A stretch of 64,000 nucleotides of DNA from assembly GCF_002007105.1 (NCBI RefSeq), contig NZ_MVBC01000017.1:48506-112505 (forward strand), in the 5' to 3' direction. A program made the translations under genes and the position numbers. Position 1 is the stretch's first letter. The number at the start of each line of letters is the position of its first letter. The notes under the pieces are model-generated. The model saw nothing but the letters and a program-made list of their open reading frames with translations. It was not told where the DNA came from and ran no database searches. Below, in pieces: positions 1 to 64,000 of the stretch. Source of the DNA: Hymenobacter sp. CRA2. GTDB taxonomy: Bacteria > Bacteroidota > Bacteroidia > Cytophagales > Hymenobacteraceae.

Positions 1-921
1 TCGGCCCATCAGTTCGCCTTTGTACGAATTACCGATGGGCACGGACGAATCACGCCCTCCATCGACGATCAGCGAATCCCCGTCGATGGCCACGATGCTG
101 CCGATGCGCACGATGTATTTGCGGTGCACCCGGGCAAAATCCCGCGGGGGCAAGCGCGTGAGCATGTCCTTCATGGTGGTGTACACCGTGTACCGCTCCC
201 CAGCCGCGTGGATATTGACGTAGTCTCCCAGGGCTTCGAGGTAGGAAATGTTCTCGGTGTTGAGCCGGATGAGCTTGTGGTCCTGCTTGACGAAAATTTC
301 GTTGCTGCGGCCGGTAGAATACATGGAAGTAGCCGCGTCGTTGGCCATGCGCAGCAAGCCTTCGAGCTTGGCCCGTTCTTGCTCCAACTGAATCCGGGCC
401 CGGCGTAGCTCCAGGTGCGACACTACTTCACGCGCCAGAATCTGCAGGGCATCCCGCTGCTCGGGGGTCAGGTGCCGCGGCTTGGTATCGATGGTACACA
501 GCGCGCCGAGCGGCTGCCCATCGGGTGTGACCAGCGGGGCCCCAGCGTAGAACCGGATGTTGGGGTCCTCGGTCACCAGCGGGTTGGTGCTGAACAGCGG
601 ATTGGTCGTGGCGTCTTCTACTTCGTATATCTCCGTGCCTACCATGGCATGCTGGCAGAAGGAATACTCCCGGGGCGTTTCGGTGACACCGCCCAGGCCG
701 TAGTTGGCCTTGAACCACTGCCGGTGCGAATCGACCAGCGAAATCAGCGAAATAGGCGTACCGCAGATGTAAGCCGCCAAGCGGGTAAGCGCGTCAAAAT
801 CTGCCTCCGGCGAGGTATCCAGCACCTGGTAGGCCTGCAACGCCTCCAGCCGCTCCAGCTCGCTGTTCGGGTCCGGCAGCACAGGAGTTAATTGCGAAGA
901 GGAGAGTGCACGCACATTCAT
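1..921 (-). CDS. GAF-LytTR transcriptional regulator (partial, runs off the left edge)
   Basis: I translated this frame by hand because it has no stop inside the window. 307 codons are present from ATG at 921. Residues about 20-170 form a GAF sensor domain of the type with the SFCQHA and FYAGAPL motifs. A short charged helix follows (about 172-195). From about residue 208 to the edge there is a LytTR DNA-binding domain with the typical FVKQDHKLIRLN, YLEALGDYVNI and FARVHRKYIVR segments. The protein probably senses a small ligand or redox state through GAF and binds DNA through LytTR. It has no receiver domain, so it is not a classical two-component regulator. Domain identification is confident; ligand and targets are unknown. 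A candidate promoter lies at 973-1008. Confidence 0.85.
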   Translation of the reverse strand, partial: MNVRALSSSQLTPVLPDPNSELERLEALQAYQVLDTSPEADFDALTRLAAYICGTPISLISLVDSHRQWFKANYGLGGVTETPREYSFCQHAMVGTEIYEVEDATTNPLFSTNPLVTEDPNIRFYAGAPLVTPDGQPLGALCTIDTKPRHLTPEQRDALQILAREVVSHLELRRARIQLEQERAKLEGLLRMANDAATSMYSTGRSNEIFVKQDHKLIRLNTENISYLEALGDYVNIHAAGERYTVYTTMKDMLTRLPPRDFARVHRKYIVRIGSIVAIDGDSLIVDGGRDSSVPIGNSYKGELMGR

Positions 922-1227
922 AGTAGGGACCTTTGGCAGGGGCAATGACATAACCCCATAGAGTTACGCGAACAAACGTAAAATATGCGGTTAAAGCTGC
1001 TTACGCAAAGCAGCCTTTCATCGGTTTTTCACGACCAAGAATATTTTTTGCCCGTCAAACGCGGTAAACCAGCCGTTTAACGGCATCGTGCAGATTAATC
1101 TGGGAATAACCCGCGCCCCCGGGAACAAAAGGCTTCAAAACGACTTTTGAAAATTATCGGGTACCTTTACCAATCCCTTCGGCGGGCTTGCCCGTAAGCC
1201 TGCAGTAGATAAACCCACGCGGAACTC
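922..1227. other. Intergenic region, divergent regulator / tatA
   Basis: About 306 bases without a credible gene. It holds the candidate minus-strand promoter and inverted repeat described separately. Near the plus-strand side TACCTTTA at 1162-1169 is one mismatch from the -7 consensus and could serve tatA, but no -33 element is seen at the right distance. Confidence 0.5.
973..1008 (-). promoter_or_regulatory. Candidate Bacteroidota promoter for the GAF-LytTR gene
   Basis: On the minus strand, TACGTTTG at 980-973 fits the -7 consensus TAnnTTTG. TTG at 1008-1006 could be the -33 element, but the 25-base spacer is long. The start codon is about 45 bases downstream. An inverted repeat GCTGCTT-acgca-AAGCAGC at 996-1014 overlaps the -33 region and could be an operator. 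Motif-based only. Confidence 0.35.
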
Positions 1228-1446
1228 ATGCTCAACTCGCTCTTTCTGATCGGTAATTTCGGTACGACTGAAATTCTGTTCATCGTATTCATCATCGTGC
1301 TGCTGTTCGGCGCCAAGCGTATTCCGGAGCTGTTCCGGGGCATGGGCCAGGGCGTACGGGAATTTAAGGACGCTACCAAAGACCAAAAGCCTGAGTACCG
1401 CGACCAGAACCCGAACTACCGCGACCCGCAGCCGCCCCGCGCCTAA
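1228..1446 (+). CDS. tatA: Twin-arginine translocase subunit TatA/TatE
   Basis: 72-residue protein with the TatA layout: a short periplasmic N-terminus, one membrane helix (about residues 12-27), the FGAKRIPELFRG hinge, an amphipathic helix ending near EFKDA, then a short charged tail. TatA forms the size-adaptable pore that lets TatBC export folded proteins. It is the first gene of a likely operon: the second TatA follows after 12 bases, then gatA. No tatC is in the window. Family assignment is strong; assignment to TatA rather than TatE or TatB is by length and the Gly-Ala-Lys hinge. Confidence 0.92.
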   Translation: MLNSLFLIGNFGTTEILFIVFIIVLLFGAKRIPELFRGMGQGVREFKDATKDQKPEYRDQNPNYRDPQPPRA

Positions 1447-1458
1447 CCTTTGACAGCC

Positions 1459-1845
1459 ATGCAAACGCCTTTTCTGCTTTTCCTCGGCGACCTGGGCGGC
1501 GGTGAGATTCTGCTCATCATGGTCGTCATCCTGATTTTCTTCGGCGCCAACAAGATTCCGGAACTGGCCCGGGGCCTTGGCAAGGGCATCCGCGAATTCA
1601 AAGACGCCTCGCGTGAGATTCGCAGCGAAATTGAAAACGCCGGCCAACCCGGCTATCAGCAGCCCAACAACTACCAGCAGCCGGGCTATCAGCCCGCCCC
1701 GCCCACGCCGGCGGCCCCAGTAGCCTACCAGCCCAGCGGCCTCGATCAGCCGCCCGTAGCCGATGCTACTCTGGCACCTGAGCAGCCCACGGTAACGCCC
1801 AGCGGCCTGCCGCGCGACACCCCGCTTCCGACCCAGTCGGTTTAA
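1459..1845 (+). CDS. tatA: Second Sec-independent translocase TatA-family protein
   Basis: 128 residues from ATG 1459; an in-frame TTG nine bases earlier is possible but less likely. Membrane helix about residues 13-30, hinge FGANKIPELARG, amphipathic helix to about residue 60, then a tail of about 70 residues rich in Pro, Gln and Tyr (repeated QQPGYQ-like units). It is clearly homologous to the preceding gene, so the two are probably a tandem duplication with a diverged tail. Role in Tat export is inferred from family; which paralogue is the main pore component cannot be told. Confidence 0.88.
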   Translation: MQTPFLLFLGDLGGGEILLIMVVILIFFGANKIPELARGLGKGIREFKDASREIRSEIENAGQPGYQQPNNYQQPGYQPAPPTPAAPVAYQPSGLDQPPVADATLAPEQPTVTPSGLPRDTPLPTQSV

Positions 1846-1871
1846 GCTTATCTTCGCCTCCTGTTATTTTC

Positions 1872-1910
1872 GGCCGCCGCGTACCCCGCGGCGGCCTAGC
1901 CTTTTCTCTC
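1872..1910 (+). terminator. Hairpin terminator after the tat genes
   Basis: Ten-base-pair perfect GC stem (GGCCGCCGCG with CGCGGCGGCC, 1872-1881 and 1887-1896), five-base loop, followed by TAGCCTTTTCTCT. Sits between tatA and gatA, so gatA may be only partly co-transcribed with the tat genes. Confidence 0.6.
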
Positions 1911-1936
1911 CAGCCCGGCCGCCCGCTGCGGCCTGA

Positions 1937-3397
1937 ATGGCCCCCGACATGAAACGCTTTAACTCCCTCACGGAAGTTCGGAACGAGCTGACGGCCGGTA
2001 CTCTCACCTGCCGTCAGCTCGTCGAGTATTACTTGGATAACATCGAGCAGAAGAACGGCCAGCTGAACGCCTTCCTGGAAGTGTGGCCCGACGAAGCCCG
2101 GCAGCAGGCCGAGGCCGTCGATGCCAAGCTGGCCGCCGGCACGGCGGGCAAGCTGGCGGGCATGGTTATCGGCCTGAAAGACGTGCTGGCCTACAAAGAC
2201 CACGCGCTGCAGTCCAGCTCCCACATTCTCGACGGTTTCAAGTCGCTGTTTACCGGCACGGCCGTGCAGCGCCTCCTCGACGAAGACGCCATCCTTATCG
2301 GCCGCCAGAACTGCGACGAGTTTGCCATGGGCGCCTCGAACGAGACGTCCTACTTCGGCCCGGCCCGTAACGAAATCGATCCGGACCGCGTGCCCGGCGG
2401 TTCGTCGGGGGGCTCGGCAGTGGCCGTGCAGGCCGATATGTGCCTGGCGTCCATCGGTTCGGATACGGGCGGTTCGGTGCGCCAGCCGGCGGCGTTTTGC
2501 GGCGTCATCGGGCTGAAGCCCACCTACTCGCGCGTGTCGCGCTACGGGCTGATTGCCTACGCCTCGTCGTTTGACCAGATCGGGCCGATTACCCGCTCGG
2601 TGGATGATGCCGCGCTGCTGCTGGAAGTAATGGCCGGGCCCGATGAGTTCGACTCGACGGTGAGCCACGAGCCGGTGCCGGCGTACTCGCAGCTACTGGA
2701 GGCCAAGGCCAGCTACCGCGTGGGTTACATCCGCGACACGGTGGAGCATCCGGGCCTGGCGCCCGACATCAAGCAGGCGTTGGAAACGACTATCGAGCAG
2801 TTGCGCGGCCAGGGCCACGTGGTGGATGCAGTTGACTTTCCCTACCTCGATTACATCGTACCCTCCTACTACATCCTGACTACGGCAGAAGCCAGCTCGA
2901 ACCTGGGCCGCTACGACGGGGTGAAGTACGGCTACCGCGCCCCCAATGCCACGGATCTGGAGTCGCTCTACAAAAAGTCGCGCAGCCAGGGTTTCGGCCA
3001 GGAAGTGCAGCGGCGCATCATGCTGGGCACTTTCGTACTGTCGGCCGACTACTACGACGCGTACTACACCAAAGCCCAGCGCGTGCGGCGCCTCATCAAG
3101 GAACAAACCGACGAGCTGCTGCGCCAGTACGACTTTCTGATCCTGCCCACGGCGCCGACCACGGCTTTCCGCATCGGGGAGAATACGAAAGACCCGCTGG
3201 CCATGTATCTTGCTGATATCTTTACCGTTCAGGCCTCGTTGGCGGGCGTGCCGGCTATTTCGGTACCCGTCGGCCACGATCAGCAGGGCTTGCCCATTGG
3301 CTTGCAGGTGCTCAGCGGTGCATTCCGCGAAGCCGACATGCTGGCCTTTGCCAAGCACCTCACCGAAACCGTAGGGGCCCCGGTAGTAACACCGTAG
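1937..3397 (+). CDS. gatA: Asp-tRNA(Asn)/Glu-tRNA(Gln) amidotransferase subunit A
   Basis: 486 residues, the normal GatA length. Amidase-signature enzyme that hydrolyses glutamine and passes ammonia to GatB for conversion of Glu-tRNA(Gln) or Asp-tRNA(Asn). The Ser-cisSer-Lys triad is visible: Lys81 in IGLKD, Ser156 in PGGSSGGS, and nucleophile Ser180 in DTGGSVRQ. The downstream GVIGLKPTYSRVSRYGL stretch is typical. Start is ATG 1937; ATG 1949 is an alternative. gatB and gatC are not in the window. The next gene starts ten bases after the stop, suggesting co-transcription. Confidence 0.95.
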   Translation: MAPDMKRFNSLTEVRNELTAGTLTCRQLVEYYLDNIEQKNGQLNAFLEVWPDEARQQAEAVDAKLAAGTAGKLAGMVIGLKDVLAYKDHALQSSSHILDGFKSLFTGTAVQRLLDEDAILIGRQNCDEFAMGASNETSYFGPARNEIDPDRVPGGSSGGSAVAVQADMCLASIGSDTGGSVRQPAAFCGVIGLKPTYSRVSRYGLIAYASSFDQIGPITRSVDDAALLLEVMAGPDEFDSTVSHEPVPAYSQLLEAKASYRVGYIRDTVEHPGLAPDIKQALETTIEQLRGQGHVVDAVDFPYLDYIVPSYYILTTAEASSNLGRYDGVKYGYRAPNATDLESLYKKSRSQGFGQEVQRRIMLGTFVLSADYYDAYYTKAQRVRRLIKEQTDELLRQYDFLILPTAPTTAFRIGENTKDPLAMYLADIFTVQASLAGVPAISVPVGHDQQGLPIGLQVLSGAFREADMLAFAKHLTETVGAPVVTP

Positions 3398-3407
3398 TCG
3401 CATTGGC

Positions 3408-5468
3408 ATGAAAAAAACGCTCCGCGCCTCCGCTTTACTGTTGTTGGCTGCCGCTTTTGCCCGCCCCGCGGCGGCCCAGGTGACGCAGCCGCCCGTAGTA
3501 TTGCCGGAGGCCGGCGCGGGCGACGATACCACCCGGGTACGGCTGGAACTACAGCCTGATTCGCTGGTAGCCGAGCCCATTCAGCTTGACTCGGTGCGTT
3601 TGGCGTGGCTACAGGCCCCGCCCGAGGTGCGCGACCTGATCTGTGACCGAGTAGCTTGCTTCGATACCGAGGCGCCGCATGCCATCAACAGCACGGTGCT
3701 GGCGCACATCAACTACTTCACGCTGCGCAACCGTAACTACATGCAGCGGGTGCTGGAGCGCGAAAACCTGTACTTCCCGCTGTTTGAGAAGTACCTGACC
3801 AAATACAACCTACCGCCCGACCTGAAGTATCTGGCCGTGGTGGAATCGGCGCTGATTCCGACGGCCAAGTCGCGGGTGGGCGCTACGGGCCTGTGGCAGT
3901 TTATGGGCCCCACGGCGAATGACCTGCGCCTGCGCCGCGACGAGTGGGTGGACGAACGGATGAACCCCGAAAAGGCCACCGAAGCCGCCTGCAAGCACCT
4001 GCGCTACCTCTACGGCATATTTCACGACTGGGAACTGGTACTGGCGTCCTACAACTGGGGCGCAGGTAATATCCAACGGGTGATGCGTAAATCGGGCAAG
4101 CGTAATTTCTGGGACCTGTACCCTTACATGCCCAAGGAAACGCGCAACTACGTGCCCAGCTTCACGGCCATTATGTACGCCATGAAGTACGCGCAGCAGC
4201 ATCAGCTGCACTCGCCGGAGCTGAAGTATCAGTACGCCCAGCCCATGGATACGCTGCAGCTCAACGGGCAGGCGTTCGACATGACGCGCCTAAGCCAGGC
4301 TATCGGGCTGGATTCGGCGGCCATCGGACGTTTCAATCCTGAGCTGCGCCGCACCTACCTGCCCGACGGCTACCGGGCCTACGCCGTGAGCTTCCCCGCC
4401 GCCCTGCGCCCGCAGCTGCAGGTGGTAGACCGCGCCACGCTGTTTGGGTATTGCCGCCCGCAGCAAGCCCTGCCTGCGCCGCTGCCGGCTTTGCCGCCAC
4501 GTTTGGAAGGCGTGGAACCATTCCCTTCGGCCGCGCTGGCAACTACTACTCCCAAACGTGGAGCAGCGGCCGCGCCACCGGAAGCGGCGGAAACCCCGCG
4601 CACGCGCCGCAAGGTGCACACGGTGAAGCGCGGCCAGACGCTGGCCGAGCTAGCCGAATGGTACGGCGTTTCGCAGACGCAACTGCGCCGCTGGAACGAC
4701 CTGCCGAAGGGCCGGGCATTGCGTCCCAAGCAACAGTTGGTGGTATTCCTGCCGGCCAAGGAAAACACGACGGCACCAGCAGCCGTAGCGGTGCGTGCCA
4801 CAGCGCCCCCCGCAGTAGCTGCTATGCCGCGCACGCCGGCCGAAATGGGCCTGAAAGTGACAAAACGGGCCGTAGCGCAGGTAAGCAAGCCAGCTACCGA
4901 GCCCGAAGAACCAGCCACTGCCAGCCCCTCCCCCACTCCGGAAGTAGCCACCGAAACGCCGACGCCACGCTCAACGCGCGCAGCTAAAGCAGCCCCGGTA
5001 GAAGCGGTGGTTGCTATGGCCGAGCCCAGCAGCGTCGAAACGGCCAATGCGCAACTGCAGGCCCAGCAGGCAGCCGTGCTGGAGTATGTAGTACGTAAGG
5101 GCGACTATCTGACCAAGCTGGCGCGTGAGCGGAGCTTATCGGTGGAGCAGCTGATGGCGTGGAACAACTTACGCTCCGAAGTGGTGACGCCGGGCCAGAA
5201 ACTGCGCTTCGCTCCGCCGACCGAGCCCGAAGCCGGGGCCCAGACAGAACCCGTTAAGGCGACACGCAATCAGCGGACGGTGGCGAAAGAGGTGCCCAAG
5301 CCCGTGCGTGCTGAGCTGCCGCAGCGCGTACACATCGTGCAGCCCGGTGACACGCTATACAACATTTCGCGGCGCTATCAAGGGCTGACGGTGGAACAGC
5401 TGCGCAAGCTCAACCACCTCAAATCTGATGAGGTAAAGCCGGGCCAGAAGCTCATCGTAGCCAGCTAG
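3408..5468 (+). CDS. Secreted lytic transglycosylase with three LysM domains (MltD-like)
   Basis: 686 residues. Signal peptide at 1-24 ending AAAQ. An SLT (GH23-like) domain spans about residues 118-270, with catalytic Glu146 in the VVES motif and the downstream ATGLWQFM and ASYNWGAGN motifs. Three LysM repeats follow at about 405-450, 563-605 and 643-686, separated by Pro/Ala/Thr-rich linkers. The enzyme should cleave glycan strands of peptidoglycan to 1,6-anhydro ends while LysM anchors it to the wall. The architecture matches MltD, although the symbol is not certain in this phylum. A strong terminator follows directly. Confidence 0.9.
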   Translation: MKKTLRASALLLLAAAFARPAAAQVTQPPVVLPEAGAGDDTTRVRLELQPDSLVAEPIQLDSVRLAWLQAPPEVRDLICDRVACFDTEAPHAINSTVLAHINYFTLRNRNYMQRVLERENLYFPLFEKYLTKYNLPPDLKYLAVVESALIPTAKSRVGATGLWQFMGPTANDLRLRRDEWVDERMNPEKATEAACKHLRYLYGIFHDWELVLASYNWGAGNIQRVMRKSGKRNFWDLYPYMPKETRNYVPSFTAIMYAMKYAQQHQLHSPELKYQYAQPMDTLQLNGQAFDMTRLSQAIGLDSAAIGRFNPELRRTYLPDGYRAYAVSFPAALRPQLQVVDRATLFGYCRPQQALPAPLPALPPRLEGVEPFPSAALATTTPKRGAAAAPPEAAETPRTRRKVHTVKRGQTLAELAEWYGVSQTQLRRWNDLPKGRALRPKQQLVVFLPAKENTTAPAAVAVRATAPPAVAAMPRTPAEMGLKVTKRAVAQVSKPATEPEEPATASPSPTPEVATETPTPRSTRAAKAAPVEAVVAMAEPSSVETANAQLQAQQAAVLEYVVRKGDYLTKLARERSLSVEQLMAWNNLRSEVVTPGQKLRFAPPTEPEAGAQTEPVKATRNQRTVAKEVPKPVRAELPQRVHIVQPGDTLYNISRRYQGLTVEQLRKLNHLKSDEVKPGQKLIVAS

Positions 5469-5482
5469 CCTTTCGCAGGCAA

Positions 5483-5530
5483 ACAAAGCAACACGGCTCC
5501 GCTATTTCTAGCGGAGCCGTGTTGCTTTGT
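5483..5530 (+). terminator. Strong hairpin terminator after the transglycosylase gene
   Basis: Perfect 21-base-pair stem: left arm 5483-5503 and right arm 5510-5530, with a six-base loop. The stem ends in A-rich and T-rich flanks (ACAAAG / CTTTGT), so it can terminate in either direction. Confidence 0.85.
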
Positions 5531-5691
5531 CAAAGCCCACTCCTAAGCGGAAAACGATTTATTAGGCTTGTTGAGGGAGCGGCCTTCCTGTTATTCGGCA
5601 CCTTTTTACACGCAACAGGTTGCTAGCCGCCAAAAGGATATACTAAGCTACCACGAGCCTCGTTAACCAACTCTAATATTAACATCTCACG

Positions 5692-6825
5692 ATGAATCCA
5701 AAGTACTTACTCAGCCTCCTGTTGTTTACCCCAATCCTGGCACACGCCCAGGCTCCATTTCCATTTGCCATCAAAGGTCAGGTGGGCCACTTGAACGCCC
5801 CGGCCAAAGTTTACCTGTTGCGCGGCAACGAAATAGCCGACTCCACGGTGCTGCAAAATGGCGCATTTGAGCTGAAAGGCACCGCCACGGCCCCCAGCGA
5901 AGCCCGCCTCGTGGTGCAGCGCAGTGGACGGCTGAAAAGTATTTACGATGCCTCACCCAATCACAAGAACATCATCCTGGAGCCCGGCACGCTGGCGGTG
6001 ACCAGCACTGATTCGCTGCCGAATGCGACCCTGAAAGGCGGCCCGCTCACCTCCGACTACGACCGGCTGCAGGCCTCGCTGAAGCCCATCATTGCGCAGG
6101 CCAAGATCTACGAAGCCGCGTTTGGCCGCACGCCGGAGGCCCAGCGCAACACTCCGGAGTTCAAGCAGCGGCTGCAGACGCAGTTCGATGAAATTGGCTC
6201 CCGCATCCGGCAAGCACACCTCGCTTTTGCCAAGGCCAACCCCGCCTCGTGGGTGAGCCTGCACGCCCTACAGCAAGCCGGCATGATGAGCACGCCCGAG
6301 TACACCGAGCTGGCTCCTATTTACAACGCCTTAAACCCCGCGCTGAAAGCCTCGCCCTTGGGGCGCACGTATGGCCAGATGCTGGAAAGCATTAAGGATG
6401 TAGCCTTGGGGGCGGTAGCGCCGGATTTTACCCAGAAAACCCCGGAAGGCAAGGCGGTGTCGTTGAAGGACTACCGCGGCAAGTACGTACTGGTAGACTT
6501 CTGGGCCTCGTGGTGCGGCCCCTGCCGGGAGGAAAATCCGGCCGTCATCAAGGCTTACAATGCCTACAAGGGGCGCAAGTTCGAGGTGCTGGGCGTTTCG
6601 CTGGACGACGAGAAGAACCGGGCCAAATGGCTGCAGGCCGTGAAGGACGATAAGCTGGTTTGGACGCAGGTATCGGACCTGCGGGGCTGGGAAAACGAAG
6701 CCGCCCGGCGCTACCACGTGCAGTCCATTCCGCAGAACTACCTCATCGACCCCACTGGCAAAATTGTGGCCGTGAACCTGCGTGGCGAGCAGCTGCAAGC
6801 CACGCTGGCCCGCCTGCTTAAGTAG
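5692..6825 (+). CDS. TlpA-like thiol:disulfide oxidoreductase with N-terminal DUF4369 domain
   Basis: 377 residues. Signal peptide about 1-20 (LAHAQ). An all-beta DUF4369-type domain at about 22-120 is typical of Bacteroidota periplasmic thioredoxins. A helical linker follows, then a redoxin/thioredoxin domain from about 240 with the WCGPC active site (Trp274, Cys275, Cys278) and a cis-Pro region IPQNYLID. It probably reduces disulfides or acts in cytochrome c maturation or stress response in the periplasm; the exact client is unknown. It is a single transcription unit between terminators. Confidence 0.9.
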   Translation: MNPKYLLSLLLFTPILAHAQAPFPFAIKGQVGHLNAPAKVYLLRGNEIADSTVLQNGAFELKGTATAPSEARLVVQRSGRLKSIYDASPNHKNIILEPGTLAVTSTDSLPNATLKGGPLTSDYDRLQASLKPIIAQAKIYEAAFGRTPEAQRNTPEFKQRLQTQFDEIGSRIRQAHLAFAKANPASWVSLHALQQAGMMSTPEYTELAPIYNALNPALKASPLGRTYGQMLESIKDVALGAVAPDFTQKTPEGKAVSLKDYRGKYVLVDFWASWCGPCREENPAVIKAYNAYKGRKFEVLGVSLDDEKNRAKWLQAVKDDKLVWTQVSDLRGWENEAARRYHVQSIPQNYLIDPTGKIVAVNLRGEQLQATLARLLK

Positions 6826-6839
6826 GTTGGCATAACTAT

Positions 6840-6880
6840 AGAATGGCCGCTGCCCGCTCTGGGCAGCGGCCATTCTTTGT
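6840..6880 (+). terminator. Hairpin terminator
   Basis: 16-base-pair stem (6840-6855 with 6861-6876), five-base loop GCTCT, followed by TTGTTTG. Lies 15 bases after the stop of the thioredoxin-like gene. Confidence 0.8.
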
Positions 6881-6929
6881 TTGCAGCGGCCTGCTATAGC
6901 ACCAGATTCGGTCTTTGTCAATCACATAT

Positions 6930-6965
6930 TTTGTATTAATTATATATCAACTTGTTATAGTTTTG
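6930..6965 (+). promoter_or_regulatory. Candidate promoter for the lipoprotein gene
   Basis: TAGTTTTG at 6958-6965 matches TAnnTTTG. TTTG at 6930-6933 is a possible -33 element with a 24-base spacer, somewhat long. The surrounding sequence is AT-rich. The predicted transcript start is about 75 bases before the ATG at 7046. Confidence 0.45.
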
Positions 6966-7045
6966 TGGCCGAATTAAGCCTTCTATCTGTTGCGTTTGGC
7001 ACAGCTATTGGCCGACGCTATCCATACGCTACCCTTTCTGCTTTT

Positions 7046-7645
7046 ATGAAACAATTTCTGCTCCCGCTGCTGGGCTTGGCCCTTACCCTTACGGCTGCTT
7101 CCTGCGACTCCAAGCACAAAACGGAAGACCCGCAGCCCGCTACTCCTGCCCCGGCTGCTACCATGGACCGCACCTTTTTCTACCCCGCGTCCACCGTCAG
7201 CAGCGGTATCGGCTATGCCCCGGATGAATTGCAGACGTCGGCTTACTACGAACCCACCACGCTCAGCATCAATGTGGGCCCAAAAAGCCAACAGGACGCG
7301 CTGCACTTCGGCATTCAGCGTAGCCGCCTCGCGTCGGCGCTTACCGGCACGTACTCGCTCCAGGGCCTAGGCTCCCTGACCAACGATGCCGTGGTGCGCT
7401 ACAGCTACGCTTACGTGCTGACGGATAGCCAAACCTCTCTGCGCCTCTTCGACAGCAATACCACCCAGATGGAGGGTCACGTGCGCATCACCGAGTACGA
7501 TGCGGACCGCCACCTGCTCAGCGGCAGCTACGAAGTGCGCCTGCCCGACGTGTCCGACCCTACGCTGCCCAGCCGGGCCGGACAGAACGCCCCGCGCTGC
7601 CGCGTCACGGTTAGTGGCACATTCGAAAACGTGCGCCTAGAATAG
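7046..7645 (+). CDS. Hypothetical lipoprotein
   Basis: 199 residues from ATG 7046. The reading frame is open upstream to 6881, but the first 55 codons overlap a likely promoter, and only the 7046 start gives a signal sequence: MKQFLLPLLGL then a lipobox TAASC with Cys at about residue 19. The mature part begins with a Pro/Ala/Thr-rich tether and is predicted beta-rich with no motif I recognise. Probably an outer-membrane or periplasmic lipoprotein of unknown function. The residue after the lipid Cys is Asp, then Ser-Lys. Confidence 0.75.
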   Translation: MKQFLLPLLGLALTLTAASCDSKHKTEDPQPATPAPAATMDRTFFYPASTVSSGIGYAPDELQTSAYYEPTTLSINVGPKSQQDALHFGIQRSRLASALTGTYSLQGLGSLTNDAVVRYSYAYVLTDSQTSLRLFDSNTTQMEGHVRITEYDADRHLLSGSYEVRLPDVSDPTLPSRAGQNAPRCRVTVSGTFENVRLE

Positions 7646-7696
7646 AGGCCTTCCCGCCTTACCTCCTACCTATAGCCGAGACACTTAGCTGCTCCG

Positions 7697-7726
7697 CCCC
7701 GGCGCGGCGCGCACGGCCGGGGTTTT
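7697..7726 (+). terminator. Short hairpin terminator after the lipoprotein gene
   Basis: CCCCGGC (7697-7703) pairs with GCCGGGG (7716-7722), followed by TTTTG. The stem is seven base pairs with a GC-rich 12-base loop. Confidence 0.5.
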
Positions 7727-7807
7727 GATTCCGCCTAATTTAGCCGCAACTTGCCTAACGGCGCTGCCTTCAGCGGGCGGCGCCGTTTTGGTTTTGAATT
7801 CCCCCCT

Positions 7808-10081
7808 ATGCTGAAAATAAACAAGGAAGACGCGCTCAATTACCACCAGCAGAACCCCGCCGGCAAAATTGAGGTGGTACCCACCAAGCCCGTCAGCACC
7901 CAGCTTGACCTAGCCCTGGCCTACTCGCCGGGCGTAGCCGAGCCGTGCAAAGAAATTGCTGCCAACCCCGACGACGTCTATAAGTACACGGCCAAGGGTA
8001 ACCTCGTGGCCGTCATCAGCAACGGCACCGCGGTGCTCGGCCTAGGCAACATCGGGCCCGCCGCTTCCAAGCCGGTGATGGAAGGCAAAGGCGTACTGTT
8101 CAAGAAGTTCGCCGGCATCGACTGCTTCGACATCGAAATCGACGCCACCGACCCCGACGAGTTTATCCGGGTGGTGAAGGCGCTGGAGCCGACGTTTGGC
8201 GGCATCAACCTGGAAGACATCAAGGCCCCGGAGTGCTTCGCCATCGAAACGGCGCTGCGCGAGCAGATGAACATTCCGCTCATGCACGACGACCAGCACG
8301 GCACGGCCATTATTTCGTCGGCTGCGCTGCTGAGCGCCCTGGAAATCGTCGGCAAGAAAATCGACGAAATTCAAGTGGTCGTCAGCGGCGCCGGCGCGGC
8401 TGCCATCAGCTGCCTGCGCCTGTACCTGGAGCTGGGCCTGAAGCGCGAAAACGTGGTGGTGTTCGACAAGGACGGCGTCATCAACCCGCAGCGCACCAAC
8501 CTGGCGCCGCTGCAGATGCAGTTTGCCACCGAGCGGCCCGTCAGCACCCTGGCCGAGGCCATGGAAGGCGCCGACTTCTTCCTCGGCCTCTCCGCCGCCA
8601 ACGTGCTGGCGCCCGAGCTGCTGCTGAAGATGGCCCAAGACCCCATCGTCTTCGCGCTGGCCAATCCCGACCCGGAAATTGCCTACGAGCTGGCGCTGAG
8701 TACCCGCGAGGACATCATCATGGCCACCGGTCGCTCCGACCACCCGAACCAGGTCAACAACGTACTGGGCTTCCCCTACATCTTCCGCGGGGCCCTCGAC
8801 GTGCGCGCCACGGAGATTAACGAGGCCATGAAGCTGGCCGCCGTGCACGCCCTCACGGAACTGGCCAAGGAGCCGGTGCCCGACATGGTCAACAAGGCCT
8901 ACGGCGACAACACCCTGACTTTCGGCCGCACCTACCTGATTCCCAAGCCCCTGGACCCGCGCTTGATTACCACGCTGAGCCCGGCCGTGGCCAAGGCGGC
9001 CATGGAAAGCGGCGTGGCCCGCATCCAGATTACCGACTGGACGGCCTACGAGGACGAGCTGCGTGCCCGCCTCGGCGTGAACCAGAAGCTGATGAACCGC
9101 GTGACGTCGCGGGCCCGCTCGGCCCCGAAGCGCGTGGTGTACCCCGAAGCCGACAACTACAAAATCCTCAAAGCCGCTCAGATTGCCCACGACGAGGGCA
9201 TTGCCCAGCCCATCCTGCTGGGCCGGCGCGACCGAATTGAGCGCATTGCCCGCGAGAACAACCTCGACCTCGAAGGCTGCCAGATCGTCGACGTCATCAA
9301 CGACGAAGAAGCCAAGCGCGACAAGTACGCCGAGCTGCTGTTCCGCAAGCGCCAGCGCAAGGGCATGACCTTGTACGAGGCCAAGCGCCTGCTGCGCGAG
9401 CGGAACTACTTCGGCGCCATGATGCTGGAAACCGGCGAGGCCGATGCCTATATCACCGGCCTGACCAAAGATTACGGCAAGAGCATTCTGCCCGCTTTTC
9501 AGATCATCGGGGTGGAAGACGGCGTGCAGCGCGCGGCCGGCATGTATATCGTGCTGCACCGCAAGGGCCCGTTCTTTTTCTCGGATACCACCGTCAACAT
9601 CGACCCCACAGCCGAGCAGCTGGTGGATATCATTGGTCTGACGGCCCGCGCTGTGCGCTTCTTCGATACGGAGCCGCGCATTGCTGTGCTGAGCTACTCC
9701 AACTTCGGCTCGAACGTGGGGCCGCTGCCCGACAAGATGCGCCGGGCCACGGAGCTGGCCAAGCGCCGCTTCCCCGACCTGATTCTGGACGGCGAGATGC
9801 AGGCTAATACCGCCCTGAACCGCAACTTGCTGCAGGAACACTACCCCTTCTCGGAACTGGCCGACAAGGGTGCCAATACGCTGATCTTCCCGGGTCTGAC
9901 TTCCGGCAACATTGCCTACAAGGTGCTGCAGGAAATCGGTGGGGCCGAGGTAATCGGGCCGGTGCTGATGGGCATGCGCAAGCCGGTGCACATTCTGCAG
10001 CTCGGCGCCTCGGTGCGCGACATCGTCAACATCACGGCCATTGCCGTGTCCGACGCTCAGACTTATAATCAACCACTGTAG
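7808..10081 (+). CDS. maeB: NADP-dependent malic enzyme, MaeB type with phosphotransacetylase-like C-terminus
   Basis: 757 residues from ATG 7808; an upstream TTG at 7751 would add a low-complexity leader and is not preferred. Residues about 1-430 are the malic enzyme domains, including [10 protein letters not shown] near the start, the HDDQHGTA motif and a Rossmann-type [12 protein letters not shown] segment. Residues about 430-757 are a phosphotransacetylase-like domain thought to be regulatory rather than catalytic in MaeB. It converts malate to pyruvate and CO2 with NADPH formation, linking the TCA cycle to biosynthesis. It has its own terminator at 10089. Confidence 0.95.
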
Positions 10082-10088
10082 CGACTAG

Positions 10089-10124
10089 TAGAAAGGTTGG
10101 CGGTAGTACGCCAACCTTTCTATA
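10089..10124 (+). terminator. Hairpin terminator after maeB
   Basis: Perfect 14-base-pair stem (10089-10102 with 10109-10122), six-base loop GTAGTA, then TATAC. Both sides carry A/T runs. Confidence 0.8.
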
Positions 10125-10254
10125 TACTAATATCATTAGCTATTAAATCTAATTATCTTGGGACAAACAATGCCTTCTTATCGTTACTCTGCTTACCGGC
10201 ATTGCCCCTGGCCGGCTGTGCCTCGGTTCTTCCCTGAGTTCTTGAGTTTCTGAT

Positions 10255-10860
10255 ATGATTGCATACCTCGACGGTAAACTTGCCTACAAAGACCCTACGC
10301 TGGCAATTATTGACGTGCAGGGTGTGGGCTACGAAGTAAAAATCTCGCTGGCCACCTATTCCAAACTGCCCGGCGAAGGCGAAAAAGCCAAGCTCTACAC
10401 CTACCAGCACATCAAAGAGGACGCGCAGGCCCTCTACGGCTTTCTCGACCCGAATGAGAAGGCCTTGTTCATGCACCTGATTTCGGTGTCGGGCATCGGG
10501 CCGGGCACGGGCATCGTCATCGTCTCATCGATGTCGGTGGGCGAAATCCGTCAGGCCATCGTGCAGGAGGATGTGCGCTCGATTCAAGCCATCAAGGGTG
10601 TAGGCCCCAAAACGGCCCAGCGCATTGTGCTGGACCTGCGCGACAAGCTGCGCAAAGACGAACTACTGGCCAAAGCCGGCGTGGAAACCGTGCCGCTGGC
10701 TCGTCAGCACAATACCAACCGCTCCGAAGCGTTAGCCGCGTTAGTGACGCTGGGCTTCGCGCGGGCCGCGGCCGAAAAGACGCTGGATGGCATTCAGCAG
10801 AAGCACGGCAACGACCTGAGCGTGGAGGAATTAATTAAATTTGCTCTTAAGTCGAATTAG
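10255..10860 (+). CDS. ruvA: Holliday junction branch migration protein RuvA
   Basis: 201 residues, normal for RuvA. The N-terminal OB-fold begins MIAYLDGKLAYKDP and contains the GVGYEV signature. The central helix-hairpin-helix motifs are visible as SVSGIGPGTG and IKGVGPKTAQRIVLDLRDKL. The C-terminal three-helix domain that contacts RuvB is at about 150-201. It binds four-way junctions and loads RuvB. It lies directly upstream of sprA with only 39 bases between them, which hold a small terminator-like hairpin. Confidence 0.97.
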   Translation: MIAYLDGKLAYKDPTLAIIDVQGVGYEVKISLATYSKLPGEGEKAKLYTYQHIKEDAQALYGFLDPNEKALFMHLISVSGIGPGTGIVIVSSMSVGEIRQAIVQEDVRSIQAIKGVGPKTAQRIVLDLRDKLRKDELLAKAGVETVPLARQHNTNRSEALAALVTLGFARAAAEKTLDGIQQKHGNDLSVEELIKFALKSN

Positions 10861-10868
10861 GTTTCCGC

Positions 10869-10890
10869 GGGCCTTCGGGCCCTTTCTTTT
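10869..10890 (+). terminator. Small UUCG-tetraloop hairpin between ruvA and sprA
   Basis: GGGCC-TTCG-GGCCC (10869-10882) followed by TTTCTTTT. A five-base-pair stem closed by a very stable UUCG loop with a U-rich tail. It could end ruvA transcription or attenuate read-through into sprA. Confidence 0.55.
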
Positions 10891-10899
10891 CGCGCTTGC

Positions 10900-13800
10900 T
10901 TGACCACCGGTACTAAGTCTCTCACCACCCTTTCCTCCGTCGTTGTTGCGTCGCTGCTGACCTGGTGGTCCCAGGCCGAGCCCTCGACCCGTCCCTTTGC
11001 GTTTTCGCAATTGTGGAGCTGGATGGAGGCTCATCCGCACGCGCCGCTACTCACGCCGCCGGACACCACCCGTCCCGTCGCGGGCGACACCACGCGCTAC
11101 CGGTCGAGCCGGCGGCCCCGTGTGGCGCCCGAAGATAGGCCGGGCAACTTCCTTTCCGAGCGGCGCCGCCGCTCGCCACTGGTGCTGCCGTTGCCTTCCA
11201 ACGTGAAGCCGCAGGTGACGCTGGGCGACTCCCTGGAGTACGTGGACGTGGAAGAAAACGTTGGACAGGACATTGAGTTCCGCGACCCGGCCCGTTTGTC
11301 GTTCGCCGAATTTCAGCGCCTGCAGGAGCAGCAAGCCATCCGCAATTACTTCCGCACGAAATCGGAAGGCGGCGTGGCGGGCGGCCCCGGGGCGCCGGCC
11401 ACGGCCAAGCGCCTGATTCCGAAGATCTACCTGAACCCCACGCTGGGCCGCATTTTCGGCGGGGAGTTCATCGATATCCGTCCCAACGGCGCGGCCACCA
11501 TTTCGCTGGGCTGGCGCCAGAACTTCAACGACAACCCGGCGCTGACCTTGCGCCAGCGCCGCACCGGGGACTTCAACTTCCAGCAGAACTTCAACCTGAA
11601 CCTGAGCGGACAGATCGGGGACAAGCTGAAGATTCTGTTCAACTACGACACGCGGGCGGCCTTCGACTTCGAAAACCAGATCAAGGCTGATTTCACGGGC
11701 TACGACACGGACATCATCCGCAAAGTGGAGATGGGCAACGTGTCGTTGCCGCTGAACAACTCGTTGGTGCAGGGTGGGCAGAACCTGTTCGGGGTGAAGA
11801 CGCAGCTGCAATTCGGGCGCCTGAGCGTGACCGGCGTGGCGGCCCAGATGCGCGGCACGGCCGACGAAGTGCGCGTGCAGAACGGGGCCCAGTCGCGCAA
11901 CTTCGAACTCAAGGCTTCCCAATACGAGGCCAACCGCCATTTCTTCCTCTCGCAATTCTTCCGCGAGCGGTACGACGCCTCGTTGCGCAACCTGCCTACG
12001 GTGCAGAGCGGCATTGAAATCCGGCGCGTGGAGGTGTACATCACCAACGACAACCGCACCACCGAGACGCTGCGCAACGTGGTGGCCCTGCAGGACGTGG
12101 GCGAGCCGCGGCGGTTGTACCGCAGAACCTTCGTCAACCAAACCCAGCTAAACGCTCCGCCGGCCAACGCGGCCAACACCTTGCTTTCCACGGTGCTGAA
12201 CACCAGCACCACGCGGGCGCGCGACGTGCAGCAGGTGGATGATTACCTGCAGACTGGGCTAAAGCTGGAAAAGACGGTGGACTATGAACGCGTGCGGGCC
12301 CGCAAGCTTGATCCGCGCGAATACACCTTCAACGCCCAGCTTGGCTACCTCTCGCTCAACACGCCGCTGCTGCCGGAGCAGGTCCTGAGCGTTTCGTACG
12401 AGTACACGTTCAACGGCCGCTCCTTCAAGGTGGGCGAGCTGTCGGATGACTACGGCCCCAACGTGCCCGAAACCGGGGTGGTGTACCTCAAGCTGCTGCG
12501 CGCCACCAACCCCGGCGTGGGCCTGGTCAATGCCGGCGACCCGACGGTAAACTTTCCTTCGCCCACCAACCCCAACGGCAACGACCGGCTGCGCAACGGC
12601 AACCTGCCGGTGTTCGACCTGATGATGAAAAACATCTACGCGTTGAACGCCTCGCAGCTCAGCCGCGACCAGTTCCGCCTGGACATCATCTACAAGGACG
12701 ACGCCACCGGCGTCGACCTGCTGTCGTTGAAAGAGGGCACGCGAATTCAGAACATTCCGCTGACGCAGGTGCTGAACCTGGACAACGTCAACCCCAACAA
12801 CGACCGGCCCTCCGACGGCAACTTTGACTTTCTGCCGGGTCTCACCATCGACCCGGAGCTGGGTAAGATCATCTTCCCGGAGGTCGAGCCGTTCGGCTCC
12901 TACCTGCGCGCCAAGTTTGACACGGTCACCGTCAACGAGCGGCCGCTGATCGACAAGTACGTGTACCCGCAGCTCTACACGCAGGTGCAGAGCGACGCGC
13001 AGCAGCGCCAGGAGAAGGACAAGTTCTACCTGCGCGGCCGCTATGCAGCCACCGCCACCGACGAAATCACGCTGCCGGGTATCCGCATCCCGGAAGGCTC
13101 GGTACGGGTATACTCGGGCTCCACGCTGCTGCAGGAAGGCGTCGACTACCAGGTTTTCTACGACCAGGCCAAGGTTAAAGTACTCAACCCCAGCTACCTG
13201 AACTCGGCCAACGAGCTGCGCGTGCAGTTTGAGCGCGACGCCGTGGTGCAGGTGCTGCCGCGCAAGCTGCTGGGCGCCCGTTTCGACTACAAGTTGTCGG
13301 ACGACGTGAACTTCGGGGGCACGGTAATGCACCTGATCGAAAACCAGGCCCCGGGCATTAACCGTGTGAACCTGGGCGACGAGCCGAGCAATAACACCAT
13401 CTACGGGCTGGACATGAACCTGCGCAAGGAGTCGCGGGTGCTGACCAAGTACATCGACATGCTGCCCTTCGTGAACACGAAGGCGCCCTCGACGGTGGCG
13501 TTCAGCGGCGAGTTTGCGCAGTTTGTGCCGGGTAAATCCCGCCTGGGCCGCGGCGAAGACGGCGTGTCGTACCTCGACGACTTCGAAAACTCCCGCACGC
13601 CCTACACCCTCGGCAATAATAACCCGGCCAACCCCTGGCGACTGGCAGCCACGCCCGAGCCCATCGTTCGGCGCCTTGGCTTATCGGGCCGCAACATCGG
13701 CAACCCGCGCGCCAAGCTGGCCTGGTACACCATCGACCAGACCTACTTCAACAACGGCCCCTCCAAGCCCGACAACGTCAGCAACGAGGACCTGAAGAAC

Positions 13801-16800
13801 CACTACACGCGCGGCATCACGCGCTCGGAGGTATTTCCGGGCCGCGACAACGGCCAGCTAGGCGGCAGCTTCGAAAACACGTTTGACCTGGCGTACTACC
13901 CGGCTGAGCGCGGCCAGTACAACTACAACCCCAACGTGAGCAGCGACGGGCGCTTTCTGAACCCGACCCAGTCAGCCGCGTTCAACCAGCGCAACTACGG
14001 CGGCATCTCGCGCGAAATCACGTTCGATACGGACTTCGACAACGCCAACGTGGAGTACCTGGAGTTCTGGCTGATGGACCCGTTCATCAAGAGCAAGAAC
14101 CCGGGCTCGACGTACGCCGACATCGACGACTCGGACCCGACCACGCCCGACGGCCCCAACACCAAAGGCGGCGAGCTGTACTTCAACCTGGGCACCATTT
14201 CGGAAGACTTGTTGCCCGACAAGGTGTACGAGTTTGAGAACGGCCTGCCTGACGCGGACGACACCGCGCAGCAGCAGAACGTACAGGAAACCGACTGGGC
14301 CCGCGCCACGCGCCTGCAGTTCCTCACCGACGCGTTCAGCAACGCGCCGGGCGGCCGCGACCGGCAGGACGTGGGCCTCGACGGCCTGACGCAGACGGAG
14401 GAACGGGAATTTTTCCGCACCATTCCGGGCGGGGCGTACGCCGACTTCGAAGACCCCTCCGCCGACGACTTCCGTCACCACCTCGACCCGTTCTACGACA
14501 ACAACGTGGCGGGCGGCACCAAAATCCTCGGCCGCTACAAGAACTTCAACGGTATGGAGGGCAACTCGCGCGCCCTCAGTGGCACGCAGAGCGCCACGGC
14601 GCTGCCCGATAAGGAGGACCTGAACCGCGACAACGTCATCAACGACACGGAGCGTTATTACGAGTACCGCATTCCGCTGAAGCCCGGCGCCGGTTCCGAT
14701 GGCCTGAAACCGGGCCAGAACTTCATTGTGGACCAGGTGACTAACCGCATCCAAGGCACCAACGACGACGTGACCTGGTACCTGTTCCGCATCCCCATTC
14801 GCCAGTACACCGGCATTCAGGGGGCCCAGACGGAATTTGGCTTTAAGTCGATTCGCTTCCTGCGCATGTACCTCACGGGCTGGGAAGAGCCCACCGTGCT
14901 CCGCTTCGTGCAGATGCAGTTCGTGGCCAACCAGTGGCGGCGCTACCTGGGCGTGATTACCGAGCCCAATAGCGGCCAGACCGTCAACGTACCCAACGAC
15001 GCCGATGCCTTTGCCATTTCGACGGTGGGCATCGAGGAAAACGGTCCCTCCAACGGGCAGGGCGGCACCATTCCGTACGTTACTCCGCCCGGCATTCAGC
15101 GCGACCGGGAGTACGGCTCCACTTCCACCATTCGCCAGCAAAACGAACAGTCGCTGCGCCTGTGCGTGGAAGGGCTGAAGGAGGGCTACGCCAAAGCCGC
15201 CTACAAAAACGTGACCCTGGATTTGCTGCGCTACAAGCGCCTGAAGCTATTCCTGCACGCCGAAAGTGAAACCGCGGCCAACATTCAGGACGGGCAGGTG
15301 AAAGGCTTCGTCCGCTTCGGCACCGACTACACCCAGAACTACTACCAGTACACGCTTCCGCTGACGCTGACGCGCACGGTTTCCACCGACCCGAACAACA
15401 TCTGGCCCGAGGCCAACCGCATCGACGTGGCGTTGCAGGACTTTGTGGATGCCAAAGCTGACCGCGCCCGCGCCGGCTTTAGCCTGCTGGTGCCCTACTC
15501 CAAGACGCTGCCCAACGGCGCCACCATCACCGTACTCGGCAATCCCGACCTGAGCGCCCTGCAAGGGCTGATGATTGGGGTGCTGAACCCCGCCGACAAC
15601 GGCCCCGACCAATCGTTGTGCCTCTGGGCCGACGAGTTGCGCGTGCGCGACTTTGACCAGACCGACGGCTGGGCGGCTACCGCCCGCTTCAACACGCGCC
15701 TGGCCGACGTAGCGAATATCACCGCCACGGGCTCGTTCACGTCCGTGGGCTTCGGGGCCTTGCAGGACCGCCCGGCCCAACGCTCGCTCGACAATGTAAT
15801 GCGCGGCGACGTAAACGCGGCCGTGGCGGTGGAGAAGTTCCTGCCCGAAAAGCTCGGCCTGCGCGTACCCGTACTGGTACAGGCCGGCCACGAGAGCCGC
15901 TCGCCTAAGTACGACCCGCTCGACCCGGACATGGAGCTGTCGAAGTCGCTGGCCAGTAAGTTTGCCTCGGATGCCGACCGGGCGGCCTACCGCAAGGAGG
16001 TTATCGACCAAACCAGCAGCCGCTCCATCAGCGTGCTGAACGTGCGCAAGGAGCGCACCAACCCCGACCGGAAGCCCAAGCCCTACGACATCGAGAACCT
16101 GGCGGTGAGCTACTCCCTCACCGAGCGCCTGCACACCGACATCCGCACCGACCGCGACTTCACGCGCACCTATACCGGCGCGCTGGCCTACGTGTACCAG
16201 CCCACGCCCAAGTCGTACGCGCCGCTGAGCCAGGTGAAGGCGCTGAACTCGCCCTACCTGAAGTTTCTGCAGGAACTGAACTTCACGCCGCTGCCCTCGC
16301 GCTTCTCCTTCCGCGCCGACTTGGACCGCCGCTATAACGAACGGTTCCTGCAGCGCACGCAGGCCCAGGGCCAGGTGCCCACCACCGACGGCATCCCGGG
16401 CGTGTTCCAGAAAAGCTTCTTCATCAACCGCATCTACGACCTGAAGTGGGACCTGACGAAGAGCCTGATTCTGGACTACACGGCCACGAACCGCAGCAGC
16501 GTGGATGAGGGCGAAGGCCCCACCATCGGCGACGCTGACCCGCGCGCCCAGCAAAACCGGGACCTGCTCAAGCGCAACCTCAAGCGCGGCGGCCGGACCA
16601 CCAACTTCAATCAGCAGATTGCCCTTACCTACCGCCTGCCCCTCGACAAGTTCCCGCTGACGGACTGGCTGTCGGCCGACGCGCGCTATGCCGCCAACTA
16701 CTCGTGGCAGGCGGCGTCCACGGCCATCCGGGCCCCTCAGCTCGGCAAGCCGCTGACGGATACCTCCACGACGCGCGTCGACATTGGCAACACCATCCAG

Positions 16801-18522
16801 AACAACCAGGACATCAGCCTCAACGGCCGTATCGACCTGGTGAAGCTGTACAACAAGGTCAAGTTCCTCAACATCATCAACAACGCCCAGCCCAGCAGCA
16901 ACAGCCGCGGGGCGCAGGGGCTGAGCACGATGGAACGCCTGCGCCAGGGCCAGGGCAAGGGAGAACTGGCCAACCGCAAAGACCCCACGGCCAAGGGCAA
17001 CGAAGCGGATGGCGACTCGACGAAAGGCCCCGAACTGCGCGCCCTCAAGGCCGTGCTGCGCTCCTTGATGACGGCCCGCTCGCTGAACTTCACCTACACC
17101 CGCACCGCCGGTACGCTGCTGCCGGGCTACCTACCCAAGACGCGCTTCTTCGGCCTGAACAGCGACTTCTCGGCGCCTGGCGTCCCCTTCATTCTGGGCC
17201 AGCAGTATGACCTGGACGACCTCTACAATACGGCCCGGGACAACGGCTGGTACACCAGGCGCAGTGACCTGCTCAACACGCCACTGAGCTCGTTGCGCAC
17301 CGAGAACCTCCAGGTGCGCACGACCCTGGAGCCCATCCGCGACTTCAACATTCAGCTGGAGGCCCGCCGCCAGAAAGTGCTGAACCGCGAGACCTTCTAC
17401 CGCCTGCAGGTAAACGATTCGACACTGCAACCGTTCACCCGCCTGAACCCGGTTACGGGCGACGTAGAGCTGACGGGGGAACTAGCCCCACGCCTGCCGC
17501 TGGGCTCCGGCTCGTTCAGCACCTCGTTCTTCGCGCTGAATACGCTCTTCGGTGACCTGGACAAAAAGTCTATTTCGGATGCGTTCAACCGTTTCGTGAG
17601 CAACCGCGAAGCCATTCGCAACCGCCTGCAGGATGCCAACGGTACCCAAGGCCTGTACGGGTACAACTCGCAGGACGTGCTGATTCCAGCCTTCATCGAC
17701 GCTTACCGCGGCCGCTCGTCCGATAACTACAAGGCCAAGCGCTTCAACCCCTTTGGGCAGCTGCCCATCCCGAACTGGACGGTGCAGTATAACGGCCTCT
17801 CGAACCTGCCGCTGGTGCAGCAGTACCTGCGCTCCGTTACCCTGCGCCACGGTTATTCGTCGGAGTACCAGATCCTGGGCTTTACCACCTCCACCCTGTA
17901 CGAAAGGGAGCCGGAAGGATTCCCCAACCAGGTCAACCAAAACCGGCAGTACGTTCCTTATTACGTCATCAACCAAGTGGTGATAACCGAACGTCTGTCG
18001 CCGCTGATCGGGGTGAACTTCCAGACCCTGGAAAAATTCAACGGCACCCTCGACTACGGCATTGACCGTAACCTGGCCCTGAACACCACCAACGCCCAGG
18101 TAACGGAACTGCGCAGCAAGAGCATCACCATTGGCATCGGCTACACCACCAACCGCTTCCGCATCCCGTTCAAAATCGGGGGTGAGCAGCGCATCCTGCG
18201 CAACGAGCTAAGCGCCCGTCTTGACCTGTCCATCCGCGACAACATTACCGTGCAGCGGAGTATCGTGGACTACGTGGCCCCCACTTTCGACACGGCCACG
18301 CAAACCGTGAACCCCGGCCAGCCGGGCCGGCCCGAGCAGCAGGTGACCAACGGCAACCGCCAGTTCCAACTGCGGCCTACGGTTGACTACGTGGTCAACC
18401 AGCGCCTGAACCTGCAGTTCTATTTCACGCGCAACGTGTCGCAGCCCCGGGGCCAGACCACCTCGTACAAGAATGCCGCTACGGAAGGCGGTATCCAGCT
18501 CCGCTACAGCCTGTCACAGTAA
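10900..18522 (+). CDS. sprA: Gliding motility / type IX secretion outer-membrane translocon SprA
   Basis: 2540 residues, the usual size of SprA (SOV), the very large single-chain beta-barrel through which T9SS cargo crosses the outer membrane. The start must be TTG at 10900, because the next in-frame ATG is 41 codons inside. The TTG start gives a hydrophobic signal-like segment (SLTTLSSVVVASLLTWW). The whole protein is rich in alternating aromatic/polar beta strands and Asn/Arg loops, has the long RPFGQ-like and LNLDNVNPNNDR loop segments typical of the family, and ends in an aromatic/Leu-rich strand (GIQLRYSLSQ). Neighbours maeB, ruvA and gcvH are the arrangement I recall from other Bacteroidota. 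A strong terminator follows. Confidence 0.95.
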   Translation: MTTGTKSLTTLSSVVVASLLTWWSQAEPSTRPFAFSQLWSWMEAHPHAPLLTPPDTTRPVAGDTTRYRSSRRPRVAPEDRPGNFLSERRRRSPLVLPLPSNVKPQVTLGDSLEYVDVEENVGQDIEFRDPARLSFAEFQRLQEQQAIRNYFRTKSEGGVAGGPGAPATAKRLIPKIYLNPTLGRIFGGEFIDIRPNGAATISLGWRQNFNDNPALTLRQRRTGDFNFQQNFNLNLSGQIGDKLKILFNYDTRAAFDFENQIKADFTGYDTDIIRKVEMGNVSLPLNNSLVQGGQNLFGVKTQLQFGRLSVTGVAAQMRGTADEVRVQNGAQSRNFELKASQYEANRHFFLSQFFRERYDASLRNLPTVQSGIEIRRVEVYITNDNRTTETLRNVVALQDVGEPRRLYRRTFVNQTQLNAPPANAANTLLSTVLNTSTTRARDVQQVDDYLQTGLKLEKTVDYERVRARKLDPREYTFNAQLGYLSLNTPLLPEQVLSVSYEYTFNGRSFKVGELSDDYGPNVPETGVVYLKLLRATNPGVGLVNAGDPTVNFPSPTNPNGNDRLRNGNLPVFDLMMKNIYALNASQLSRDQFRLDIIYKDDATGVDLLSLKEGTRIQNIPLTQVLNLDNVNPNNDRPSDGNFDFLPGLTIDPELGKIIFPEVEPFGSYLRAKFDTVTVNERPLIDKYVYPQLYTQVQSDAQQRQEKDKFYLRGRYAATATDEITLPGIRIPEGSVRVYSGSTLLQEGVDYQVFYDQAKVKVLNPSYLNSANELRVQFERDAVVQVLPRKLLGARFDYKLSDDVNFGGTVMHLIENQAPGINRVNLGDEPSNNTIYGLDMNLRKESRVLTKYIDMLPFVNTKAPSTVAFSGEFAQFVPGKSRLGRGEDGVSYLDDFENSRTPYTLGNNNPANPWRLAATPEPIVRRLGLSGRNIGNPRAKLAWYTIDQTYFNNGPSKPDNVSNEDLKNHYTRGITRSEVFPGRDNGQLGGSFENTFDLAYYPAERGQYNYNPNVSSDGRFLNPTQSAAFNQRNYGGISREITFDTDFDNANVEYLEFWLMDPFIKSKNPGSTYADIDDSDPTTPDGPNTKGGELYFNLGTISEDLLPDKVYEFENGLPDADDTAQQQNVQETDWARATRLQFLTDAFSNAPGGRDRQDVGLDGLTQTEEREFFRTIPGGAYADFEDPSADDFRHHLDPFYDNNVAGGTKILGRYKNFNGMEGNSRALSGTQSATALPDKEDLNRDNVINDTERYYEYRIPLKPGAGSDGLKPGQNFIVDQVTNRIQGTNDDVTWYLFRIPIRQYTGIQGAQTEFGFKSIRFLRMYLTGWEEPTVLRFVQMQFVANQWRRYLGVITEPNSGQTVNVPNDADAFAISTVGIEENGPSNGQGGTIPYVTPPGIQRDREYGSTSTIRQQNEQSLRLCVEGLKEGYAKAAYKNVTLDLLRYKRLKLFLHAESETAANIQDGQVKGFVRFGTDYTQNYYQYTLPLTLTRTVSTDPNNIWPEANRIDVALQDFVDAKADRARAGFSLLVPYSKTLPNGATITVLGNPDLSALQGLMIGVLNPADNGPDQSLCLWADELRVRDFDQTDGWAATARFNTRLADVANITATGSFTSVGFGALQDRPAQRSLDNVMRGDVNAAVAVEKFLPEKLGLRVPVLVQAGHESRSPKYDPLDPDMELSKSLASKFASDADRAAYRKEVIDQTSSRSISVLNVRKERTNPDRKPKPYDIENLAVSYSLTERLHTDIRTDRDFTRTYTGALAYVYQPTPKSYAPLSQVKALNSPYLKFLQELNFTPLPSRFSFRADLDRRYNERFLQRTQAQGQVPTTDGIPGVFQKSFFINRIYDLKWDLTKSLILDYTATNRSSVDEGEGPTIGDADPRAQQNRDLLKRNLKRGGRTTNFNQQIALTYRLPLDKFPLTDWLSADARYAANYSWQAASTAIRAPQLGKPLTDTSTTRVDIGNTIQNNQDISLNGRIDLVKLYNKVKFLNIINNAQPSSNSRGAQGLSTMERLRQGQGKGELANRKDPTAKGNEADGDSTKGPELRALKAVLRSLMTARSLNFTYTRTAGTLLPGYLPKTRFFGLNSDFSAPGVPFILGQQYDLDDLYNTARDNGWYTRRSDLLNTPLSSLRTENLQVRTTLEPIRDFNIQLEARRQKVLNRETFYRLQVNDSTLQPFTRLNPVTGDVELTGELAPRLPLGSGSFSTSFFALNTLFGDLDKKSISDAFNRFVSNREAIRNRLQDANGTQGLYGYNSQDVLIPAFIDAYRGRSSDNYKAKRFNPFGQLPIPNWTVQYNGLSNLPLVQQYLRSVTLRHGYSSEYQILGFTTSTLYEREPEGFPNQVNQNRQYVPYYVINQVVITERLSPLIGVNFQTLEKFNGTLDYGIDRNLALNTTNAQVTELRSKSITIGIGYTTNRFRIPFKIGGEQRILRNELSARLDLSIRDNITVQRSIVDYVAPTFDTATQTVNPGQPGRPEQQVTNGNRQFQLRPTVDYVVNQRLNLQFYFTRNVSQPRGQTTSYKNAATEGGIQLRYSLSQ

Positions 18523-18541
18523 CCGCAGCGGGCGTAACAGG

Positions 18542-18590
18542 CAAACGGGGGAAGCGCAGCCATGCCGCTTCCCCCGTTTGTTTTTTGTTT
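18542..18590 (+). terminator. Terminator after sprA
   Basis: 15-base-pair perfect stem (18542-18556 with 18566-18580), nine-base loop, then TTTTTTGTTT. A textbook intrinsic terminator. Confidence 0.9.
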
Positions 18591-18698
18591 CAGGTCCGTG
18601 CCAGCCCGAATTCCCGCCGCGGCTGATGCCGCCATTCATTATCTTTGGCCGCCGCCAGCGTGCGGCTGGTTTACACTTTCTTTCCCTGCTTGCCCGAT

Positions 18699-19079
18699 AT
18701 GAACCTTCCCGCTAACCTGAAGTACACCAAAGAGCACGAGTGGATCCGCATCGAAGGCGATGTGGCCTATGTGGGCATCACGGATTTCGCCCAGAAAGAA
18801 CTCGGCGACATCGTTTACGTGGACATTGATTCGGTTGACAAGGAAGTCAGCAAGGACGAAGTATTCGGTACGGTAGAAGCCGTGAAGACCGTTTCGGACC
18901 TATTTAGCCCCATCTCCGGCACCGTGGAGGAAGTAAACCCCGCGCTGGCCGACGCCCCCGAAACCGTCAACTCCGACCCCTACGGCGACGGTTGGATGAT
19001 CAAAATGCGCATCGGAAACCCGGCTGAGCTGGATGCCCTGCTGTCGGCCGAGGCCTACGGCGAGCTGGTAGGCGCCTAA
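18699..19079 (+). CDS. gcvH: Glycine cleavage system H protein
   Basis: 126 residues from ATG 18699; the frame is open further upstream, but the family N-terminus ([10 protein letters not shown]) fixes this start. The lipoylated lysine is Lys63 in [11 protein letters not shown]. The protein carries the aminomethyl group between the P, T and L proteins of the glycine cleavage complex in the cytosol. No other gcv gene is nearby. It is followed after 12 bases by the VanZ-like gene, so the two are probably one transcript. Confidence 0.97.
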
Positions 19080-19091
19080 CTGCGCGCGGCG

Positions 19092-19493
19092 GTGGTTCGG
19101 TACCTGCCCGTAGTGGTGTCCGCGGCGTGGACGTTGTTCATGCTTTGGGGCACGCTCAGCCCGCTGAACCAGCTCCCGCCCCTACCCGAGTGGGAGCTAC
19201 TTTCCTTTGACACGGCCGCCCACGTGGGCATCTTCGTGGTAACGGCCGTGCTCTACGTATCGACAGCCCGGTGGCAACGGCTCTTCCCGAGCCTGCGCCA
19301 CCGGGCTTTCCTGTGCACGCTGGTTGTGTGCCTGCTGCTGGGCGCGGGCATCGAGCTGGCCCAGACGCTGATGGCGCTCGGCCGCTTAGGCGAGTGGACC
19401 GACCTGATCAGCGACGGCCTGGGCGCCGTGGCCGGGCTGGGCCTGATGCGCCTGACGCAACGCTGGTGGGACCTCGGCCGGATGCCGGCTTAA
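19092..19493 (+). CDS. VanZ-like membrane protein
   Basis: 133 residues from a GTG start; no ATG is available before the conserved first helix. Four predicted membrane helices at about 3-21, 44-60, 72-93 and 107-125. The family motifs are present: an Asp...His pair in FDTAAHVGIF before helix 2, GIELAQ in helix 3, and GEWTDLISDGLG before helix 4. VanZ-like proteins are implicated in envelope or teicoplanin-resistance phenotypes in some bacteria, but the biochemical role is unknown. It follows gcvH. Confidence 0.85.
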   Translation: MVRYLPVVVSAAWTLFMLWGTLSPLNQLPPLPEWELLSFDTAAHVGIFVVTAVLYVSTARWQRLFPSLRHRAFLCTLVVCLLLGAGIELAQTLMALGRLGEWTDLISDGLGAVAGLGLMRLTQRWWDLGRMPA

Positions 19494-19508
19494 GCGCGTA
19501 CACCGCTC

Positions 19509-20807
19509 ATGCCTTCACTTTCACGGTCTTTGCTGGTCGGTAGCGCGGTACTGCTTGCCCTGGATACCCGGCCAGCTGCGGCGCAGGATCTTAACCGGGC
19601 CCGCCGCACCATTGAGCACTTAGCCAGCCGGCGCCTGCACGGCCGCGGCTACGTGCGGCAGGGCGAACGGCGCGCGGCTGATTTTATCCGGCAGCGGTTC
19701 AAGCAGCTTGGCTTGCAGCCCCTAGCACCAGGGTACTTCCAACCCTTTACCCTCGACGTTAACACGTTTCCGGGCCAGCTACGCCTGCGAGCGGGCAACC
19801 ATGCCCTGCAGGCGGGTGCTGACTTCATTGCCGAGCCCAGCTCTGGTGCGGCCGCTGTCAACGGCGTACCCGTGTACCTCGACTCCTTAATATACAACGA
19901 CGAGCAGGCCGGCCAACGCTTCCTGGCCACCCCGCTGCAGGGCCGTATTCTGGTTTTGCGCCAACGCGACGCCGAGCGGTTACGCACCTTGCCCACTGTA
20001 TTTGCTGAGCATGTACAACAAGCAGCAGTGCGCCTCACGCTGGTTTCCGGCAAGCTCACCGCTTCACTGAGCAGCACTGTGGCCCCGCAGGCACAGCTGC
20101 AAGTGCTAGCCAGCAAATGGCCGCAGTTGCAGCCCGAGCAGTCGGTCAGCGTGCAGGTGCAGGCCCAGCTGCGTACAGCCTACCCCACCCAGAATGTGGT
20201 GGGCTTCCTGCCGGGCACTGCGCAGCCGGATTCGTTTTTAGTGCTAACCGCTCACTACGACCACCTCGGTCAGATGGGCCGGCGCGCATACTTTCCCGGC
20301 GCCAATGACAACGCCAGCGGCACCGCTATGCTACTGGAGCTGGCCGCTTACTATGCCCAGCCCGAGCACCGCCCTCGCTGTTCGGTGGCCTTTCTAGCCT
20401 TCGGAGCCGAAGAGGCGGGCTTGGTTGGCTCACGTTACTTCGTCAAGCATCCGTTGCTTCCGCTTGAACGCATCCGCTTCCTGCTCAACCTCGATTTGGC
20501 GGGCACCGGGCAAACTGGCGCCACCGTGGTCAACGGCCGCATTCACGAGGCGGAGTACCGGCAGCTAGTCCGCTTAAACGATGCAGGGCATTACCTACCT
20601 GAACTAGCCCCGCGCGGCCGCGCAGCCAACTCCGACCATTACCCCTTTTCCGAGGCTGGGGTACCGGCATTTTTCCTTTACACCCGCGGCACGCCTACTC
20701 ATTACCACGATGTCTATGACCGGGCCCGGACACTGCCGCTGACCGGGTTTGCTGGCCTCTTCCGCCTGGTGGTGGCGTATTGCCAGGTGCTGAGCCGGAC
20801 GCCATAG
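19509..20807 (+). CDS. Secreted M28 family zinc aminopeptidase
   Basis: 432 residues with a signal peptide (about 1-26, ending AAAQ). Peptidase M28 fold with the two-zinc ligands visible: His249 in TAHYDHLG, bridging Asp267 in GANDNASG, the Glu301-Glu302 pair in FGAEEAGL, Asp329 in NLDLAGTG and His400 in HYHDVYD. An insertion at about residues 115-225 may be a degraded PA-like region before the catalytic half. It probably trims peptides in the periplasm or outside the cell. It begins 15 bases after the VanZ-like gene and may belong to the same transcript. Confidence 0.9.
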   Translation: MPSLSRSLLVGSAVLLALDTRPAAAQDLNRARRTIEHLASRRLHGRGYVRQGERRAADFIRQRFKQLGLQPLAPGYFQPFTLDVNTFPGQLRLRAGNHALQAGADFIAEPSSGAAAVNGVPVYLDSLIYNDEQAGQRFLATPLQGRILVLRQRDAERLRTLPTVFAEHVQQAAVRLTLVSGKLTASLSSTVAPQAQLQVLASKWPQLQPEQSVSVQVQAQLRTAYPTQNVVGFLPGTAQPDSFLVLTAHYDHLGQMGRRAYFPGANDNASGTAMLLELAAYYAQPEHRPRCSVAFLAFGAEEAGLVGSRYFVKHPLLPLERIRFLLNLDLAGTGQTGATVVNGRIHEAEYRQLVRLNDAGHYLPELAPRGRAANSDHYPFSEAGVPAFFLYTRGTPTHYHDVYDRARTLPLTGFAGLFRLVVAYCQVLSRTP

Positions 20808-20849
20808 TCCGCTTCGCCTTGAGCAATTAACGACCCGGCATAAAAACAT

Positions 20850-20894
20850 TCATCCCGGAACTGTCCGTGGTGGATACGGCCAATTCCGGGATGA
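20850..20894. terminator. Inverted repeat between convergent genes
   Basis: TCATCCCGGAA (20850-20860) pairs with TTCCGGGATGA (20884-20894) over 11 bases with a 23-base loop, in the gap between the convergent M28 and exported-protein genes. Plausible shared terminator, though the T-tract is weak. Confidence 0.4.
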
Positions 20895-20924
20895 TAAGAA
20901 ACAGAGCGGGTGGCGCCGCGCTGT

Positions 20925-21467
20925 TTAGCTGTTGCTGCGCAGGGAGCCCATTACTTGCTTGGCTACCGATTCCCACTCCGGCTTTTGGCGGTCGGGGCAG
21001 GAGAAGGTGCACATCAGCAGGCGGCCTTCTACGTCCGTGAAGAAGATCAGCTGGTAAACCTGGTGGCCCAGTTCTGGCTTCATCATTTCGATAAAACCGA
21101 TTTTGCGGCCGTTGATTTCTTTAACACCGTCGGCGAAGAACGTGGCGTCCGAGTATTGCTTGCGGTACGTCTTCATGAAGTTCGTCGCGTACATGTCGAC
21201 CATGTCCTGATCGGCCGTGTTGTCGGTGTACGCAAAGGCGAGGCTAGCGTGCGAGGCGTTGGTGTAGATAACGCTCGGACGGCTCTGTGCCTTGGCATAG
21301 AGAAAATCCATCTGCTGCTCGCTCATCACCTCGAAGCCTTTGGGGATGAGGATTTCCACCCGTTCGCTTAGAACGCGCTTCTTAATCAGCTCCACTTCAG
21401 CAAAAGGCTTAGCAGCCATCAGCAGCACTGCCAAGCAGAGCAACGGGGCGAGTAGAACTTTCTTCAT
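20925..21467 (-). CDS. Exported protein of unknown function
   Basis: 180 residues from ATG 21467. The frame is open to 21545, but the start chosen gives a clean signal peptide (MKKVLLAPLLCLAVLLMAAKPFAE). The mature part is about 155 residues of mixed alpha/beta with no catalytic motif I recognise. It contains SYTD/VIYTNASHASLAF-like strands and a Cys near the end (FSCPDRQ). The overall pattern resembles small secreted proteins with a PsbP/Mog1-like fold, but that is only an impression. A candidate promoter is at 21584-21617. Confidence 0.7.
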   Translation of the reverse strand: MKKVLLAPLLCLAVLLMAAKPFAEVELIKKRVLSERVEILIPKGFEVMSEQQMDFLYAKAQSRPSVIYTNASHASLAFAYTDNTADQDMVDMYATNFMKTYRKQYSDATFFADGVKEINGRKIGFIEMMKPELGHQVYQLIFFTDVEGRLLMCTFSCPDRQKPEWESVAKQVMGSLRSNS

Positions 21468-21788
21468 GACTAGAACCAACAAAAGGTGAACATTCATTCT
21501 GGGTAAACTACCGAACAGCCCGTGGGGATTCTGTTTGGATAACACAATTTAGGAAGAAAAGCTGTGTGCGCAAGAACTTTATACAAAAATAATTTAGTGC
21601 AAAAGCAAACGGCGCAAGCTATTCAAGTCAAAAAGGCCTGTGGAGACCGGGAAGGCATTTTTTGAACATACACTCAGTACCTAAGGAAGTTGCAAGGTGA
21701 GTGAGCAAGCATATACATACTCTTATACTGAATTGTATTGAGAATGTTCAATTGGATTTACGAAGCATGTAGAAACACGGTTTTGCGG
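21468..21788. other. AT-rich intergenic region
   Basis: About 320 bases between two minus-strand genes, clearly richer in A and T than the surroundings. It holds the candidate minus-strand promoter at 21584-21617. I see no RNA gene or repeat in the rest. Confidence 0.5.
21584..21617 (-). promoter_or_regulatory. Candidate promoter for the exported protein gene
   Basis: Minus strand: TATTTTTG at 21591-21584 matches TAnnTTTG, and TTG at 21617-21615 lies 23 bases upstream. The transcript would carry a 5' leader of about 110 bases. Confidence 0.4.
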
Positions 21789-22682
21789 TTAAAGAATATT
21801 ATTGAGTTGTTCCTTGATCTTCTCCAGTTCCTCTTTCATCCCCACCACGAGGTGTTGGATGGTTGAATCGTTGGCTTTGGAACCTATAGTATTGATTTCG
21901 CGACCAATTTCCTGCGAAATAAAGGCCAATTTCTTACCGCTGTATTCGGGCAGGTGCACCGTTTCGGTGAAGTAGTGCAGATGGCTGACCAACCGTACTT
22001 TTTCCTCGGCGATGTCAAGCTTCTCGATATAGTATAGCAACTCCTGCTCGAAGCGGCTGGGGTTGAACTGGTCGCTCTGAGCGAGGTCGGCCAGGCCGTC
22101 GTGCATGCGGCGGCGCACATTCTCCAGGCGTGTGGGGTCGTGGCGGTCCACGTCGGCCAGCAGAATGCGGATGCGGTCGATGTAGCTTAGAATCTCAGTG
22201 GTCAGGGCCTGGCCTTCGGTGCGGCGGAAGTCCAGGGCCCGGTCCAGGGCCTCCTGCACCAGCGGCTGCAGATCGGTCCACGACAGGTTCAGCTCTTCCT
22301 CGGTGGGCGTGGCGGCCTCGGTGGGCGACTGCACGACGCCGGGCAGGCGCAGGGCCAGCTCCAGCAGGTTGTCGGTGGGGGCGCCAAGCTCCTGGGCCAC
22401 GGCTTGCAGCTCCTGGTAAGCGGCCGTCAGGACTTCACGGTTTAGGGTAGCCCGCGAGCGGGTGCTGGCCGGGCGGGTGATGTCGATGCTGACGTTGACC
22501 TTGCCGCGCACCAGTTGCTTGCTGATGAGGTTGCGCAGCTCCAACTCGCTGGAGGCCAGCGAACGGGGCATACGCAGGCTGAGGTCCATACCTTTGGAGT
22601 TCAGCGACTTTATCTCGACGACGGCGGTGTAGTGCTCGGTTTCGCGCTGGGCGACGCCGTAGCCGGTCATGGATAGCAACAT
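21789..22682 (-). CDS. YicC/YloC family endoribonuclease
   Basis: 297 residues from ATG 22682; this start gives the invariant family N-terminus LLSMTGYG, and the open frame upstream overlaps the promoter. The N-terminal YicC domain has the EIKSLNSKGMDLSLRMPRSL signature. The C-terminal DUF1732 domain has the conserved TIGSKANDSTIQHLVVGMKEELEKIKEQ tail split over about residues 265-293. Family members are hexameric RNases acting on structured RNA. It is a single-gene unit, divergent from the TonB receptor gene, with a good promoter at 22709-22737. Confidence 0.92.
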   Translation of the reverse strand: MLLSMTGYGVAQRETEHYTAVVEIKSLNSKGMDLSLRMPRSLASSELELRNLISKQLVRGKVNVSIDITRPASTRSRATLNREVLTAAYQELQAVAQELGAPTDNLLELALRLPGVVQSPTEAATPTEEELNLSWTDLQPLVQEALDRALDFRRTEGQALTTEILSYIDRIRILLADVDRHDPTRLENVRRRMHDGLADLAQSDQFNPSRFEQELLYYIEKLDIAEEKVRLVSHLHYFTETVHLPEYSGKKLAFISQEIGREINTIGSKANDSTIQHLVVGMKEELEKIKEQLNNIL

Positions 22683-22708
22683 GGGCGGAGGTGGTGTAAA
22701 AGGGACGA

Positions 22709-22737
22709 CAAAAGTACGGCCTAATGCAGACATTCAA
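22709..22737 (-). promoter_or_regulatory. Promoter of the yicC-family gene
   Basis: Minus strand: TTG at 22737-22735, an 18-base spacer, then TACTTTTG at 22716-22709, close to the Bacteroidota consensus. The predicted start is about 20 bases before the ATG, which supports the start codon at 22682. Confidence 0.6.
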
Positions 22738-22800
22738 GCACTTGCATATGTCATAACATAAGCATAACTGGCCCGTCATACTGACGTAACAGGGTCAAAA

Positions 22801-22808
22801 TACTTTTG
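22801..22808 (+). promoter_or_regulatory. Candidate -7 element of the TonB-dependent receptor gene
   Basis: TACTTTTG matches TAnnTTTG. No clear TTG is seen 19-23 bases upstream. The transcript would begin only about 10-15 bases before the ATG at 22825, giving a very short leader. Confidence 0.4.
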
Positions 22809-22824
22809 CGGCGCTAACCAGCAC

Positions 22825-25614
22825 ATGCTTATGCGCCGTTCTTTTTTACTGTTTTTGCTGCTGACCGTCAGCAGCTTGGCTTTTGCCCAGCAAGGTTCTA
22901 TCGTCGGCAAAGTCGTCGATAAGAAAACGGGCGAGGCCGTGATTGGGGCCACCGTAGTAGTGCCGGGCACTACGCAGGCCGCGCCGGTGGACGTGGAGGG
23001 CAATTATGAGCTGAAGCTCCCGGCCGGTACCTATAACATCCTGATGACTTACATCGGCTACAAGCCCATGAATTTCACGGGCATTGTGGTAAGTGCGGGT
23101 CAGAAAACGACGCTTAACGGCGCGCTGGAAGAGAACGTGCACTCCCTGCAGGAGGTGACCGTGACCGGCCAGAAGCAGACGGGCACCGAAGTGGCGCTGA
23201 TTCAGGACCTGCGCAAGAGCGAGGTGGTGGTCAGCGGCATGTCGAACGACCAGATTGTGAAGACCCTGGACCGCGACGCGGCCGAGGTGGTGAAGCGCAT
23301 TCCGGGCGTAACCATTCAGAACAACAACTTTATCGTCATCCGGGGCCTGGCCGAGCGCTACAACACGGTGCTGCTGAACGACGCCCTGACGCCGTCGGCG
23401 GAAGTGGACACCCGCTCGTTTTCCTTCGATATCCTCCCCTCCTCGGTTATCGACCGGGTCCTGATTTTCAAGTCCGGCTCGCCGGAACTGCCGGGCGAAA
23501 TGGGTGGCGGCGCGGTGAAAGTGTACACCAAGAACTCGGTGCTCGACAATGCCACGTCGCTGAGCATATCGGGCTGGTACCGTGCCGGCACCACGGGCCA
23601 GAACTATATGAGCAGCGCCCGCGGCAACTCCGACTGGCTGGGCTTCGACAGCGGGCAGCGCCAACTGCCGAACAGCACGCCTGAGCGCGTGGAAGGCTCG
23701 GTGGTGGGCTTCCGCAACCAATGGACGCCGCAAACCATCACGGCGCGCCCGGATTTGCGGATGTCGCTGGGCTTGAACCGGCGTTTCGAAATCGGGCAGG
23801 CGTACCTGAGCAACGTTACGTCGGTGTCGTACTCGAACACCCACGAGCAGTACAGCATCAACCGCAACCGCTACCTGATTGAGCTGGACCCGACCACCGG
23901 TCAGCCGGCTCCGCAATACCTCTTTAAGGATGAGCGCTCCTTGACGGGCACCCGCCTGGGGGTAATTCATAACTGGCAACTGCGCCTCAACAACCGCAAC
24001 CGTCTGGAATTCCGCAATTTCCTGAATCAGTACGGCACCGACGAAGTGCTGCACCGCACGGGCACCATCGTGGATCAGGAGCAGGACCGCGACGATTACG
24101 CGCTGCACTACCAGAGCCGCACCATCTACTCGGGCCAGCTGCAGGGCACGCACGAGGTGGGCCCCAAAGACCGCACGACGCTGTCGTGGGCAGCGGGCTA
24201 CAACTACGTGTTCCGCGACGAGCCGGACTACAGCCGTTACCGCGCGACCCGCATGATGGGTACGGACCGGGCTTTCCGGGTGAACATTCCCAACGGCGGC
24301 AACGCGTTCGACGTGAGCCGGTATTTCTCGGACCTGCGCGAAAACACCTATATGACCAGCGGGCAGTGGGAGTACCGCCTGCCCGGCCGCGACACCACCT
24401 CGGCCACCCAGTACAAGCTGCGCGCCGGTTTCTACGCCGAGCAGAAGAAGCGTGACTACGACAGCCGCTACTTCTCCTACGTGCGGGGCCGCAATTTCAA
24501 TGGGGCCCTGGCTAACCTGCCGATCAACGAGATTTTTGCGCCTCAGAACGTGCGGGAAGACGGCGGCTTCGTGCTGGCCGAAGGCACGACCGGTGAGGAC
24601 CGTTACAGCGCCGAAAACACCCTGCTGGCCGGTTACGTGGGTGTAGTAGTCCCGATTTCGGATAAATTCAGCCTCTCGGGTGGGGTGCGCGTGGAATACA
24701 ACCGCAAATACCTGCAGAACGGCGACCCAACCGATACGGCTTACCTAGAACGCCGCGTGATTCCGATGCCGTCGTTTAACGCGACCTACAACTTCACGGA
24801 ACGCTCGTTGCTGCGCCTGGGGGGCAGCATCACCGTCAACCGGCCCGAATTCCGCGAGGTGGCCACCTACAACTACTTCGATTTTGGCCTCAACGCCGAC
24901 ATCAGCGGCAACGCACGCCTGAAGACCGCGACCATCTACAACGCGGACCTGCGCTACGAATTCTACCCCACGCGCTCGGAAATGATTTCGGTGGGCGCCT
25001 TCTACAAGTACTTCCGCAACGCCATCGAGCAGGTGACCAAGTCCGTCTCGTCGTCGCAGCTGAACCTCACGTACGACAACGCCCGCATGGCCTACGACGC
25101 GGGCGTGGAGCTGGAAGCGCGCAAGTCCTTGCTGGGGCTGACCAGCAGCCCGGTGCTGCAGCGCTTTGCCTTCGTGCTGAACGCCTCATTTATCTACAGC
25201 CGCGTGGACCTGTACAAGAAAGCCTCGACGGAAAACTTTGCCCTCTTCAACCGGGCGCTGCAAGGCCAGTCGCCCTACGTGGTGAATGCGGGCGTGTTCT
25301 ACCAAGACGACGACCACAAACTGCAGGTATCGGCGCAGTACAACGTGGTGGGCCAGCGCATCCAGTTCGTGGGCGACCGGCAGTTTAACTACTCCATTAT
25401 CGAGATGCCGCGCCACGTGATTGACCTGGCCGTGACCAAGGGCTTCGGCAAGCACCTGCAGCTGAAAGCCGGGGCGCAGGACATCCTCAACCAGTACGTG
25501 CGGCTGCTCTACGACTTTGACCGCAACGGCAAGATCAGCAGCGACGAGCGGGGCGCTTTTGCGCGCTACCGCCGCGGCAACTACTCCACGCTCGGCTTGG
25601 TGTACAACTTCTAA
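22825..25614 (+). CDS. TonB-dependent outer-membrane receptor with carboxypeptidase-regulatory-like N-domain
   Basis: 929 residues; ATG 22825, with ATG 22831 equally possible. Signal peptide about 1-22 (SLAFAQ). A CarboxypepD_reg-like domain at about 24-110 starts GSIVGKVVDKKTGEAVIGATV. The plug domain at about 125-250 contains IRGLAERYNTVLLND and GEMGGGAVKVYTK. The remainder is a 22-strand-type barrel ending in an aromatic terminal strand (GNYSTLGLVYNF). It lacks a SusD partner. It is followed by a T9SS-exported beta-helix protein, suggesting a receptor plus surface-protein pair. The substrate is unknown. Confidence 0.92.
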   Translation: MLMRRSFLLFLLLTVSSLAFAQQGSIVGKVVDKKTGEAVIGATVVVPGTTQAAPVDVEGNYELKLPAGTYNILMTYIGYKPMNFTGIVVSAGQKTTLNGALEENVHSLQEVTVTGQKQTGTEVALIQDLRKSEVVVSGMSNDQIVKTLDRDAAEVVKRIPGVTIQNNNFIVIRGLAERYNTVLLNDALTPSAEVDTRSFSFDILPSSVIDRVLIFKSGSPELPGEMGGGAVKVYTKNSVLDNATSLSISGWYRAGTTGQNYMSSARGNSDWLGFDSGQRQLPNSTPERVEGSVVGFRNQWTPQTITARPDLRMSLGLNRRFEIGQAYLSNVTSVSYSNTHEQYSINRNRYLIELDPTTGQPAPQYLFKDERSLTGTRLGVIHNWQLRLNNRNRLEFRNFLNQYGTDEVLHRTGTIVDQEQDRDDYALHYQSRTIYSGQLQGTHEVGPKDRTTLSWAAGYNYVFRDEPDYSRYRATRMMGTDRAFRVNIPNGGNAFDVSRYFSDLRENTYMTSGQWEYRLPGRDTTSATQYKLRAGFYAEQKKRDYDSRYFSYVRGRNFNGALANLPINEIFAPQNVREDGGFVLAEGTTGEDRYSAENTLLAGYVGVVVPISDKFSLSGGVRVEYNRKYLQNGDPTDTAYLERRVIPMPSFNATYNFTERSLLRLGGSITVNRPEFREVATYNYFDFGLNADISGNARLKTATIYNADLRYEFYPTRSEMISVGAFYKYFRNAIEQVTKSVSSSQLNLTYDNARMAYDAGVELEARKSLLGLTSSPVLQRFAFVLNASFIYSRVDLYKKASTENFALFNRALQGQSPYVVNAGVFYQDDDHKLQVSAQYNVVGQRIQFVGDRQFNYSIIEMPRHVIDLAVTKGFGKHLQLKAGAQDILNQYVRLLYDFDRNGKISSDERGAFARYRRGNYSTLGLVYNF

Positions 25615-25660
25615 CCGCGCCGCAGTACACAATAACGTAATCTGCTCCTAACGAAACGAT

Positions 25661-25687
25661 AACGCCTCCTGTAGCCCAGGGGGCGTT
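25661..25687 (+). terminator. Hairpin between receptor and beta-helix genes
   Basis: AACGCCTCC (25661-25669) pairs with GGGGGCGTT (25679-25687), including one T-G pair; nine-base loop. There is no T-run after it, so it may be an attenuator or processing hairpin rather than a full terminator. Confidence 0.35.
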
Positions 25688-25734
25688 GTCGTTCCAGACC
25701 TTCGCAGCGCAATTCACCTCCATTCGCTCTGGTT

Positions 25735-27351
25735 ATGAAAAAGCTTCTACTCCCCGCGCTCCTGGCCTTTGCCTCGCTGGCAACCCTCCCCCTGTCGACG
25801 GCCCAGGCCCAGACCTGCGGCACCCCGACGCAAGTGGTGACGGGGACCATCACGGCCAACACGCGCTGGACGGCCGATAAAATCTACGTGCTGGCGGGCT
25901 TCGTGTACGTGGACAACAACGCGCAGCTGACCATCGACCCGGGCACCATCATCCGCGGCGACAAGCTTTCGAAGGGCACGCTCATCATCAAGCAGGGCGC
26001 CCGCATCATTGCCGACGGCACTGCCGCCCGCCCCATCGTCTTCACCTCGAACCAAGCTCCCGGCGCCCGCGGCCGCGGCGACTGGGGCGGCCTGATCATC
26101 TGCGGTCGGGCGCCGGTAAACCTGGCCGGCACGCCCACCGTGGAAGGCGGCGTGGGCGCCCAATACGGCGGCACCGATGCCAACGACAACTCCGGCACGC
26201 TGCGCTACGTGCGCATCGAGTACCCGGGCATTGCGTTCGGGCAAGACAACGAAATCAACGGCCTGACGCTGGCCGGCGTGGGCGCGGGCACCACTATCGA
26301 CTACGTACAGGTGTCCAACAGCGGCGACGACTCCTTCGAGTGGTTCGGGGGCACGGTGAATGCCAAGCACCTGGTGGCCATCGGGGCCACCGACGACGAC
26401 TTTGACACGGACAACGGCTACTCGGGCAAGGTGCAGTACGCGGTGACGTTGCGCAACCCGGCCGAGGGCGACATCTCCGGCTCCACGGCCTTTGAATCCG
26501 ACAACGACGCGGGCGGCACCTCCAACAACCCGCGCACCTCGCCGGTATTCTCCAACGTCAGCGCCTTCCTGCAGGGCCCCGGCACCGGCAACTTCACCCG
26601 CGCCATGCACCTGCGCCGCAACACGCAGATTTCCATCTTCAACTCGGTGCTGACGGGCTGGCCCACGGGCCTGACGCTGGACGGCGCCGGCGCCCAGGCC
26701 AACGCCACCAGCGGCGCGCTGACGCTGAAGAACAACGTGATGGCGGACATGGGCAACAACTTCCAGGCCGCCGGCACGGGCACCACGACCTACGACGTGG
26801 CGGGCTTCTGGAACACGGCCGGCAACGCCAATACCATTTCGACGCTGACCGCGCTGGCCCTCGACGCGAACAACTTCACGCTGACCAGCCCCAGCTTCCT
26901 GCCGCAGAGCACCTCGCCCCTGCTCTCGGGCGCCGCGTTTGCCGATGCCAAGCTGGCCGGCGGCTTCTTCGACAACGTGGCCTACCGCGGCGCCTTCGGC
27001 GCCACCAACTGGCTGAGCGGCTGGACCAACTTCAACCCGCAAACCACCGACTACTGCGCCGTGGCGACCAGCAGCAAGAAAGCCTCGGACCAGGTGCAGG
27101 GCCTGGGCGTGTACCCCAACCCGACGGCCGGTGCCTCAGCCGTGGCCTTTGAGCTGCGCCGCGCCGGCGCCGTGACGGTGCGCGTGCTCGACGTAACCGG
27201 CCGCGAAGTGGCCGTGGTGACGGAAAACCAGAAGCTGGCCGCCGGCAAGCAGGAAGTGAAGCTGCCCGCCACGCTGACGAACGGCGTGTACACGGCCACC
27301 GTGCAAACCGAGGAAACCAGCGCCGCCGTGCGCTTCGTGGTAACCAAGTAA
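25735..27351 (+). CDS. T9SS-exported right-handed beta-helix protein
   Basis: 538 residues. Signal peptide about 1-25 (STAQAQ). Residues about 40-400 form a repeating parallel beta-helix-like pattern (VLAGFVYVDNNAQLTIDPGTIIRGD, LRYVRIEYPG, NGLTLAGVGAGTTIDYVQVSNSGDD). A type A T9SS sorting domain occupies about 460-538, starting GVYPNP and ending in FVVTK. The protein should pass through SprA and be anchored at the cell surface or released. It follows the TonB-dependent receptor at 120 bases, so joint function is likely. No catalytic residues are recognised; an adhesive or substrate-binding role is inference. Confidence 0.88.
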   Translation: MKKLLLPALLAFASLATLPLSTAQAQTCGTPTQVVTGTITANTRWTADKIYVLAGFVYVDNNAQLTIDPGTIIRGDKLSKGTLIIKQGARIIADGTAARPIVFTSNQAPGARGRGDWGGLIICGRAPVNLAGTPTVEGGVGAQYGGTDANDNSGTLRYVRIEYPGIAFGQDNEINGLTLAGVGAGTTIDYVQVSNSGDDSFEWFGGTVNAKHLVAIGATDDDFDTDNGYSGKVQYAVTLRNPAEGDISGSTAFESDNDAGGTSNNPRTSPVFSNVSAFLQGPGTGNFTRAMHLRRNTQISIFNSVLTGWPTGLTLDGAGAQANATSGALTLKNNVMADMGNNFQAAGTGTTTYDVAGFWNTAGNANTISTLTALALDANNFTLTSPSFLPQSTSPLLSGAAFADAKLAGGFFDNVAYRGAFGATNWLSGWTNFNPQTTDYCAVATSSKKASDQVQGLGVYPNPTAGASAVAFELRRAGAVTVRVLDVTGREVAVVTENQKLAAGKQEVKLPATLTNGVYTATVQTEETSAAVRFVVTK

Positions 27352-27395
27352 CTACCGCCTTACGCGTACCTACTCTATCCCGTTAGTTAGTCCCG

Positions 27396-27430
27396 CGGCC
27401 CGTCTCCTTCCGGAGGCGGGCCGTTGGCTT
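27396..27430 (+). terminator. Terminator after the beta-helix gene
   Basis: CGGCCCGTCTCC (27396-27407) pairs with GGAGGCGGGCCG (27412-27423), with one T-G pair and a TTCC loop, followed by a short T-rich stretch (TTGGCTTT). Confidence 0.65.
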
Positions 27431-27510
27431 TCGGCCGGGCCTCCAGGTTCATTTCCGCCGCTGATTGCCGAACTTGCTCCGCCCGCGCCAATGCGGACCG
27501 TTTGCTCCTC

Positions 27511-28743
27511 ATGCCCGATTCGTCGTTGCCCCGCGTGCTCATGCTGCCCAAGTGGTACCCGCACCGCTACGACGTGCAGGACGGCGACTTTGTGGAGCGG
27601 CACGTGGCGGCGGTGGCGCCCTACGCGCAGGCGGCCGTACTATTTGCCACCGTGGCGCGCGGACCGCTGCAGCAGCTGGTGGAGCTGGAGGCAGATTGGG
27701 AAGCCGCCGTGCCGACGCTGCGTTACTACTACCGCGCCCGGCTCACGGGGTTAGCCATCCTCGACAAGCCGCTGAAGCTGCTGCTGTACTTCGGCTGCAT
27801 CGGGCACGGCTACCGGCAGCTGCGGCGCCGCTGGGGGCCGCCGCAGCTGGTGCACGTACATGTGCTGCTGCGCACCGGCCTGGTGGCCTGGGCGCTGAAG
27901 CGGCTGACCGGGCTGCCTTACCTGGTGACGGAGCACTGGACGCTGTATTTGCCCGCCAACGCCCACCACCTCGGGCGGCTGCGGCGCTGGCTCACGGCCG
28001 CCGTGGTGCGCCGGGCGGCGGCGCTGCACACCGTGTCGGCCGACCTACAACGGGCCCTGGCCCGGTTCGGCGCCGTGAATGCGCGGAGCGTGGTCATTCC
28101 GAACGTGGTGGATACGACGGCATTTCACCCGCCTACCGCAGCCGAGCAGTTGCCGCCTTCCGATCCGGCGTGCGGCGGACGGCTGCTGCACGTGGCGGCT
28201 TTTAATGAACAGGCCAAAAACCTGAGCGGCCTGCTGCGCACCGTGGCCCGGCTACGGGCCAGCCGCCCGGAGTTGAGCCTGCGCATCGGCGGCTACGGCC
28301 CGGCGGAGGCAGCCTTGCACCGGCTGGCCGACGAATTGGGGCTCGTGCGGAGCGGCGGGGTCGAGTTTTTGGGCAAGCTCAGTCACGCGCAGGTAGCCGC
28401 CGAAATGCGCCGCGCCGACCTTTTCGTGCTCTTTAGTAACTACGAAAACCTCCCCTGCGTGCTCATCGAAGCGCAGGCCAGCGGGCTGCCGGCCGTGGCT
28501 ACGCGCGTGGGCGGCGTGCCCGAGCTGCTAGCCGGCACCGACGCCCGCGGCCGGCTGGTAGCGCCCGGCGACGAAGCGGCACTGGCCGCCGCTATCGAGG
28601 AATTGCTCAGCCAGCCCAAACCGGCGGCTGCCGCCGTCAGCGCCGACGCAGCACGCTTCAGCTTCCCCGTGGTAGGCCAGCAGCTCGCCGGGCTGTACCG
28701 CCGCGTGTTGGGCTTACCGTTGCCTTCATCACTGCCGGTCTGA
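27511..28743 (+). CDS. Family 4 glycosyltransferase
   Basis: 410 residues from ATG 27511; the frame is open to 27424, but that region overlaps a terminator hairpin. GT-B fold: N-terminal acceptor domain begins RVLMLPKWYPHRYDVQDGDFV, and the C-terminal nucleotide-sugar domain begins about residue 225 (LHVAAFNEQAKNLSGLL). The conserved E-x7-E region is seen as YENLPCVLIEAQASGLP. It probably adds a hexose to a lipid-linked or surface polysaccharide at the inner membrane. Its stop overlaps the start of the flippase gene (TGATG), indicating translational coupling. Donor and acceptor are unknown. Confidence 0.9.
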   Translation: MPDSSLPRVLMLPKWYPHRYDVQDGDFVERHVAAVAPYAQAAVLFATVARGPLQQLVELEADWEAAVPTLRYYYRARLTGLAILDKPLKLLLYFGCIGHGYRQLRRRWGPPQLVHVHVLLRTGLVAWALKRLTGLPYLVTEHWTLYLPANAHHLGRLRRWLTAAVVRRAAALHTVSADLQRALARFGAVNARSVVIPNVVDTTAFHPPTAAEQLPPSDPACGGRLLHVAAFNEQAKNLSGLLRTVARLRASRPELSLRIGGYGPAEAALHRLADELGLVRSGGVEFLGKLSHAQVAAEMRRADLFVLFSNYENLPCVLIEAQASGLPAVATRVGGVPELLAGTDARGRLVAPGDEAALAAAIEELLSQPKPAAAAVSADAARFSFPVVGQQLAGLYRRVLGLPLPSSLPV

Positions 28744-29996
28744 TGCTGCTGCGCCTGTTTCACACGTTTGCGGCTCGGCTGGGCGTGGCCCTGTGCAACT
28801 TCGCGGTGGTGCTGCTCACGGCGCGTTACCTGGGGGCCGCGGGCCGGGGGCAGATCAGCCTGTTTGTGACCGATGTGGCCCTACAGCTGCTGTTTATCGG
28901 ACTGCTGGGCGGCTCGTCGCTGATTTACCTGGCACCGCGGCGCAGCGTGTGGCACCTGTTCGGCCCGGCGCTGGCCTGGGCCACGCTGGTTTGCGCCTTG
29001 GGCACCGTGGGCATCTGGCTATGGCGCGGCACCGGCGCGGCCTACGCCGGGCATCTGTTCGCCGTGTCGTGGGTGCAGGCTGCCTTTTCGATTACCACCA
29101 CGCTGCTGCTGGCCCGGCGCCGCGAACAAGCCTACAACTACCTCAACCTGATCCAGGCCGGGTTGCTGGCCGCCGCCTTGCTGCTTGTCTTCTGGGGCCT
29201 GCAGGTGCGCGTGGTAGCCGTGTTTTGGTGGGCCTGCTACGTGGCCTACGGCCTGCCGCTGTTGGCCAGCCTGCTGCTGCTGCTGCGCCTGCCCGATGCC
29301 CGGCGCGGCACGCTGCAAGAGCTGCGCAGCACCACGCGCGAACTAGCCCGACACAGCCGCGGGGCGCATTTTTCCAACATCCTGGCCTTTCTCAACTACC
29401 GCCTCAGCTACTACTTTCTGGCGGCGCTGGCCGGGGCGCAGGCCGTGGGCGTGCTGTCGGTAGGCGTGGCGTTGGCCGAGGCCATCTGGCTGATTCCGCG
29501 CTCCGTTTCGCAGGTGCAATACGTGGATATGGTTCACGCCGATGATAAAGCGGGGCAGGCCGCGCACACGGTTCGCATAGCCCGCACGGCCCTGCTGGCC
29601 ACCGCGGCGGCTCTGCTGGTGCTGCTGCTGTTGCCAGCCGCCGTGCTGGCCGCCGTGTTCGGCCCTGAGTTCGGCGCCGCCCGCCCGCTCATTGCGCTGC
29701 TGGCGCCCGGGGTGCTGGCCGTCAGCCTGACGATGCTGCTCAACAGCTACTTTGCCGGCCAGGGCATCTACCGCGTCAACAACTTGGCTGCTACGGCAGG
29801 TCTGGCGGTAACGCTATTGGCTTGCACCACACTGATTCCGCTGTGGGGCGCCGCCGGCGCGGCGCTGGCCACTACGCTATCCTACGTGGCTTCCACCAGC
29901 TATTTGCTTACCCAGTTTCGCCGGGCGTCGGGTTTGCCGCTGAAGTCGTTGCGCCCGCGCTGGCGCGACATCATGAGCTGGCGCCAGCGCGGATAA
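28743..29996 (+). CDS. Polysaccharide flippase-like membrane protein (MATE/MVF superfamily)
   Basis: 417 residues with about 12 hydrophobic helices. The N-terminus LGVALCNFAVVLLTARYLGAAGRGQISLF is typical of Wzx-like oligosaccharide exporters. It likely moves lipid-linked oligosaccharides across the inner membrane, acting with the glycosyltransferase that overlaps it by one base. No polymerase or ligase gene is in the window, so the pair may be a remnant of, or auxiliary to, a larger locus elsewhere. Confidence 0.85.
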   Translation: MLLRLFHTFAARLGVALCNFAVVLLTARYLGAAGRGQISLFVTDVALQLLFIGLLGGSSLIYLAPRRSVWHLFGPALAWATLVCALGTVGIWLWRGTGAAYAGHLFAVSWVQAAFSITTTLLLARRREQAYNYLNLIQAGLLAAALLLVFWGLQVRVVAVFWWACYVAYGLPLLASLLLLLRLPDARRGTLQELRSTTRELARHSRGAHFSNILAFLNYRLSYYFLAALAGAQAVGVLSVGVALAEAIWLIPRSVSQVQYVDMVHADDKAGQAAHTVRIARTALLATAAALLVLLLLPAAVLAAVFGPEFGAARPLIALLAPGVLAVSLTMLLNSYFAGQGIYRVNNLAATAGLAVTLLACTTLIPLWGAAGAALATTLSYVASTSYLLTQFRRASGLPLKSLRPRWRDIMSWRQRG

Positions 29997-30568
29997 AGCG
30001 GCGCGGGGCTGCCTGTGCTGGCTGTATACTCTCAGGTCTTGATTGGGCAGCAACAGCGGTGCACGGCTCGATGCAGTCATTACAAAACGCTCGACACTGG
30101 GCGCCTTTTACCGGGGCATACCGCCCGGCCGCACCTTCCTAGGTACGTTTTCTGGGCCACCTGCTCTGCCCTAGTCTGCTGCGCAAATTGCCTGATGCCC
30201 TCAGGCGCCTGGTCCGCCAGCTGCTGGTGCCGCGGGGCAGTCAGCGGCTTGGATCGGATACGAACGTCTCAGCCCCGGGCTTGGGCCCACTACGGCTGCA
30301 TATGCCGCCCGGCCATGCACCCAGGTGCCCCGCGGCGGGGCAATAAGCTTCCTTCCCAAACTATTTATCCTTGGGTTCTACGGCCTGCGTCACTGGCATG
30401 ACGCAGGCTTTTTTATACATTAACTCGGCCATTTGCCACCCGCAGTTACCCGAGCGACTTACGCTCGTTTGTGGCCTTTTATCCACCGGGTTTTCCGGCC
30501 CCGCTTACGCGTACTCCGCCTGGTCCGGCGGGAGTTGATTGCTGATTTCCACCATCCTTTCCTCTCAT
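29997..30568. other. Long intergenic region with possible decayed gene
   Basis: About 570 bases without an intact gene. One frame (codon phase 2) is open from the flippase end to a TAG at 30140-30142, then open again to a TAA at 30344-30346, reading FLGHLLCPSLLRKLPDAL and on. This is immediately followed by a strong terminator at 30383. Coding-like base composition plus a terminator in the right place suggest a pseudogene or a 3' untranslated region. I cannot name the family. Confidence 0.35.
30383..30414 (+). terminator. Strong intrinsic terminator
   Basis: GCCTGCGTCA (30383-30392) pairs perfectly with TGACGCAGGC (30399-30408), six-base loop, then TTTTTT. It stands 390 bases beyond the nearest intact gene, the flippase. 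Confidence 0.85.
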
Positions 30569-33391
30569 ATGCCAACACTACTACCCTTGTCCGGCCAGTG
30601 GGGCCGGACCATTTTGCGGCTTGCCCAGCGCTGTGGCATTAGCGGGGCACTGTTGCTGAGCTTGCTGGCCCTCAGCCGCGGGGCGCAGGCACAGGCGCCG
30701 GCCAACGATGACCCTTGCGGCGCCGTCACGCTCACTGCCAACGGGGCGTTGTGCGTCAGCCCCACGCTGAGCACCAACGCGGGCGCTACTACGACCACGC
30801 CCAACGGCTACACCAACCCCAGCGGCTGCGGCACGGCCACCCTTCCCAAGGATGTGTGGTTCAAGTTCACCACCAGCGCCAGCGGCCCCACCAGCTTCGG
30901 GGCAGCTATTACCGTCACGGGCAACCCGGCGGGCATCATTCACCTGTTCACCGCCGCCTCGTGCACCGGGCCGTTTACCGAGCTCGACTGCAGCGCCGCT
31001 ACGACCCCAAACACGGTAGCGCCACGCCTGACCACCGGCTCGCTCACGGCCAACACCACCTACTACATCCAGGTAGCCGGCTCCACCAACAACGATACGC
31101 CGGGGCCGTTTACCATCTGCCTCACCGACGGGCCCGCCGCGCCCACCTGCGGACAACCGCTTATCGGCGCGTTTACCAGCACGGGCCTGACCACGGGCAC
31201 TTTAGCCGTTACACCGGGCCTGAACAACGCGGGGCCGCTGACCGTGGCCATCGAGAACAACACGGCCCAGAATACCTTCGGCACCTTCACCGTCACTGCT
31301 TCGCCGCTGCCGCTGACGGGGCTCACGCCCGGCAGCAGCTACACGGTACGAGCCACGGGCAGTTGCCCGACGGGCGGCCAGGCTACGGCTACCTACACCT
31401 TTCGGGTGCCGATTCCGAACGACGAGCCCTGCGGAGCGGTAGCCCTGCCGCTGAATGGCAGCGTCTGTACGCCTATGGCGGCCAGCAACAGCGGGGCTAC
31501 GTCCTCCGCCGCCTCCAACTTGCTACTGGGCTGCGGCGGCAACTCGTCCCTGCGCCACGACGTCTGGTTTACCGTCACCACAGCGGCCAGCGGCCCCGGC
31601 AGCACCAGCTTCTACGTCACCGTCGATGGGGAGGCGGCGCGGCGCGTTATCCTGCTGCAGGGCACTTCCTGCTCGGGCAGCTTCACGCAGCTGGCCTGTG
31701 CCACCAGCACGTCCTCGTCGGGTCCGGCGCCCACGCTCAGCGCCACGGGCCTGACTCCGAACACAACGTACTACCTGCTCGTCGACGAAACGGGCACCTT
31801 CAGCACCGGTAGTGTTGGCACTTTTGCCATCTGCGTAGCCAGCGTGCCGCCCTGCCCGCCCCTGAGTCTTGCCCCGACGGCCACCAACATTACCACCACT
31901 TCGGCTCAAGTGCTCTTCAACGTGCCTAATAGCTTGCCCAGGCCCACCGACTACACCCTCACATACACGCCGCAGGGCGGCACAGCCACCACCATGCAGG
32001 TAGCATCGGGCCCGGCTATGCTCACGGGCCTGACGCCCGGCACCACTTACCAGGTGTGCGTGGCCGGCAACTGCGCCGGCGGTGGCCAAGCCCCGCCGGT
32101 GTGCACCAGCTTCACTACCCAGGCAGCATGCCCGGCCCCTACGGGCCTGAGCGTTACCAACGTCACCACCACTTCGGCCCAGCTCAATTTCACCGGCCCC
32201 TCGAACGGCAGCAGCTACACCGTGACGCTCACGCCCCAGGGCGGCACGGCCACTACCATTCCCGCCACGGCCCCGCCGGTGCAGCTCACGGGTCTCACAG
32301 CCAGCACCGCGTACACGTTGAGCGTAGTAGCCAGCTGCGGCGCAGGCCAGACTTCGCAGCCCGCTACGCTGACCTTCAGCAGCGCCGCGCCGTGTCCGGC
32401 CGTCACGGGCCTCACGGTAACGGCTAACGGCAGCACCGGCGCGACGGTAAGCTTCACGGGTCCGGCCAACGCCACCGGCTACGTGGTGTCGTACGTACCT
32501 GCGGGCGGTGGCACGCCCACGACCCTGGCCGCCACGACGTCGCCGGTAGCCGTTACGGGCCTTTCGCCGCTTGTCAGCTACTCCTTCAGCGTGACGACAA
32601 GCTGCACCGGCGGGCTGACCTCACTGCCGGCTACCACGAGCTTTACCCTGGTCCCCTACTGCACCACCAACCTCGGGGGTAGCTGCCCGCCGAATATTAG
32701 CGCCGTAACCATTCCCAACACTACGCTCAACAATGCCAGCGGCTGCTCGGGCTCGAGCGGCAACTACTACGTGCTCTACCCCGCTGCCGGCAGCACCACG
32801 GCCACGCTGCTGCGCGGCCAGACCTACCGGCTCAACGTAACGGCCAGCGGCGGAGCAGCCGACATTGTAGCCTGGCTCGATCTGAACCGCAACGGTCAGT
32901 ACGAAGCAGCCGAGGGCGTGCAGGTAATTGTGGGCGGGCAGGCCAACGTACCCGCCGGCACCAGCCTTGTCATCCCGGCTACCGCGCAGCCAGGGCCCAC
33001 GGGCCTACGCATCCGGAGCCGGACCACGGGCGCCGGCCTCGGCACCGGCGACGCCTGCACCCAGGTGGGCTCGGGCGAAACCGAGGACTACATCGTCACC
33101 ATCGACGTGGCCACGGCTAGCCGGTCCGGCGCACTAGCCGCCCAAGTCGACGTGTACCCCAACCCGGCCCAGCAGGCATTCTGGCTGCAGCTACCGGCGT
33201 CGCTCAGCCGCGCGGGCGTGCAGGCCACGCTGCTCAACACGCTGGGGCAAAACGTCCGGCAGCACCGGTTTGCACCGGCGGCCGCGGGGCTGAAAGCGCA
33301 GGTCGAGGTGAGCGGCCTGCCCAAGGGCGTATACACGCTACAGCTGACCACGGCTGCCGGCCCAGTAACCAAGCGCGTGGTGGTGGAATAA
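30569..33391 (+). CDS. T9SS-exported multidomain protein with fibronectin type III and GEVED domains
   Basis: 940 residues from ATG 30569. The signal peptide is long (about 1-43, ending AQAQ). Two related beta-sandwich modules starting NDDPCGAV and NDEPCGAV lie at about 45-190 and 283-425 and resemble bacterial pre-peptidase C-like domains. Fibronectin III-like modules are at about 191-282, 428-518, 520-608 and 609-695 (recurring TTTSAQ and LTGLTPGTTY). A GEVED domain follows at about 697-850 (GSGETEDYIVTI), then a type A sorting domain at about 858-940 starting VYPNP. Probably a surface adhesin or a scaffold; no enzyme domain is visible. Confidence 0.88.
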   Translation: MPTLLPLSGQWGRTILRLAQRCGISGALLLSLLALSRGAQAQAPANDDPCGAVTLTANGALCVSPTLSTNAGATTTTPNGYTNPSGCGTATLPKDVWFKFTTSASGPTSFGAAITVTGNPAGIIHLFTAASCTGPFTELDCSAATTPNTVAPRLTTGSLTANTTYYIQVAGSTNNDTPGPFTICLTDGPAAPTCGQPLIGAFTSTGLTTGTLAVTPGLNNAGPLTVAIENNTAQNTFGTFTVTASPLPLTGLTPGSSYTVRATGSCPTGGQATATYTFRVPIPNDEPCGAVALPLNGSVCTPMAASNSGATSSAASNLLLGCGGNSSLRHDVWFTVTTAASGPGSTSFYVTVDGEAARRVILLQGTSCSGSFTQLACATSTSSSGPAPTLSATGLTPNTTYYLLVDETGTFSTGSVGTFAICVASVPPCPPLSLAPTATNITTTSAQVLFNVPNSLPRPTDYTLTYTPQGGTATTMQVASGPAMLTGLTPGTTYQVCVAGNCAGGGQAPPVCTSFTTQAACPAPTGLSVTNVTTTSAQLNFTGPSNGSSYTVTLTPQGGTATTIPATAPPVQLTGLTASTAYTLSVVASCGAGQTSQPATLTFSSAAPCPAVTGLTVTANGSTGATVSFTGPANATGYVVSYVPAGGGTPTTLAATTSPVAVTGLSPLVSYSFSVTTSCTGGLTSLPATTSFTLVPYCTTNLGGSCPPNISAVTIPNTTLNNASGCSGSSGNYYVLYPAAGSTTATLLRGQTYRLNVTASGGAADIVAWLDLNRNGQYEAAEGVQVIVGGQANVPAGTSLVIPATAQPGPTGLRIRSRTTGAGLGTGDACTQVGSGETEDYIVTIDVATASRSGALAAQVDVYPNPAQQAFWLQLPASLSRAGVQATLLNTLGQNVRQHRFAPAAAGLKAQVEVSGLPKGVYTLQLTTAAGPVTKRVVVE

Positions 33392-33401
33392 CCGCCCAGC
33401 T

Positions 33402-33451
33402 CCAACAAAAACCGCCCCTTCGGCCTTGGCTGAAGGCGCGGTTTTTGTTGG
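33402..33451. terminator. Bidirectional terminator between convergent genes
   Basis: CCAACAAAAACCGC (33402-33415) pairs with GCGGTTTTTGTTGG (33438-33451). The A-run on one side and T-run on the other let it work for both the fibronectin-protein gene and the MoxR gene. Confidence 0.75.
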
Positions 33452-33495
33452 TGAGTGGCTAGGTAAAGGCCTCTTAATCGTCCCCCTACAATCCT

Positions 33496-34485
33496 CTAGC
33501 TGATGGGCACTTTGCGCAGCATGGCCTCGATGAGGTCCTGGGTGCGTACGCCGTCGGCTTCGGCTTCGTAGGTGAGCATGATGCGGTGGTTGAGCACGTC
33601 GGCGGCCACGTCCTTGATGTCCTCGGGCAGCACATAGTCGCGCTCGTCGAAGAAGGCCACGGCGCGGGCCGCCCGGTGCAGGGCAATGCTGGCGCGCGGG
33701 CTTACGCCGTACTGCACATACTGGGCAAACTCGGCCAGGTCGTACTCGGCGGGCTTGCGGGTGGCAAATACTAGTTCAATGATGTACTTCTCCAGCGTAT
33801 CAGAAATCTGCACCTGGTTGATCAGCCCGCGGATGCCGAAAATGTCTTCCTTGGTGAGCACGGCCTGCACGTCGCTGGCGTAGGAGAGGTTGGCCATGCG
33901 GCGCATCACCTCCAGCTCCTCCGCCTTCTTGAGGTAGTCCACGTACACCTTCAGCATGAAGCGGTCCACCTGCGCTTCGGGCAGCGAGTAGGTCCCCTCC
34001 TGCTCTACGGGGTTCTGGGTGGCCAGCACCAGAAAGGGCAAATCGAGCGGAAACGTGGTTTCGCCGATGGTCACCTGCTTTTCCTGCATGGCTTCGAGCA
34101 GGGCCGACTGCACCTTGGCCGGCGAACGGTTCACCTCGTCGGCCAGTACCAGATTGGCGAAAATGGGGCCCTTCTTGACCTCAAAATCCGACGTGGCCTG
34201 GTTGTAAATCATGGTGCCGACCAGGTCGGAGGGCAGCAGATCGGGCGTAAACTGCACCCGCTGAAAGTGCAGGTGCAGCACCTGAGCCAGTGTGCTGATA
34301 GTAAGCGTCTTGGCCAGACCGGGCACACCCTCAAGCAGCACGTGTCCGCCCGTAAAGAGCCCGATGAGCAGGCGGTTGAGCATGTACTGCTGGCCCACCA
34401 CCACCTTGCCGACTTCGGCCGATACCTGCCGGATTTTCTGCTGGTAGTGCTGCGTGAGGTCGGGGGAATACGAGGGGTCGGGCAT
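33496..34485 (-). CDS. MoxR family AAA+ ATPase
   Basis: 329 residues from ATG 34485. Walker A is GVPGLAKT at about 53-60, Walker B is LVLADEVNR with Asp116-Glu117, and sensor 1 is ATQNP followed by the EGTYSLPEAQVDRF motif that defines MoxR. A C-terminal lid domain follows from about 220. MoxR proteins act as chaperone-like ATPases, usually with DUF58 and VWA partners encoded next door, often for envelope or metalloenzyme maturation. No such partner is adjacent here: the downstream neighbour is convergent and the upstream gene is the giant T9SS protein. Confidence 0.93.
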   Translation of the reverse strand: MPDPSYSPDLTQHYQQKIRQVSAEVGKVVVGQQYMLNRLLIGLFTGGHVLLEGVPGLAKTLTISTLAQVLHLHFQRVQFTPDLLPSDLVGTMIYNQATSDFEVKKGPIFANLVLADEVNRSPAKVQSALLEAMQEKQVTIGETTFPLDLPFLVLATQNPVEQEGTYSLPEAQVDRFMLKVYVDYLKKAEELEVMRRMANLSYASDVQAVLTKEDIFGIRGLINQVQISDTLEKYIIELVFATRKPAEYDLAEFAQYVQYGVSPRASIALHRAARAVAFFDERDYVLPEDIKDVAADVLNHRIMLTYEAEADGVRTQDLIEAMLRKVPIS

Positions 34486-34596
34486 GGGCGTCGGCGCTGA
34501 CAAGTGGCTAAAGGTACAATCAGCCCCGCACAAGGCATTATTCCGGCCGAAATTGAATAAGCCCCCGTGCCATCCGCCCACTGGCCCCAAGGCCCA

Positions 34597-34633
34597 AAGA
34601 AAAAGCCCCGCCGGCAGAACCGGCGGGGCTTTT
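34597..34633 (-). terminator. Terminator of the giant T9SS gene
   Basis: 14-base-pair perfect stem (34601-34614 with 34620-34633), five-base loop. On the minus strand it ends in CTTTTTCTTTG. It lies 20 bases past the stop at 34654. Confidence 0.85.
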
Positions 34634-34653
34634 GTGCGGGGTAAGCGGCGTGC

Positions 34654-37600
34654 TTACTGGCGCACGATGCGGCGCGTGTCGGTGCCGCCGTCGGTGGCAG
34701 CACGCAGGATGTAGACGCCGGTGGGCTGCTGGCGCAGGTCCAGCAGCAGCTGCGCCTGGCCGGCCGGTACCACATGGCGGTACACCACCTGGCCCACGGC
34801 GTTGAGCACGGTCAGCTCCACGGCTTTGTGGTAGCCGCTCAACTGCAGCGTGAGCTGGCCGTCGGGGGTCGGGTTGGGGAAGAGCTGCAGCGAGGAGCCG
34901 GCCAGCGGTTTGCTGCTCGCTGTCACCGTCAGCGGCAGCGAAGCTTGCGAGGCACAGCCCTGGGCCGAACTCACCACCACGGTGTAGGCGCCGGGCTGCG
35001 CCGTGCCGTTGGCCGTGTAGCTCGGGCCCGTGGCCCCGGGGATGGCCACCCCGTTCAGGTACCACTGGTTGCCCGTGGCCGACGAGCTGCTGAGCACCGC
35101 CGTGCCCGCCGAGGGGTAGCTCACGCTCACCGTCGGGCGCACCGGCGCCGCTTCCACCGTCACCGTGTCAGTGGTCGAGGCCGTGCAGGTGGTGCCAGCC
35201 GTGTAGGTCACGGTGTAGGTGCCCGGCGTCGAAGCCGACAGGTCAATCACACCCGTCGAAGCATTCAGGGTCAGGCCCGTGGTCGAGCTGAACGTACCAC
35301 CGGTGGTACCCGTCACCGTCGGTGCCGGGTTGGTGCCTGAGGTCTGGCAGAACGTCGAATTGGCGTAGCTGAACGCGGCCGAAGCCGCCGGCGTCACGTT
35401 CACCTGAATCGGCGTGCGGGTCGCGCTGACGCATTCGGCCAGTACTTGCCAGTTGTAGAAGAAGTAGTACGTGGTGCTCGTGCTGCCGGTCAGCAGACCG
35501 CCGGTGATGGATACCGCGCCGCTGGGCGAGGTGTAGGGGTAGCTACCGGTGAAGTCGCGGTACAGCTCGGGCGGGGCGGGCGAGGTGCCCGTCACGAGGC
35601 GGTAGGTACCGGCAGCCGGCACGCTCAGGTTGAGCGGCAGTACCAGCGGGGTGCGCGGGGTGCTGCTGGCCGGTACGGCAAACGGACCAGCCGTAGCAAT
35701 AACCGTCCCGGTGCTGGAGCGCAGCTCCACCGTCATGGAGCCGGCTGTGGTCGAGCTGGGGTACACCGTTACCGACTGGATGGTCACTGCCGACGTGGCG
35801 TTGAACACTAGGCCGGTGTTGCCGCCGCTGTAGCCACCGTCGCCGCCCGTGGTGCTGGCTTTGCCCACCGTTTCGGCGGTTTCATTCACTGCTTCCACGA
35901 AGTACTGACGCGAAGCCGTGAGGGCCGGCGTGGTAAAGGAAGCGCCCGTGCCCAGGGCCGTACCGCCGGTGGCGGCCTCGAAGTAGCGCAGGGTAGCGCC
36001 CGTCGAGCCGGTGGCCGTAAGCGTAGCCGTAGTGCCTTCGCAAACGGTCAGCGGGGTGTTGGTGCCGCTTACCAGCGGCGTGTTTACCGTGATGGTCACC
36101 ACGTTGCTGGTTACGGCGGCGTTGCAGCGTACCTGCACGCGGAAGTAGGTGGTGCTGGTGAGCACCGGCGTGGTGTAGCTGGCCGTGGTGGCGCCGCTGA
36201 TGTCCGTGAAGGTCACGTTGTCAGCCGACTGCTGCCACTGAATGGTGCCGTTGGCCGCGCCGGTCAGCGTCAGCACAGCGGTACCGCTGTTGCAGAGCCC
36301 GGCGTTGTTGGTCGTCAGCGTACCGGCTACCGGGGCCACCACCGTGCGGGTCACGGCAGCCAGCGCGTCGTTGCTGGTCGTCTGGTCGCCTTGCACCGTG
36401 GCCGTGACGGCGAAGGAGTAAGCACCGGCGGCCGACATGTCCAGCGTGCCGGGCAGCGTCACGTTCTGCGTGGCGTTTGGCGCCAGCGTACCCGTGGTCA
36501 GCGTCGTCGTCAGCGTCTGCGGGCCGGCCGGGGTGGTTACCACCACCGATACCGACGCCGGGTTCACGGCGAAGTCCAGGGCCTGGGTGCCCTTGTTCTG
36601 CACCGTCACCGTTACGGTTTCCGTCGGCGAGTAGCAGGTCTGTCCACCTGCCGGGGCCACCAGGGCCGTCGGGGCCAGGTCGATGGGCAGCGGGCTGCTC
36701 ACCGAGATGTTGTCGAGGTGGAAGTCGTAGTCCGGCAGATCGTCGGCGGTGCCCTCCGAGGCGAAGAAGCTCAGGATGATCTGCTGGCCGGCGTACGGGC
36801 TCAGGTCGATGGAGTAGCTGGTCAGGCTGCCGTTGCTGGGTTGGTTGCCGGCGTTGAACTGGCTGAACGTCGGGATGCGGGCAAACGTCGCGCCGCAGTC
36901 CGTCGAGATGCGCACTTCCACGAAGTCGTCGGTACCGGTCATGCCGGCCGGGTCGGCCGTCGTGGCGCCGAACTCCGTGATGCCCGCGTCGAAGGTCAGC
37001 ACCGTCGAAGCCCCAGCCAGGAACTTCGGCGATACAATCCAGTCCTTCTTGCTGTTGGAGAACAGGTTGATTTTAGCCGTGGTGTTGCCGGCCGGGAACG
37101 AGGTGTTCGTCCAACCCGAGCCCGCCGGCGTGGGCAGCGTGACGCCGGTAGCCTCGTACCAGCCCGGGAACACCGTGGTCAGGTTCGAGCCGGTGAAGCC
37201 CGTGAAGGTCACCAACTGCGGCTGCGCGGCCACGCCCACTACCGTGCGCGTCACCGTGGCCTGGTCGTTGCCGGGCGTCGCGTCGCTGGCCGTAGTGGTG
37301 GTAATGGCGAAGGAGTAGCTGCCGGCGGCCGACATGTTCAGTGTGCCGGGCAGCGTCACGTTCTGCGTGGCGCTGGCGGCCAGCGTACCGGTGTTTACCG
37401 TGGCGGTGAAGGTCTGGGCCGGGCCGCTGGGCGGCGTCACCACCACCGTTACCGTCACCGGGTTCAGGGCCAGGTCCAGGGCCGTGGCGGCGTTGTTGGT
37501 GAAGCTCACCGTTACAGCTTCCGAGGCGCCGTAGCAGCCGGCGGCCGCCGGGCTGATCAGCGCGCCGGCCATCACGTCGATGGTTGCCGGCGTAAACTCA

Positions 37601-40600
37601 TAAGCGCCGAGGTCGGGCGTGTTGCCGCGCGTGGCGCCGGTGTAGTCCACCGTCACGCCGGTCGTCGCGTCGCCCACGTTGTTCACCGTCGCAGCGGTCG
37701 GCGTCAGGTCGTAGGGAGCCGTGCCGACCTGGGTGAAGTTCGGGTTTACGCTTACCGAGTTGGCTTCCTGGCCCGTGGCGGTGCGCCAGGCGGCCAGGTC
37801 CACGGCGTCGGCGGCGTTGAAGCGGCCGATGCGGGCGGCGCCGGTGCTGCCCGTCGTCACGAACAGGTCGTTGTTGTTCAGCGTGCTACCGGTGTAGCTC
37901 GTCGCCATGGTGTAGTGCGCGTAGAGCGGCGTAGTTGCCGTACCGCCCGTGCCCCCGATGATGACGAAGATGTTGTTGCGCACGTCCACGTTGGCCGAAA
38001 CCGTCGCCACGCTCGGGTTGCCGTTGCTGAAGGCCGCCGAACCGGCCGTACCGCTGGCCGCGCTCAGGGCGCCGCTCAGGTACACCGTGTTGAAGTACAC
38101 CTTGTCGCCGTAGCCGGCGTTCAGGTTGATGCCCGAAGTGTTCCAGGTCGAGCTGGTGGACGACGAGGTGATGTTGTACACCAGGTTGTTGTCGATGCGC
38201 AGCGCGCTGGGGTTAGCAGCCGTCGACAGGTTGGTCATCAGCGTGTTGATGGCCCATACCTTGGTGGTGCTGGAACCCGTGTAAGCCACGTTGTGCACCG
38301 AGTTGCGGCTCACGATGCCGTTGCGCACGTCGGCCAGGTAGATGCCGTGCACGTTGGTCGTGGTGGCGCTGATGACGTTCTGCACTTCGTTGCCCGTCAC
38401 CGAGGGAGCCACGGCGCCCGACACATAAATGCCCCACTGCCCGATGTTGGCGGCGGCAGCGGCCGTAGCCGGCCCTACCACGTTGCCCGTGATAACCAGG
38501 TTGTCCATGCCCCCGGCCGACACGTTGGCCGAGCCGAAGGTGTAGATGCCGTAGCTCACGCCCACCACGCTGTTGTTCTGCAGCGTCACGTTGTCGTTGT
38601 CGGGGCCGTTGCCCACGTACAGGCCGTAGGTCGTGTTGCTCGTGGTGCCGCCGCCCACCGTGTTTAGGTTCTTCACGGTGATGCTCTGGTTGCCCGGGCC
38701 GGTGGTAGCCGTGCTGATCAGGGCCAGGTTGTAGGTGCCCGTAGCCACGGCGCTGGTCGTCAGCGTGAGGTTACGCGAAGCCGAGCCGTTGTTCGAGCCG
38801 TTGATGGTCACGTAGCGCGCGTTCGACAACGCCAGCACCGAGCCGGCGGCGGTAATCGTGGCCGTCACGCCCGCGTTGGGGCGGATGGTCAGCGTGTTGT
38901 TGGCGCTGGCATCGGGGTTGTTGCCGAAGGCAATCGGGAACGTTTCGCCCGTGGCCGCCGAGTAGCTGGCGTCGAGCAGCACAAACGTCACGGCGCCGCC
39001 CATGCCGCTGTTGTTGTAGGCGTTGGCGGCGGCCGTCAGCGTAGCGAAAGTGCGCGAGGCATCCGGCGAGGCGCTGGTACCCACGTAGTACGTTCCGCTC
39101 AGCAAAGGCAGCACGTTGTATTGGTACACGATGCTCGGGCCGGTGGTGCCGGGAGGCGTGCCACTGCCGCCGGCGGGGCTGGTAGTGGTGTTGTTGGCCG
39201 AAGCCAGGTCCTGAGCGGCCAGGTAGTATTGCACCACTTCGCCGTTGCTCACGCCGCCGAGCAGCGCGTAGTCGAAGGTGAAGGTGTAGCTCGTGCCGTT
39301 TACCGTGGTGGCATTCACAAACTGGAAGGCGCCGCTGGTGCCCTTGCGGAAGTATAGCCGCGGGGCATTGGCTCCGGTGGCTACGCCGCTCGGGTCCGTG
39401 ATGATGGCCGTCAGCGTGCGCGTGGCGAGCGTGGTCGTGTTGCCCAGGGGCGTAAAGGTGATGCTCGGCCCGGTCAGGTCCTGCGGCTGGAAGATGCCTT
39501 CGTCGGCCCCGATGTCGGGCGTGGAAGTGCTGCGCACGTCGCCGTCGAAGTCGGCGGTGATGGCGGCAATCGACATGGCCGCACCTTCTACCTGCGTGGG
39601 CACGGTGGTGCTCACGTGCAGGAAGTCGGCCGCGCTGCCCGTGGTGCTCACAAACGGCACGTCCTCGGTTACCGAGGCGCCTTCGCGGTTCACCACGAAG
39701 TTTTTATAGGCTGCCAGCGTCTGCTGGGCGTTGGTTACGGTAGCGCCGCCTTCTGCGTAAATCACATTCGTGGCCGAAGGCGTGCCGGCGTAGTACAGGT
39801 TGTTGTTGCTGTTGGCCGACAAGTTAGCCGGGATGGTACCGGCCGTGCCCGCCGAGCGGCGCAAGGCCGCCGTCAGGTAGCCGCTGCCGGCCGCCGTCGA
39901 CTTGTTCACCACGATGTTGTTGCGCAGGTCCAGCGCGCCGGGCGTGGCGGTGAAGTAAATGCCCGAGGTGCCGAACGTGTTGCTGCTGCTCGTCGCGTTC
40001 AGGTACACTGAGTTGTAGTACAGGCTGATTGCCGTACCGCCCGTTACGCTGATGCCGTTCACGGCGCTGTAGCCCGAGGCTGCCGGCGCCGTGATGCCGC
40101 CCACCAGGTTGTTGTGCACTACTTCGTTGGTTCCGCCCGATACCAGAATGCCCGATACCGTGGGCGTAGCGCCCGTGCCCGTGACGTCGTACACCTTGTT
40201 GCGGTACACGTTCACGGCGTTGGTGGTGCCGCTGACCTGCAGGCCCGCTACCGTCGACGAGGCGCCCGAGCTGCTGATGCCGCTGATGGTGTTCTGAAAC
40301 ACGTTGCCGCCCGCAAACGAGCCGCCGATGCCCAGGCCGTACACGTTGCCGCCGGTCGTCATGCCGCTCACGGTGTTGCCCGATACGGTCGAGCCGTTGG
40401 CCCCGTACGCGATGTACAGGCCGTAGGCTTCGCTAGTACCGCCGGTGATGTTCGACACCGTGTTATTCGTCACGTTCTGCGTCTGCGACGTCGAGGTGAG
40501 CAGGTACAGCCCGTAGAAGGTGGTGGCACCGGTCACCGAAAGATCCGCGAACGTGTTGCCCGAAATAGTCTGCGTGGCCGTCGGCGACGACGCGTTGTAG

Positions 40601-42084
40601 TAGCCATAGAAAGCCCCACCAGCACCCGACTTGGTCAGGCCGCGCACCACGTTATTCTGCAGGCTCATCGTGCCAGTGTTGCTCACGTTGCTGTTCAGGA
40701 AGAACAGCGAGCCGGTGGTGGCCACGGGCGCGGTGCTGCCGAACTGGTTGCCGTTCACCGTAAAGGCCGCACTGGTCGTGCCGCTGTTGAAGATGGCGTC
40801 GTACTCGCCCGAGCCCGTCAGCGTATTGTTGCTGATGACGTTGTTGCTGACAACCAGCGTCGGCTGCGTGGCCGTGTTGCGGATGGCCATGAAGGCCCCA
40901 CTGGTAGCCGACGACGCGTTGCCGCTGATCGTGTTGCCCGTGATGTTCACGGTAGCCGCCGATGCGGTATTCTGAATCGCGTAAAACGCCCCGCTCGTGG
41001 CGGTGGTGTAGGTGCTGTTCTGAATCGTGTTGCCCGTGATGTTCACGGTGTTGCCGGCCGCCGTCGAGCCGATGCCGTTGTCAATGCCAATCACGGCGCT
41101 GGAAGTAGCTCCGCCCACCAGCGTGATGACGTTATTGGTGATGTCGACGTTGGCGGAGGTGCCCGTGTTGCCGTAGATGCCCCGCAGCGTCGACGTACCC
41201 GTCGTGCCACCCGTGCTGTTCACGGTGTTATTGGCAATTTTCAGCCCGTTCTGCATGTTGGCCCCGATGCCCCAGCCCGAGGTAGCAGCCCCGCCGAAGT
41301 TGGTCACGGTGTTACCGGCCGTCACCCCGATTTCGTTGTTGAGGTCGTAGTTGGCCACCGCCGTCGACGTCGAAGCCGTCAGGTACATCCCGCTCACGGC
41401 GTTGCTCACCGTGTTGGCGTAGATGCGGTTGTTGGAGTTAGCCCCGCTCGGCGCCGTAGCCGCTACCGAGGTCGATGCGGCCGCCGTCGAAGCCGCGCCG
41501 TAAATGCCGAAGGTGGCCGTGTTGGCCTTGTTCAGCGTCACCGTGCAGTTGCGAATCACGTTGTACTGGCACCCATCGGTGGCCGAAGGGCGAAACAGCG
41601 CGATGCCAAACTCCATCTGCGTGGCAGTGGTGGTGTTGGCCGCGTTTTCGGCCAGCTCCAGCCCGTCCAGCGTCACGTAGTCCGAGCCCACCAGCGCAAT
41701 GATGGCGTCCAGCGTGCCGGTGCCCACGCCCGCACTGATTTTGGGGTTGGCGCCCGTGCCCGCTTTCTGGAAGACAATCGGGTTGGCAGCCGTACCGGTA
41801 GCGGTAATGGCCAGGTTGGCGGCCGTTTCGGTGTAGCCCGCCGCAATGTTGAACGTCACGCCGCCCGCCCCGGCGCCCGCGGTGTTCAGGTCGGTGATGG
41901 CCGCCCGCAACGTCGGATAGTCGCCGGGAATGGCTTTGACGCCTGTCAGCTGCGCCCAGGCCGCCGGGCCCGCCAGCAGCAACAGCAGCAAGGCTGTCAG
42001 CAAGCGGCGCGTCCAGTTACCCGAAAGGCACAAAACAGACTGTGAGGGCCCGTCAAGGCCCGCAGCACGTAAAGGTGTGTGCAT
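34654..42084 (-). CDS. Giant T9SS-exported beta-helix / adhesin-like protein
   Basis: 2476 residues from ATG 42084. The signal peptide ends at about residue 45 (AAWAQ). A first right-handed beta-helix region spans about 50-860 with dense N-T-V-x-N rungs. A linking domain follows at about 870-1000 (LTGPSITFTPLG), then a second beta-helix at about 1010-1500. Two copies of a CARDB-like module are at about 1516-1620 and 1805-1915, with a choice-of-anchor J-like domain between them (about 1625-1795). Ig-like modules follow at about 1918-2390, then a type A sorting domain at about 2395-2476 starting LFPNP. Likely a surface adhesin or glycan-binding scaffold. It is divergent from xrtX. Confidence 0.9.
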   Translation of the reverse strand: MHTPLRAAGLDGPSQSVLCLSGNWTRRLLTALLLLLLAGPAAWAQLTGVKAIPGDYPTLRAAITDLNTAGAGAGGVTFNIAAGYTETAANLAITATGTAANPIVFQKAGTGANPKISAGVGTGTLDAIIALVGSDYVTLDGLELAENAANTTTATQMEFGIALFRPSATDGCQYNVIRNCTVTLNKANTATFGIYGAASTAAASTSVAATAPSGANSNNRIYANTVSNAVSGMYLTASTSTAVANYDLNNEIGVTAGNTVTNFGGAATSGWGIGANMQNGLKIANNTVNSTGGTTGTSTLRGIYGNTGTSANVDITNNVITLVGGATSSAVIGIDNGIGSTAAGNTVNITGNTIQNSTYTTATSGAFYAIQNTASAATVNITGNTISGNASSATSGAFMAIRNTATQPTLVVSNNVISNNTLTGSGEYDAIFNSGTTSAAFTVNGNQFGSTAPVATTGSLFFLNSNVSNTGTMSLQNNVVRGLTKSGAGGAFYGYYNASSPTATQTISGNTFADLSVTGATTFYGLYLLTSTSQTQNVTNNTVSNITGGTSEAYGLYIAYGANGSTVSGNTVSGMTTGGNVYGLGIGGSFAGGNVFQNTISGISSSGASSTVAGLQVSGTTNAVNVYRNKVYDVTGTGATPTVSGILVSGGTNEVVHNNLVGGITAPAASGYSAVNGISVTGGTAISLYYNSVYLNATSSSNTFGTSGIYFTATPGALDLRNNIVVNKSTAAGSGYLTAALRRSAGTAGTIPANLSANSNNNLYYAGTPSATNVIYAEGGATVTNAQQTLAAYKNFVVNREGASVTEDVPFVSTTGSAADFLHVSTTVPTQVEGAAMSIAAITADFDGDVRSTSTPDIGADEGIFQPQDLTGPSITFTPLGNTTTLATRTLTAIITDPSGVATGANAPRLYFRKGTSGAFQFVNATTVNGTSYTFTFDYALLGGVSNGEVVQYYLAAQDLASANNTTTSPAGGSGTPPGTTGPSIVYQYNVLPLLSGTYYVGTSASPDASRTFATLTAAANAYNNSGMGGAVTFVLLDASYSAATGETFPIAFGNNPDASANNTLTIRPNAGVTATITAAGSVLALSNARYVTINGSNNGSASRNLTLTTSAVATGTYNLALISTATTGPGNQSITVKNLNTVGGGTTSNTTYGLYVGNGPDNDNVTLQNNSVVGVSYGIYTFGSANVSAGGMDNLVITGNVVGPATAAAAANIGQWGIYVSGAVAPSVTGNEVQNVISATTTNVHGIYLADVRNGIVSRNSVHNVAYTGSSTTKVWAINTLMTNLSTAANPSALRIDNNLVYNITSSSTSSTWNTSGINLNAGYGDKVYFNTVYLSGALSAASGTAGSAAFSNGNPSVATVSANVDVRNNIFVIIGGTGGTATTPLYAHYTMATSYTGSTLNNNDLFVTTGSTGAARIGRFNAADAVDLAAWRTATGQEANSVSVNPNFTQVGTAPYDLTPTAATVNNVGDATTGVTVDYTGATRGNTPDLGAYEFTPATIDVMAGALISPAAAGCYGASEAVTVSFTNNAATALDLALNPVTVTVVVTPPSGPAQTFTATVNTGTLAASATQNVTLPGTLNMSAAGSYSFAITTTTASDATPGNDQATVTRTVVGVAAQPQLVTFTGFTGSNLTTVFPGWYEATGVTLPTPAGSGWTNTSFPAGNTTAKINLFSNSKKDWIVSPKFLAGASTVLTFDAGITEFGATTADPAGMTGTDDFVEVRISTDCGATFARIPTFSQFNAGNQPSNGSLTSYSIDLSPYAGQQIILSFFASEGTADDLPDYDFHLDNISVSSPLPIDLAPTALVAPAGGQTCYSPTETVTVTVQNKGTQALDFAVNPASVSVVVTTPAGPQTLTTTLTTGTLAPNATQNVTLPGTLDMSAAGAYSFAVTATVQGDQTTSNDALAAVTRTVVAPVAGTLTTNNAGLCNSGTAVLTLTGAANGTIQWQQSADNVTFTDISGATTASYTTPVLTSTTYFRVQVRCNAAVTSNVVTITVNTPLVSGTNTPLTVCEGTTATLTATGSTGATLRYFEAATGGTALGTGASFTTPALTASRQYFVEAVNETAETVGKASTTGGDGGYSGGNTGLVFNATSAVTIQSVTVYPSSTTAGSMTVELRSSTGTVIATAGPFAVPASSTPRTPLVLPLNLSVPAAGTYRLVTGTSPAPPELYRDFTGSYPYTSPSGAVSITGGLLTGSTSTTYYFFYNWQVLAECVSATRTPIQVNVTPAASAAFSYANSTFCQTSGTNPAPTVTGTTGGTFSSTTGLTLNASTGVIDLSASTPGTYTVTYTAGTTCTASTTDTVTVEAAPVRPTVSVSYPSAGTAVLSSSSATGNQWYLNGVAIPGATGPSYTANGTAQPGAYTVVVSSAQGCASQASLPLTVTASSKPLAGSSLQLFPNPTPDGQLTLQLSGYHKAVELTVLNAVGQVVYRHVVPAGQAQLLLDLRQQPTGVYILRAATDGGTDTRRIVRQ

Positions 42085-42376
42085 GAAAAAGGGGTTAGGT
42101 GGTAAAAAAAGAGGGACTCTTACGCATTAAAAGCTTCGCCAAATCAAGCGTGGGTGGCACCTGACGCGGCTCTCAGCGAACGGGCGATAAATAACTGAGC
42201 CCGAAAGCTTCAGCGCGGCTGAATGCACTAGCGAAAATTCCGTGAAAACTACACAATGCAATTTAATTCTGCTATTTTCTACTCAGAATTCAATTAGGCA
42301 TTCGGTATACTTTTCTTCCCTTATCATGTGAGTGCGCTTAGCGCGCCCGAAGCAGTTTCCGTGCTATGTTTACAGT
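42085..42376. other. AT-rich divergent intergenic region, giant T9SS gene / xrtX
   Basis: About 290 bases, noticeably AT-rich around 42240-42320. A near-consensus -7 element TACTTTTC at 42308-42315 could drive xrtX, but no -33 element is obvious. No clear minus-strand promoter for the giant gene is seen. Confidence 0.4.
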
Positions 42377-42901
42377 ATGCAATCCTATTCCACCAATGCC
42401 CCGCAGCTGCGCCGCTTTCTGCTGACGGCGGCGGGTCTTTATCTACTATGGTTTTTCGGCTATGAGCAGTGGCTCAAGCCAGCAGGGCACTTAGACGAGG
42501 CATTATCCCTGAACATTGCCGCTGCCAGTGCCACCGCCCTGCGTTGGGTAGGCATGGCGGGCAGCGTGGCCGAGCGCACCGTACTGGTCGACGGCCAACC
42601 CACCGTATGGGTCGGCGACCCGTGCAACGGCCTGGTGCTCTATGCTCTGTTCGTGGGCTTCGTCCTGGCTTTTCCCGGCGGTGGCTGGCGGCGCAAGCTG
42701 CCGTTCATGGCCGTGGGCATGGCCCTGATTTATGTGCTGAACATTCTGCGCGTAGGGGTTCTGGCCCTAAACCACCTGTACTCCCGCAGCACCGTCGATT
42801 TCAACCACCACTACACCTTCACGTTTGTGGTGTACGGCTGCATTTTCCTGCTCTGGATGCTGTGGGTGCGCCGGTACGCTACCTCTCCTGTTCATGCTTG
42901 A
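42377..42901 (+). CDS. xrtX: Exosortase family protein XrtX
   Basis: 174 residues from ATG 42377 (GTG 42332 is in frame but adds a non-hydrophobic leader). Five to six membrane helices. The exosortase catalytic set is visible: Cys83 in GDPCNGL, Arg125 in NILRVGVLALNH, and His144/His145 in FNHHYTFTFVVYG. Exosortases are integral membrane transpeptidases that recognise C-terminal sorting tags. The call XrtX rests on the DPCNGL type and on the overlapping partner gene, recalled as the typical pair in Hymenobacter-like bacteria. The cognate sorting signal is not known to me, and no PEP-CTERM-like tail occurs in the window. Confidence 0.85.
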   Translation: MQSYSTNAPQLRRFLLTAAGLYLLWFFGYEQWLKPAGHLDEALSLNIAAASATALRWVGMAGSVAERTVLVDGQPTVWVGDPCNGLVLYALFVGFVLAFPGGGWRRKLPFMAVGMALIYVLNILRVGVLALNHLYSRSTVDFNHHYTFTFVVYGCIFLLWMLWVRRYATSPVHA

Positions 42902-43388
42902 AGGCGCGTTTAGCACTCCGCAGCACTGGCGCCGTTGGCTCCTGGCGGCGTTGCTGGCGGCCCTGCTGTTCTGGGTCGGCACCTACGACGAAACGGTATT
43001 TGCCGGGCTCACCCACGGCTGGCAGCGCGTCCTGACTGCCCTGGGCCTAGCCGATTGGGCCCAGCGCGTGCAGCAGGGCACCAGTCACCAGGTTACTACC
43101 CGCAGCCTGCCGGCCATGCTCACCTACGGGCTGCTGTACACCGGCGCATGCCTCACCCTCATCTGGCTGCTGACGGCCCGCCGCCAAGCTCTGCGCACAG
43201 CGGTACTGATCTACGGGAGCGTATTTGCGGCCAGTGCCTTGCTCCTGATCGGGGGCAAGCTGGCAGGCGACGCGCAGTGGGCGTACCAGCTCGGCCGGCG
43301 CCTCATCGATTTCATTGTGTCGCCCTTACCCGTTATTGCACTAGTGCCGCTGCTGCGCTGGCAACGGCCAGCTGCCCCGCAGGCTTAA
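42894..43388 (+). CDS. XrtX-associated membrane protein
   Basis: 164 residues from ATG 42894, overlapping the end of xrtX by eight bases, which implies translational coupling. Four predicted membrane helices at about 15-32, 74-92, 101-120 and 140-156. No catalytic motif is visible. Identity rests mostly on position and topology, which match the small membrane protein known to accompany XrtX. It may help in substrate presentation or stabilise the exosortase; this is inference. A strong terminator follows at 43420. Confidence 0.75.
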   Translation: MLEGAFSTPQHWRRWLLAALLAALLFWVGTYDETVFAGLTHGWQRVLTALGLADWAQRVQQGTSHQVTTRSLPAMLTYGLLYTGACLTLIWLLTARRQALRTAVLIYGSVFAASALLLIGGKLAGDAQWAYQLGRRLIDFIVSPLPVIALVPLLRWQRPAAPQA

Positions 43389-43419
43389 CACCTTCTACGC
43401 CAACGCTATAGCTTGAAAG

Positions 43420-43460
43420 CAAAGAAGCCCCGCAGCACTAAGTGCTGCGGGGCTTCTTTG
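43420..43460. terminator. Bidirectional terminator between the xrtX operon and tRNA-Leu
   Basis: Perfect 19-base-pair stem (43420-43438 with 43442-43460) with a three-base loop TAA. It ends the xrtX operon on the plus strand and the tRNA-Leu transcript on the minus strand. Confidence 0.85.
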
Positions 43461-43543
43461 TACCAGAGACGGGACTCGAACCCGTACTTCCTTGCGGAAA
43501 AGGGATTTTAAGTCCCTCGTGGCTACCATTACACCACTCTGGC
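43461..43543 (-). tRNA. tRNA-Leu (anticodon TAA)
   Basis: 83 bases. Acceptor stem GCCAGAG pairs with CTCTGGT (a G-T at the end), discriminator A. The anticodon loop reads CTTAAAA with anticodon TAA for codon UUA. The long variable arm (TTTTCCGCAAGGAAG) is typical of class II tRNA-Leu, and the T-loop is GGTTCGAGTCC. No CCA is encoded. A -7 promoter element TATTTTTG lies at 43569-43562. Confidence 0.95.
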
Positions 43544-43561
43544 CGATGCAATCAGCTTGCA

Positions 43562-43569
43562 CAAAAATA
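43562..43569 (-). promoter_or_regulatory. -7 element of tRNA-Leu
   Basis: Minus strand TATTTTTG matches TAnnTTTG, 19 bases before the mature 5' end. The region where a -33 element would lie is occupied by the terminator hairpin of the upstream tRNA-Gly. Confidence 0.45.
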
Positions 43570-43603
43570 AAAAAGGATGTTGCCGAAGCAGCATCCTTTT
43601 TTG
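43568..43603 (-). terminator. Terminator of the first tRNA-Gly copy
   Basis: GGATGTTGC pairs with GCAGCATCC (one T-G pair) around a CGAA loop, flanked by A-run and T-run. On the minus strand it directly follows the tRNA-Gly at 43604. Confidence 0.75.
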
Positions 43604-43676
43604 AGCGGGAGACGAGGTTCGAACTCGCGACCTCGACCTTGGCAAGGTCGCGCTCTACCAACTGAGCTACTCTCGC
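43604..43676 (-). tRNA. tRNA-Gly (anticodon GCC), copy 1
   Basis: 73 bases, discriminator T. The anticodon loop TTGCCAA carries GCC for codon GGC. The D-arm AGCTCAGTTGGTAGAGC and T-arm GCGAGTTCGAACCTCGT are canonical. The acceptor stem is GCGAGAG against CTCCCGC, giving an A-C mismatch at position 4-69. It is identical to the copy at 43839-43911. It has its own promoter and terminator. Confidence 0.96.
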
Positions 43677-43712
43677 TTGAGGTCAACCGCCGCAGGCGGC
43701 GTTTTGATGGCA

Positions 43713-43744
43713 CAAAGGTACAACAAGAAAATCCGTGTTGTCAA
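43713..43744 (-). promoter_or_regulatory. Promoter of tRNA-Gly copy 1
   Basis: Minus strand: TTGACA-like element with TTG at 43744-43742, 21-base spacer, TACCTTTG at 43720-43713. This is a full match to the Bacteroidota housekeeping promoter form. Confidence 0.7.
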
Positions 43745-43802
43745 GAGCCCCAGCAAAAAAATATGTACCCGGCCTGCTACCTGCTGTACTAGGCCCGAAA
43801 AG

Positions 43803-43838
43803 TAAAAAAGCCCGCTGCTGAAGCAACGGGCTCTTTTG
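43803..43838 (-). terminator. Terminator of tRNA-Gly copy 2
   Basis: GCCCGCTGC pairs with GCAACGGGC (one mismatch) around a TGAA loop, with an A-run that becomes a T-run on the minus strand. It directly follows the tRNA. Confidence 0.65.
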
Positions 43839-43911
43839 AGCGGGAGACGAGGTTCGAACTCGCGACCTCGACCTTGGCAAGGTCGCGCTCTACCAACTGA
43901 GCTACTCTCGC
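43839..43911 (-). tRNA. tRNA-Gly (anticodon GCC), copy 2
   Basis: 73 bases, identical to copy 1 including the A4-C69 acceptor mismatch. Flanking sequences differ apart from promoter and a few bases next to the gene, so the duplication is either old or maintained by gene conversion. Confidence 0.96.
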
Positions 43912-43945
43912 TTGAAGTCTGCCACCGAAGCGGCGATTGGTGACA

Positions 43946-43975
43946 CAAAGGTAAAGCGCGAACAACGGAAGTCAA
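43946..43975 (-). promoter_or_regulatory. Promoter of tRNA-Gly copy 2
   Basis: Minus strand: TTG at 43975-43973 within CTTGACT, 19-base spacer, TACCTTTG at 43953-43946. Same -33 and -7 elements as for copy 1. Confidence 0.7.
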
Positions 43976-44123
43976 GTGCTAAGGCCATAAAAATCTCTTC
44001 CAAAACTGCTTCTACTTCATTCTGAGGCACTTTTTTTCATTGACTATTGGAAATAATTCTGTTTTACCCAAGTAAGCTCAAGCATAACGACGGCCTTTCA
44101 TTGGGCAATAGACCCTGAATTAT

Positions 44124-44171
44124 ACAAAGAACCGGGGCACCCTGTTATGCTGGGATGGCCCGGCTCTTTGT
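44124..44171 (-). terminator. Terminator of mutS
   Basis: ACAAAGAACCGGG (44124-44136) pairs with CCCGGCTCTTTGT (44159-44171) at 12 of 13 positions. Located 18 bases past the mutS stop on the minus strand. Confidence 0.65.
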
Positions 44172-44189
44172 AGGATGAGCGGACTGATC

Positions 44190-46949
44190 TTAGGCTTTGC
44201 GGCTGAGCGCCAGCTTTAGCTCATTAAGCTTTAGCAGGGCTTCGATGGGCGTGAGCGTATTTACATCGAGGTGCTGGAGCAGGTCGCGGATGCCCTCCAG
44301 CACTGGATCAGCGGCCTCGAACATACTCAGCTGCAACGTGGGGCGCGGGGCACTGGCCGTGGCTACCGGGCGGGCATGGGGCTGGGCTACGGCTTTGGCC
44401 CGGCCATTGGTAGCAGGCGTCGCTTCGGCTTCTACCAATTCCTCTCCTGCCCCGTCTTCGGCGCCGACGCTGGTGCGCTCCTGCTCCAGGTGGTGCATGA
44501 TTTCGTTGGCGCGCAGCACCACGGCGGGCGGCATGCCGGCCATGCGGGCTACGTGGATGCCGAAGGAGTGCTCGGAACCGCCTTCCTGCAGCTTGCGCAG
44601 GAACAGGATGCGGCCGTCGGCTTCCTTCACGGCCACGTTGTAGTTGCGCACGCGCGGGCACTGCTCGGCCAGCTCGTTCAGCTCGTGGTAGTGAGTGGCG
44701 AAAAGCGTTTTGGCCCGGGCCTTGGGATGGTTGTGCAGGTGCTCCACGATGGCCCAGGCAATGCTGATGCCGTCGTAGGTGCTGGTGCCGCGGCCGATTT
44801 CGTCCATGAGCACCAGGGAGCGGTCGGAGAGGTTGTTCAGGATGGAAGCCGTTTCGGTCATTTCCACCATGAAGGTACTCTCGCCCTTGGAGAGGTTATC
44901 GGAGGCGCCGACGCGGGTGAAAATCTTGTCGATGACGCCGACGTGGGCGGCTTCCGCGGGCACGAAGGAGCCAATCTGGGCCAGCAGGGCAATGAGGGCC
45001 GTCTGGCGCAGCAGGGCCGATTTGCCGGCCATGTTCGGGCCGGTGATGACGACGATTTGCTGATCGTCACGGTCGAGGCGAATGTCGTTGGGGATGTACT
45101 GCTCACCGGGGGGCAGTTGCCGCTCGATGACCGGGTGGCGGCCCTGGCGGATGTCAAGCAGGCTACCGTCGTCCACCGTTGGGCGCACGTAGCGGTGCTG
45201 GCGGGCCGTGGCGGCGAAGGAAGCCAGGCAGTCGAGCACGGCCACGGTGCGGGCGTTCTGCTGCACTTGGCTTACGAACTCGTTGGCGGTCAGCACCAAT
45301 TCGTCGTAGATGCGCTGCTCAATAACGAACAGGCGTTCCTCGGCGTGCAGGATTTTCTCCTCGTAGGTTTTCAGCTCCTCGGTGATGTAGCGCTCGGCAT
45401 TCACCAGGGTCTGCTTGCGAATCCACTCGGTGGGCACCTTGTCCTTGTGGGCGTTGGTGACTTCCAGGTAGTAGCCAAACACCTTGTTGTAGGCCACTTT
45501 CAGCGACGAAATACCGGTGTTGCGCTGCTCCCGCTGCTGCAGCTGCAACAGGTAGTCCTTGCCAGAGTAAGCAATGGCGCGCAGCTCGTCCAGCTCAGCG
45601 TCGATGCCGTCGAGAATCAGGTTACCCTGGTTGGTGAGCACGCCGGCGTCGGGGCGAATTTTGCTTTGGATTTCGCGCCGGAGCGTCTCGCAGGGGTTGA
45701 GTTGGTCGGCCAGCTTCTGCAGGGCGCGCACGTCGGTGGCGTGCAGCAACTCGCGCATGGGCGCCAGCGCTTCGAGGGCGCGGCTGAGCTGGAGCAGTTC
45801 CCGCGGGTTCACGCGGCGCACGGCGACTTTGGAAATCAGGCGTTCCAGGTCGTTGATCTGGCGCAGCTGGTCACGGATGGCTTCCAGCAGTTCCGATTGC
45901 TCGTGCAGGGCCTGCACCGTGTCGAGGCGGCGCTGAATCTGGGCGGGCTCCTTTAGCGGCAGCACCACCCACTTGCGCAGCAGGCGGGCACCCATGGGCG
46001 TCAGCGTCTGGTCGAGCACGTCGATGAGCGGGACGCCGCCGGCGTGCTGGGCCGAGAGCAGCTCCAGGTTGCGCACGGTGAAGCGGTCCAGCCACACATA
46101 CTTATCTTCCTCCAGGCGCCCGATACCGTTGACGTGGCCGATGTCGTTGTGCTTGGTTTCGGCCAGGTAGTGCAGGATGCAGCCGGCGGCGATGATGCCG
46201 TCGTTGAGGTTATCGATGCCAAAACCCTTGAGCGAAGTCGTCTTGAAGTGGCGCGTCAGCGTCTCGTGCGCGTAGTCGTGACCGAAAACCCATTCGTCGA
46301 GGGCGTAGGTGCAGAAATCGGGACCGAAGGCGGTTTCGAAGTCGCGGCGGCTGTTTTTGCAGAGCAGCACCTCCGCAGGCGCGAAGTTCTGCAGCAGCTT
46401 GCCGAGGTAGCCCGCGTCGCCCTGAGCCACCAGGAATTCGCCGGTGCTGATGTCGAGGAAGCTGATGCCGGCCTGCTGCCCGCGGCCGAAGTGCACGGCG
46501 GCGAGGTAGTTGTTTGAGCGGCGCTCCAGCACGTTGTCGTGCAGGCTCACGCCGGGCGTCACCAGCTCGGTGATGCCGCGCTTTACCAGCCCTTTGGCCT
46601 GCTTGGGGTCTTCGAGCTGGTCGCAGATGGCTACGCGCTGCCCAGCGCGCACCAGCTTGGGCAGGTAGGTATCGAGCGAGTGGTGCGGAAAGCCGGCCAG
46701 GGCCGTTTCGGCCGAGGTGCCCGCGCCGCGCTTCGTCTCCACGATGCCCAGGATGCGGGCAGCCGTGACGGCATCCTCGCCGAAGGTTTCGTAAAAATCG
46801 CCCACCCGGAACAGCAGCAGCGCACCGGGGTGCTGCTGCTTGAGCTGGTGGTACTGCTTCATCAGGGGCGTATCGGCCACGGGGGCGGGGCCGAGCGTGC
46901 CGTGGGTACGTACGGCTTTCTTATCGGGCTTATCGGTAGCTGTCTTCAC
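44190..46949 (-). CDS. mutS: DNA mismatch repair protein MutS
   Basis: 919 residues. The mismatch-recognition domain has the Phe-x-Glu motif at Phe52-Tyr53-Glu54 ([11 protein letters not shown]), confirming a MutS1-type protein. Connector, core, clamp and ATPase domains follow. Walker [12 protein letters not shown] is at about residue 635, Walker B includes [13 protein letters not shown], and the HYHEL motif is present. A variable Glu/Ala-rich linker lies near the C-terminus (about 815-865), before the conserved small helical end. It detects mismatches in newly made DNA and recruits MutL. Divergent from a TrmH-family gene. Confidence 0.97.
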
Positions 46950-47103
46950 GGCGGAGGAGCGGCAATAGGAGGCGGGGCCGGCGGGCGGCCCAGCGGATCG
47001 GGCAAAAAAGAGCGGTGAGCCGTAGCTTGCGCTTTCGTCTGAACACCGGGTTCGGGCGGTATCGTTCTATTGCCCTCCCGCGCGCTGGCGCGGGCCTACA
47101 ATC

Positions 47104-47646
47104 ATGCGAAAACTAACCATCCACGAGCTGAACCGGCTCACGGTCGAGGACTTCAAAAATACGGAGAAATTCCCCTTGTGCGTGGTTCTCGACAACGTGC
47201 GCAGCCTGCACAACGTAGGCGCCGCCTTCCGCACCTGCGACGCCTTTGCGGTGAGCAAACTCTGGCTCGGCGGCATCACCGGCCGGCCCCCGCACCGCGA
47301 AATCACCAAGACGGCCCTGGGCTCCACGGAGTCGGTGCCGTGGGAGCACGCCCCGGATGTGCCTGCGCTGGTGGCGCAGCTGCGCGCCGAGGGCTGGCAA
47401 GTGGTGGCCGTGGAGCAAACCACCGGCTCGGTGCCGTTGCCGCAGTTTCAGCCGGCCCCGAATCAACCATTAGCCCTGGTGTTCGGCAACGAGGTGTTCG
47501 GGGTAGACGATGCCGTTTTGCAGCACTGCGACGCGGCCGTGGAAATTCCGCAGTTCGGCACCAAGCACTCCTTAAACGTGTCGGTGACGGTGGGCGTGCT
47601 GGTGTGGGACGTGCTCACGAAGTGGGGCCTGGCCACGGGCAGTTGA
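47104..47646 (+). CDS. TrmH/SpoU-family RNA 2'-O-methyltransferase
   Basis: 180 residues. SPOUT fold with the three family motifs: VLDNVRSLHNVGAAFRT near residue 28, LALVFGNEVFGV near 120, and IPQFGTKHSLNVSVTVGV at about 147-164, which forms the SAM-binding trefoil knot. It lacks an N-terminal substrate-binding domain, so it is a minimal form that may act on tRNA or rRNA; the target cannot be inferred. Divergent from mutS with 154 bases between. Confidence 0.9.
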   Translation: MRKLTIHELNRLTVEDFKNTEKFPLCVVLDNVRSLHNVGAAFRTCDAFAVSKLWLGGITGRPPHREITKTALGSTESVPWEHAPDVPALVAQLRAEGWQVVAVEQTTGSVPLPQFQPAPNQPLALVFGNEVFGVDDAVLQHCDAAVEIPQFGTKHSLNVSVTVGVLVWDVLTKWGLATGS

Positions 47647-48027
47647 GCGGCCGCTCTGTGCACCTGCGCCCGTGCGGCTTGCTCAGCCGGCTAAGTGCTG
47701 GTGGGGTGCCGGACGCTGAGCACATCTGCTCGCGCAGCAACGATTAGCGGGCGGCAAGCCTCAATGCCCCGACCTCACCCGCGGTGGTTGCAGGCAATTA
47801 TGCCCCCGGCGGAAGCCTTGTTCAGCGCTGCAGCAAATCTACCAGGGCCGCCTGGGTGGCTACTTGGCGCCGCTTATAGGCTCCGTGGACTTGCCCACGG
47901 CCCTTGCCGGGCGCCCGATTTACCAGCATAAGCGTTCGGAATTGCCGTCCCGGCTTTGTATTTTAGAGGCCCACAATTCCGCTGACGGCGGAATAAGCCC
48001 TTCGACATTTCATTTCCCGTCTCCTAT
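47647..48027. other. Intergenic region before the M36 peptidase gene
   Basis: About 380 bases. A 78-codon open frame at 47695-47931 has no gene-like features. TATTTTAG at 47959-47966 with TTG at 47942-47944 is a weak promoter candidate. A small hairpin ATTCCGC-tgacg-GCGGAAT lies at 47976-47994 in the presumed 5' leader. Confidence 0.4.
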
Positions 48028-50667
48028 ATGACAAACACGTTTACGCACTACGGCCGTGCTTTCACGCTGGCCGCTTTGCTGGCGCTACCGGCGCTGGGCT
48101 CAGCTCAGACGGCTCCTCCCTCCTCGCTGACGCGGGGCCTGGAGTACCTGAATGCGCGCCGCGCCAAGCTCGGCCTGACCGAAGCCGACCTGCGCAACCC
48201 GGCCGTGGCGTCGGAATACACCGATGCCGACGCCGGCGTGACGCACTTGTACCTGCGCCAGCGCCATCAGGGCGTAGAAATCTACGGAGCCGTTATCGAG
48301 GTTCACTTTGACCGCACGGGTCGCGTGGTGCAGTCGCACAACACGTTCGTGCCGGATGCCGCCGCTATGGCAAACGGCGCTACGCCCGGCCTCACGCCCG
48401 AGCAGGCGGTAGCAGCTGCCGCCCGCGCCCTGCAGATGCCGGCTCCGCAGGGCCTGCAGCTGGAGCAGGAAGGCAGCGCCACCGAGGGCATGACCTTCTC
48501 CAAGGGCGGCATCTCGCTGGAAAAGATTCCGGTGAAGCTGATGTACTCGTTGCGGCCCAACGGCCGGCTGGCCCTGGTGTGGAACGTGACGCTCTACCCG
48601 CTCGACGCCCAGCACTACTGGGATGCGCGCATCGACGCCAGCACCGGTGAGCTGCTTGACCGCACTGACTTCGTAGTGGGTGAGCAAACGTCGTTTGCGG
48701 CCCTCTCGCAGCAGCGGGCCCAACGCTCGGTAGCCGCCACGGCTGCCCGGCGCAGCACTACGCCCGCCCCGCAGCCCACCACGGCCTCGCGCACCAACGT
48801 GCCGAACAGCTACAATGTGTGGCCGCTGACGGTAGAAAGCCCCATGCACGGCGCGCGCCAGGTGGTGAGCAACCCTGCCAATACCACGGCCTCGCCTTAC
48901 GGCTGGCACGACGTGGACGGCCAGACCGGTGCCGAATTCACCATTGCCCGCGGCAACAACGCCTACGCTTACGAAGACCGCCGCAACCGGAATGCTGCCG
49001 GCTACAGCCCCGACGGCGGCGCGCAGCAAATCTTCGACTTCCCGTACCAGACCACGATTTCGGCTAACGCCAACCAGGACGCGGCCATCAGCAACCTGTT
49101 CTACTGGAACAACCTGATGCACGACGTTACCGAACGCCACGGCTTCACCGAGGCGGCTCGTAACTTCCAGTCCATCAACTACTCGGGCGCAGGCCGGGGC
49201 AATGACTATGTGCAGGCCGAAGCACAGGACGGCCGCGGCATGGATAATGCCAACTTCGCCTCGCCCGCCGACGGTACCCTGCCCCGCATGCAGATGTACC
49301 TGTGGAACTCGCCGGGCAGCCAGTCCCTGACGTTCACGCTGGGCAACGGCACCACCATCGGGCCGTTCCGATTCGCTCAAGCCAGCTTTGGTCGCCGCCT
49401 GGCCGTGGTGGCACCGCTGACGGGCCGGGTAGTGTACGCCGGCCCCGGCTGCGCCAACCCGCTGCCCAACGCGGCAGCGATAAGCGGCAACATCGCACTG
49501 GTGCGCCGCGGCGGCTGCAACTTCACCGCCAAAGCACAGGCGGCCCAGGCCGCTGGTGCCCGCCTGGTCATCGTGATGGACAGCATCGTGGGCTCGACCA
49601 CGCTGGTGAACATGGGCGCTACCACCGCCGCCGACTCGGCCGGCCTGCGCATCCCGGCTATGTTCATTTCCAAAGCCGACGGGGAGCAGCTGCGCGCCGC
49701 GCTGGCGGCTGGCACCGTCACGGCCACCGCCGCAGCCTTTGACCGCGACGGGGACCTTGACAACGGCATCATCGCCCACGAATACGGCCATGGCATTACC
49801 AACCGCCTCACCGGTGTCGGTTCGGGCTGCTTGTCCAACGCCGAGCAAATGGGCGAAGGCTGGAGCGACTTCTTCGCGCTGTGGATGACTACCAAACCCG
49901 GTGACGTGGGCACTACCCCGCGCGGCATCGGCAACTACGCTGCCTCGGACTCGCTGACCGGCGCTGGTATCCGCACCAAGCCGTACTCGACCAACATGAG
50001 CGTCAACAACCTGACGTACGCCAACCTGGGCGTGGCGCCTTACAACGAGGTGCACAACAACGGGGAAATCTGGGCAGCGACGCTGTGGGACATGAACTGG
50101 GCCCTGATCAACCGCTACGGTTACAACACGGACCTGTACGGCAGCACCGGCGGCAACAACCTCGCCCTGAAGCTGGTCATTGAGGGCTGCAAGTACCAGG
50201 GTTGTGCCCCGGGCTTCATCGCCGGCCGCAACGGCATTCTGAAGGCCGACTCCATCCTGAACAACGCCGCCAACTCGGCCTTGATCTGGCAGGTATTTGC
50301 CCGCCGTGGCATGGGCGCCAGCGCCAGCCAGGGCTCCAGCAGCAGCATCACCGACCAAACGGTGGCCTACGACCTGCCCCGCGTGCTGTCGACCAAGACC
50401 CGCCTGTCGGCTGACGCTATGACGGTGTTCCCGAACCCCTCGCAGGACCGCGTGACGGTGCGCCTGATGGCCGCCAGCCAGCAGCCCGTGCAGGTAGAGC
50501 TAGTGAACAACCTCGGCCAGGTAGTGCTGCGCCAGACGGCTGCCGCCTCCCGCCTGCAGGGCGAAGGCGTGGAGCTGAGCACCGCCGAGCTGCCCGCCGG
50601 CATGTACGTGGTGCGCCTGACCGGCTCGACCGGCACGGCTACGCAAAAACTGGTGGTGCGCCACTAA
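48028..50667 (+). CDS. T9SS-exported M36 (fungalysin) metallopeptidase with PA domain
   Basis: 879 residues. Signal peptide about 1-26 (GSAQ). An FTP-like propeptide and inhibitor region cover about 35-210. In the catalytic domain the zinc motif HEYGH is at His584-His588 with third ligand Glu610 in GEGWSDF. A PA (protease-associated) domain is inserted before it at about 455-560 (GNIALVRRGGCNFTAKA). A type A sorting domain at about 798-879 begins VFPNP. It is a secreted gluzincin endopeptidase, probably used to digest external protein. It ends in a clear terminator. Confidence 0.93.
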   Translation: MTNTFTHYGRAFTLAALLALPALGSAQTAPPSSLTRGLEYLNARRAKLGLTEADLRNPAVASEYTDADAGVTHLYLRQRHQGVEIYGAVIEVHFDRTGRVVQSHNTFVPDAAAMANGATPGLTPEQAVAAAARALQMPAPQGLQLEQEGSATEGMTFSKGGISLEKIPVKLMYSLRPNGRLALVWNVTLYPLDAQHYWDARIDASTGELLDRTDFVVGEQTSFAALSQQRAQRSVAATAARRSTTPAPQPTTASRTNVPNSYNVWPLTVESPMHGARQVVSNPANTTASPYGWHDVDGQTGAEFTIARGNNAYAYEDRRNRNAAGYSPDGGAQQIFDFPYQTTISANANQDAAISNLFYWNNLMHDVTERHGFTEAARNFQSINYSGAGRGNDYVQAEAQDGRGMDNANFASPADGTLPRMQMYLWNSPGSQSLTFTLGNGTTIGPFRFAQASFGRRLAVVAPLTGRVVYAGPGCANPLPNAAAISGNIALVRRGGCNFTAKAQAAQAAGARLVIVMDSIVGSTTLVNMGATTAADSAGLRIPAMFISKADGEQLRAALAAGTVTATAAAFDRDGDLDNGIIAHEYGHGITNRLTGVGSGCLSNAEQMGEGWSDFFALWMTTKPGDVGTTPRGIGNYAASDSLTGAGIRTKPYSTNMSVNNLTYANLGVAPYNEVHNNGEIWAATLWDMNWALINRYGYNTDLYGSTGGNNLALKLVIEGCKYQGCAPGFIAGRNGILKADSILNNAANSALIWQVFARRGMGASASQGSSSSITDQTVAYDLPRVLSTKTRLSADAMTVFPNPSQDRVTVRLMAASQQPVQVELVNNLGQVVLRQTAAASRLQGEGVELSTAELPAGMYVVRLTGSTGTATQKLVVRH

Positions 50668-50690
50668 TTTGCCCCGCTTGCTGTTTTACC

Positions 50691-50725
50691 AAACGCCCGG
50701 CCCCGGTGGCCGGGCGTTTGTTGTT
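50691..50725 (+). terminator. Terminator after the M36 gene
   Basis: AAACGCCCGGCC (50691-50702) pairs with GGCCGGGCGTTT (50708-50719), five-base loop, followed by GTTGTT. Confidence 0.8.
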
Positions 50726-50748
50726 AAGCCCGCTACCAATATTGCGTT

Positions 50749-51171
50749 ATGGCTTCCACCGCCGACTTCGATGCCGCTCTACTGGCCCTGCGCCCCAGCG
50801 TAGCGGCCACGCTACCGCCCGACGCGCTTCCCGGCGCCGACGACCTGCTGCACCGCGCCCTGCGCCCGGTGCTCAAGCTGCTCAACGCGCGCCTGCTGCG
50901 CGTGGTGGCGGATTATGCGCTTGATTACCGCCTGCCCCTAGGCACCGCCGCGCCCGCCGATCAGCAACGCCTGCTGGAGGAACTGCTGCGCCGCAACCAG
51001 CGCCTGCAGCACACCGTGGTGGGCCTGGTGACGGCGTTGCTCACCGCCGATGAATACGCCTACTACCGCCAGCATCGCCCCGAAATGAACCGCCGGCTGC
51101 TGGAGTTGGCCCGGCAGCGCGTGCTCACGCAGGTTCCGGACGTGGTGGCCCTAGCCGCAAGTGGCACGTGA
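50749..51171 (+). CDS. Hypothetical helical protein coupled to a J-domain gene
   Basis: 140 residues, almost all predicted helix, rich in Leu, Ala and Arg, with no signal peptide or membrane segment and no motif I recognise. Heptad-like Leu spacing is seen at about 65-90. Its stop overlaps the GTG start of the J-domain gene (GTGA), so the two are translationally coupled and probably work together, perhaps as client or cochaperone partner. Function unknown. Confidence 0.7.
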   Translation: MASTADFDAALLALRPSVAATLPPDALPGADDLLHRALRPVLKLLNARLLRVVADYALDYRLPLGTAAPADQQRLLEELLRRNQRLQHTVVGLVTALLTADEYAYYRQHRPEMNRRLLELARQRVLTQVPDVVALAASGT

Positions 51172-52127
51172 GCAACTATTACCAGGTACTAGAGCTGGGT
51201 GAGCAAGCTACCGCCGAGGAAATACGGCAGGCTTACCTGCGGCTGGTGCGCCTCACCCACCCCGACCGTACACCCGACCCGGCCGCGCACCGGCGCTACC
51301 TGCTCATCAACGAGGCCTACGACACGCTGCGCCAGCCGGCGCTGCGCGCCCGTTACGACGCGAGCCTACGGGGCACGGTGCCGCGCCCCGCGTATACCGT
51401 GCCATTCCGCGGCAATGCTTACCAGGTGCTGCGCGTGCCGTACACCGCTCCCCCGGCCCGCATCGAGCAGGCGTATCAACACTGGAAGCGGCTGCTCGAA
51501 CGCGCGCCCCAGGGCGACCCGGCCATCCGGCGTCAACTGGCCGACCTGGAGCACGCCTACGCTACGCTGACCACGGCCGAGCTGCGCCAGCAGCACCACG
51601 AGCAATTGCGCCGACAGCCGCCGCGAGGACCGTCGGGCGAGGCGGCCGTGTACGCGCGCTACGCGCCCGTGGCGCGGGTGCTGTGTCAGGTACTGATGGT
51701 GGCTGCCGCACTGCTGCTGCTGGATTTTGTCTGGGTGCGCGATTATCCGCGCGAAATCGTGACGGGGGTGAGCCTGCGCACGGTGCAGGACCGCCGCGGC
51801 ATCATCGATTCCTACTACTTCGTCCAGACCCATAGCACCAATTTCCGGGCCGATCATACATACCCGGCTGGTACGGCGCTGCACCTACAGCGGAGTGGCT
51901 TGTCCGGGCACGTGCGCTCCTACCGCCCCAGCGGCGCGCCATCGGCTGAGGCGCACAGCTACGCCAAGGGCTGGTTTCCGCGGGCCGTGGCGCTGCTGAG
52001 CGCGGCCTTTGGCCTGACCGCCGCTTGGGCTTACCAGCGCAGCCGCCCACCCCGACAGACCTGCGACGCCGCTGCGACGGCCGCCATTGTAGCGCTGCTG
52101 GCCGTGTACCTGCTCTTTCGCACCTAA
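51168..52127 (+). CDS. Membrane-anchored J-domain protein with a second, degenerate J-like module
   Basis: 319 residues from a GTG that overlaps the previous stop. The N-terminal J-domain at about 3-67 has the HPD motif at His31-Asp33 (LTHPDRT) and the usual YDTLRQP and RYDASL ends. A second stretch at about 84-147 repeats the pattern (NAYQVLRVPYTAPPARIEQAY ... YATLTTAELRQQH) but has no HPD. One membrane helix at about 169-189 and two more at about 272-289 and 302-317 enclose an extracytoplasmic region. It should stimulate DnaK near the membrane. The client is unknown. Confidence 0.85.
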   Translation: MSNYYQVLELGEQATAEEIRQAYLRLVRLTHPDRTPDPAAHRRYLLINEAYDTLRQPALRARYDASLRGTVPRPAYTVPFRGNAYQVLRVPYTAPPARIEQAYQHWKRLLERAPQGDPAIRRQLADLEHAYATLTTAELRQQHHEQLRRQPPRGPSGEAAVYARYAPVARVLCQVLMVAAALLLLDFVWVRDYPREIVTGVSLRTVQDRRGIIDSYYFVQTHSTNFRADHTYPAGTALHLQRSGLSGHVRSYRPSGAPSAEAHSYAKGWFPRAVALLSAAFGLTAAWAYQRSRPPRQTCDAAATAAIVALLAVYLLFRT

Positions 52128-52135
52128 CGCTTCTA

Positions 52136-52192
52136 CCCCCACACGGCAACGGCCGGCAGCTGATGTAGCTGCCGACCGTTGCCGTGTGGGGG
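52136..52192. terminator. Very strong bidirectional terminator
   Basis: A 25-base-pair stem with one mismatch (52136-52160 with 52168-52192) and a small loop, between the convergent J-domain and terC genes. Confidence 0.85.
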
Positions 52193-52213
52193 AATGCCGA
52201 ATTGCCTTTCTGC

Positions 52214-52981
52214 TTAGTCGTAGCGCGACTCGCGCAACTGCACGGGCTTGGCTTGCTTGCGCAGGCGCATGTTCAGCAGCTCCACCAACAGGGAGAAGAA
52301 CATGGCAAAGTAGATATAGCCCTTCTCGATTTCCTTGTGGAAGGACTCCATCACCAGCATGACGCCAATCATGATCAGGAACGACAGGGCCAGCATCTTG
52401 ATGGTGGGGTTGCGGTTGACGAAGTTGGCCACCACGCCCGAGAAGACGAGCATCACGCCCATGGATAGAATTACGGCCAGAATCATGATCAGCACGTTAT
52501 CAACCAGGCCCACGGCCGTCAGAATGGAGTCGAAGCTGAACACGATGTCGATGAGCACGATCTGCACGATGATGCGCGGCAGCGAGCTATAAGTCTTTTC
52601 CACTCCTTCTTCTTCCTCCTCGCCCTGTAGCTTGGTGTGGATTTCGGTCGTGCTTTTGCCGATCAGAAACAGACCGCCGATGAACAGAATAATGTCGCGG
52701 CCGGTGACGCCGAAGTCCTGCTCAGCCCACGGCACGTCCACGTGAAACAGCGGGTTCTTCAGGCCCACGATCCACGAAATACTCATCAGCAGGCCGATGC
52801 GGATGAGCAGGGCCAGCATCAGGCCGATGGTGCGCCCCTGCTTCTGCTGCGCCGGGTTGAGGCGGTTGACGACGATGGAGATAAAGATGATGTTGTCGAT
52901 GCCCAGCACGATTTCCATGAACGTGAGGGTCAGCAGACTCACCCACGCTTGGGGGCTGGAGAAGACGGAGAAGTCGAACAC
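52214..52981 (-). CDS. TerC family integral membrane protein
   Basis: 255 residues from GTG 52981. An ATG at 53062 would add 27 residues encoded by a GAATGTG repeat tract and does not fit the family, whose N-terminus is close to FSSPQAWVSLLTLTF. About seven to eight membrane helices; the metal-binding-type Asp motifs are EIVLGIDNIIF and IDIVFSFDSIL. The acidic cytoplasmic loop EEEEEGV is typical. TerC members are linked to tellurite resistance and, more recently, to metal (Mn) export; the substrate here is unknown. It follows yajQ on the same strand. Confidence 0.88.
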   Translation of the reverse strand: MFDFSVFSSPQAWVSLLTLTFMEIVLGIDNIIFISIVVNRLNPAQQKQGRTIGLMLALLIRIGLLMSISWIVGLKNPLFHVDVPWAEQDFGVTGRDIILFIGGLFLIGKSTTEIHTKLQGEEEEEGVEKTYSSLPRIIVQIVLIDIVFSFDSILTAVGLVDNVLIMILAVILSMGVMLVFSGVVANFVNRNPTIKMLALSFLIMIGVMLVMESFHKEIEKGYIYFAMFFSLLVELLNMRLRKQAKPVQLRESRYD

Positions 52982-52987
52982 AGTGTT

Positions 52988-53023
52988 GAATGTGCAGAAT
53001 GTGTAATGAATGTGCGGAATGTG
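52988..53023. repeat. Four-copy GAATGTG repeat tract
   Basis: GAATGTG occurs four times (52988, 52997, 53008, 53017), spaced 9-11 bases, i.e. about one helical turn. It lies just upstream of the chosen terC start. Confidence 0.6.
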
Positions 53024-53094
53024 GAAAATGAATCGATGTAGCTCAGCTAGGTTCAGCCACATTATTCACACTTCCTCACCTTTCCCACATTAAA

Positions 53095-53592
53095 CTAGCT
53101 TTTCATGTTCACGAACTGCAGCGGCTGGCCGATAGAGGCTGCGTTGGTGCGCAGCAGGGCAATAACAGCCTGCAGTTCGTCGATTTTCTTGGCCGTGACG
53201 CGTAGCTGGTCGCCCTGAATCTGGGCTTCTACCTTCAGCTTCGAGTCCTTGATGAGCTTCTGCACCTTGCGGCTCAGGTCTTTGTCGATGCCGGCGCGCA
53301 CCTTCAGCTTTTTCTTCACCAGCGCGCCCGAGGGCTCTTCCTCGGCCGAGAAATCCAGGCTGGTCGGGTCGATGCTCTGCTTCACCATGCGGGTCATCAG
53401 AATATCCTCCAGCGACTTGAGCTTCATCGAGTTTTCCGACGAGAGCGTGATGACGTTGTTGGCTTTATCCAGCTCGAAGCCGCCTTTGGTGTCGCGGAAG
53501 TCGTAGCGCGTCATCAACTCTTTTTTAGCGTTGTTGACGGCGTTTTCAAGGGTTTGCGGGTCTACTTTGCTGACGATGTCGAAAGAGGCCAT
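53095..53592 (-). CDS. YajQ family cyclic di-GMP / nucleotide-binding protein
   Basis: 165 residues, the normal YajQ length, with the invariant start MASFDIVSKVDPQTLENAVNNA and the RYDFRDT, KVQAQIQGDQLRVT-like segments. It has two ferredoxin-like domains. Some YajQ members bind cyclic di-GMP and act with transcription factors; the role here is not determined. It is upstream of terC on the same strand (114 bases). Confidence 0.93.
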   Translation of the reverse strand: MASFDIVSKVDPQTLENAVNNAKKELMTRYDFRDTKGGFELDKANNVITLSSENSMKLKSLEDILMTRMVKQSIDPTSLDFSAEEEPSGALVKKKLKVRAGIDKDLSRKVQKLIKDSKLKVEAQIQGDQLRVTAKKIDELQAVIALLRTNAASIGQPLQFVNMKS

Positions 53593-53655
53593 GACGGGAA
53601 ATATTCAGTTCGAGAAAAAGCGGCACGCGGCGGGCAGGTACCGCCGCTGGGGCAT

Positions 53656-53685
53656 CAAAGTTGGCTAATTTGGCCCGAAGGACAA
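53656..53685 (-). promoter_or_regulatory. Candidate promoter of the yajQ-family gene
   Basis: Minus strand: TTG at 53685-53683, 19-base spacer, CAACTTTG at 53663-53656, one mismatch from TAnnTTTG. The leader would be about 60 bases. Confidence 0.35.
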
Positions 53686-53734
53686 CTTGCCGGCGGCAGG
53701 TTTGCCCTGCCTCCTAGCGCCTCGCCTTCTACGC

Positions 53735-54178
53735 ATGACTGCTTTTCCCGATTCACCCCGTACGGCCGCCGACTGGGCCGCCTACTACCAACTCCGCTAC
53801 CGCGTGCTGCGCCAGCCCTGGAACCAGCCCCCGGGGTCGGAGCGGGCCAACGACGACGACGCGCCGACCACCACGCACGCCCTGTGGCGCACTCCCGATG
53901 GCAGCGTGGCCGGCGTGGCCCGCCTGAGCCCCAGCGGCCCGGCCCAGGGGCAGGTGCGCTTCATGGCCGTGGCGCCCGAATGGCAGGGCCACCAGGTGGG
54001 CCGGCAATTGCTGCAGTACCTGGAGGCCGCCGCCCGCCAGCAAGGCATGACGGAGCTTACCCTGCACGCCCGCGAGGCGGCGGTGGGCTTTTACGAGCGA
54101 CTGGGCTATGCCGTAGTCGAGCCTTCGCACACGCTGTTCGGCGTGATTCCGCACTTTCTGATGCGCAAAACGCTGTAG
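53735..54178 (+). CDS. GNAT family N-acetyltransferase
   Basis: 147 residues from ATG 53735; the open frame extends upstream without support. Acetyl-CoA-binding motif A is visible as VRFMAVAPEWQGHQVGRQLLQYLE (about residues 75-98). The fold end is AVGFYERLGYAVVE. The N-terminus DWAAYYQLRYRVLRQPW resembles the ElaA/YitI-like group. Acyl acceptor unknown. It is convergent with a DUF962 gene. Confidence 0.9.
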   Translation: MTAFPDSPRTAADWAAYYQLRYRVLRQPWNQPPGSERANDDDAPTTTHALWRTPDGSVAGVARLSPSGPAQGQVRFMAVAPEWQGHQVGRQLLQYLEAAARQQGMTELTLHAREAAVGFYERLGYAVVEPSHTLFGVIPHFLMRKTL

Positions 54179-54200
54179 CGCAGCTTCTGACTGCGCGATG

Positions 54201-54521
54201 CTACGCGCCGAACTGCTCCTTGCCGCGCAGCAAATCCCAGTACAGGCGGAAGTCGCCGCGCAACGACAGCCACGGGTGCTGAAAGGTGGCCGGGCGGTTG
54301 TGCTCCACAAAAAAGTGTCCCACCCAGGCAAAGCCGTACGCCGAAACCACTCCGGCCAAAATAAACCATGGCTGCCGCGCCACTATAGCCGCCACTACCC
54401 ACGTCAGAAACAGCGTGGTACCGATGAAATGCAGCACGCGGGTGCCGCGCCGCCGGTGCTCGGTGAGGTAATACGGGTAAAACTCGGCGAACGTGGGGTG
54501 AGTAGGCAGCGGGCTGGACAT
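54201..54521 (-). CDS. DUF962 / Mpo1-like protein
   Basis: 106 residues from ATG 54521. The conserved His residues of the family are present in FAEFYPYYLTEHRRRGTRVLHFIGT and WVGHFFVEHNRPATFQHPWLSLRGD, with two membrane helices between. Yeast Mpo1 is an Fe(II) dioxygenase of 2-hydroxy fatty acids; bacterial members are shorter and their role is unknown. The His pattern suggests metal binding is kept. The next gene upstream, a thioesterase, is divergent, with 72 bases between. Confidence 0.85.
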   Translation of the reverse strand: MSSPLPTHPTFAEFYPYYLTEHRRRGTRVLHFIGTTLFLTWVVAAIVARQPWFILAGVVSAYGFAWVGHFFVEHNRPATFQHPWLSLRGDFRLYWDLLRGKEQFGA

Positions 54522-54593
54522 GGCCGGATAAAGTGGCGTGTAGGGAAAGAAAGCTAACTTTTCGACCATTCCCAAGCTCTTTTACCTTTCCGC

Positions 54594-55082
54594 ATGGCTG
54601 ACATGCCCGACCTGGCCACCCTGCTGGCCCTCTACGACCAGGTAAACCATTACGGCCGCACCAACGGCATGAAGCTCGCGGTGCAGCAGCCCGGCACGGT
54701 CACCTACACCATGACGGTGCAGGAGCAGCACCTCTCCTCCCCCGGCACGGCCCACGGCGGCGTGGTAGCCGGCCTGATGGATGCTGTGCTGGGCGCCGCG
54801 GCCCTTACCCGGGCATTTCTGGACCAGGAGTTCGTGTCGACGGTGGAGTTCAAGCTCAACTTTCTGCACCCCGTGCACCTGCACGACGAGCTGGTGGCCC
54901 ACGCCGAAGTGGAGCACCACGGCAAAAGCCTGGTGGTGGTGGGTGGCCGCATCGAGTGCCCGGCCCGCGACGTAGTGGTGGCCCGGGGCCTGGGCACCTT
55001 CAACCGCTACCCAGCCACCAAGCGCCAGTTTGTGCAGGCCGTGGCCGCGCAGCTTGGCTTAGCGCAGCCCGCCGACGAGTAG
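54594..55082 (+). CDS. PaaI-like hotdog-fold acyl-CoA thioesterase
   Basis: 162 residues. Hotdog fold with the PaaI-type active-site segment GTAHGGVVAGLMDAVLGAA (about residues 51-69) and the STVEFKLNFLHPV strand. It hydrolyses acyl-CoA thioesters, substrate unknown. ATG 54594; a second ATG at 54603 is possible. A TACCTTTC element right before the first ATG could give an almost leaderless transcript. A long hairpin follows. Confidence 0.9.
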   Translation: MADMPDLATLLALYDQVNHYGRTNGMKLAVQQPGTVTYTMTVQEQHLSSPGTAHGGVVAGLMDAVLGAAALTRAFLDQEFVSTVEFKLNFLHPVHLHDELVAHAEVEHHGKSLVVVGGRIECPARDVVVARGLGTFNRYPATKRQFVQAVAAQLGLAQPADE

Positions 55083-55095
55083 CCCCTAAAAAGCC

Positions 55096-55147
55096 GCCGC
55101 CGGACGCGGCCGCTGCTCCGCGAAGAGCAAGCGGCCGGTCCGGCGGC
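55096..55147. terminator. Long hairpin terminator between convergent genes
   Basis: GCCGCCGGAC (55096-55105) pairs with GTCCGGCGGC (55138-55147). The inner arm 55107-55118 pairs with 55125-55137 with a bulge, loop CGCGAA. A-run on the left end. Confidence 0.75.
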
Positions 55148-55182
55148 AGTAGCACCGGGCTAAAAAACGAGGAGGCGCGGGC

Positions 55183-56157
55183 TTACAGCTCCGATTCGAC
55201 TCCTTCGGGCTCGTGCTGGTATTCGCCTTCGGGCGCTTCGACTTTGCGCACGTTGCGGGCGCAGTCTTCGTTGCGGTGGTTGCGGCCCACGGTGAATTCC
55301 ACCCAATCGCCCTCGCGCAGCTCGTTGAAGTCCTGACCTTCGGCCATGTCGGCGTAAGAGAAGAACAGGTTGTTGGGCGGCATCACCACGAAGCCGTAGC
55401 CGTTCTTCAGGTTCTTGATGGTGCTGATGCCAATCGAGCCTTCCGGACCGGCCGCCGAGGGCGTGTAGGGCTTCGGCGTGGCTACGTTGGGAAAGGGCGA
55501 GGGCTCCGGCTGGTTCACAAACAGGTTGTCCACCAGGTCGCCGCCGCGGTTGCTGTCGATGACCTCGTTCATGGCCACGGCGTAGTTCACCGTTTCGAGC
55601 AGCAACTGCGAGGGGCGCGTTACGCGGTTTTCGCCTTTGAAGTCGGTGTATTTGAAGTCCCAGCTCAGCAGCATTACGCGGGTGCCGAGCGTGTTCAGCT
55701 TCTTGATCAGGGGCACGTAATCCGAGTCGCCGGCGATGAGCACGACCACGTCGAGGTTCTTGTGCAGCGACAGGTCGAAGGCTTCGAGGGCCAGCCACAC
55801 GTCCACACCTTTTTCCTGCAAGCGGCCGTCGCGGGTCTTCAGGGGCATGTAGTGCGTCTGCACCGACATGTTCATCAGGATGTCGTCGAGCAGACGGTCG
55901 TGGAACAGACGGTCCTTGTCGCGGGCTTCGGTGGCCGAGAGGCGGCCACGGAAGAAGTGCGGCTCGGTAATCTGGCACAGACGCACGTCGGCGTCTTCGT
56001 CCTCGGCTACTTGGTGCCGAATGAATTCGTGCAGGCCCTCCAGGCTGATGCGGGCTTTCCGGTCGTGCTGGAAGTAGTAGTAATCACTGATCTTGAGGAA
56101 ATAATTGCCGTCGTAAAAGACGCCTATCCGGATCAGTGGGCTATTGATCTGGTTCAT
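55183..56157 (-). CDS. NYN-domain RNase fused to a cold-shock domain
   Basis: 324 residues from ATG 56157. An NYN (LabA/DUF88, PIN-like) domain spans about 8-200 with the acidic residues that hold metal: Asp16 in YDGNYF, Asp119 in KGVDVWLAL and Asp144/Asp146 in GDSDYVPL. A Pro-rich linker (215-240) leads to a cold-shock/OB domain at about 243-305 with RNP-like NGYGFVVM and NLFFSYAD. The fusion points to an RNase that binds single-stranded RNA. The acidic tail has GEYQHEPEGV. Target unknown. Confidence 0.88.
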   Translation of the reverse strand: MNQINSPLIRIGVFYDGNYFLKISDYYYFQHDRKARISLEGLHEFIRHQVAEDEDADVRLCQITEPHFFRGRLSATEARDKDRLFHDRLLDDILMNMSVQTHYMPLKTRDGRLQEKGVDVWLALEAFDLSLHKNLDVVVLIAGDSDYVPLIKKLNTLGTRVMLLSWDFKYTDFKGENRVTRPSQLLLETVNYAVAMNEVIDSNRGGDLVDNLFVNQPEPSPFPNVATPKPYTPSAAGPEGSIGISTIKNLKNGYGFVVMPPNNLFFSYADMAEGQDFNELREGDWVEFTVGRNHRNEDCARNVRKVEAPEGEYQHEPEGVESEL

Positions 56158-56556
56158 GATTGCAAGAGGTGTGCGAGAGAAGAGGAAGAGAGGACGGAGA
56201 CTCCGGGCCCGGTAGCCGGGAGTGGCCAAAGGTACAAAGACATAGTGAGGTTTTGATGTATTAAAAACGCAAGATCTTCAGAAAAAATACCACACATAAC
56301 CTTGAATAGTGCTAATTTAAATAGCTGCTTGCTTTCAGCTATCGACTCACTTTCCAAGGCGGAATCACAGCGGATGGCCGGCTACCCGGTAGTAGCCTAA
56401 GTGGCCAGAACTGCTACTTCAGCGTGGCGTTGTCTGAGCCTGCAATGTTACAAAACCTAGCCGATACGCAACCACTCTGCGGGCTTTTTGTTGCGGGCAC
56501 GGCCTCAGAAGTGGTCATCCTTACGTATTTCTTCCCAAAAATGGAATGCGTCTAGT
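56158..56556. other. Intergenic region with promoter of the NYN-CSD gene
   Basis: About 400 bases. Minus-strand TACCTTTG at 56234-56227 is a good -7 element, about 65 bases before the NYN-CSD start. The part from 56235 to 56556 is AT-rich on its left side, with no credible gene, RNA or repeat. Confidence 0.5.
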
Positions 56557-57300
56557 TTAGGTTAAATTGTACCGCTGCCACCATAAAATTGCCACCAACA
56601 AGCCATAACCGGCACAAATACCCAGCTCAATTACATTTCCCGTGGCCGAGCCGGTGGAGATAATTGGGACTTTCAGGGACGTGTCGGAGAGGGGCAAAAA
56701 ATAACGGACGCCGGACTTAGTGAGCGTATCGGCCAGCAGGTGCGACATGTACCCCGCGCCGGCGTAGGCAGCCACACCGTGCCAGCCCAGGTCCTTGTTG
56801 GCGAGGTAGCCGATGTAGGTCCAGAGGGCGGCGGCCCAGATGGTGTGCGTGAAGGAGCGGTGCGAGGTAAACGGTGCTGCCGCCACGAAGGCGCCCAGCA
56901 GGCTTAGCCACAAAAACTGCCAGTACAACCCCGCCAGCACGGCGGCCACGCCGGTGAAAAGCAACGCCAGCTTGCGCGCCGACTGATTTTGCATGGCCAT
57001 GCCGATCAAAAACATCGACAGGGCGGCCGTGAAGGCCACCCGCTGGTTGGGGCCGGGCGGCAGGTTCAGGTAAGCGTACACGCCCAGCAGCGCGGCGGCT
57101 GCGGCAAAAGCCCAGCGCACGTAGTTCTGCATGAAGCCCATGCGCTTGCTCAGGCGGGAGTTGGGGTGGTCGAGGTCGGGGGCCAGGGCGGAGAAACCGG
57201 TCAGGGCAATACCGGGCAATGAGAGGCGCACATCGGGCACCACAGCGGCAATACCCACACCCGTAATCAGGCCAATAGCTAAGTGAGAAGAACCGCGCAC
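56557..57300 (-). CDS. DUF457 / YdjM-like inner-membrane metal-dependent hydrolase
   Basis: 247 residues from GTG 57300, which gives the family N-terminus (V)RGSSHLAIG and sits just after a promoter. The frame is open to 57537 but that would overlap the mfd leader. The metal-binding residues typical of the family are visible: His7 in SSHLAIG, Asp in LAPDLDHPNS, and the SHRSFTHTIW and HLLADTLT segments. About seven membrane helices. Catalytic role unproven for this family. Divergent from mfd. Confidence 0.85.
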   Translation of the reverse strand: MRGSSHLAIGLITGVGIAAVVPDVRLSLPGIALTGFSALAPDLDHPNSRLSKRMGFMQNYVRWAFAAAAALLGVYAYLNLPPGPNQRVAFTAALSMFLIGMAMQNQSARKLALLFTGVAAVLAGLYWQFLWLSLLGAFVAAAPFTSHRSFTHTIWAAALWTYIGYLANKDLGWHGVAAYAGAGYMSHLLADTLTKSGVRYFLPLSDTSLKVPIISTGSATGNVIELGICAGYGLLVAILWWQRYNLT

Positions 57301-57327
57301 TAGGAAATCGAAGGAAAAACTTGAAGG

Positions 57328-57360
57328 CGAAGGTACGCCCCACCACGGGCACGCGGGCAA
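57328..57360 (-). promoter_or_regulatory. Promoter of the DUF457 gene
   Basis: Minus strand: TTG at 57360-57358, 22-base spacer, TACCTTCG at 57335-57328 (one mismatch). The leader is about 22 bases, supporting the GTG start at 57300. Confidence 0.5.
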
Positions 57361-57550
57361 GAATTCCGACCAATCCCGGCGTTTTCTATCCCGACCAGGC
57401 CGAAACATCGCCGAAAAGCAATGGTGCAGAGCAGCTACGCGGGCCGCTGCCACCACACCGGCTCCAACCGGCTCTGCGGGAAACTTTCCCTGCCCCGCAG
57501 CGGTATTGGGTAGCAGTGCGCCCGACCGGAATTCCATCCGGCCGGGCTTC

Positions 57551-57558
57551 TACCTTTG
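57551..57558 (+). promoter_or_regulatory. -7 element of mfd
   Basis: TACCTTTG is an exact consensus match, about 24 bases before GTG 57582. No obvious -33 TTG. It rules out the 87-codon upstream extension as coding. Confidence 0.5.
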
Positions 57559-57581
57559 CCCTTCCTCGCAGCCGATACCCC

Positions 57582-60500
57582 GTGCAGACTTCCGAATTCC
57601 TCCGCCTTTACTCGCTCGACACCGACATCCAGACTCTGGCCCTGAACCTCAAGCCCGGGGTGGAAGGCGGCGCCGGCCAACGCTTCCATTTGCGCGGCCT
57701 CGTCGGCAGCCAGGATGCGGTGGTGGCCGCCACTCTGCACCTGGAGCGGCCCGACGAGCACCTGCTGTTCATCCTGCACGACCGGGAAGAAGCCGCCTAC
57801 TTCGCCTCCGACTTGCAGCACCTGGTGGGCGAGCGGGAGGAAGTGCTGACCTTCCCCAGCTCCTACAAACGCTCCTACTCCTTCGACGAGACGGAAAACG
57901 CCAACGTGCTCATGCGCGCCGAGGTGCTCAACCGGCTCAGCGGCAAATCGGGCGAGAAGGGCAAGACGGCGGACGAAAAAGCTAAAGCCAAGGCCAAGCA
58001 GGACGGGGAGCCGCTGCCCAAAGGTGCGCTTATCGTCACCTACCCCGAAGCGCTGAGCGAGAAGGTAATCAACCGCCAGAGTTTGGTACAAAACACGTTT
58101 TCGACCAAGGTCGGGGACCGGCTGGACGTGAACTTCCTGGGCGAGCTGCTGGCCGAGTACGACTTCGAGCGCACCGATTTCGTGTACGAGGCGGGGCAGT
58201 ACGCCGTGCGCGGCGGCATCGTCGACGTGTTCAGCTACGCCAACGAGCTGCCCTACCGTATCGAATTGTTCGGCGACGAAATCGACTCGATTCGCACGTT
58301 CAACCCCGAGTCGCAGCTGTCGGTGGAGCGCAAGGAGCAGATCAGCATCGTGCCCAACGTGCAGACCAAGCTGCTGACGGAGAAGCGCGAGGGGTTCCTG
58401 GAGTTTTTGCCGGCCAATACCGCCATCTGGACCAAGGACGTGCGCCAGCTGCTCGACGTGGTGGGCGAGCAGTTCGACAAGGCAGAGCAGAACTTCCAGC
58501 AGATGATGCAGGAGGCCCACGGCGTGCAGATCAAGTCCAAGCCGGAGGAGCTGTTTGAGACGACCAAGGCGCTGAAAAAGCACCTGGAGCGGTTTCCGGT
58601 GCTGGAGTTCGGCAAACGCTTCTACTACAAGGAAGCCGAGCAGGTACAGTTTACTAGTAAGCCGCAGCCCTCGTTTAACAAAGACTTCTCGCGCCTCACC
58701 AAGAACCTGCTCGAAAACCAGCAGCGCGACTTCACCACCATCCTCACCGCCGAATCCATGCGGCAGCTCGACCGGCTGCGCACCATCTTCGACGAGCTGG
58801 GCCGGGAAATCCGCTTTCAGCACCTGGCCCTGGGTCTGCGTGAGGGCTACATCGACGAGGAGCGAAAATTGCTGGTGTACACCGACCACCAGATTTTCGA
58901 GCGGTACTATCGGGCCCAGGAGAAGCGCAAGTTCTCCAAGAAAAAGGCCCTGACCCTCAAGGAGCTACGCACCCTGCAGCCCGGCGACTACGTGGTGCAT
59001 CAGGACCACGGCATTGCCCGCTTCGCCGGCCTGACGCAGGTGGAAATCAACGGGCACCAGCAGGAAGCCATCCGCCTGGTGTACCGCGACGACGACGTGC
59101 TGACCGTGAGCATCCACGCCCTGCACAAGATTGCCAAGTACTCGGGCGCGGAGGGCACGCCGCCCACAATGAGCAAGCTGGGGTCGCCGGAGTGGGAGAA
59201 CAAGAAAAAGGCGGTCAAGAAAAAGGTTAAGGACATTGCCGCCGACCTTATCCGCCTCTACGCCAAGCGCAAAACCGCGCCCGGCCACGCCTTCGCCAAG
59301 GACTCCTTCATGCAGGCCGAGCTGGAATCCAGCTTTATCTACGAGGACACGCCCGACCAGGCCAAGGCCACCGAGGACGTGAAGCACGACATGGAGCAGC
59401 CCCACCCCATGGACCGCCTCGTGTGCGGCGACGTGGGCTTCGGCAAGACGGAAGTGGCCATCCGGGCGGCCTTCAAGGCCGTAGCCGACGGCAAGCAGGT
59501 GGCCGTGCTGGTGCCCACCACCATCTTGGCCATGCAGCACTTCAAGACCTTCCGCGACCGGCTGGGCGAGCTGCCCGTCACCGTCGACTACATCAACCGC
59601 TTCAAGACCACCAAGCAGGCCAAGGCCACCTTGCAGAAGGTGGCCGAGGGCAAGACCGACATCCTCATCGGCACGCACCGGCTCACCAACAAGGACATTC
59701 AGTTCAAGCAGCTAGGTTTGCTCATCATCGACGAGGAGCAGAAGTTCGGCGTCAAGACCAAGGACAAGCTCAAGGAGCTGAAGGTGAACGTGGACACGCT
59801 CACGCTCACCGCCACGCCCATTCCGCGCACCCTGCACTTCTCGCTGATGGGCGCCCGCGACCTGTCCGTCATCAGCACGCCGCCGCCCAACCGCCAGCCG
59901 GTGCAGACGGAGCTGGCCGTGTTCGACGAGCACCTGGTGCGCGACGCCATTGCCCGCGAGCTGAAGCGCGGCGGGCAGGTGTTTTACGTGCACAACCGCG
60001 TGAAGGACCTCACCGAGCAGGCCGCCCTGATTCAGCGCCTGGTGCCCGACGCCCGGATCACCACCATCCACGGGCAGATGGAGGGTGACGTGCTCGAAAA
60101 GCGCATGATGCAGTTCGTGGAGCACGACTACGACGTGCTGGTGTCGACCAACCTTATCGAGTCGGGCCTGGACATTCCCAACGCCAACACCATCATCATC
60201 AACCGCGCCCACATGCACGGCCTCTCCGACCTGCACCAGATGCGCGGGCGCGTGGGCCGCTCCAACAAGAAAGCTTACTGCTACCTGCTCACCCCGCCCG
60301 TGGCCGGCCTCCCTTCGGACGCCCGCAAGCGCCTGAGCACCCTGGAAGAGTTTTCGGACCTCGGGGCGGGCTTCAACGTGGCCATGCGCGACCTGGACAT
60401 CCGCGGCGCCGGCAACCTGCTCGGCGGCGAGCAGTCGGGCTTCATCAACGACCTGGGCTACGAAACCTACCACCAGATTCTCGACGAAGCCGTGCAGGAG

Positions 60501-61091
60501 CTCAAGGAAACCGAGTTCCGCGACCTGTTTCTGGGCGACACGACCGGCCGCCTCAAGGACGCCGCCGACTTTGCCCGCCCCCGCGAGTGCAACGTGGAAA
60601 CCGACCTGCAAATCCTCATCCCCGACAACTACGTGGCCTCCGTCTCCGAGCGCCTGCAGCTCTATAGCAAGCTGGACCGCGCCCGGGAGCCCGAGGAGCT
60701 GCGCCGCCTGCTCACCAGCATGGTGGACCGCTTCGGCCCCCTCCCGCCCGAGGTGGAGCAGCTGGCCGACATCGTGCGCCTGCGCTGGCAGGCCTGCCGC
60801 GTGGGCTTCAGCAAAGTCTCGCTCAAGAAGGACACCCTCAAGGGCTACCTCGACGCGGGCGAAGGCCACCAGCCCTACTTCCAGGGCGAGCAGTTCGGCC
60901 AGATCCTGAACTACGTGCAGACCCACCCCCGCCGCGCCAGCATGAAGGAGCGCAAAGAGCAGCTCATCGTCACCATCACCGACGTGCCCGGCGTGCTGCC
61001 CGCCCGCGAGCTGATGAACGAGCTGGCCGTGGAATCCATGCCGCCGGTGGTAGCCGCGGCGAGCGTGTCGGATGATGAGGACGAGGGGTAG
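57582..61091 (+). CDS. mfd: Transcription-repair coupling factor Mfd
   Basis: 1169 residues from GTG 57582, chosen because of the promoter at 57551 and the low-complexity upstream frame. Domains in order: UvrB-homology region (about 1-360), RNA-polymerase-interacting domain with PGDYVVHQDHGIARF at about 467-481, two RecA-like motor domains with Walker A GDVGFGKTE at about 617-625, DEEQ at about 716 and TATPIPRTL, then the TRCF C-terminal domain. Motif VI-type STNLIESGLDIPNA is present. It displaces stalled RNA polymerase and recruits UvrA for repair. The AT-rich island begins right after its stop. Confidence 0.96.
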   Translation: MQTSEFLRLYSLDTDIQTLALNLKPGVEGGAGQRFHLRGLVGSQDAVVAATLHLERPDEHLLFILHDREEAAYFASDLQHLVGEREEVLTFPSSYKRSYSFDETENANVLMRAEVLNRLSGKSGEKGKTADEKAKAKAKQDGEPLPKGALIVTYPEALSEKVINRQSLVQNTFSTKVGDRLDVNFLGELLAEYDFERTDFVYEAGQYAVRGGIVDVFSYANELPYRIELFGDEIDSIRTFNPESQLSVERKEQISIVPNVQTKLLTEKREGFLEFLPANTAIWTKDVRQLLDVVGEQFDKAEQNFQQMMQEAHGVQIKSKPEELFETTKALKKHLERFPVLEFGKRFYYKEAEQVQFTSKPQPSFNKDFSRLTKNLLENQQRDFTTILTAESMRQLDRLRTIFDELGREIRFQHLALGLREGYIDEERKLLVYTDHQIFERYYRAQEKRKFSKKKALTLKELRTLQPGDYVVHQDHGIARFAGLTQVEINGHQQEAIRLVYRDDDVLTVSIHALHKIAKYSGAEGTPPTMSKLGSPEWENKKKAVKKKVKDIAADLIRLYAKRKTAPGHAFAKDSFMQAELESSFIYEDTPDQAKATEDVKHDMEQPHPMDRLVCGDVGFGKTEVAIRAAFKAVADGKQVAVLVPTTILAMQHFKTFRDRLGELPVTVDYINRFKTTKQAKATLQKVAEGKTDILIGTHRLTNKDIQFKQLGLLIIDEEQKFGVKTKDKLKELKVNVDTLTLTATPIPRTLHFSLMGARDLSVISTPPPNRQPVQTELAVFDEHLVRDAIARELKRGGQVFYVHNRVKDLTEQAALIQRLVPDARITTIHGQMEGDVLEKRMMQFVEHDYDVLVSTNLIESGLDIPNANTIIINRAHMHGLSDLHQMRGRVGRSNKKAYCYLLTPPVAGLPSDARKRLSTLEEFSDLGAGFNVAMRDLDIRGAGNLLGGEQSGFINDLGYETYHQILDEAVQELKETEFRDLFLGDTTGRLKDAADFARPRECNVETDLQILIPDNYVASVSERLQLYSKLDRAREPEELRRLLTSMVDRFGPLPPEVEQLADIVRLRWQACRVGFSKVSLKKDTLKGYLDAGEGHQPYFQGEQFGQILNYVQTHPRRASMKERKEQLIVTITDVPGVLPARELMNELAVESMPPVVAAASVSDDEDEG

Positions 61092-61136
61092 GTAGTGGCA
61101 TAAATATTTCATTTACAAGTAATTTCACAACTACTC

Positions 61137-61778
61137 GTGCAGCTTTTAAGTCCTCAAAAGATAGAATTGAAGCCACGTCAGGTTGTGGCTACTAGCTCAC
61201 ATGATGTATCCTATATAGATACAACAACTGAAATGCAATGCCACACAACTATTAGTGTCTTATTTTTTGGAGACAAAGATTGGCCTGTTGGAGGAACAAC
61301 ATCTGTAGACGTAAAAGTCGAGATACCTGACATTTATCGAATTAATAGCTTCGTTGTATTGCAAAGACAAATAAACGTTTGCATAAACAATGCAGAAAAT
61401 ATAAAGAACAGGCTTCTTAATACAAACCAATTCATATTAAGAAATTCAAAGAAGAAAGAAGAAATAAATATATTAGACTTAATGAAATTAAAAGATAATT
61501 TTTGCGACTTTATAAAAAACAACCCCACAGTACGACATATAGCGAATAAAGAGAAACGAAGGATGTTAAATCAGTTCATTTTGGACAGAAATATATATAC
61601 CCATGGAATTTTAAAAATAAGAAGCTCGGATAATGCTTTTATCTTAGAACATCTAGACAACCATACTAAACAGAAATCTTACTCAATAATCAATACTGAA
61701 ATACTAAAATCTTATTCACAAGCCTACTTAGAAATCGTAAATATGATTAGTGAGTTTCATTCACTAATCAAAAATTAA
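61137..61778 (+). CDS. Putative HEPN-like protein in AT-rich island
   Basis: 213 residues from GTG 61137; an in-frame ATG occurs at residue 33. The composition is Lys/Asn/Ile-rich and quite unlike mfd, which ends 45 bases before. The sequence is largely helical and contains DRNIYTHGIL, an R-x4-H motif (Arg151-His156) followed by Gly, the hallmark of HEPN RNases. Position near the C-terminal end fits that fold. No database family is recognised, so HEPN is an inference from the motif and predicted helices. Convergent with the DUF262-HEPN pair, which also carries an R-x4-H motif. Confidence 0.6.
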   Translation: MQLLSPQKIELKPRQVVATSSHDVSYIDTTTEMQCHTTISVLFFGDKDWPVGGTTSVDVKVEIPDIYRINSFVVLQRQINVCINNAENIKNRLLNTNQFILRNSKKKEEINILDLMKLKDNFCDFIKNNPTVRHIANKEKRRMLNQFILDRNIYTHGILKIRSSDNAFILEHLDNHTKQKSYSIINTEILKSYSQAYLEIVNMISEFHSLIKN

Positions 61779-61936
61779 CCTAAACACCTACGAATGCATT
61801 TAACTGGTATATCTACAGCCATTGCGAGGCATGAGGACAGTAGTAATTAAACGACGTTAGACAAGATATTAAAATGAGTCTACCCCGCCGGGGCACTCTA
61901 TCAAGAACGCGCCGATGGGGTAGATTTGACTATTAG
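61779..61936. other. Structured gap between convergent island genes
   Basis: About 160 bases. TCTACCCC (61879-61886) pairs with GGGGTAGA (61917-61924) over eight bases, with a GC-rich inner part, in otherwise AT-rich DNA. Could be a shared terminator. Confidence 0.4.
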
Positions 61937-62584
61937 TTACATTTTTAAAAGTGCTTTTTTTCTGATATCATCACATATCAACAAACAATCACCAACAATA
62001 TCTTGAGCTTTTTCCGGAGCTATACTCCTATAAAATACGCCATACTGATTTCTTTTATGAGCATACGCACCTCTTTCTTTTGTAAGACTTTTGTAAGAAG
62101 CTAGCAGCGTTGAATCTTTTGTAAGATCAATAGCCAATGGCACCAAAACTTTATCAACATATTTATATCCAAATCCGTGGCTCCTATCTATTGATTTCTC
62201 AAAATTTTCAACTAATTCCTCTAGCTTATTCCTTAAATAGTCAAACACTGTATCAATACTTTCTGGGGGCCCTTCTTTATACAAACTTATATACGAAGCT
62301 TGTGAATGAACAAGCATCAGGAGGGCATCATTAACTACTTGTCTGTACTTATAGTTTTCAACAATTGCTTTTGCGACTATAATACCAACTTGCTCAATAT
62401 ATTCCTCAAAAGCCGCATGCGCTAAAACACAATACGCTTTTACATCCAAATCATAATCATTCGGCGCAGCAAGCGGATTCTTTGCATGGGCAACTACAAA
62501 CTTATTTTCCAGCTCAACCAAGCTCTTAAACAAGTCATCAAAAGTAGATTCAATGGCTTGTTTAGCCTTAGGAAAAAATCTCAT
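61937..62584 (-). CDS. HEPN-domain protein (MAE_28990/MAE_18760-like), partner of DUF262
   Basis: 215 residues. It is all helical, with an N-terminal KAYCVLAHAAFEEYIEQVG segment and the R-x4-H motif Arg171-Gly-Ala-Tyr-Ala-His176 in KERGAYAHKRNQYG, typical of HEPN RNases of the kind often coded next to DUF262 genes. Its start codon overlaps the stop of the upstream DUF262 gene (ATGA, 62581-62584), so translation is coupled. The likely role is as an RNA-cleaving effector of a toxin-antitoxin or phage-defence pair; that is inference from family and context. Confidence 0.75.
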   Translation of the reverse strand: MRFFPKAKQAIESTFDDLFKSLVELENKFVVAHAKNPLAAPNDYDLDVKAYCVLAHAAFEEYIEQVGIIVAKAIVENYKYRQVVNDALLMLVHSQASYISLYKEGPPESIDTVFDYLRNKLEELVENFEKSIDRSHGFGYKYVDKVLVPLAIDLTKDSTLLASYKSLTKERGAYAHKRNQYGVFYRSIAPEKAQDIVGDCLLICDDIRKKALLKM

Positions 62585-63801
62585 AACACATGATTATTAA
62601 ACGGATTTCTACGAATATCAACCTGAAATGCTTGATTAACGACTTCCCTAAAATACTCGAACCTTGTAAAATAACTTGCATGTGTCTTTGTGGTTGATTC
62701 AATAGATTTTTTGAAATCATTATTATCGCACAATTTTATAAATCTAGAATGAAAATCACTTGCTCTATCATCATAACCATTTATTTCTCTATCAAGTAAA
62801 CTAAAGTAAAAAGTCTGAACTTCAAATAAAGCTCTATTAAATCTAGATTCTATTTTGCCATTCGTATATTTACGACCAACAAATTTATATCCATCAAAAA
62901 CTTTAGAAAGCCTAAGTGTTGATTCCTCAAAATCCACAAATGCCTCTTCTACTCTACTAGAATATTTATCCCAATTAGTATTTATCTCCTTCATAGAGTA
63001 ATCTAAGAATTGCTTCAAATTCCCAGTATATCCTTCACCAAAAAGGACAAAAGATAAACACCTCAATATAATCTCAACATCTCTCAATCTATTATCTGGG
63101 CCTGATAATCCCAAAACCTTATGCAAATTCAAAGTCTTGTTTGTTACTTTAAACAAATAGTCGCTAAATAAACCTTTATTCAAGACTTGCCTCAATTCTT
63201 GAGTTGATAGGGGAACAGAACCTGTATTTAATCGATAAAATATATCATACAAAACATCGTCCTTGTCAAAATTTGAAATAATTGTACATCTTAAATCAGC
63301 ATTCATGAACTGCCTAAAATCCTCTTTATAATCAGGATTATTTTTCAAATCTTGAAACGTCAAACCATTAATATCTTTTCTTACATCAAGCCCTTTAATT
63401 TTATTCTTATGCCAACTTCTGAAATTATCAGGATTAATAAATCCTGCAATAGTCATCAAACGCTGCTTACCATCGATAACAATGAATGATTTTTTCTTTG
63501 CAGGATCTTCTGCTAGGACAATCTCAGGAACTGGATAACCCACAACCAGGGATTCGACTAGCTTACTCCTTCTAAAGTCATTCCAAGCATTTCTTCTTTG
63601 AAAACTTGGATCTAAATCAATATTACCACTAGAAATCTGACTAAACATTGTCTCAATTGTCCAATCTCTTGAATAGACAATAATTTTACTAGGGTCAAAT
63701 GGCTGCAAATCAGATATAATATCTTTATTATCAGCTTCTATCCCTAGTACATCATTAATACCAGATGCATCTTCTTGTGGCTCGTTTATTCTTTTGGACA
63801 T
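62581..63801 (-). CDS. DUF262 domain protein
   Basis: 406 residues from ATG 63801. The DUF262 (ParB/sulfiredoxin-like) core is in the N-terminal half: the DPSFQRRNAWNDFRRSKLVESL segment at about 64-85 and the signature DGKQRL at Asp110-Leu115. Then RCTIISNF, FYRLNTGSVPLSTQELRQ at about 186-203 completes the DUF262 core. The C-terminal half is helical and not recognised. DUF262 proteins are found in GmrSD-type restriction and other defence loci as NTP-using nucleases. It is translationally coupled to the HEPN gene. It is AT-rich and unlike the core genes, so probably acquired. Confidence 0.85.
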   Translation of the reverse strand: MSKRINEPQEDASGINDVLGIEADNKDIISDLQPFDPSKIIVYSRDWTIETMFSQISSGNIDLDPSFQRRNAWNDFRRSKLVESLVVGYPVPEIVLAEDPAKKKSFIVIDGKQRLMTIAGFINPDNFRSWHKNKIKGLDVRKDINGLTFQDLKNNPDYKEDFRQFMNADLRCTIISNFDKDDVLYDIFYRLNTGSVPLSTQELRQVLNKGLFSDYLFKVTNKTLNLHKVLGLSGPDNRLRDVEIILRCLSFVLFGEGYTGNLKQFLDYSMKEINTNWDKYSSRVEEAFVDFEESTLRLSKVFDGYKFVGRKYTNGKIESRFNRALFEVQTFYFSLLDREINGYDDRASDFHSRFIKLCDNNDFKKSIESTTKTHASYFTRFEYFREVVNQAFQVDIRRNPFNNHVL

Positions 63802-63829
63802 ATGATGAGATGAAAGAGTAGGCTCTAAA

Positions 63830-64000
63830 TGTATAAATATTCCCTCTAGCTATAGCAGATTCACAGACAATGAAGCTGCTGGCGCTCCGCGTACGTAAGC
63901 GGCTGTATGCAAGCATACTCGATGGATTTGCGTCAGCGCGTGGCGCAGGCGCTGGCCGAGCCGGGCGCCCGGCAGGCCCAAGTGGCCGCGCGCTTTTGCG
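63830..64000 (+). mobile_element. Left end of an IS630-type insertion element (partial)
   Basis: At about 63870 the composition returns to GC-rich and a transposase reading frame begins at 63907. The exact left terminus cannot be set from one end. IS630 elements insert at TA, and TA dinucleotides at 63853-63856 are possible borders. The rest of the element lies outside the window. Confidence 0.45.
63907..64000 (+). CDS. IS630-family transposase, N-terminal fragment (cut by the window edge)
   Basis: 31 codons are visible from ATG 63907. They start M-Q-A-Y-S-M-D-L-R-Q-R-V and continue to AQVAARF, the first helices of the winged helix-turn-helix typical of IS630/Tc1-like transposases. The call rests on this N-terminal pattern alone. 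No stop is reached. Confidence 0.6.
   Translation, partial: MQAYSMDLRQRVAQALAEPGARQAQVAARFC

Follow-up and report, generated by a model that had tools for sequence, protein, structure and literature searches.

Directly behind mfd, Hymenobacter sp. CRA2 carries two overlapping genes, A and B, which with a probability of about 70% constitute a PD-T4-2-type anti-phage module of two genes, with a DUF262 sensor releasing a HEPN RNase. They lie in the window, that is, the whole 64,000-nucleotide stretch of DNA that was analyzed. The place they occupy, the 3' flank of mfd, is a hotspot for variable cargo. This cargo is likely to be anti-phage in many cases and, as far as we could find, the place is new. 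If the hotspot holds, the mfd flank offers a fixed address at which to mine for unknown defence genes.

The GC content drops from 0.635 (57092-61091) to 0.328 (61092-63846), and the low-GC stretch begins at the stop codon of a gene on the forward strand (57321..61091) which, judging by its sequence, we take to be mfd, encoding the transcription-repair coupling factor. Its C-terminal part was found in 199 of the 200 family genomes searched, and it is to the 3' end of this gene that the variable region is anchored. Gene C (61137..61778, forward strand, GTG start), encoding a predicted HEPN-like protein of 213 residues, begins 45 bp past the mfd stop codon. It is convergent with the overlapping pair on the reverse strand: gene A (62581..63801), encoding a DUF262/GmrSD_N protein of 406 residues with a DGKQR site at D110-R114 (context IVIDGKQRL), and gene B (61937..62584), encoding a HEPN protein of 215 residues (RiboL-PSP-HEPN, PF18735) with the motif R171-x4-H176. 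The stop codon of A and the start codon of B share the sequence ATGA (62581..62584), through which translation of the two genes is likely to be coupled. A terminator-like hairpin was also detected 3' of gene B (61881..61895, reverse strand), but the signal is weak, with two such sites against 1.8 expected in shuffled sequences. The sequence-only reading had described AT-rich DNA directly after mfd, a DUF262 gene with DGKQRL overlapping a HEPN gene by ATGA, and a convergent gene with R151-x4-H156; this whole layout was confirmed.

On the far side, the left end of a multi-copy insertion sequence (63849..64000, forward strand, boundary near 63847-63851) is cut by the end of the contig, which corresponds to window position 64000, and the assembly thus breaks at the locus. 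The first 150 bp or so of this insertion sequence have 15 further copies in the genome at 98-99%, making 16 left ends in all. The 12 copies read, including that of the window, all break after the same 26 codons, and this reading frame, a query of only 26 residues, gave no Pfam match; its IS630-type assignment, made in the sequence-only reading, is thus putative.

A related A-B pair was found directly behind mfd, without gene C, in a second genome (G275, locus L072), and a DUF262-HEPN pair lies 4.8-6.7 kb behind mfd in a third (G037, L083). This prompted us to examine the region 3' of mfd in 61 loci. Eight of them represent every genome of the genus, that of the window among them, and the other 53 were drawn from the 191 further genomes of the family in which mfd was matched. 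These 53 were picked by mfd similarity (G037 was added for its DUF262 match; G400 and G122 were left out despite their rank) and all belong to one other genus (g2), so that the sample represents two genera of the family. An 800-bp stretch below 45% GC was present within 2.6 kb of the stop codon in 20 of the 61 loci, that of the window included. Among the 58 loci with the full 8 kb, such a stretch was found near mfd in 18, against 3 at 5.2-8 kb.

The content of the flank was assayed by a Pfam scan of 30 proteins, taken as selected reading frames from 20 mfd loci. Proteins of several types were detected: NACHT (L082 and L106, with L107 below the cut-off), metallophosphatase-nSTAND (L112), OLD-type ATPases with TOPRIM (L080, L130), other AAA15/AAA21 ATPases (L065, L115), AAA21 with DUF4276 (L066, and L128, whose DUF4276 was below the cut-off) and AAA15-DUF3696 (L143). 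Further matches were to Schlafen AlbA_2 (L108), DUF6575 (L121), HTH-ImmA/IrrE (L068) and the DUF262-HEPN pair (L083). The cargo of L074 gave a peptidase match only, below the cut-off, and the scanned proteins of five of the 20 loci (L067, L119, L129, L131, L140) had no Pfam match. Ten cargo proteins were also compared with the PADLOC models, leading to matches with Old for L080 (2.3e-54), HEC-01B for L066 (2.6e-68), PDC-S60 for L112 (4.1e-84) and NsnA for both DUF262 proteins; L121 matched two models weakly, and none was matched by L082, L106 or either HEPN protein. A small TonB_C protein recurs beside the displaced mfd 3' ends described below, in L069 and L106 (Pfam) and in L070 (74% DNA identity to L069), indicating that not all cargo is defence.

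Two further elements recur between flanks. A GC-rich AAA_21 ATPase cassette is common to loci of the two genera (blastn, 74% and 86%), at 174-1436 and 1745-1985 bp after the mfd stop codon in L066 (G002) and at 2662-3909 and 4236-4476 bp in L083 (G037). It carries DUF4276/HEC-01B in L066, and its position in the array differs between the two loci. In addition, a right flank common to four genomes was observed beyond different cargo (blastn, 74-82%), at 4368-5216 bp (L065), 3568-4456 bp (L066), 4844-5626 bp (L067) and 2550-3222 bp (L072) after the stop codon; the variable region may end there. In the genome of the window, the L066 reading frame of this flank is matched at only 26%.

Copies of the mfd 3' end were found downstream of the gene in eight of the 61 loci (L066, L069, L070, L083, L106, L108, L119, L128). 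These ten copies measure 46-399 bp and share 81-100% identity with the end of the gene itself; their start points correspond to sites 101 to 405 bp from the gene end, and seven reach within 7 bp of it. As a control, internal mfd windows gave no downstream copies, except for a continuation in L108, and other windows of the same loci gave copies at E <1e-10 in 4 of 116 cases. L083 has three copies, which separate one unit from the next, and its DUF262-HEPN pair closely follows the last of them. New cargo would bring its own mfd 3' end and displace the older end beyond the cargo. On one side, the incoming DNA would pair with homologous mfd sequence, and on the other it would be joined illegitimately. 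The copies differ in length, which suggests such a route rather than a single fixed recombinase site.

Alternatively, a site-specific integrase might target the mfd 3' end, the cargo being small elements which have lost their integrase or never carried one. Genes targeted by integrases are typically restored, with a displaced gene end behind them. All ten copies lie in mfd orientation, none being antisense, and in L066 and L070 the start points are no more than 3 bp apart. However, the start points are scattered overall, which argues against a single recombinase core site, and no recombinase domain was detected in the 30 scanned cargo proteins (Pfam, E up to 0.01; selected reading frames). We consider an integrase rather unlikely. 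Somewhat short of an even chance is given to a wider reading of the locus, in which, in this family, a recombinase-free array anchored at the mfd end would stack modules (DUF262-HEPN, NACHT, OLD, AAA-DUF4276), the window would be one occupied site, and gene C would found a family of single-gene HEPN RNases. In such an array, the donor mfd end would replace the resident end, and the old end would be left as a spacer with mfd intact. The contig of the window stops at the insertion sequence and no second mfd 3' end was found in its genome; therefore the route of arrival at this locus is one that we infer. The mfd flank would be a case for studying how cargo accretes at a gene end with no recombinase in sight. 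In other bacteria, defence hotspots are prophage, ICE and integrase-linked sites (PMC9519451). They share with the mfd flank a variable defence cargo at a conserved place, but the cargo here is anchored at the mfd 3' end, the displaced gene ends differ in length, and no recombinase domain was seen in the scanned cargo.

Gene A was assigned to GmrSD_N/DUF262 by Pfam (PF03235, E 1e-24), and no PDB chain was matched by sequence at 0.01. Residues D110, G111, Q113 and R114 are invariant in an alignment of ten HEPN-paired gene A proteins, that of the window included. Among PADLOC models, gene A matched NsnA (1.1e-72) better than PD-T4-2_A (2.3e-38). NsnA is taken to be the DUF262 gene of Menshen, a name not given to it in the literature searched. 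The partners of this DUF262 type were surveyed in 30 loci. Of 291 genomes searched, 65 had matches, and each of the 30 with the highest scores contributed its top locus. The following gene encoded a PF18735 or PF18737 HEPN protein in nine loci (the window and eight others), an AAA_15 and AAA_21 ATPase in 18 (20 scanned) and neither in three (L012, L024, L025). Thus, in these best 30 loci, one DUF262 type is joined to two kinds of effector, and comparison of ATPase-joined with HEPN-joined loci could show what DUF262 senses.

Gene B matched PF18735 (Pfam, E 1.5e-12). It matched no PADLOC model at E up to 1, in a library that may hold no PD-T4-2 HEPN model. Its profile was found in four of 200 family genomes, window included. 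Motif residues R171 and H176 are kept in relatives, one of nine having D in place of H. A homologue of gene A (50-54% identity) lies directly upstream of B in three other family genomes and in both loci from the viral collection, and this is also the case in L032, a sixth and more distant B locus. Gene A thus directly precedes B in each of the six other B loci that were read (L032, L148, L149, L150, L153, L154), and A-B is a real unit. Other A-B pairs adjoin HsdS, C5 methylase and D12 methylase genes. The coupled DUF262-HEPN pair first proposed from the sequence is therefore upheld by the HMM matches (PF03235 and PF18735), by the gene overlap and by the pairing elsewhere. The domain matches, and the recurrence of both R-x4-H motifs, in B and in C, among relatives, go beyond what chance would give.

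PD-T4-2 (Vassallo et al. 2022) is entered under both DUF262 and PF18735 HEPN in PMC10952713. It reportedly protects E. coli against phage T4, and its deletion in the native strain strongly raises T4 plaquing (PMC9519451). Since this published make-up is that of A-B, the pair is of an already known kind, and the earlier suggestion that the set is not a named system does not hold for these two genes. The gene A match to PD-T4-2_A agrees with this likeness; on the other hand, gene A is nearer to NsnA and gene B has no PADLOC counterpart. By sequence, A-B is distant from the tested PD-T4-2, and its defence role, also put forward in the sequence-only reading, stands as a likely prediction from the PD-T4-2 composition of the pair.

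Other known systems resemble A-B in part. Menshen, described in PMC10952713 as a DUF262 gene with a predicted OLD nuclease, has by PADLOC score the same type of DUF262 as gene A. However, the partner of gene A is a HEPN protein and not an ATPase or OLD protein, and the island holds no other gene of that size. GmrSD, BrxU and SspE share with gene A a DUF262 domain with the D-G-x-Q-R nucleotide site. They differ from A-B in the DUF1524 nuclease, for which A, B and C gave no Pfam match at E up to 1; the effector of A-B is a separate HEPN protein. Finally, RiboL-PSP-HEPN is listed with 'operon with ParB' in PMC3710099. This RiboL-PSP-HEPN / MAE_28990 HEPN and ParB pairing (Anantharaman et al. 2013) has the HEPN family and a ParB-like neighbour in common with the present locus; it is known from that listing, of which function is not a part.

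In the proposed module, gene A would use its DGKQR site, predicted to bind a nucleotide, to sense a phage cue, upon which it would free gene B, a predicted HEPN RNase, which would cut RNA so that the infected cell is stopped. Nucleotide-gated sensing is suggested by analogy with GmrSD, BrxU and SspE (PMC10952713, in part), and RNA cleavage by analogy with the HEPN proteins reviewed in PMC3710099 (in part); the outcome might be abortive or a dormancy. The A-B pair would then represent a further branch of DUF262-HEPN systems. A plain toxin-antitoxin pair, with a HEPN toxin and a DUF262 antitoxin stabilizing mobile DNA in the absence of any phage sensing, is an unlikely alternative to this module. 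The two overlapping genes, the HEPN effector and the variable cargo at the mfd locus are compatible with it, and the best structural matches of gene B are indeed HEPN toxins of toxin-antitoxin pairs. However, the putative antitoxin would be a protein of 406 residues with a conserved D-G-x-Q-R site, the ATPases and HEPN proteins that follow DUF262 in the survey fit a shared sensor, and PD-T4-2 defends against T4 (PMC9519451).

The island could also be a decaying remnant, with A-B silenced by the insertion sequence and nothing active now. The boundary of the insertion sequence lies 46-50 bp ahead of the start codon of gene A, so the native promoter of A-B is probably gone or displaced. Nevertheless, insertion sequences can supply promoters, none of the three reading frames is interrupted and the residues of the motifs have been retained; a mere remnant is quite improbable.

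Gene C appears complete, since its close relatives have the same LLSP start. It had no match in Pfam, PADLOC or NCBIfam, and no hhalign match to gene B. A search of 5.8 billion proteins, limited to shared short words, yielded a family of ten, that of the window included. Taken singly, members of this family gave only weak and unrelated Pfam matches, and none of the ten matched a Pfam HEPN model. In all ten, R151-N-I-Y-T-H156-G is invariant, with the polar residue N152 after the arginine. The structural model (pLDDT 90.5) displays an N-terminal beta part (about 1-65) and a helical C-terminal domain (66-213), with helices at 66-100, 115-128, 138-156 and 187-212, and a short one at 107-111; a small sheet follows the third main helix and precedes the fourth. 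The R-x4-H motif (151-156) closes the third main helix. According to PMC3710099, HEPN proteins have a four-helix domain whose third main helix ends in R-x4-6-H, with a polar residue after the arginine. The motif and modelled topology of gene C thus fit HEPN. No HEPN chain was among the structure matches listed for the model; the second HEPN-like protein of the sequence-only reading therefore gains from motif and topology but stays a prediction, as neither profile nor structure comparison gave a match that would confirm membership of the superfamily.

Among 395 genomes of the phylum, gene C was found in that of the window only, and by tblastn it was absent from the 60 other mfd loci and from the six other B loci. 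Conversely, A and B were absent (tblastn) from the two readable stretches with a gene C relative, the plasmid L003 and L151 of Adhaeribacter. Gene C does not travel with A-B, and the unnamed three-gene set proposed from the sequence was not recovered in this survey of co-occurrence; a single system of C, B and A with two HEPN effectors, suggested by their presence together in one AT-rich stretch, is highly improbable given these absences, the convergent position of gene C outside the A-B operon and a locus that collects unrelated cargo. It is this collecting of cargo that would account for the shared place. Gene C is most simply a free-standing mobile gene, and likely an independent single-gene RNase of HEPN type; its small, clean family would be suited for testing a minimal HEPN effector. 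The relative on the Hymenobacter plasmid (L003) is located near recombinase genes. That of Adhaeribacter aquaticus is split in two reading frames (L151, 7681-8375) and lies in a prophage-like stretch beside a Prophage_tail gene, and the same stretch is present in IMG/VR (L152).
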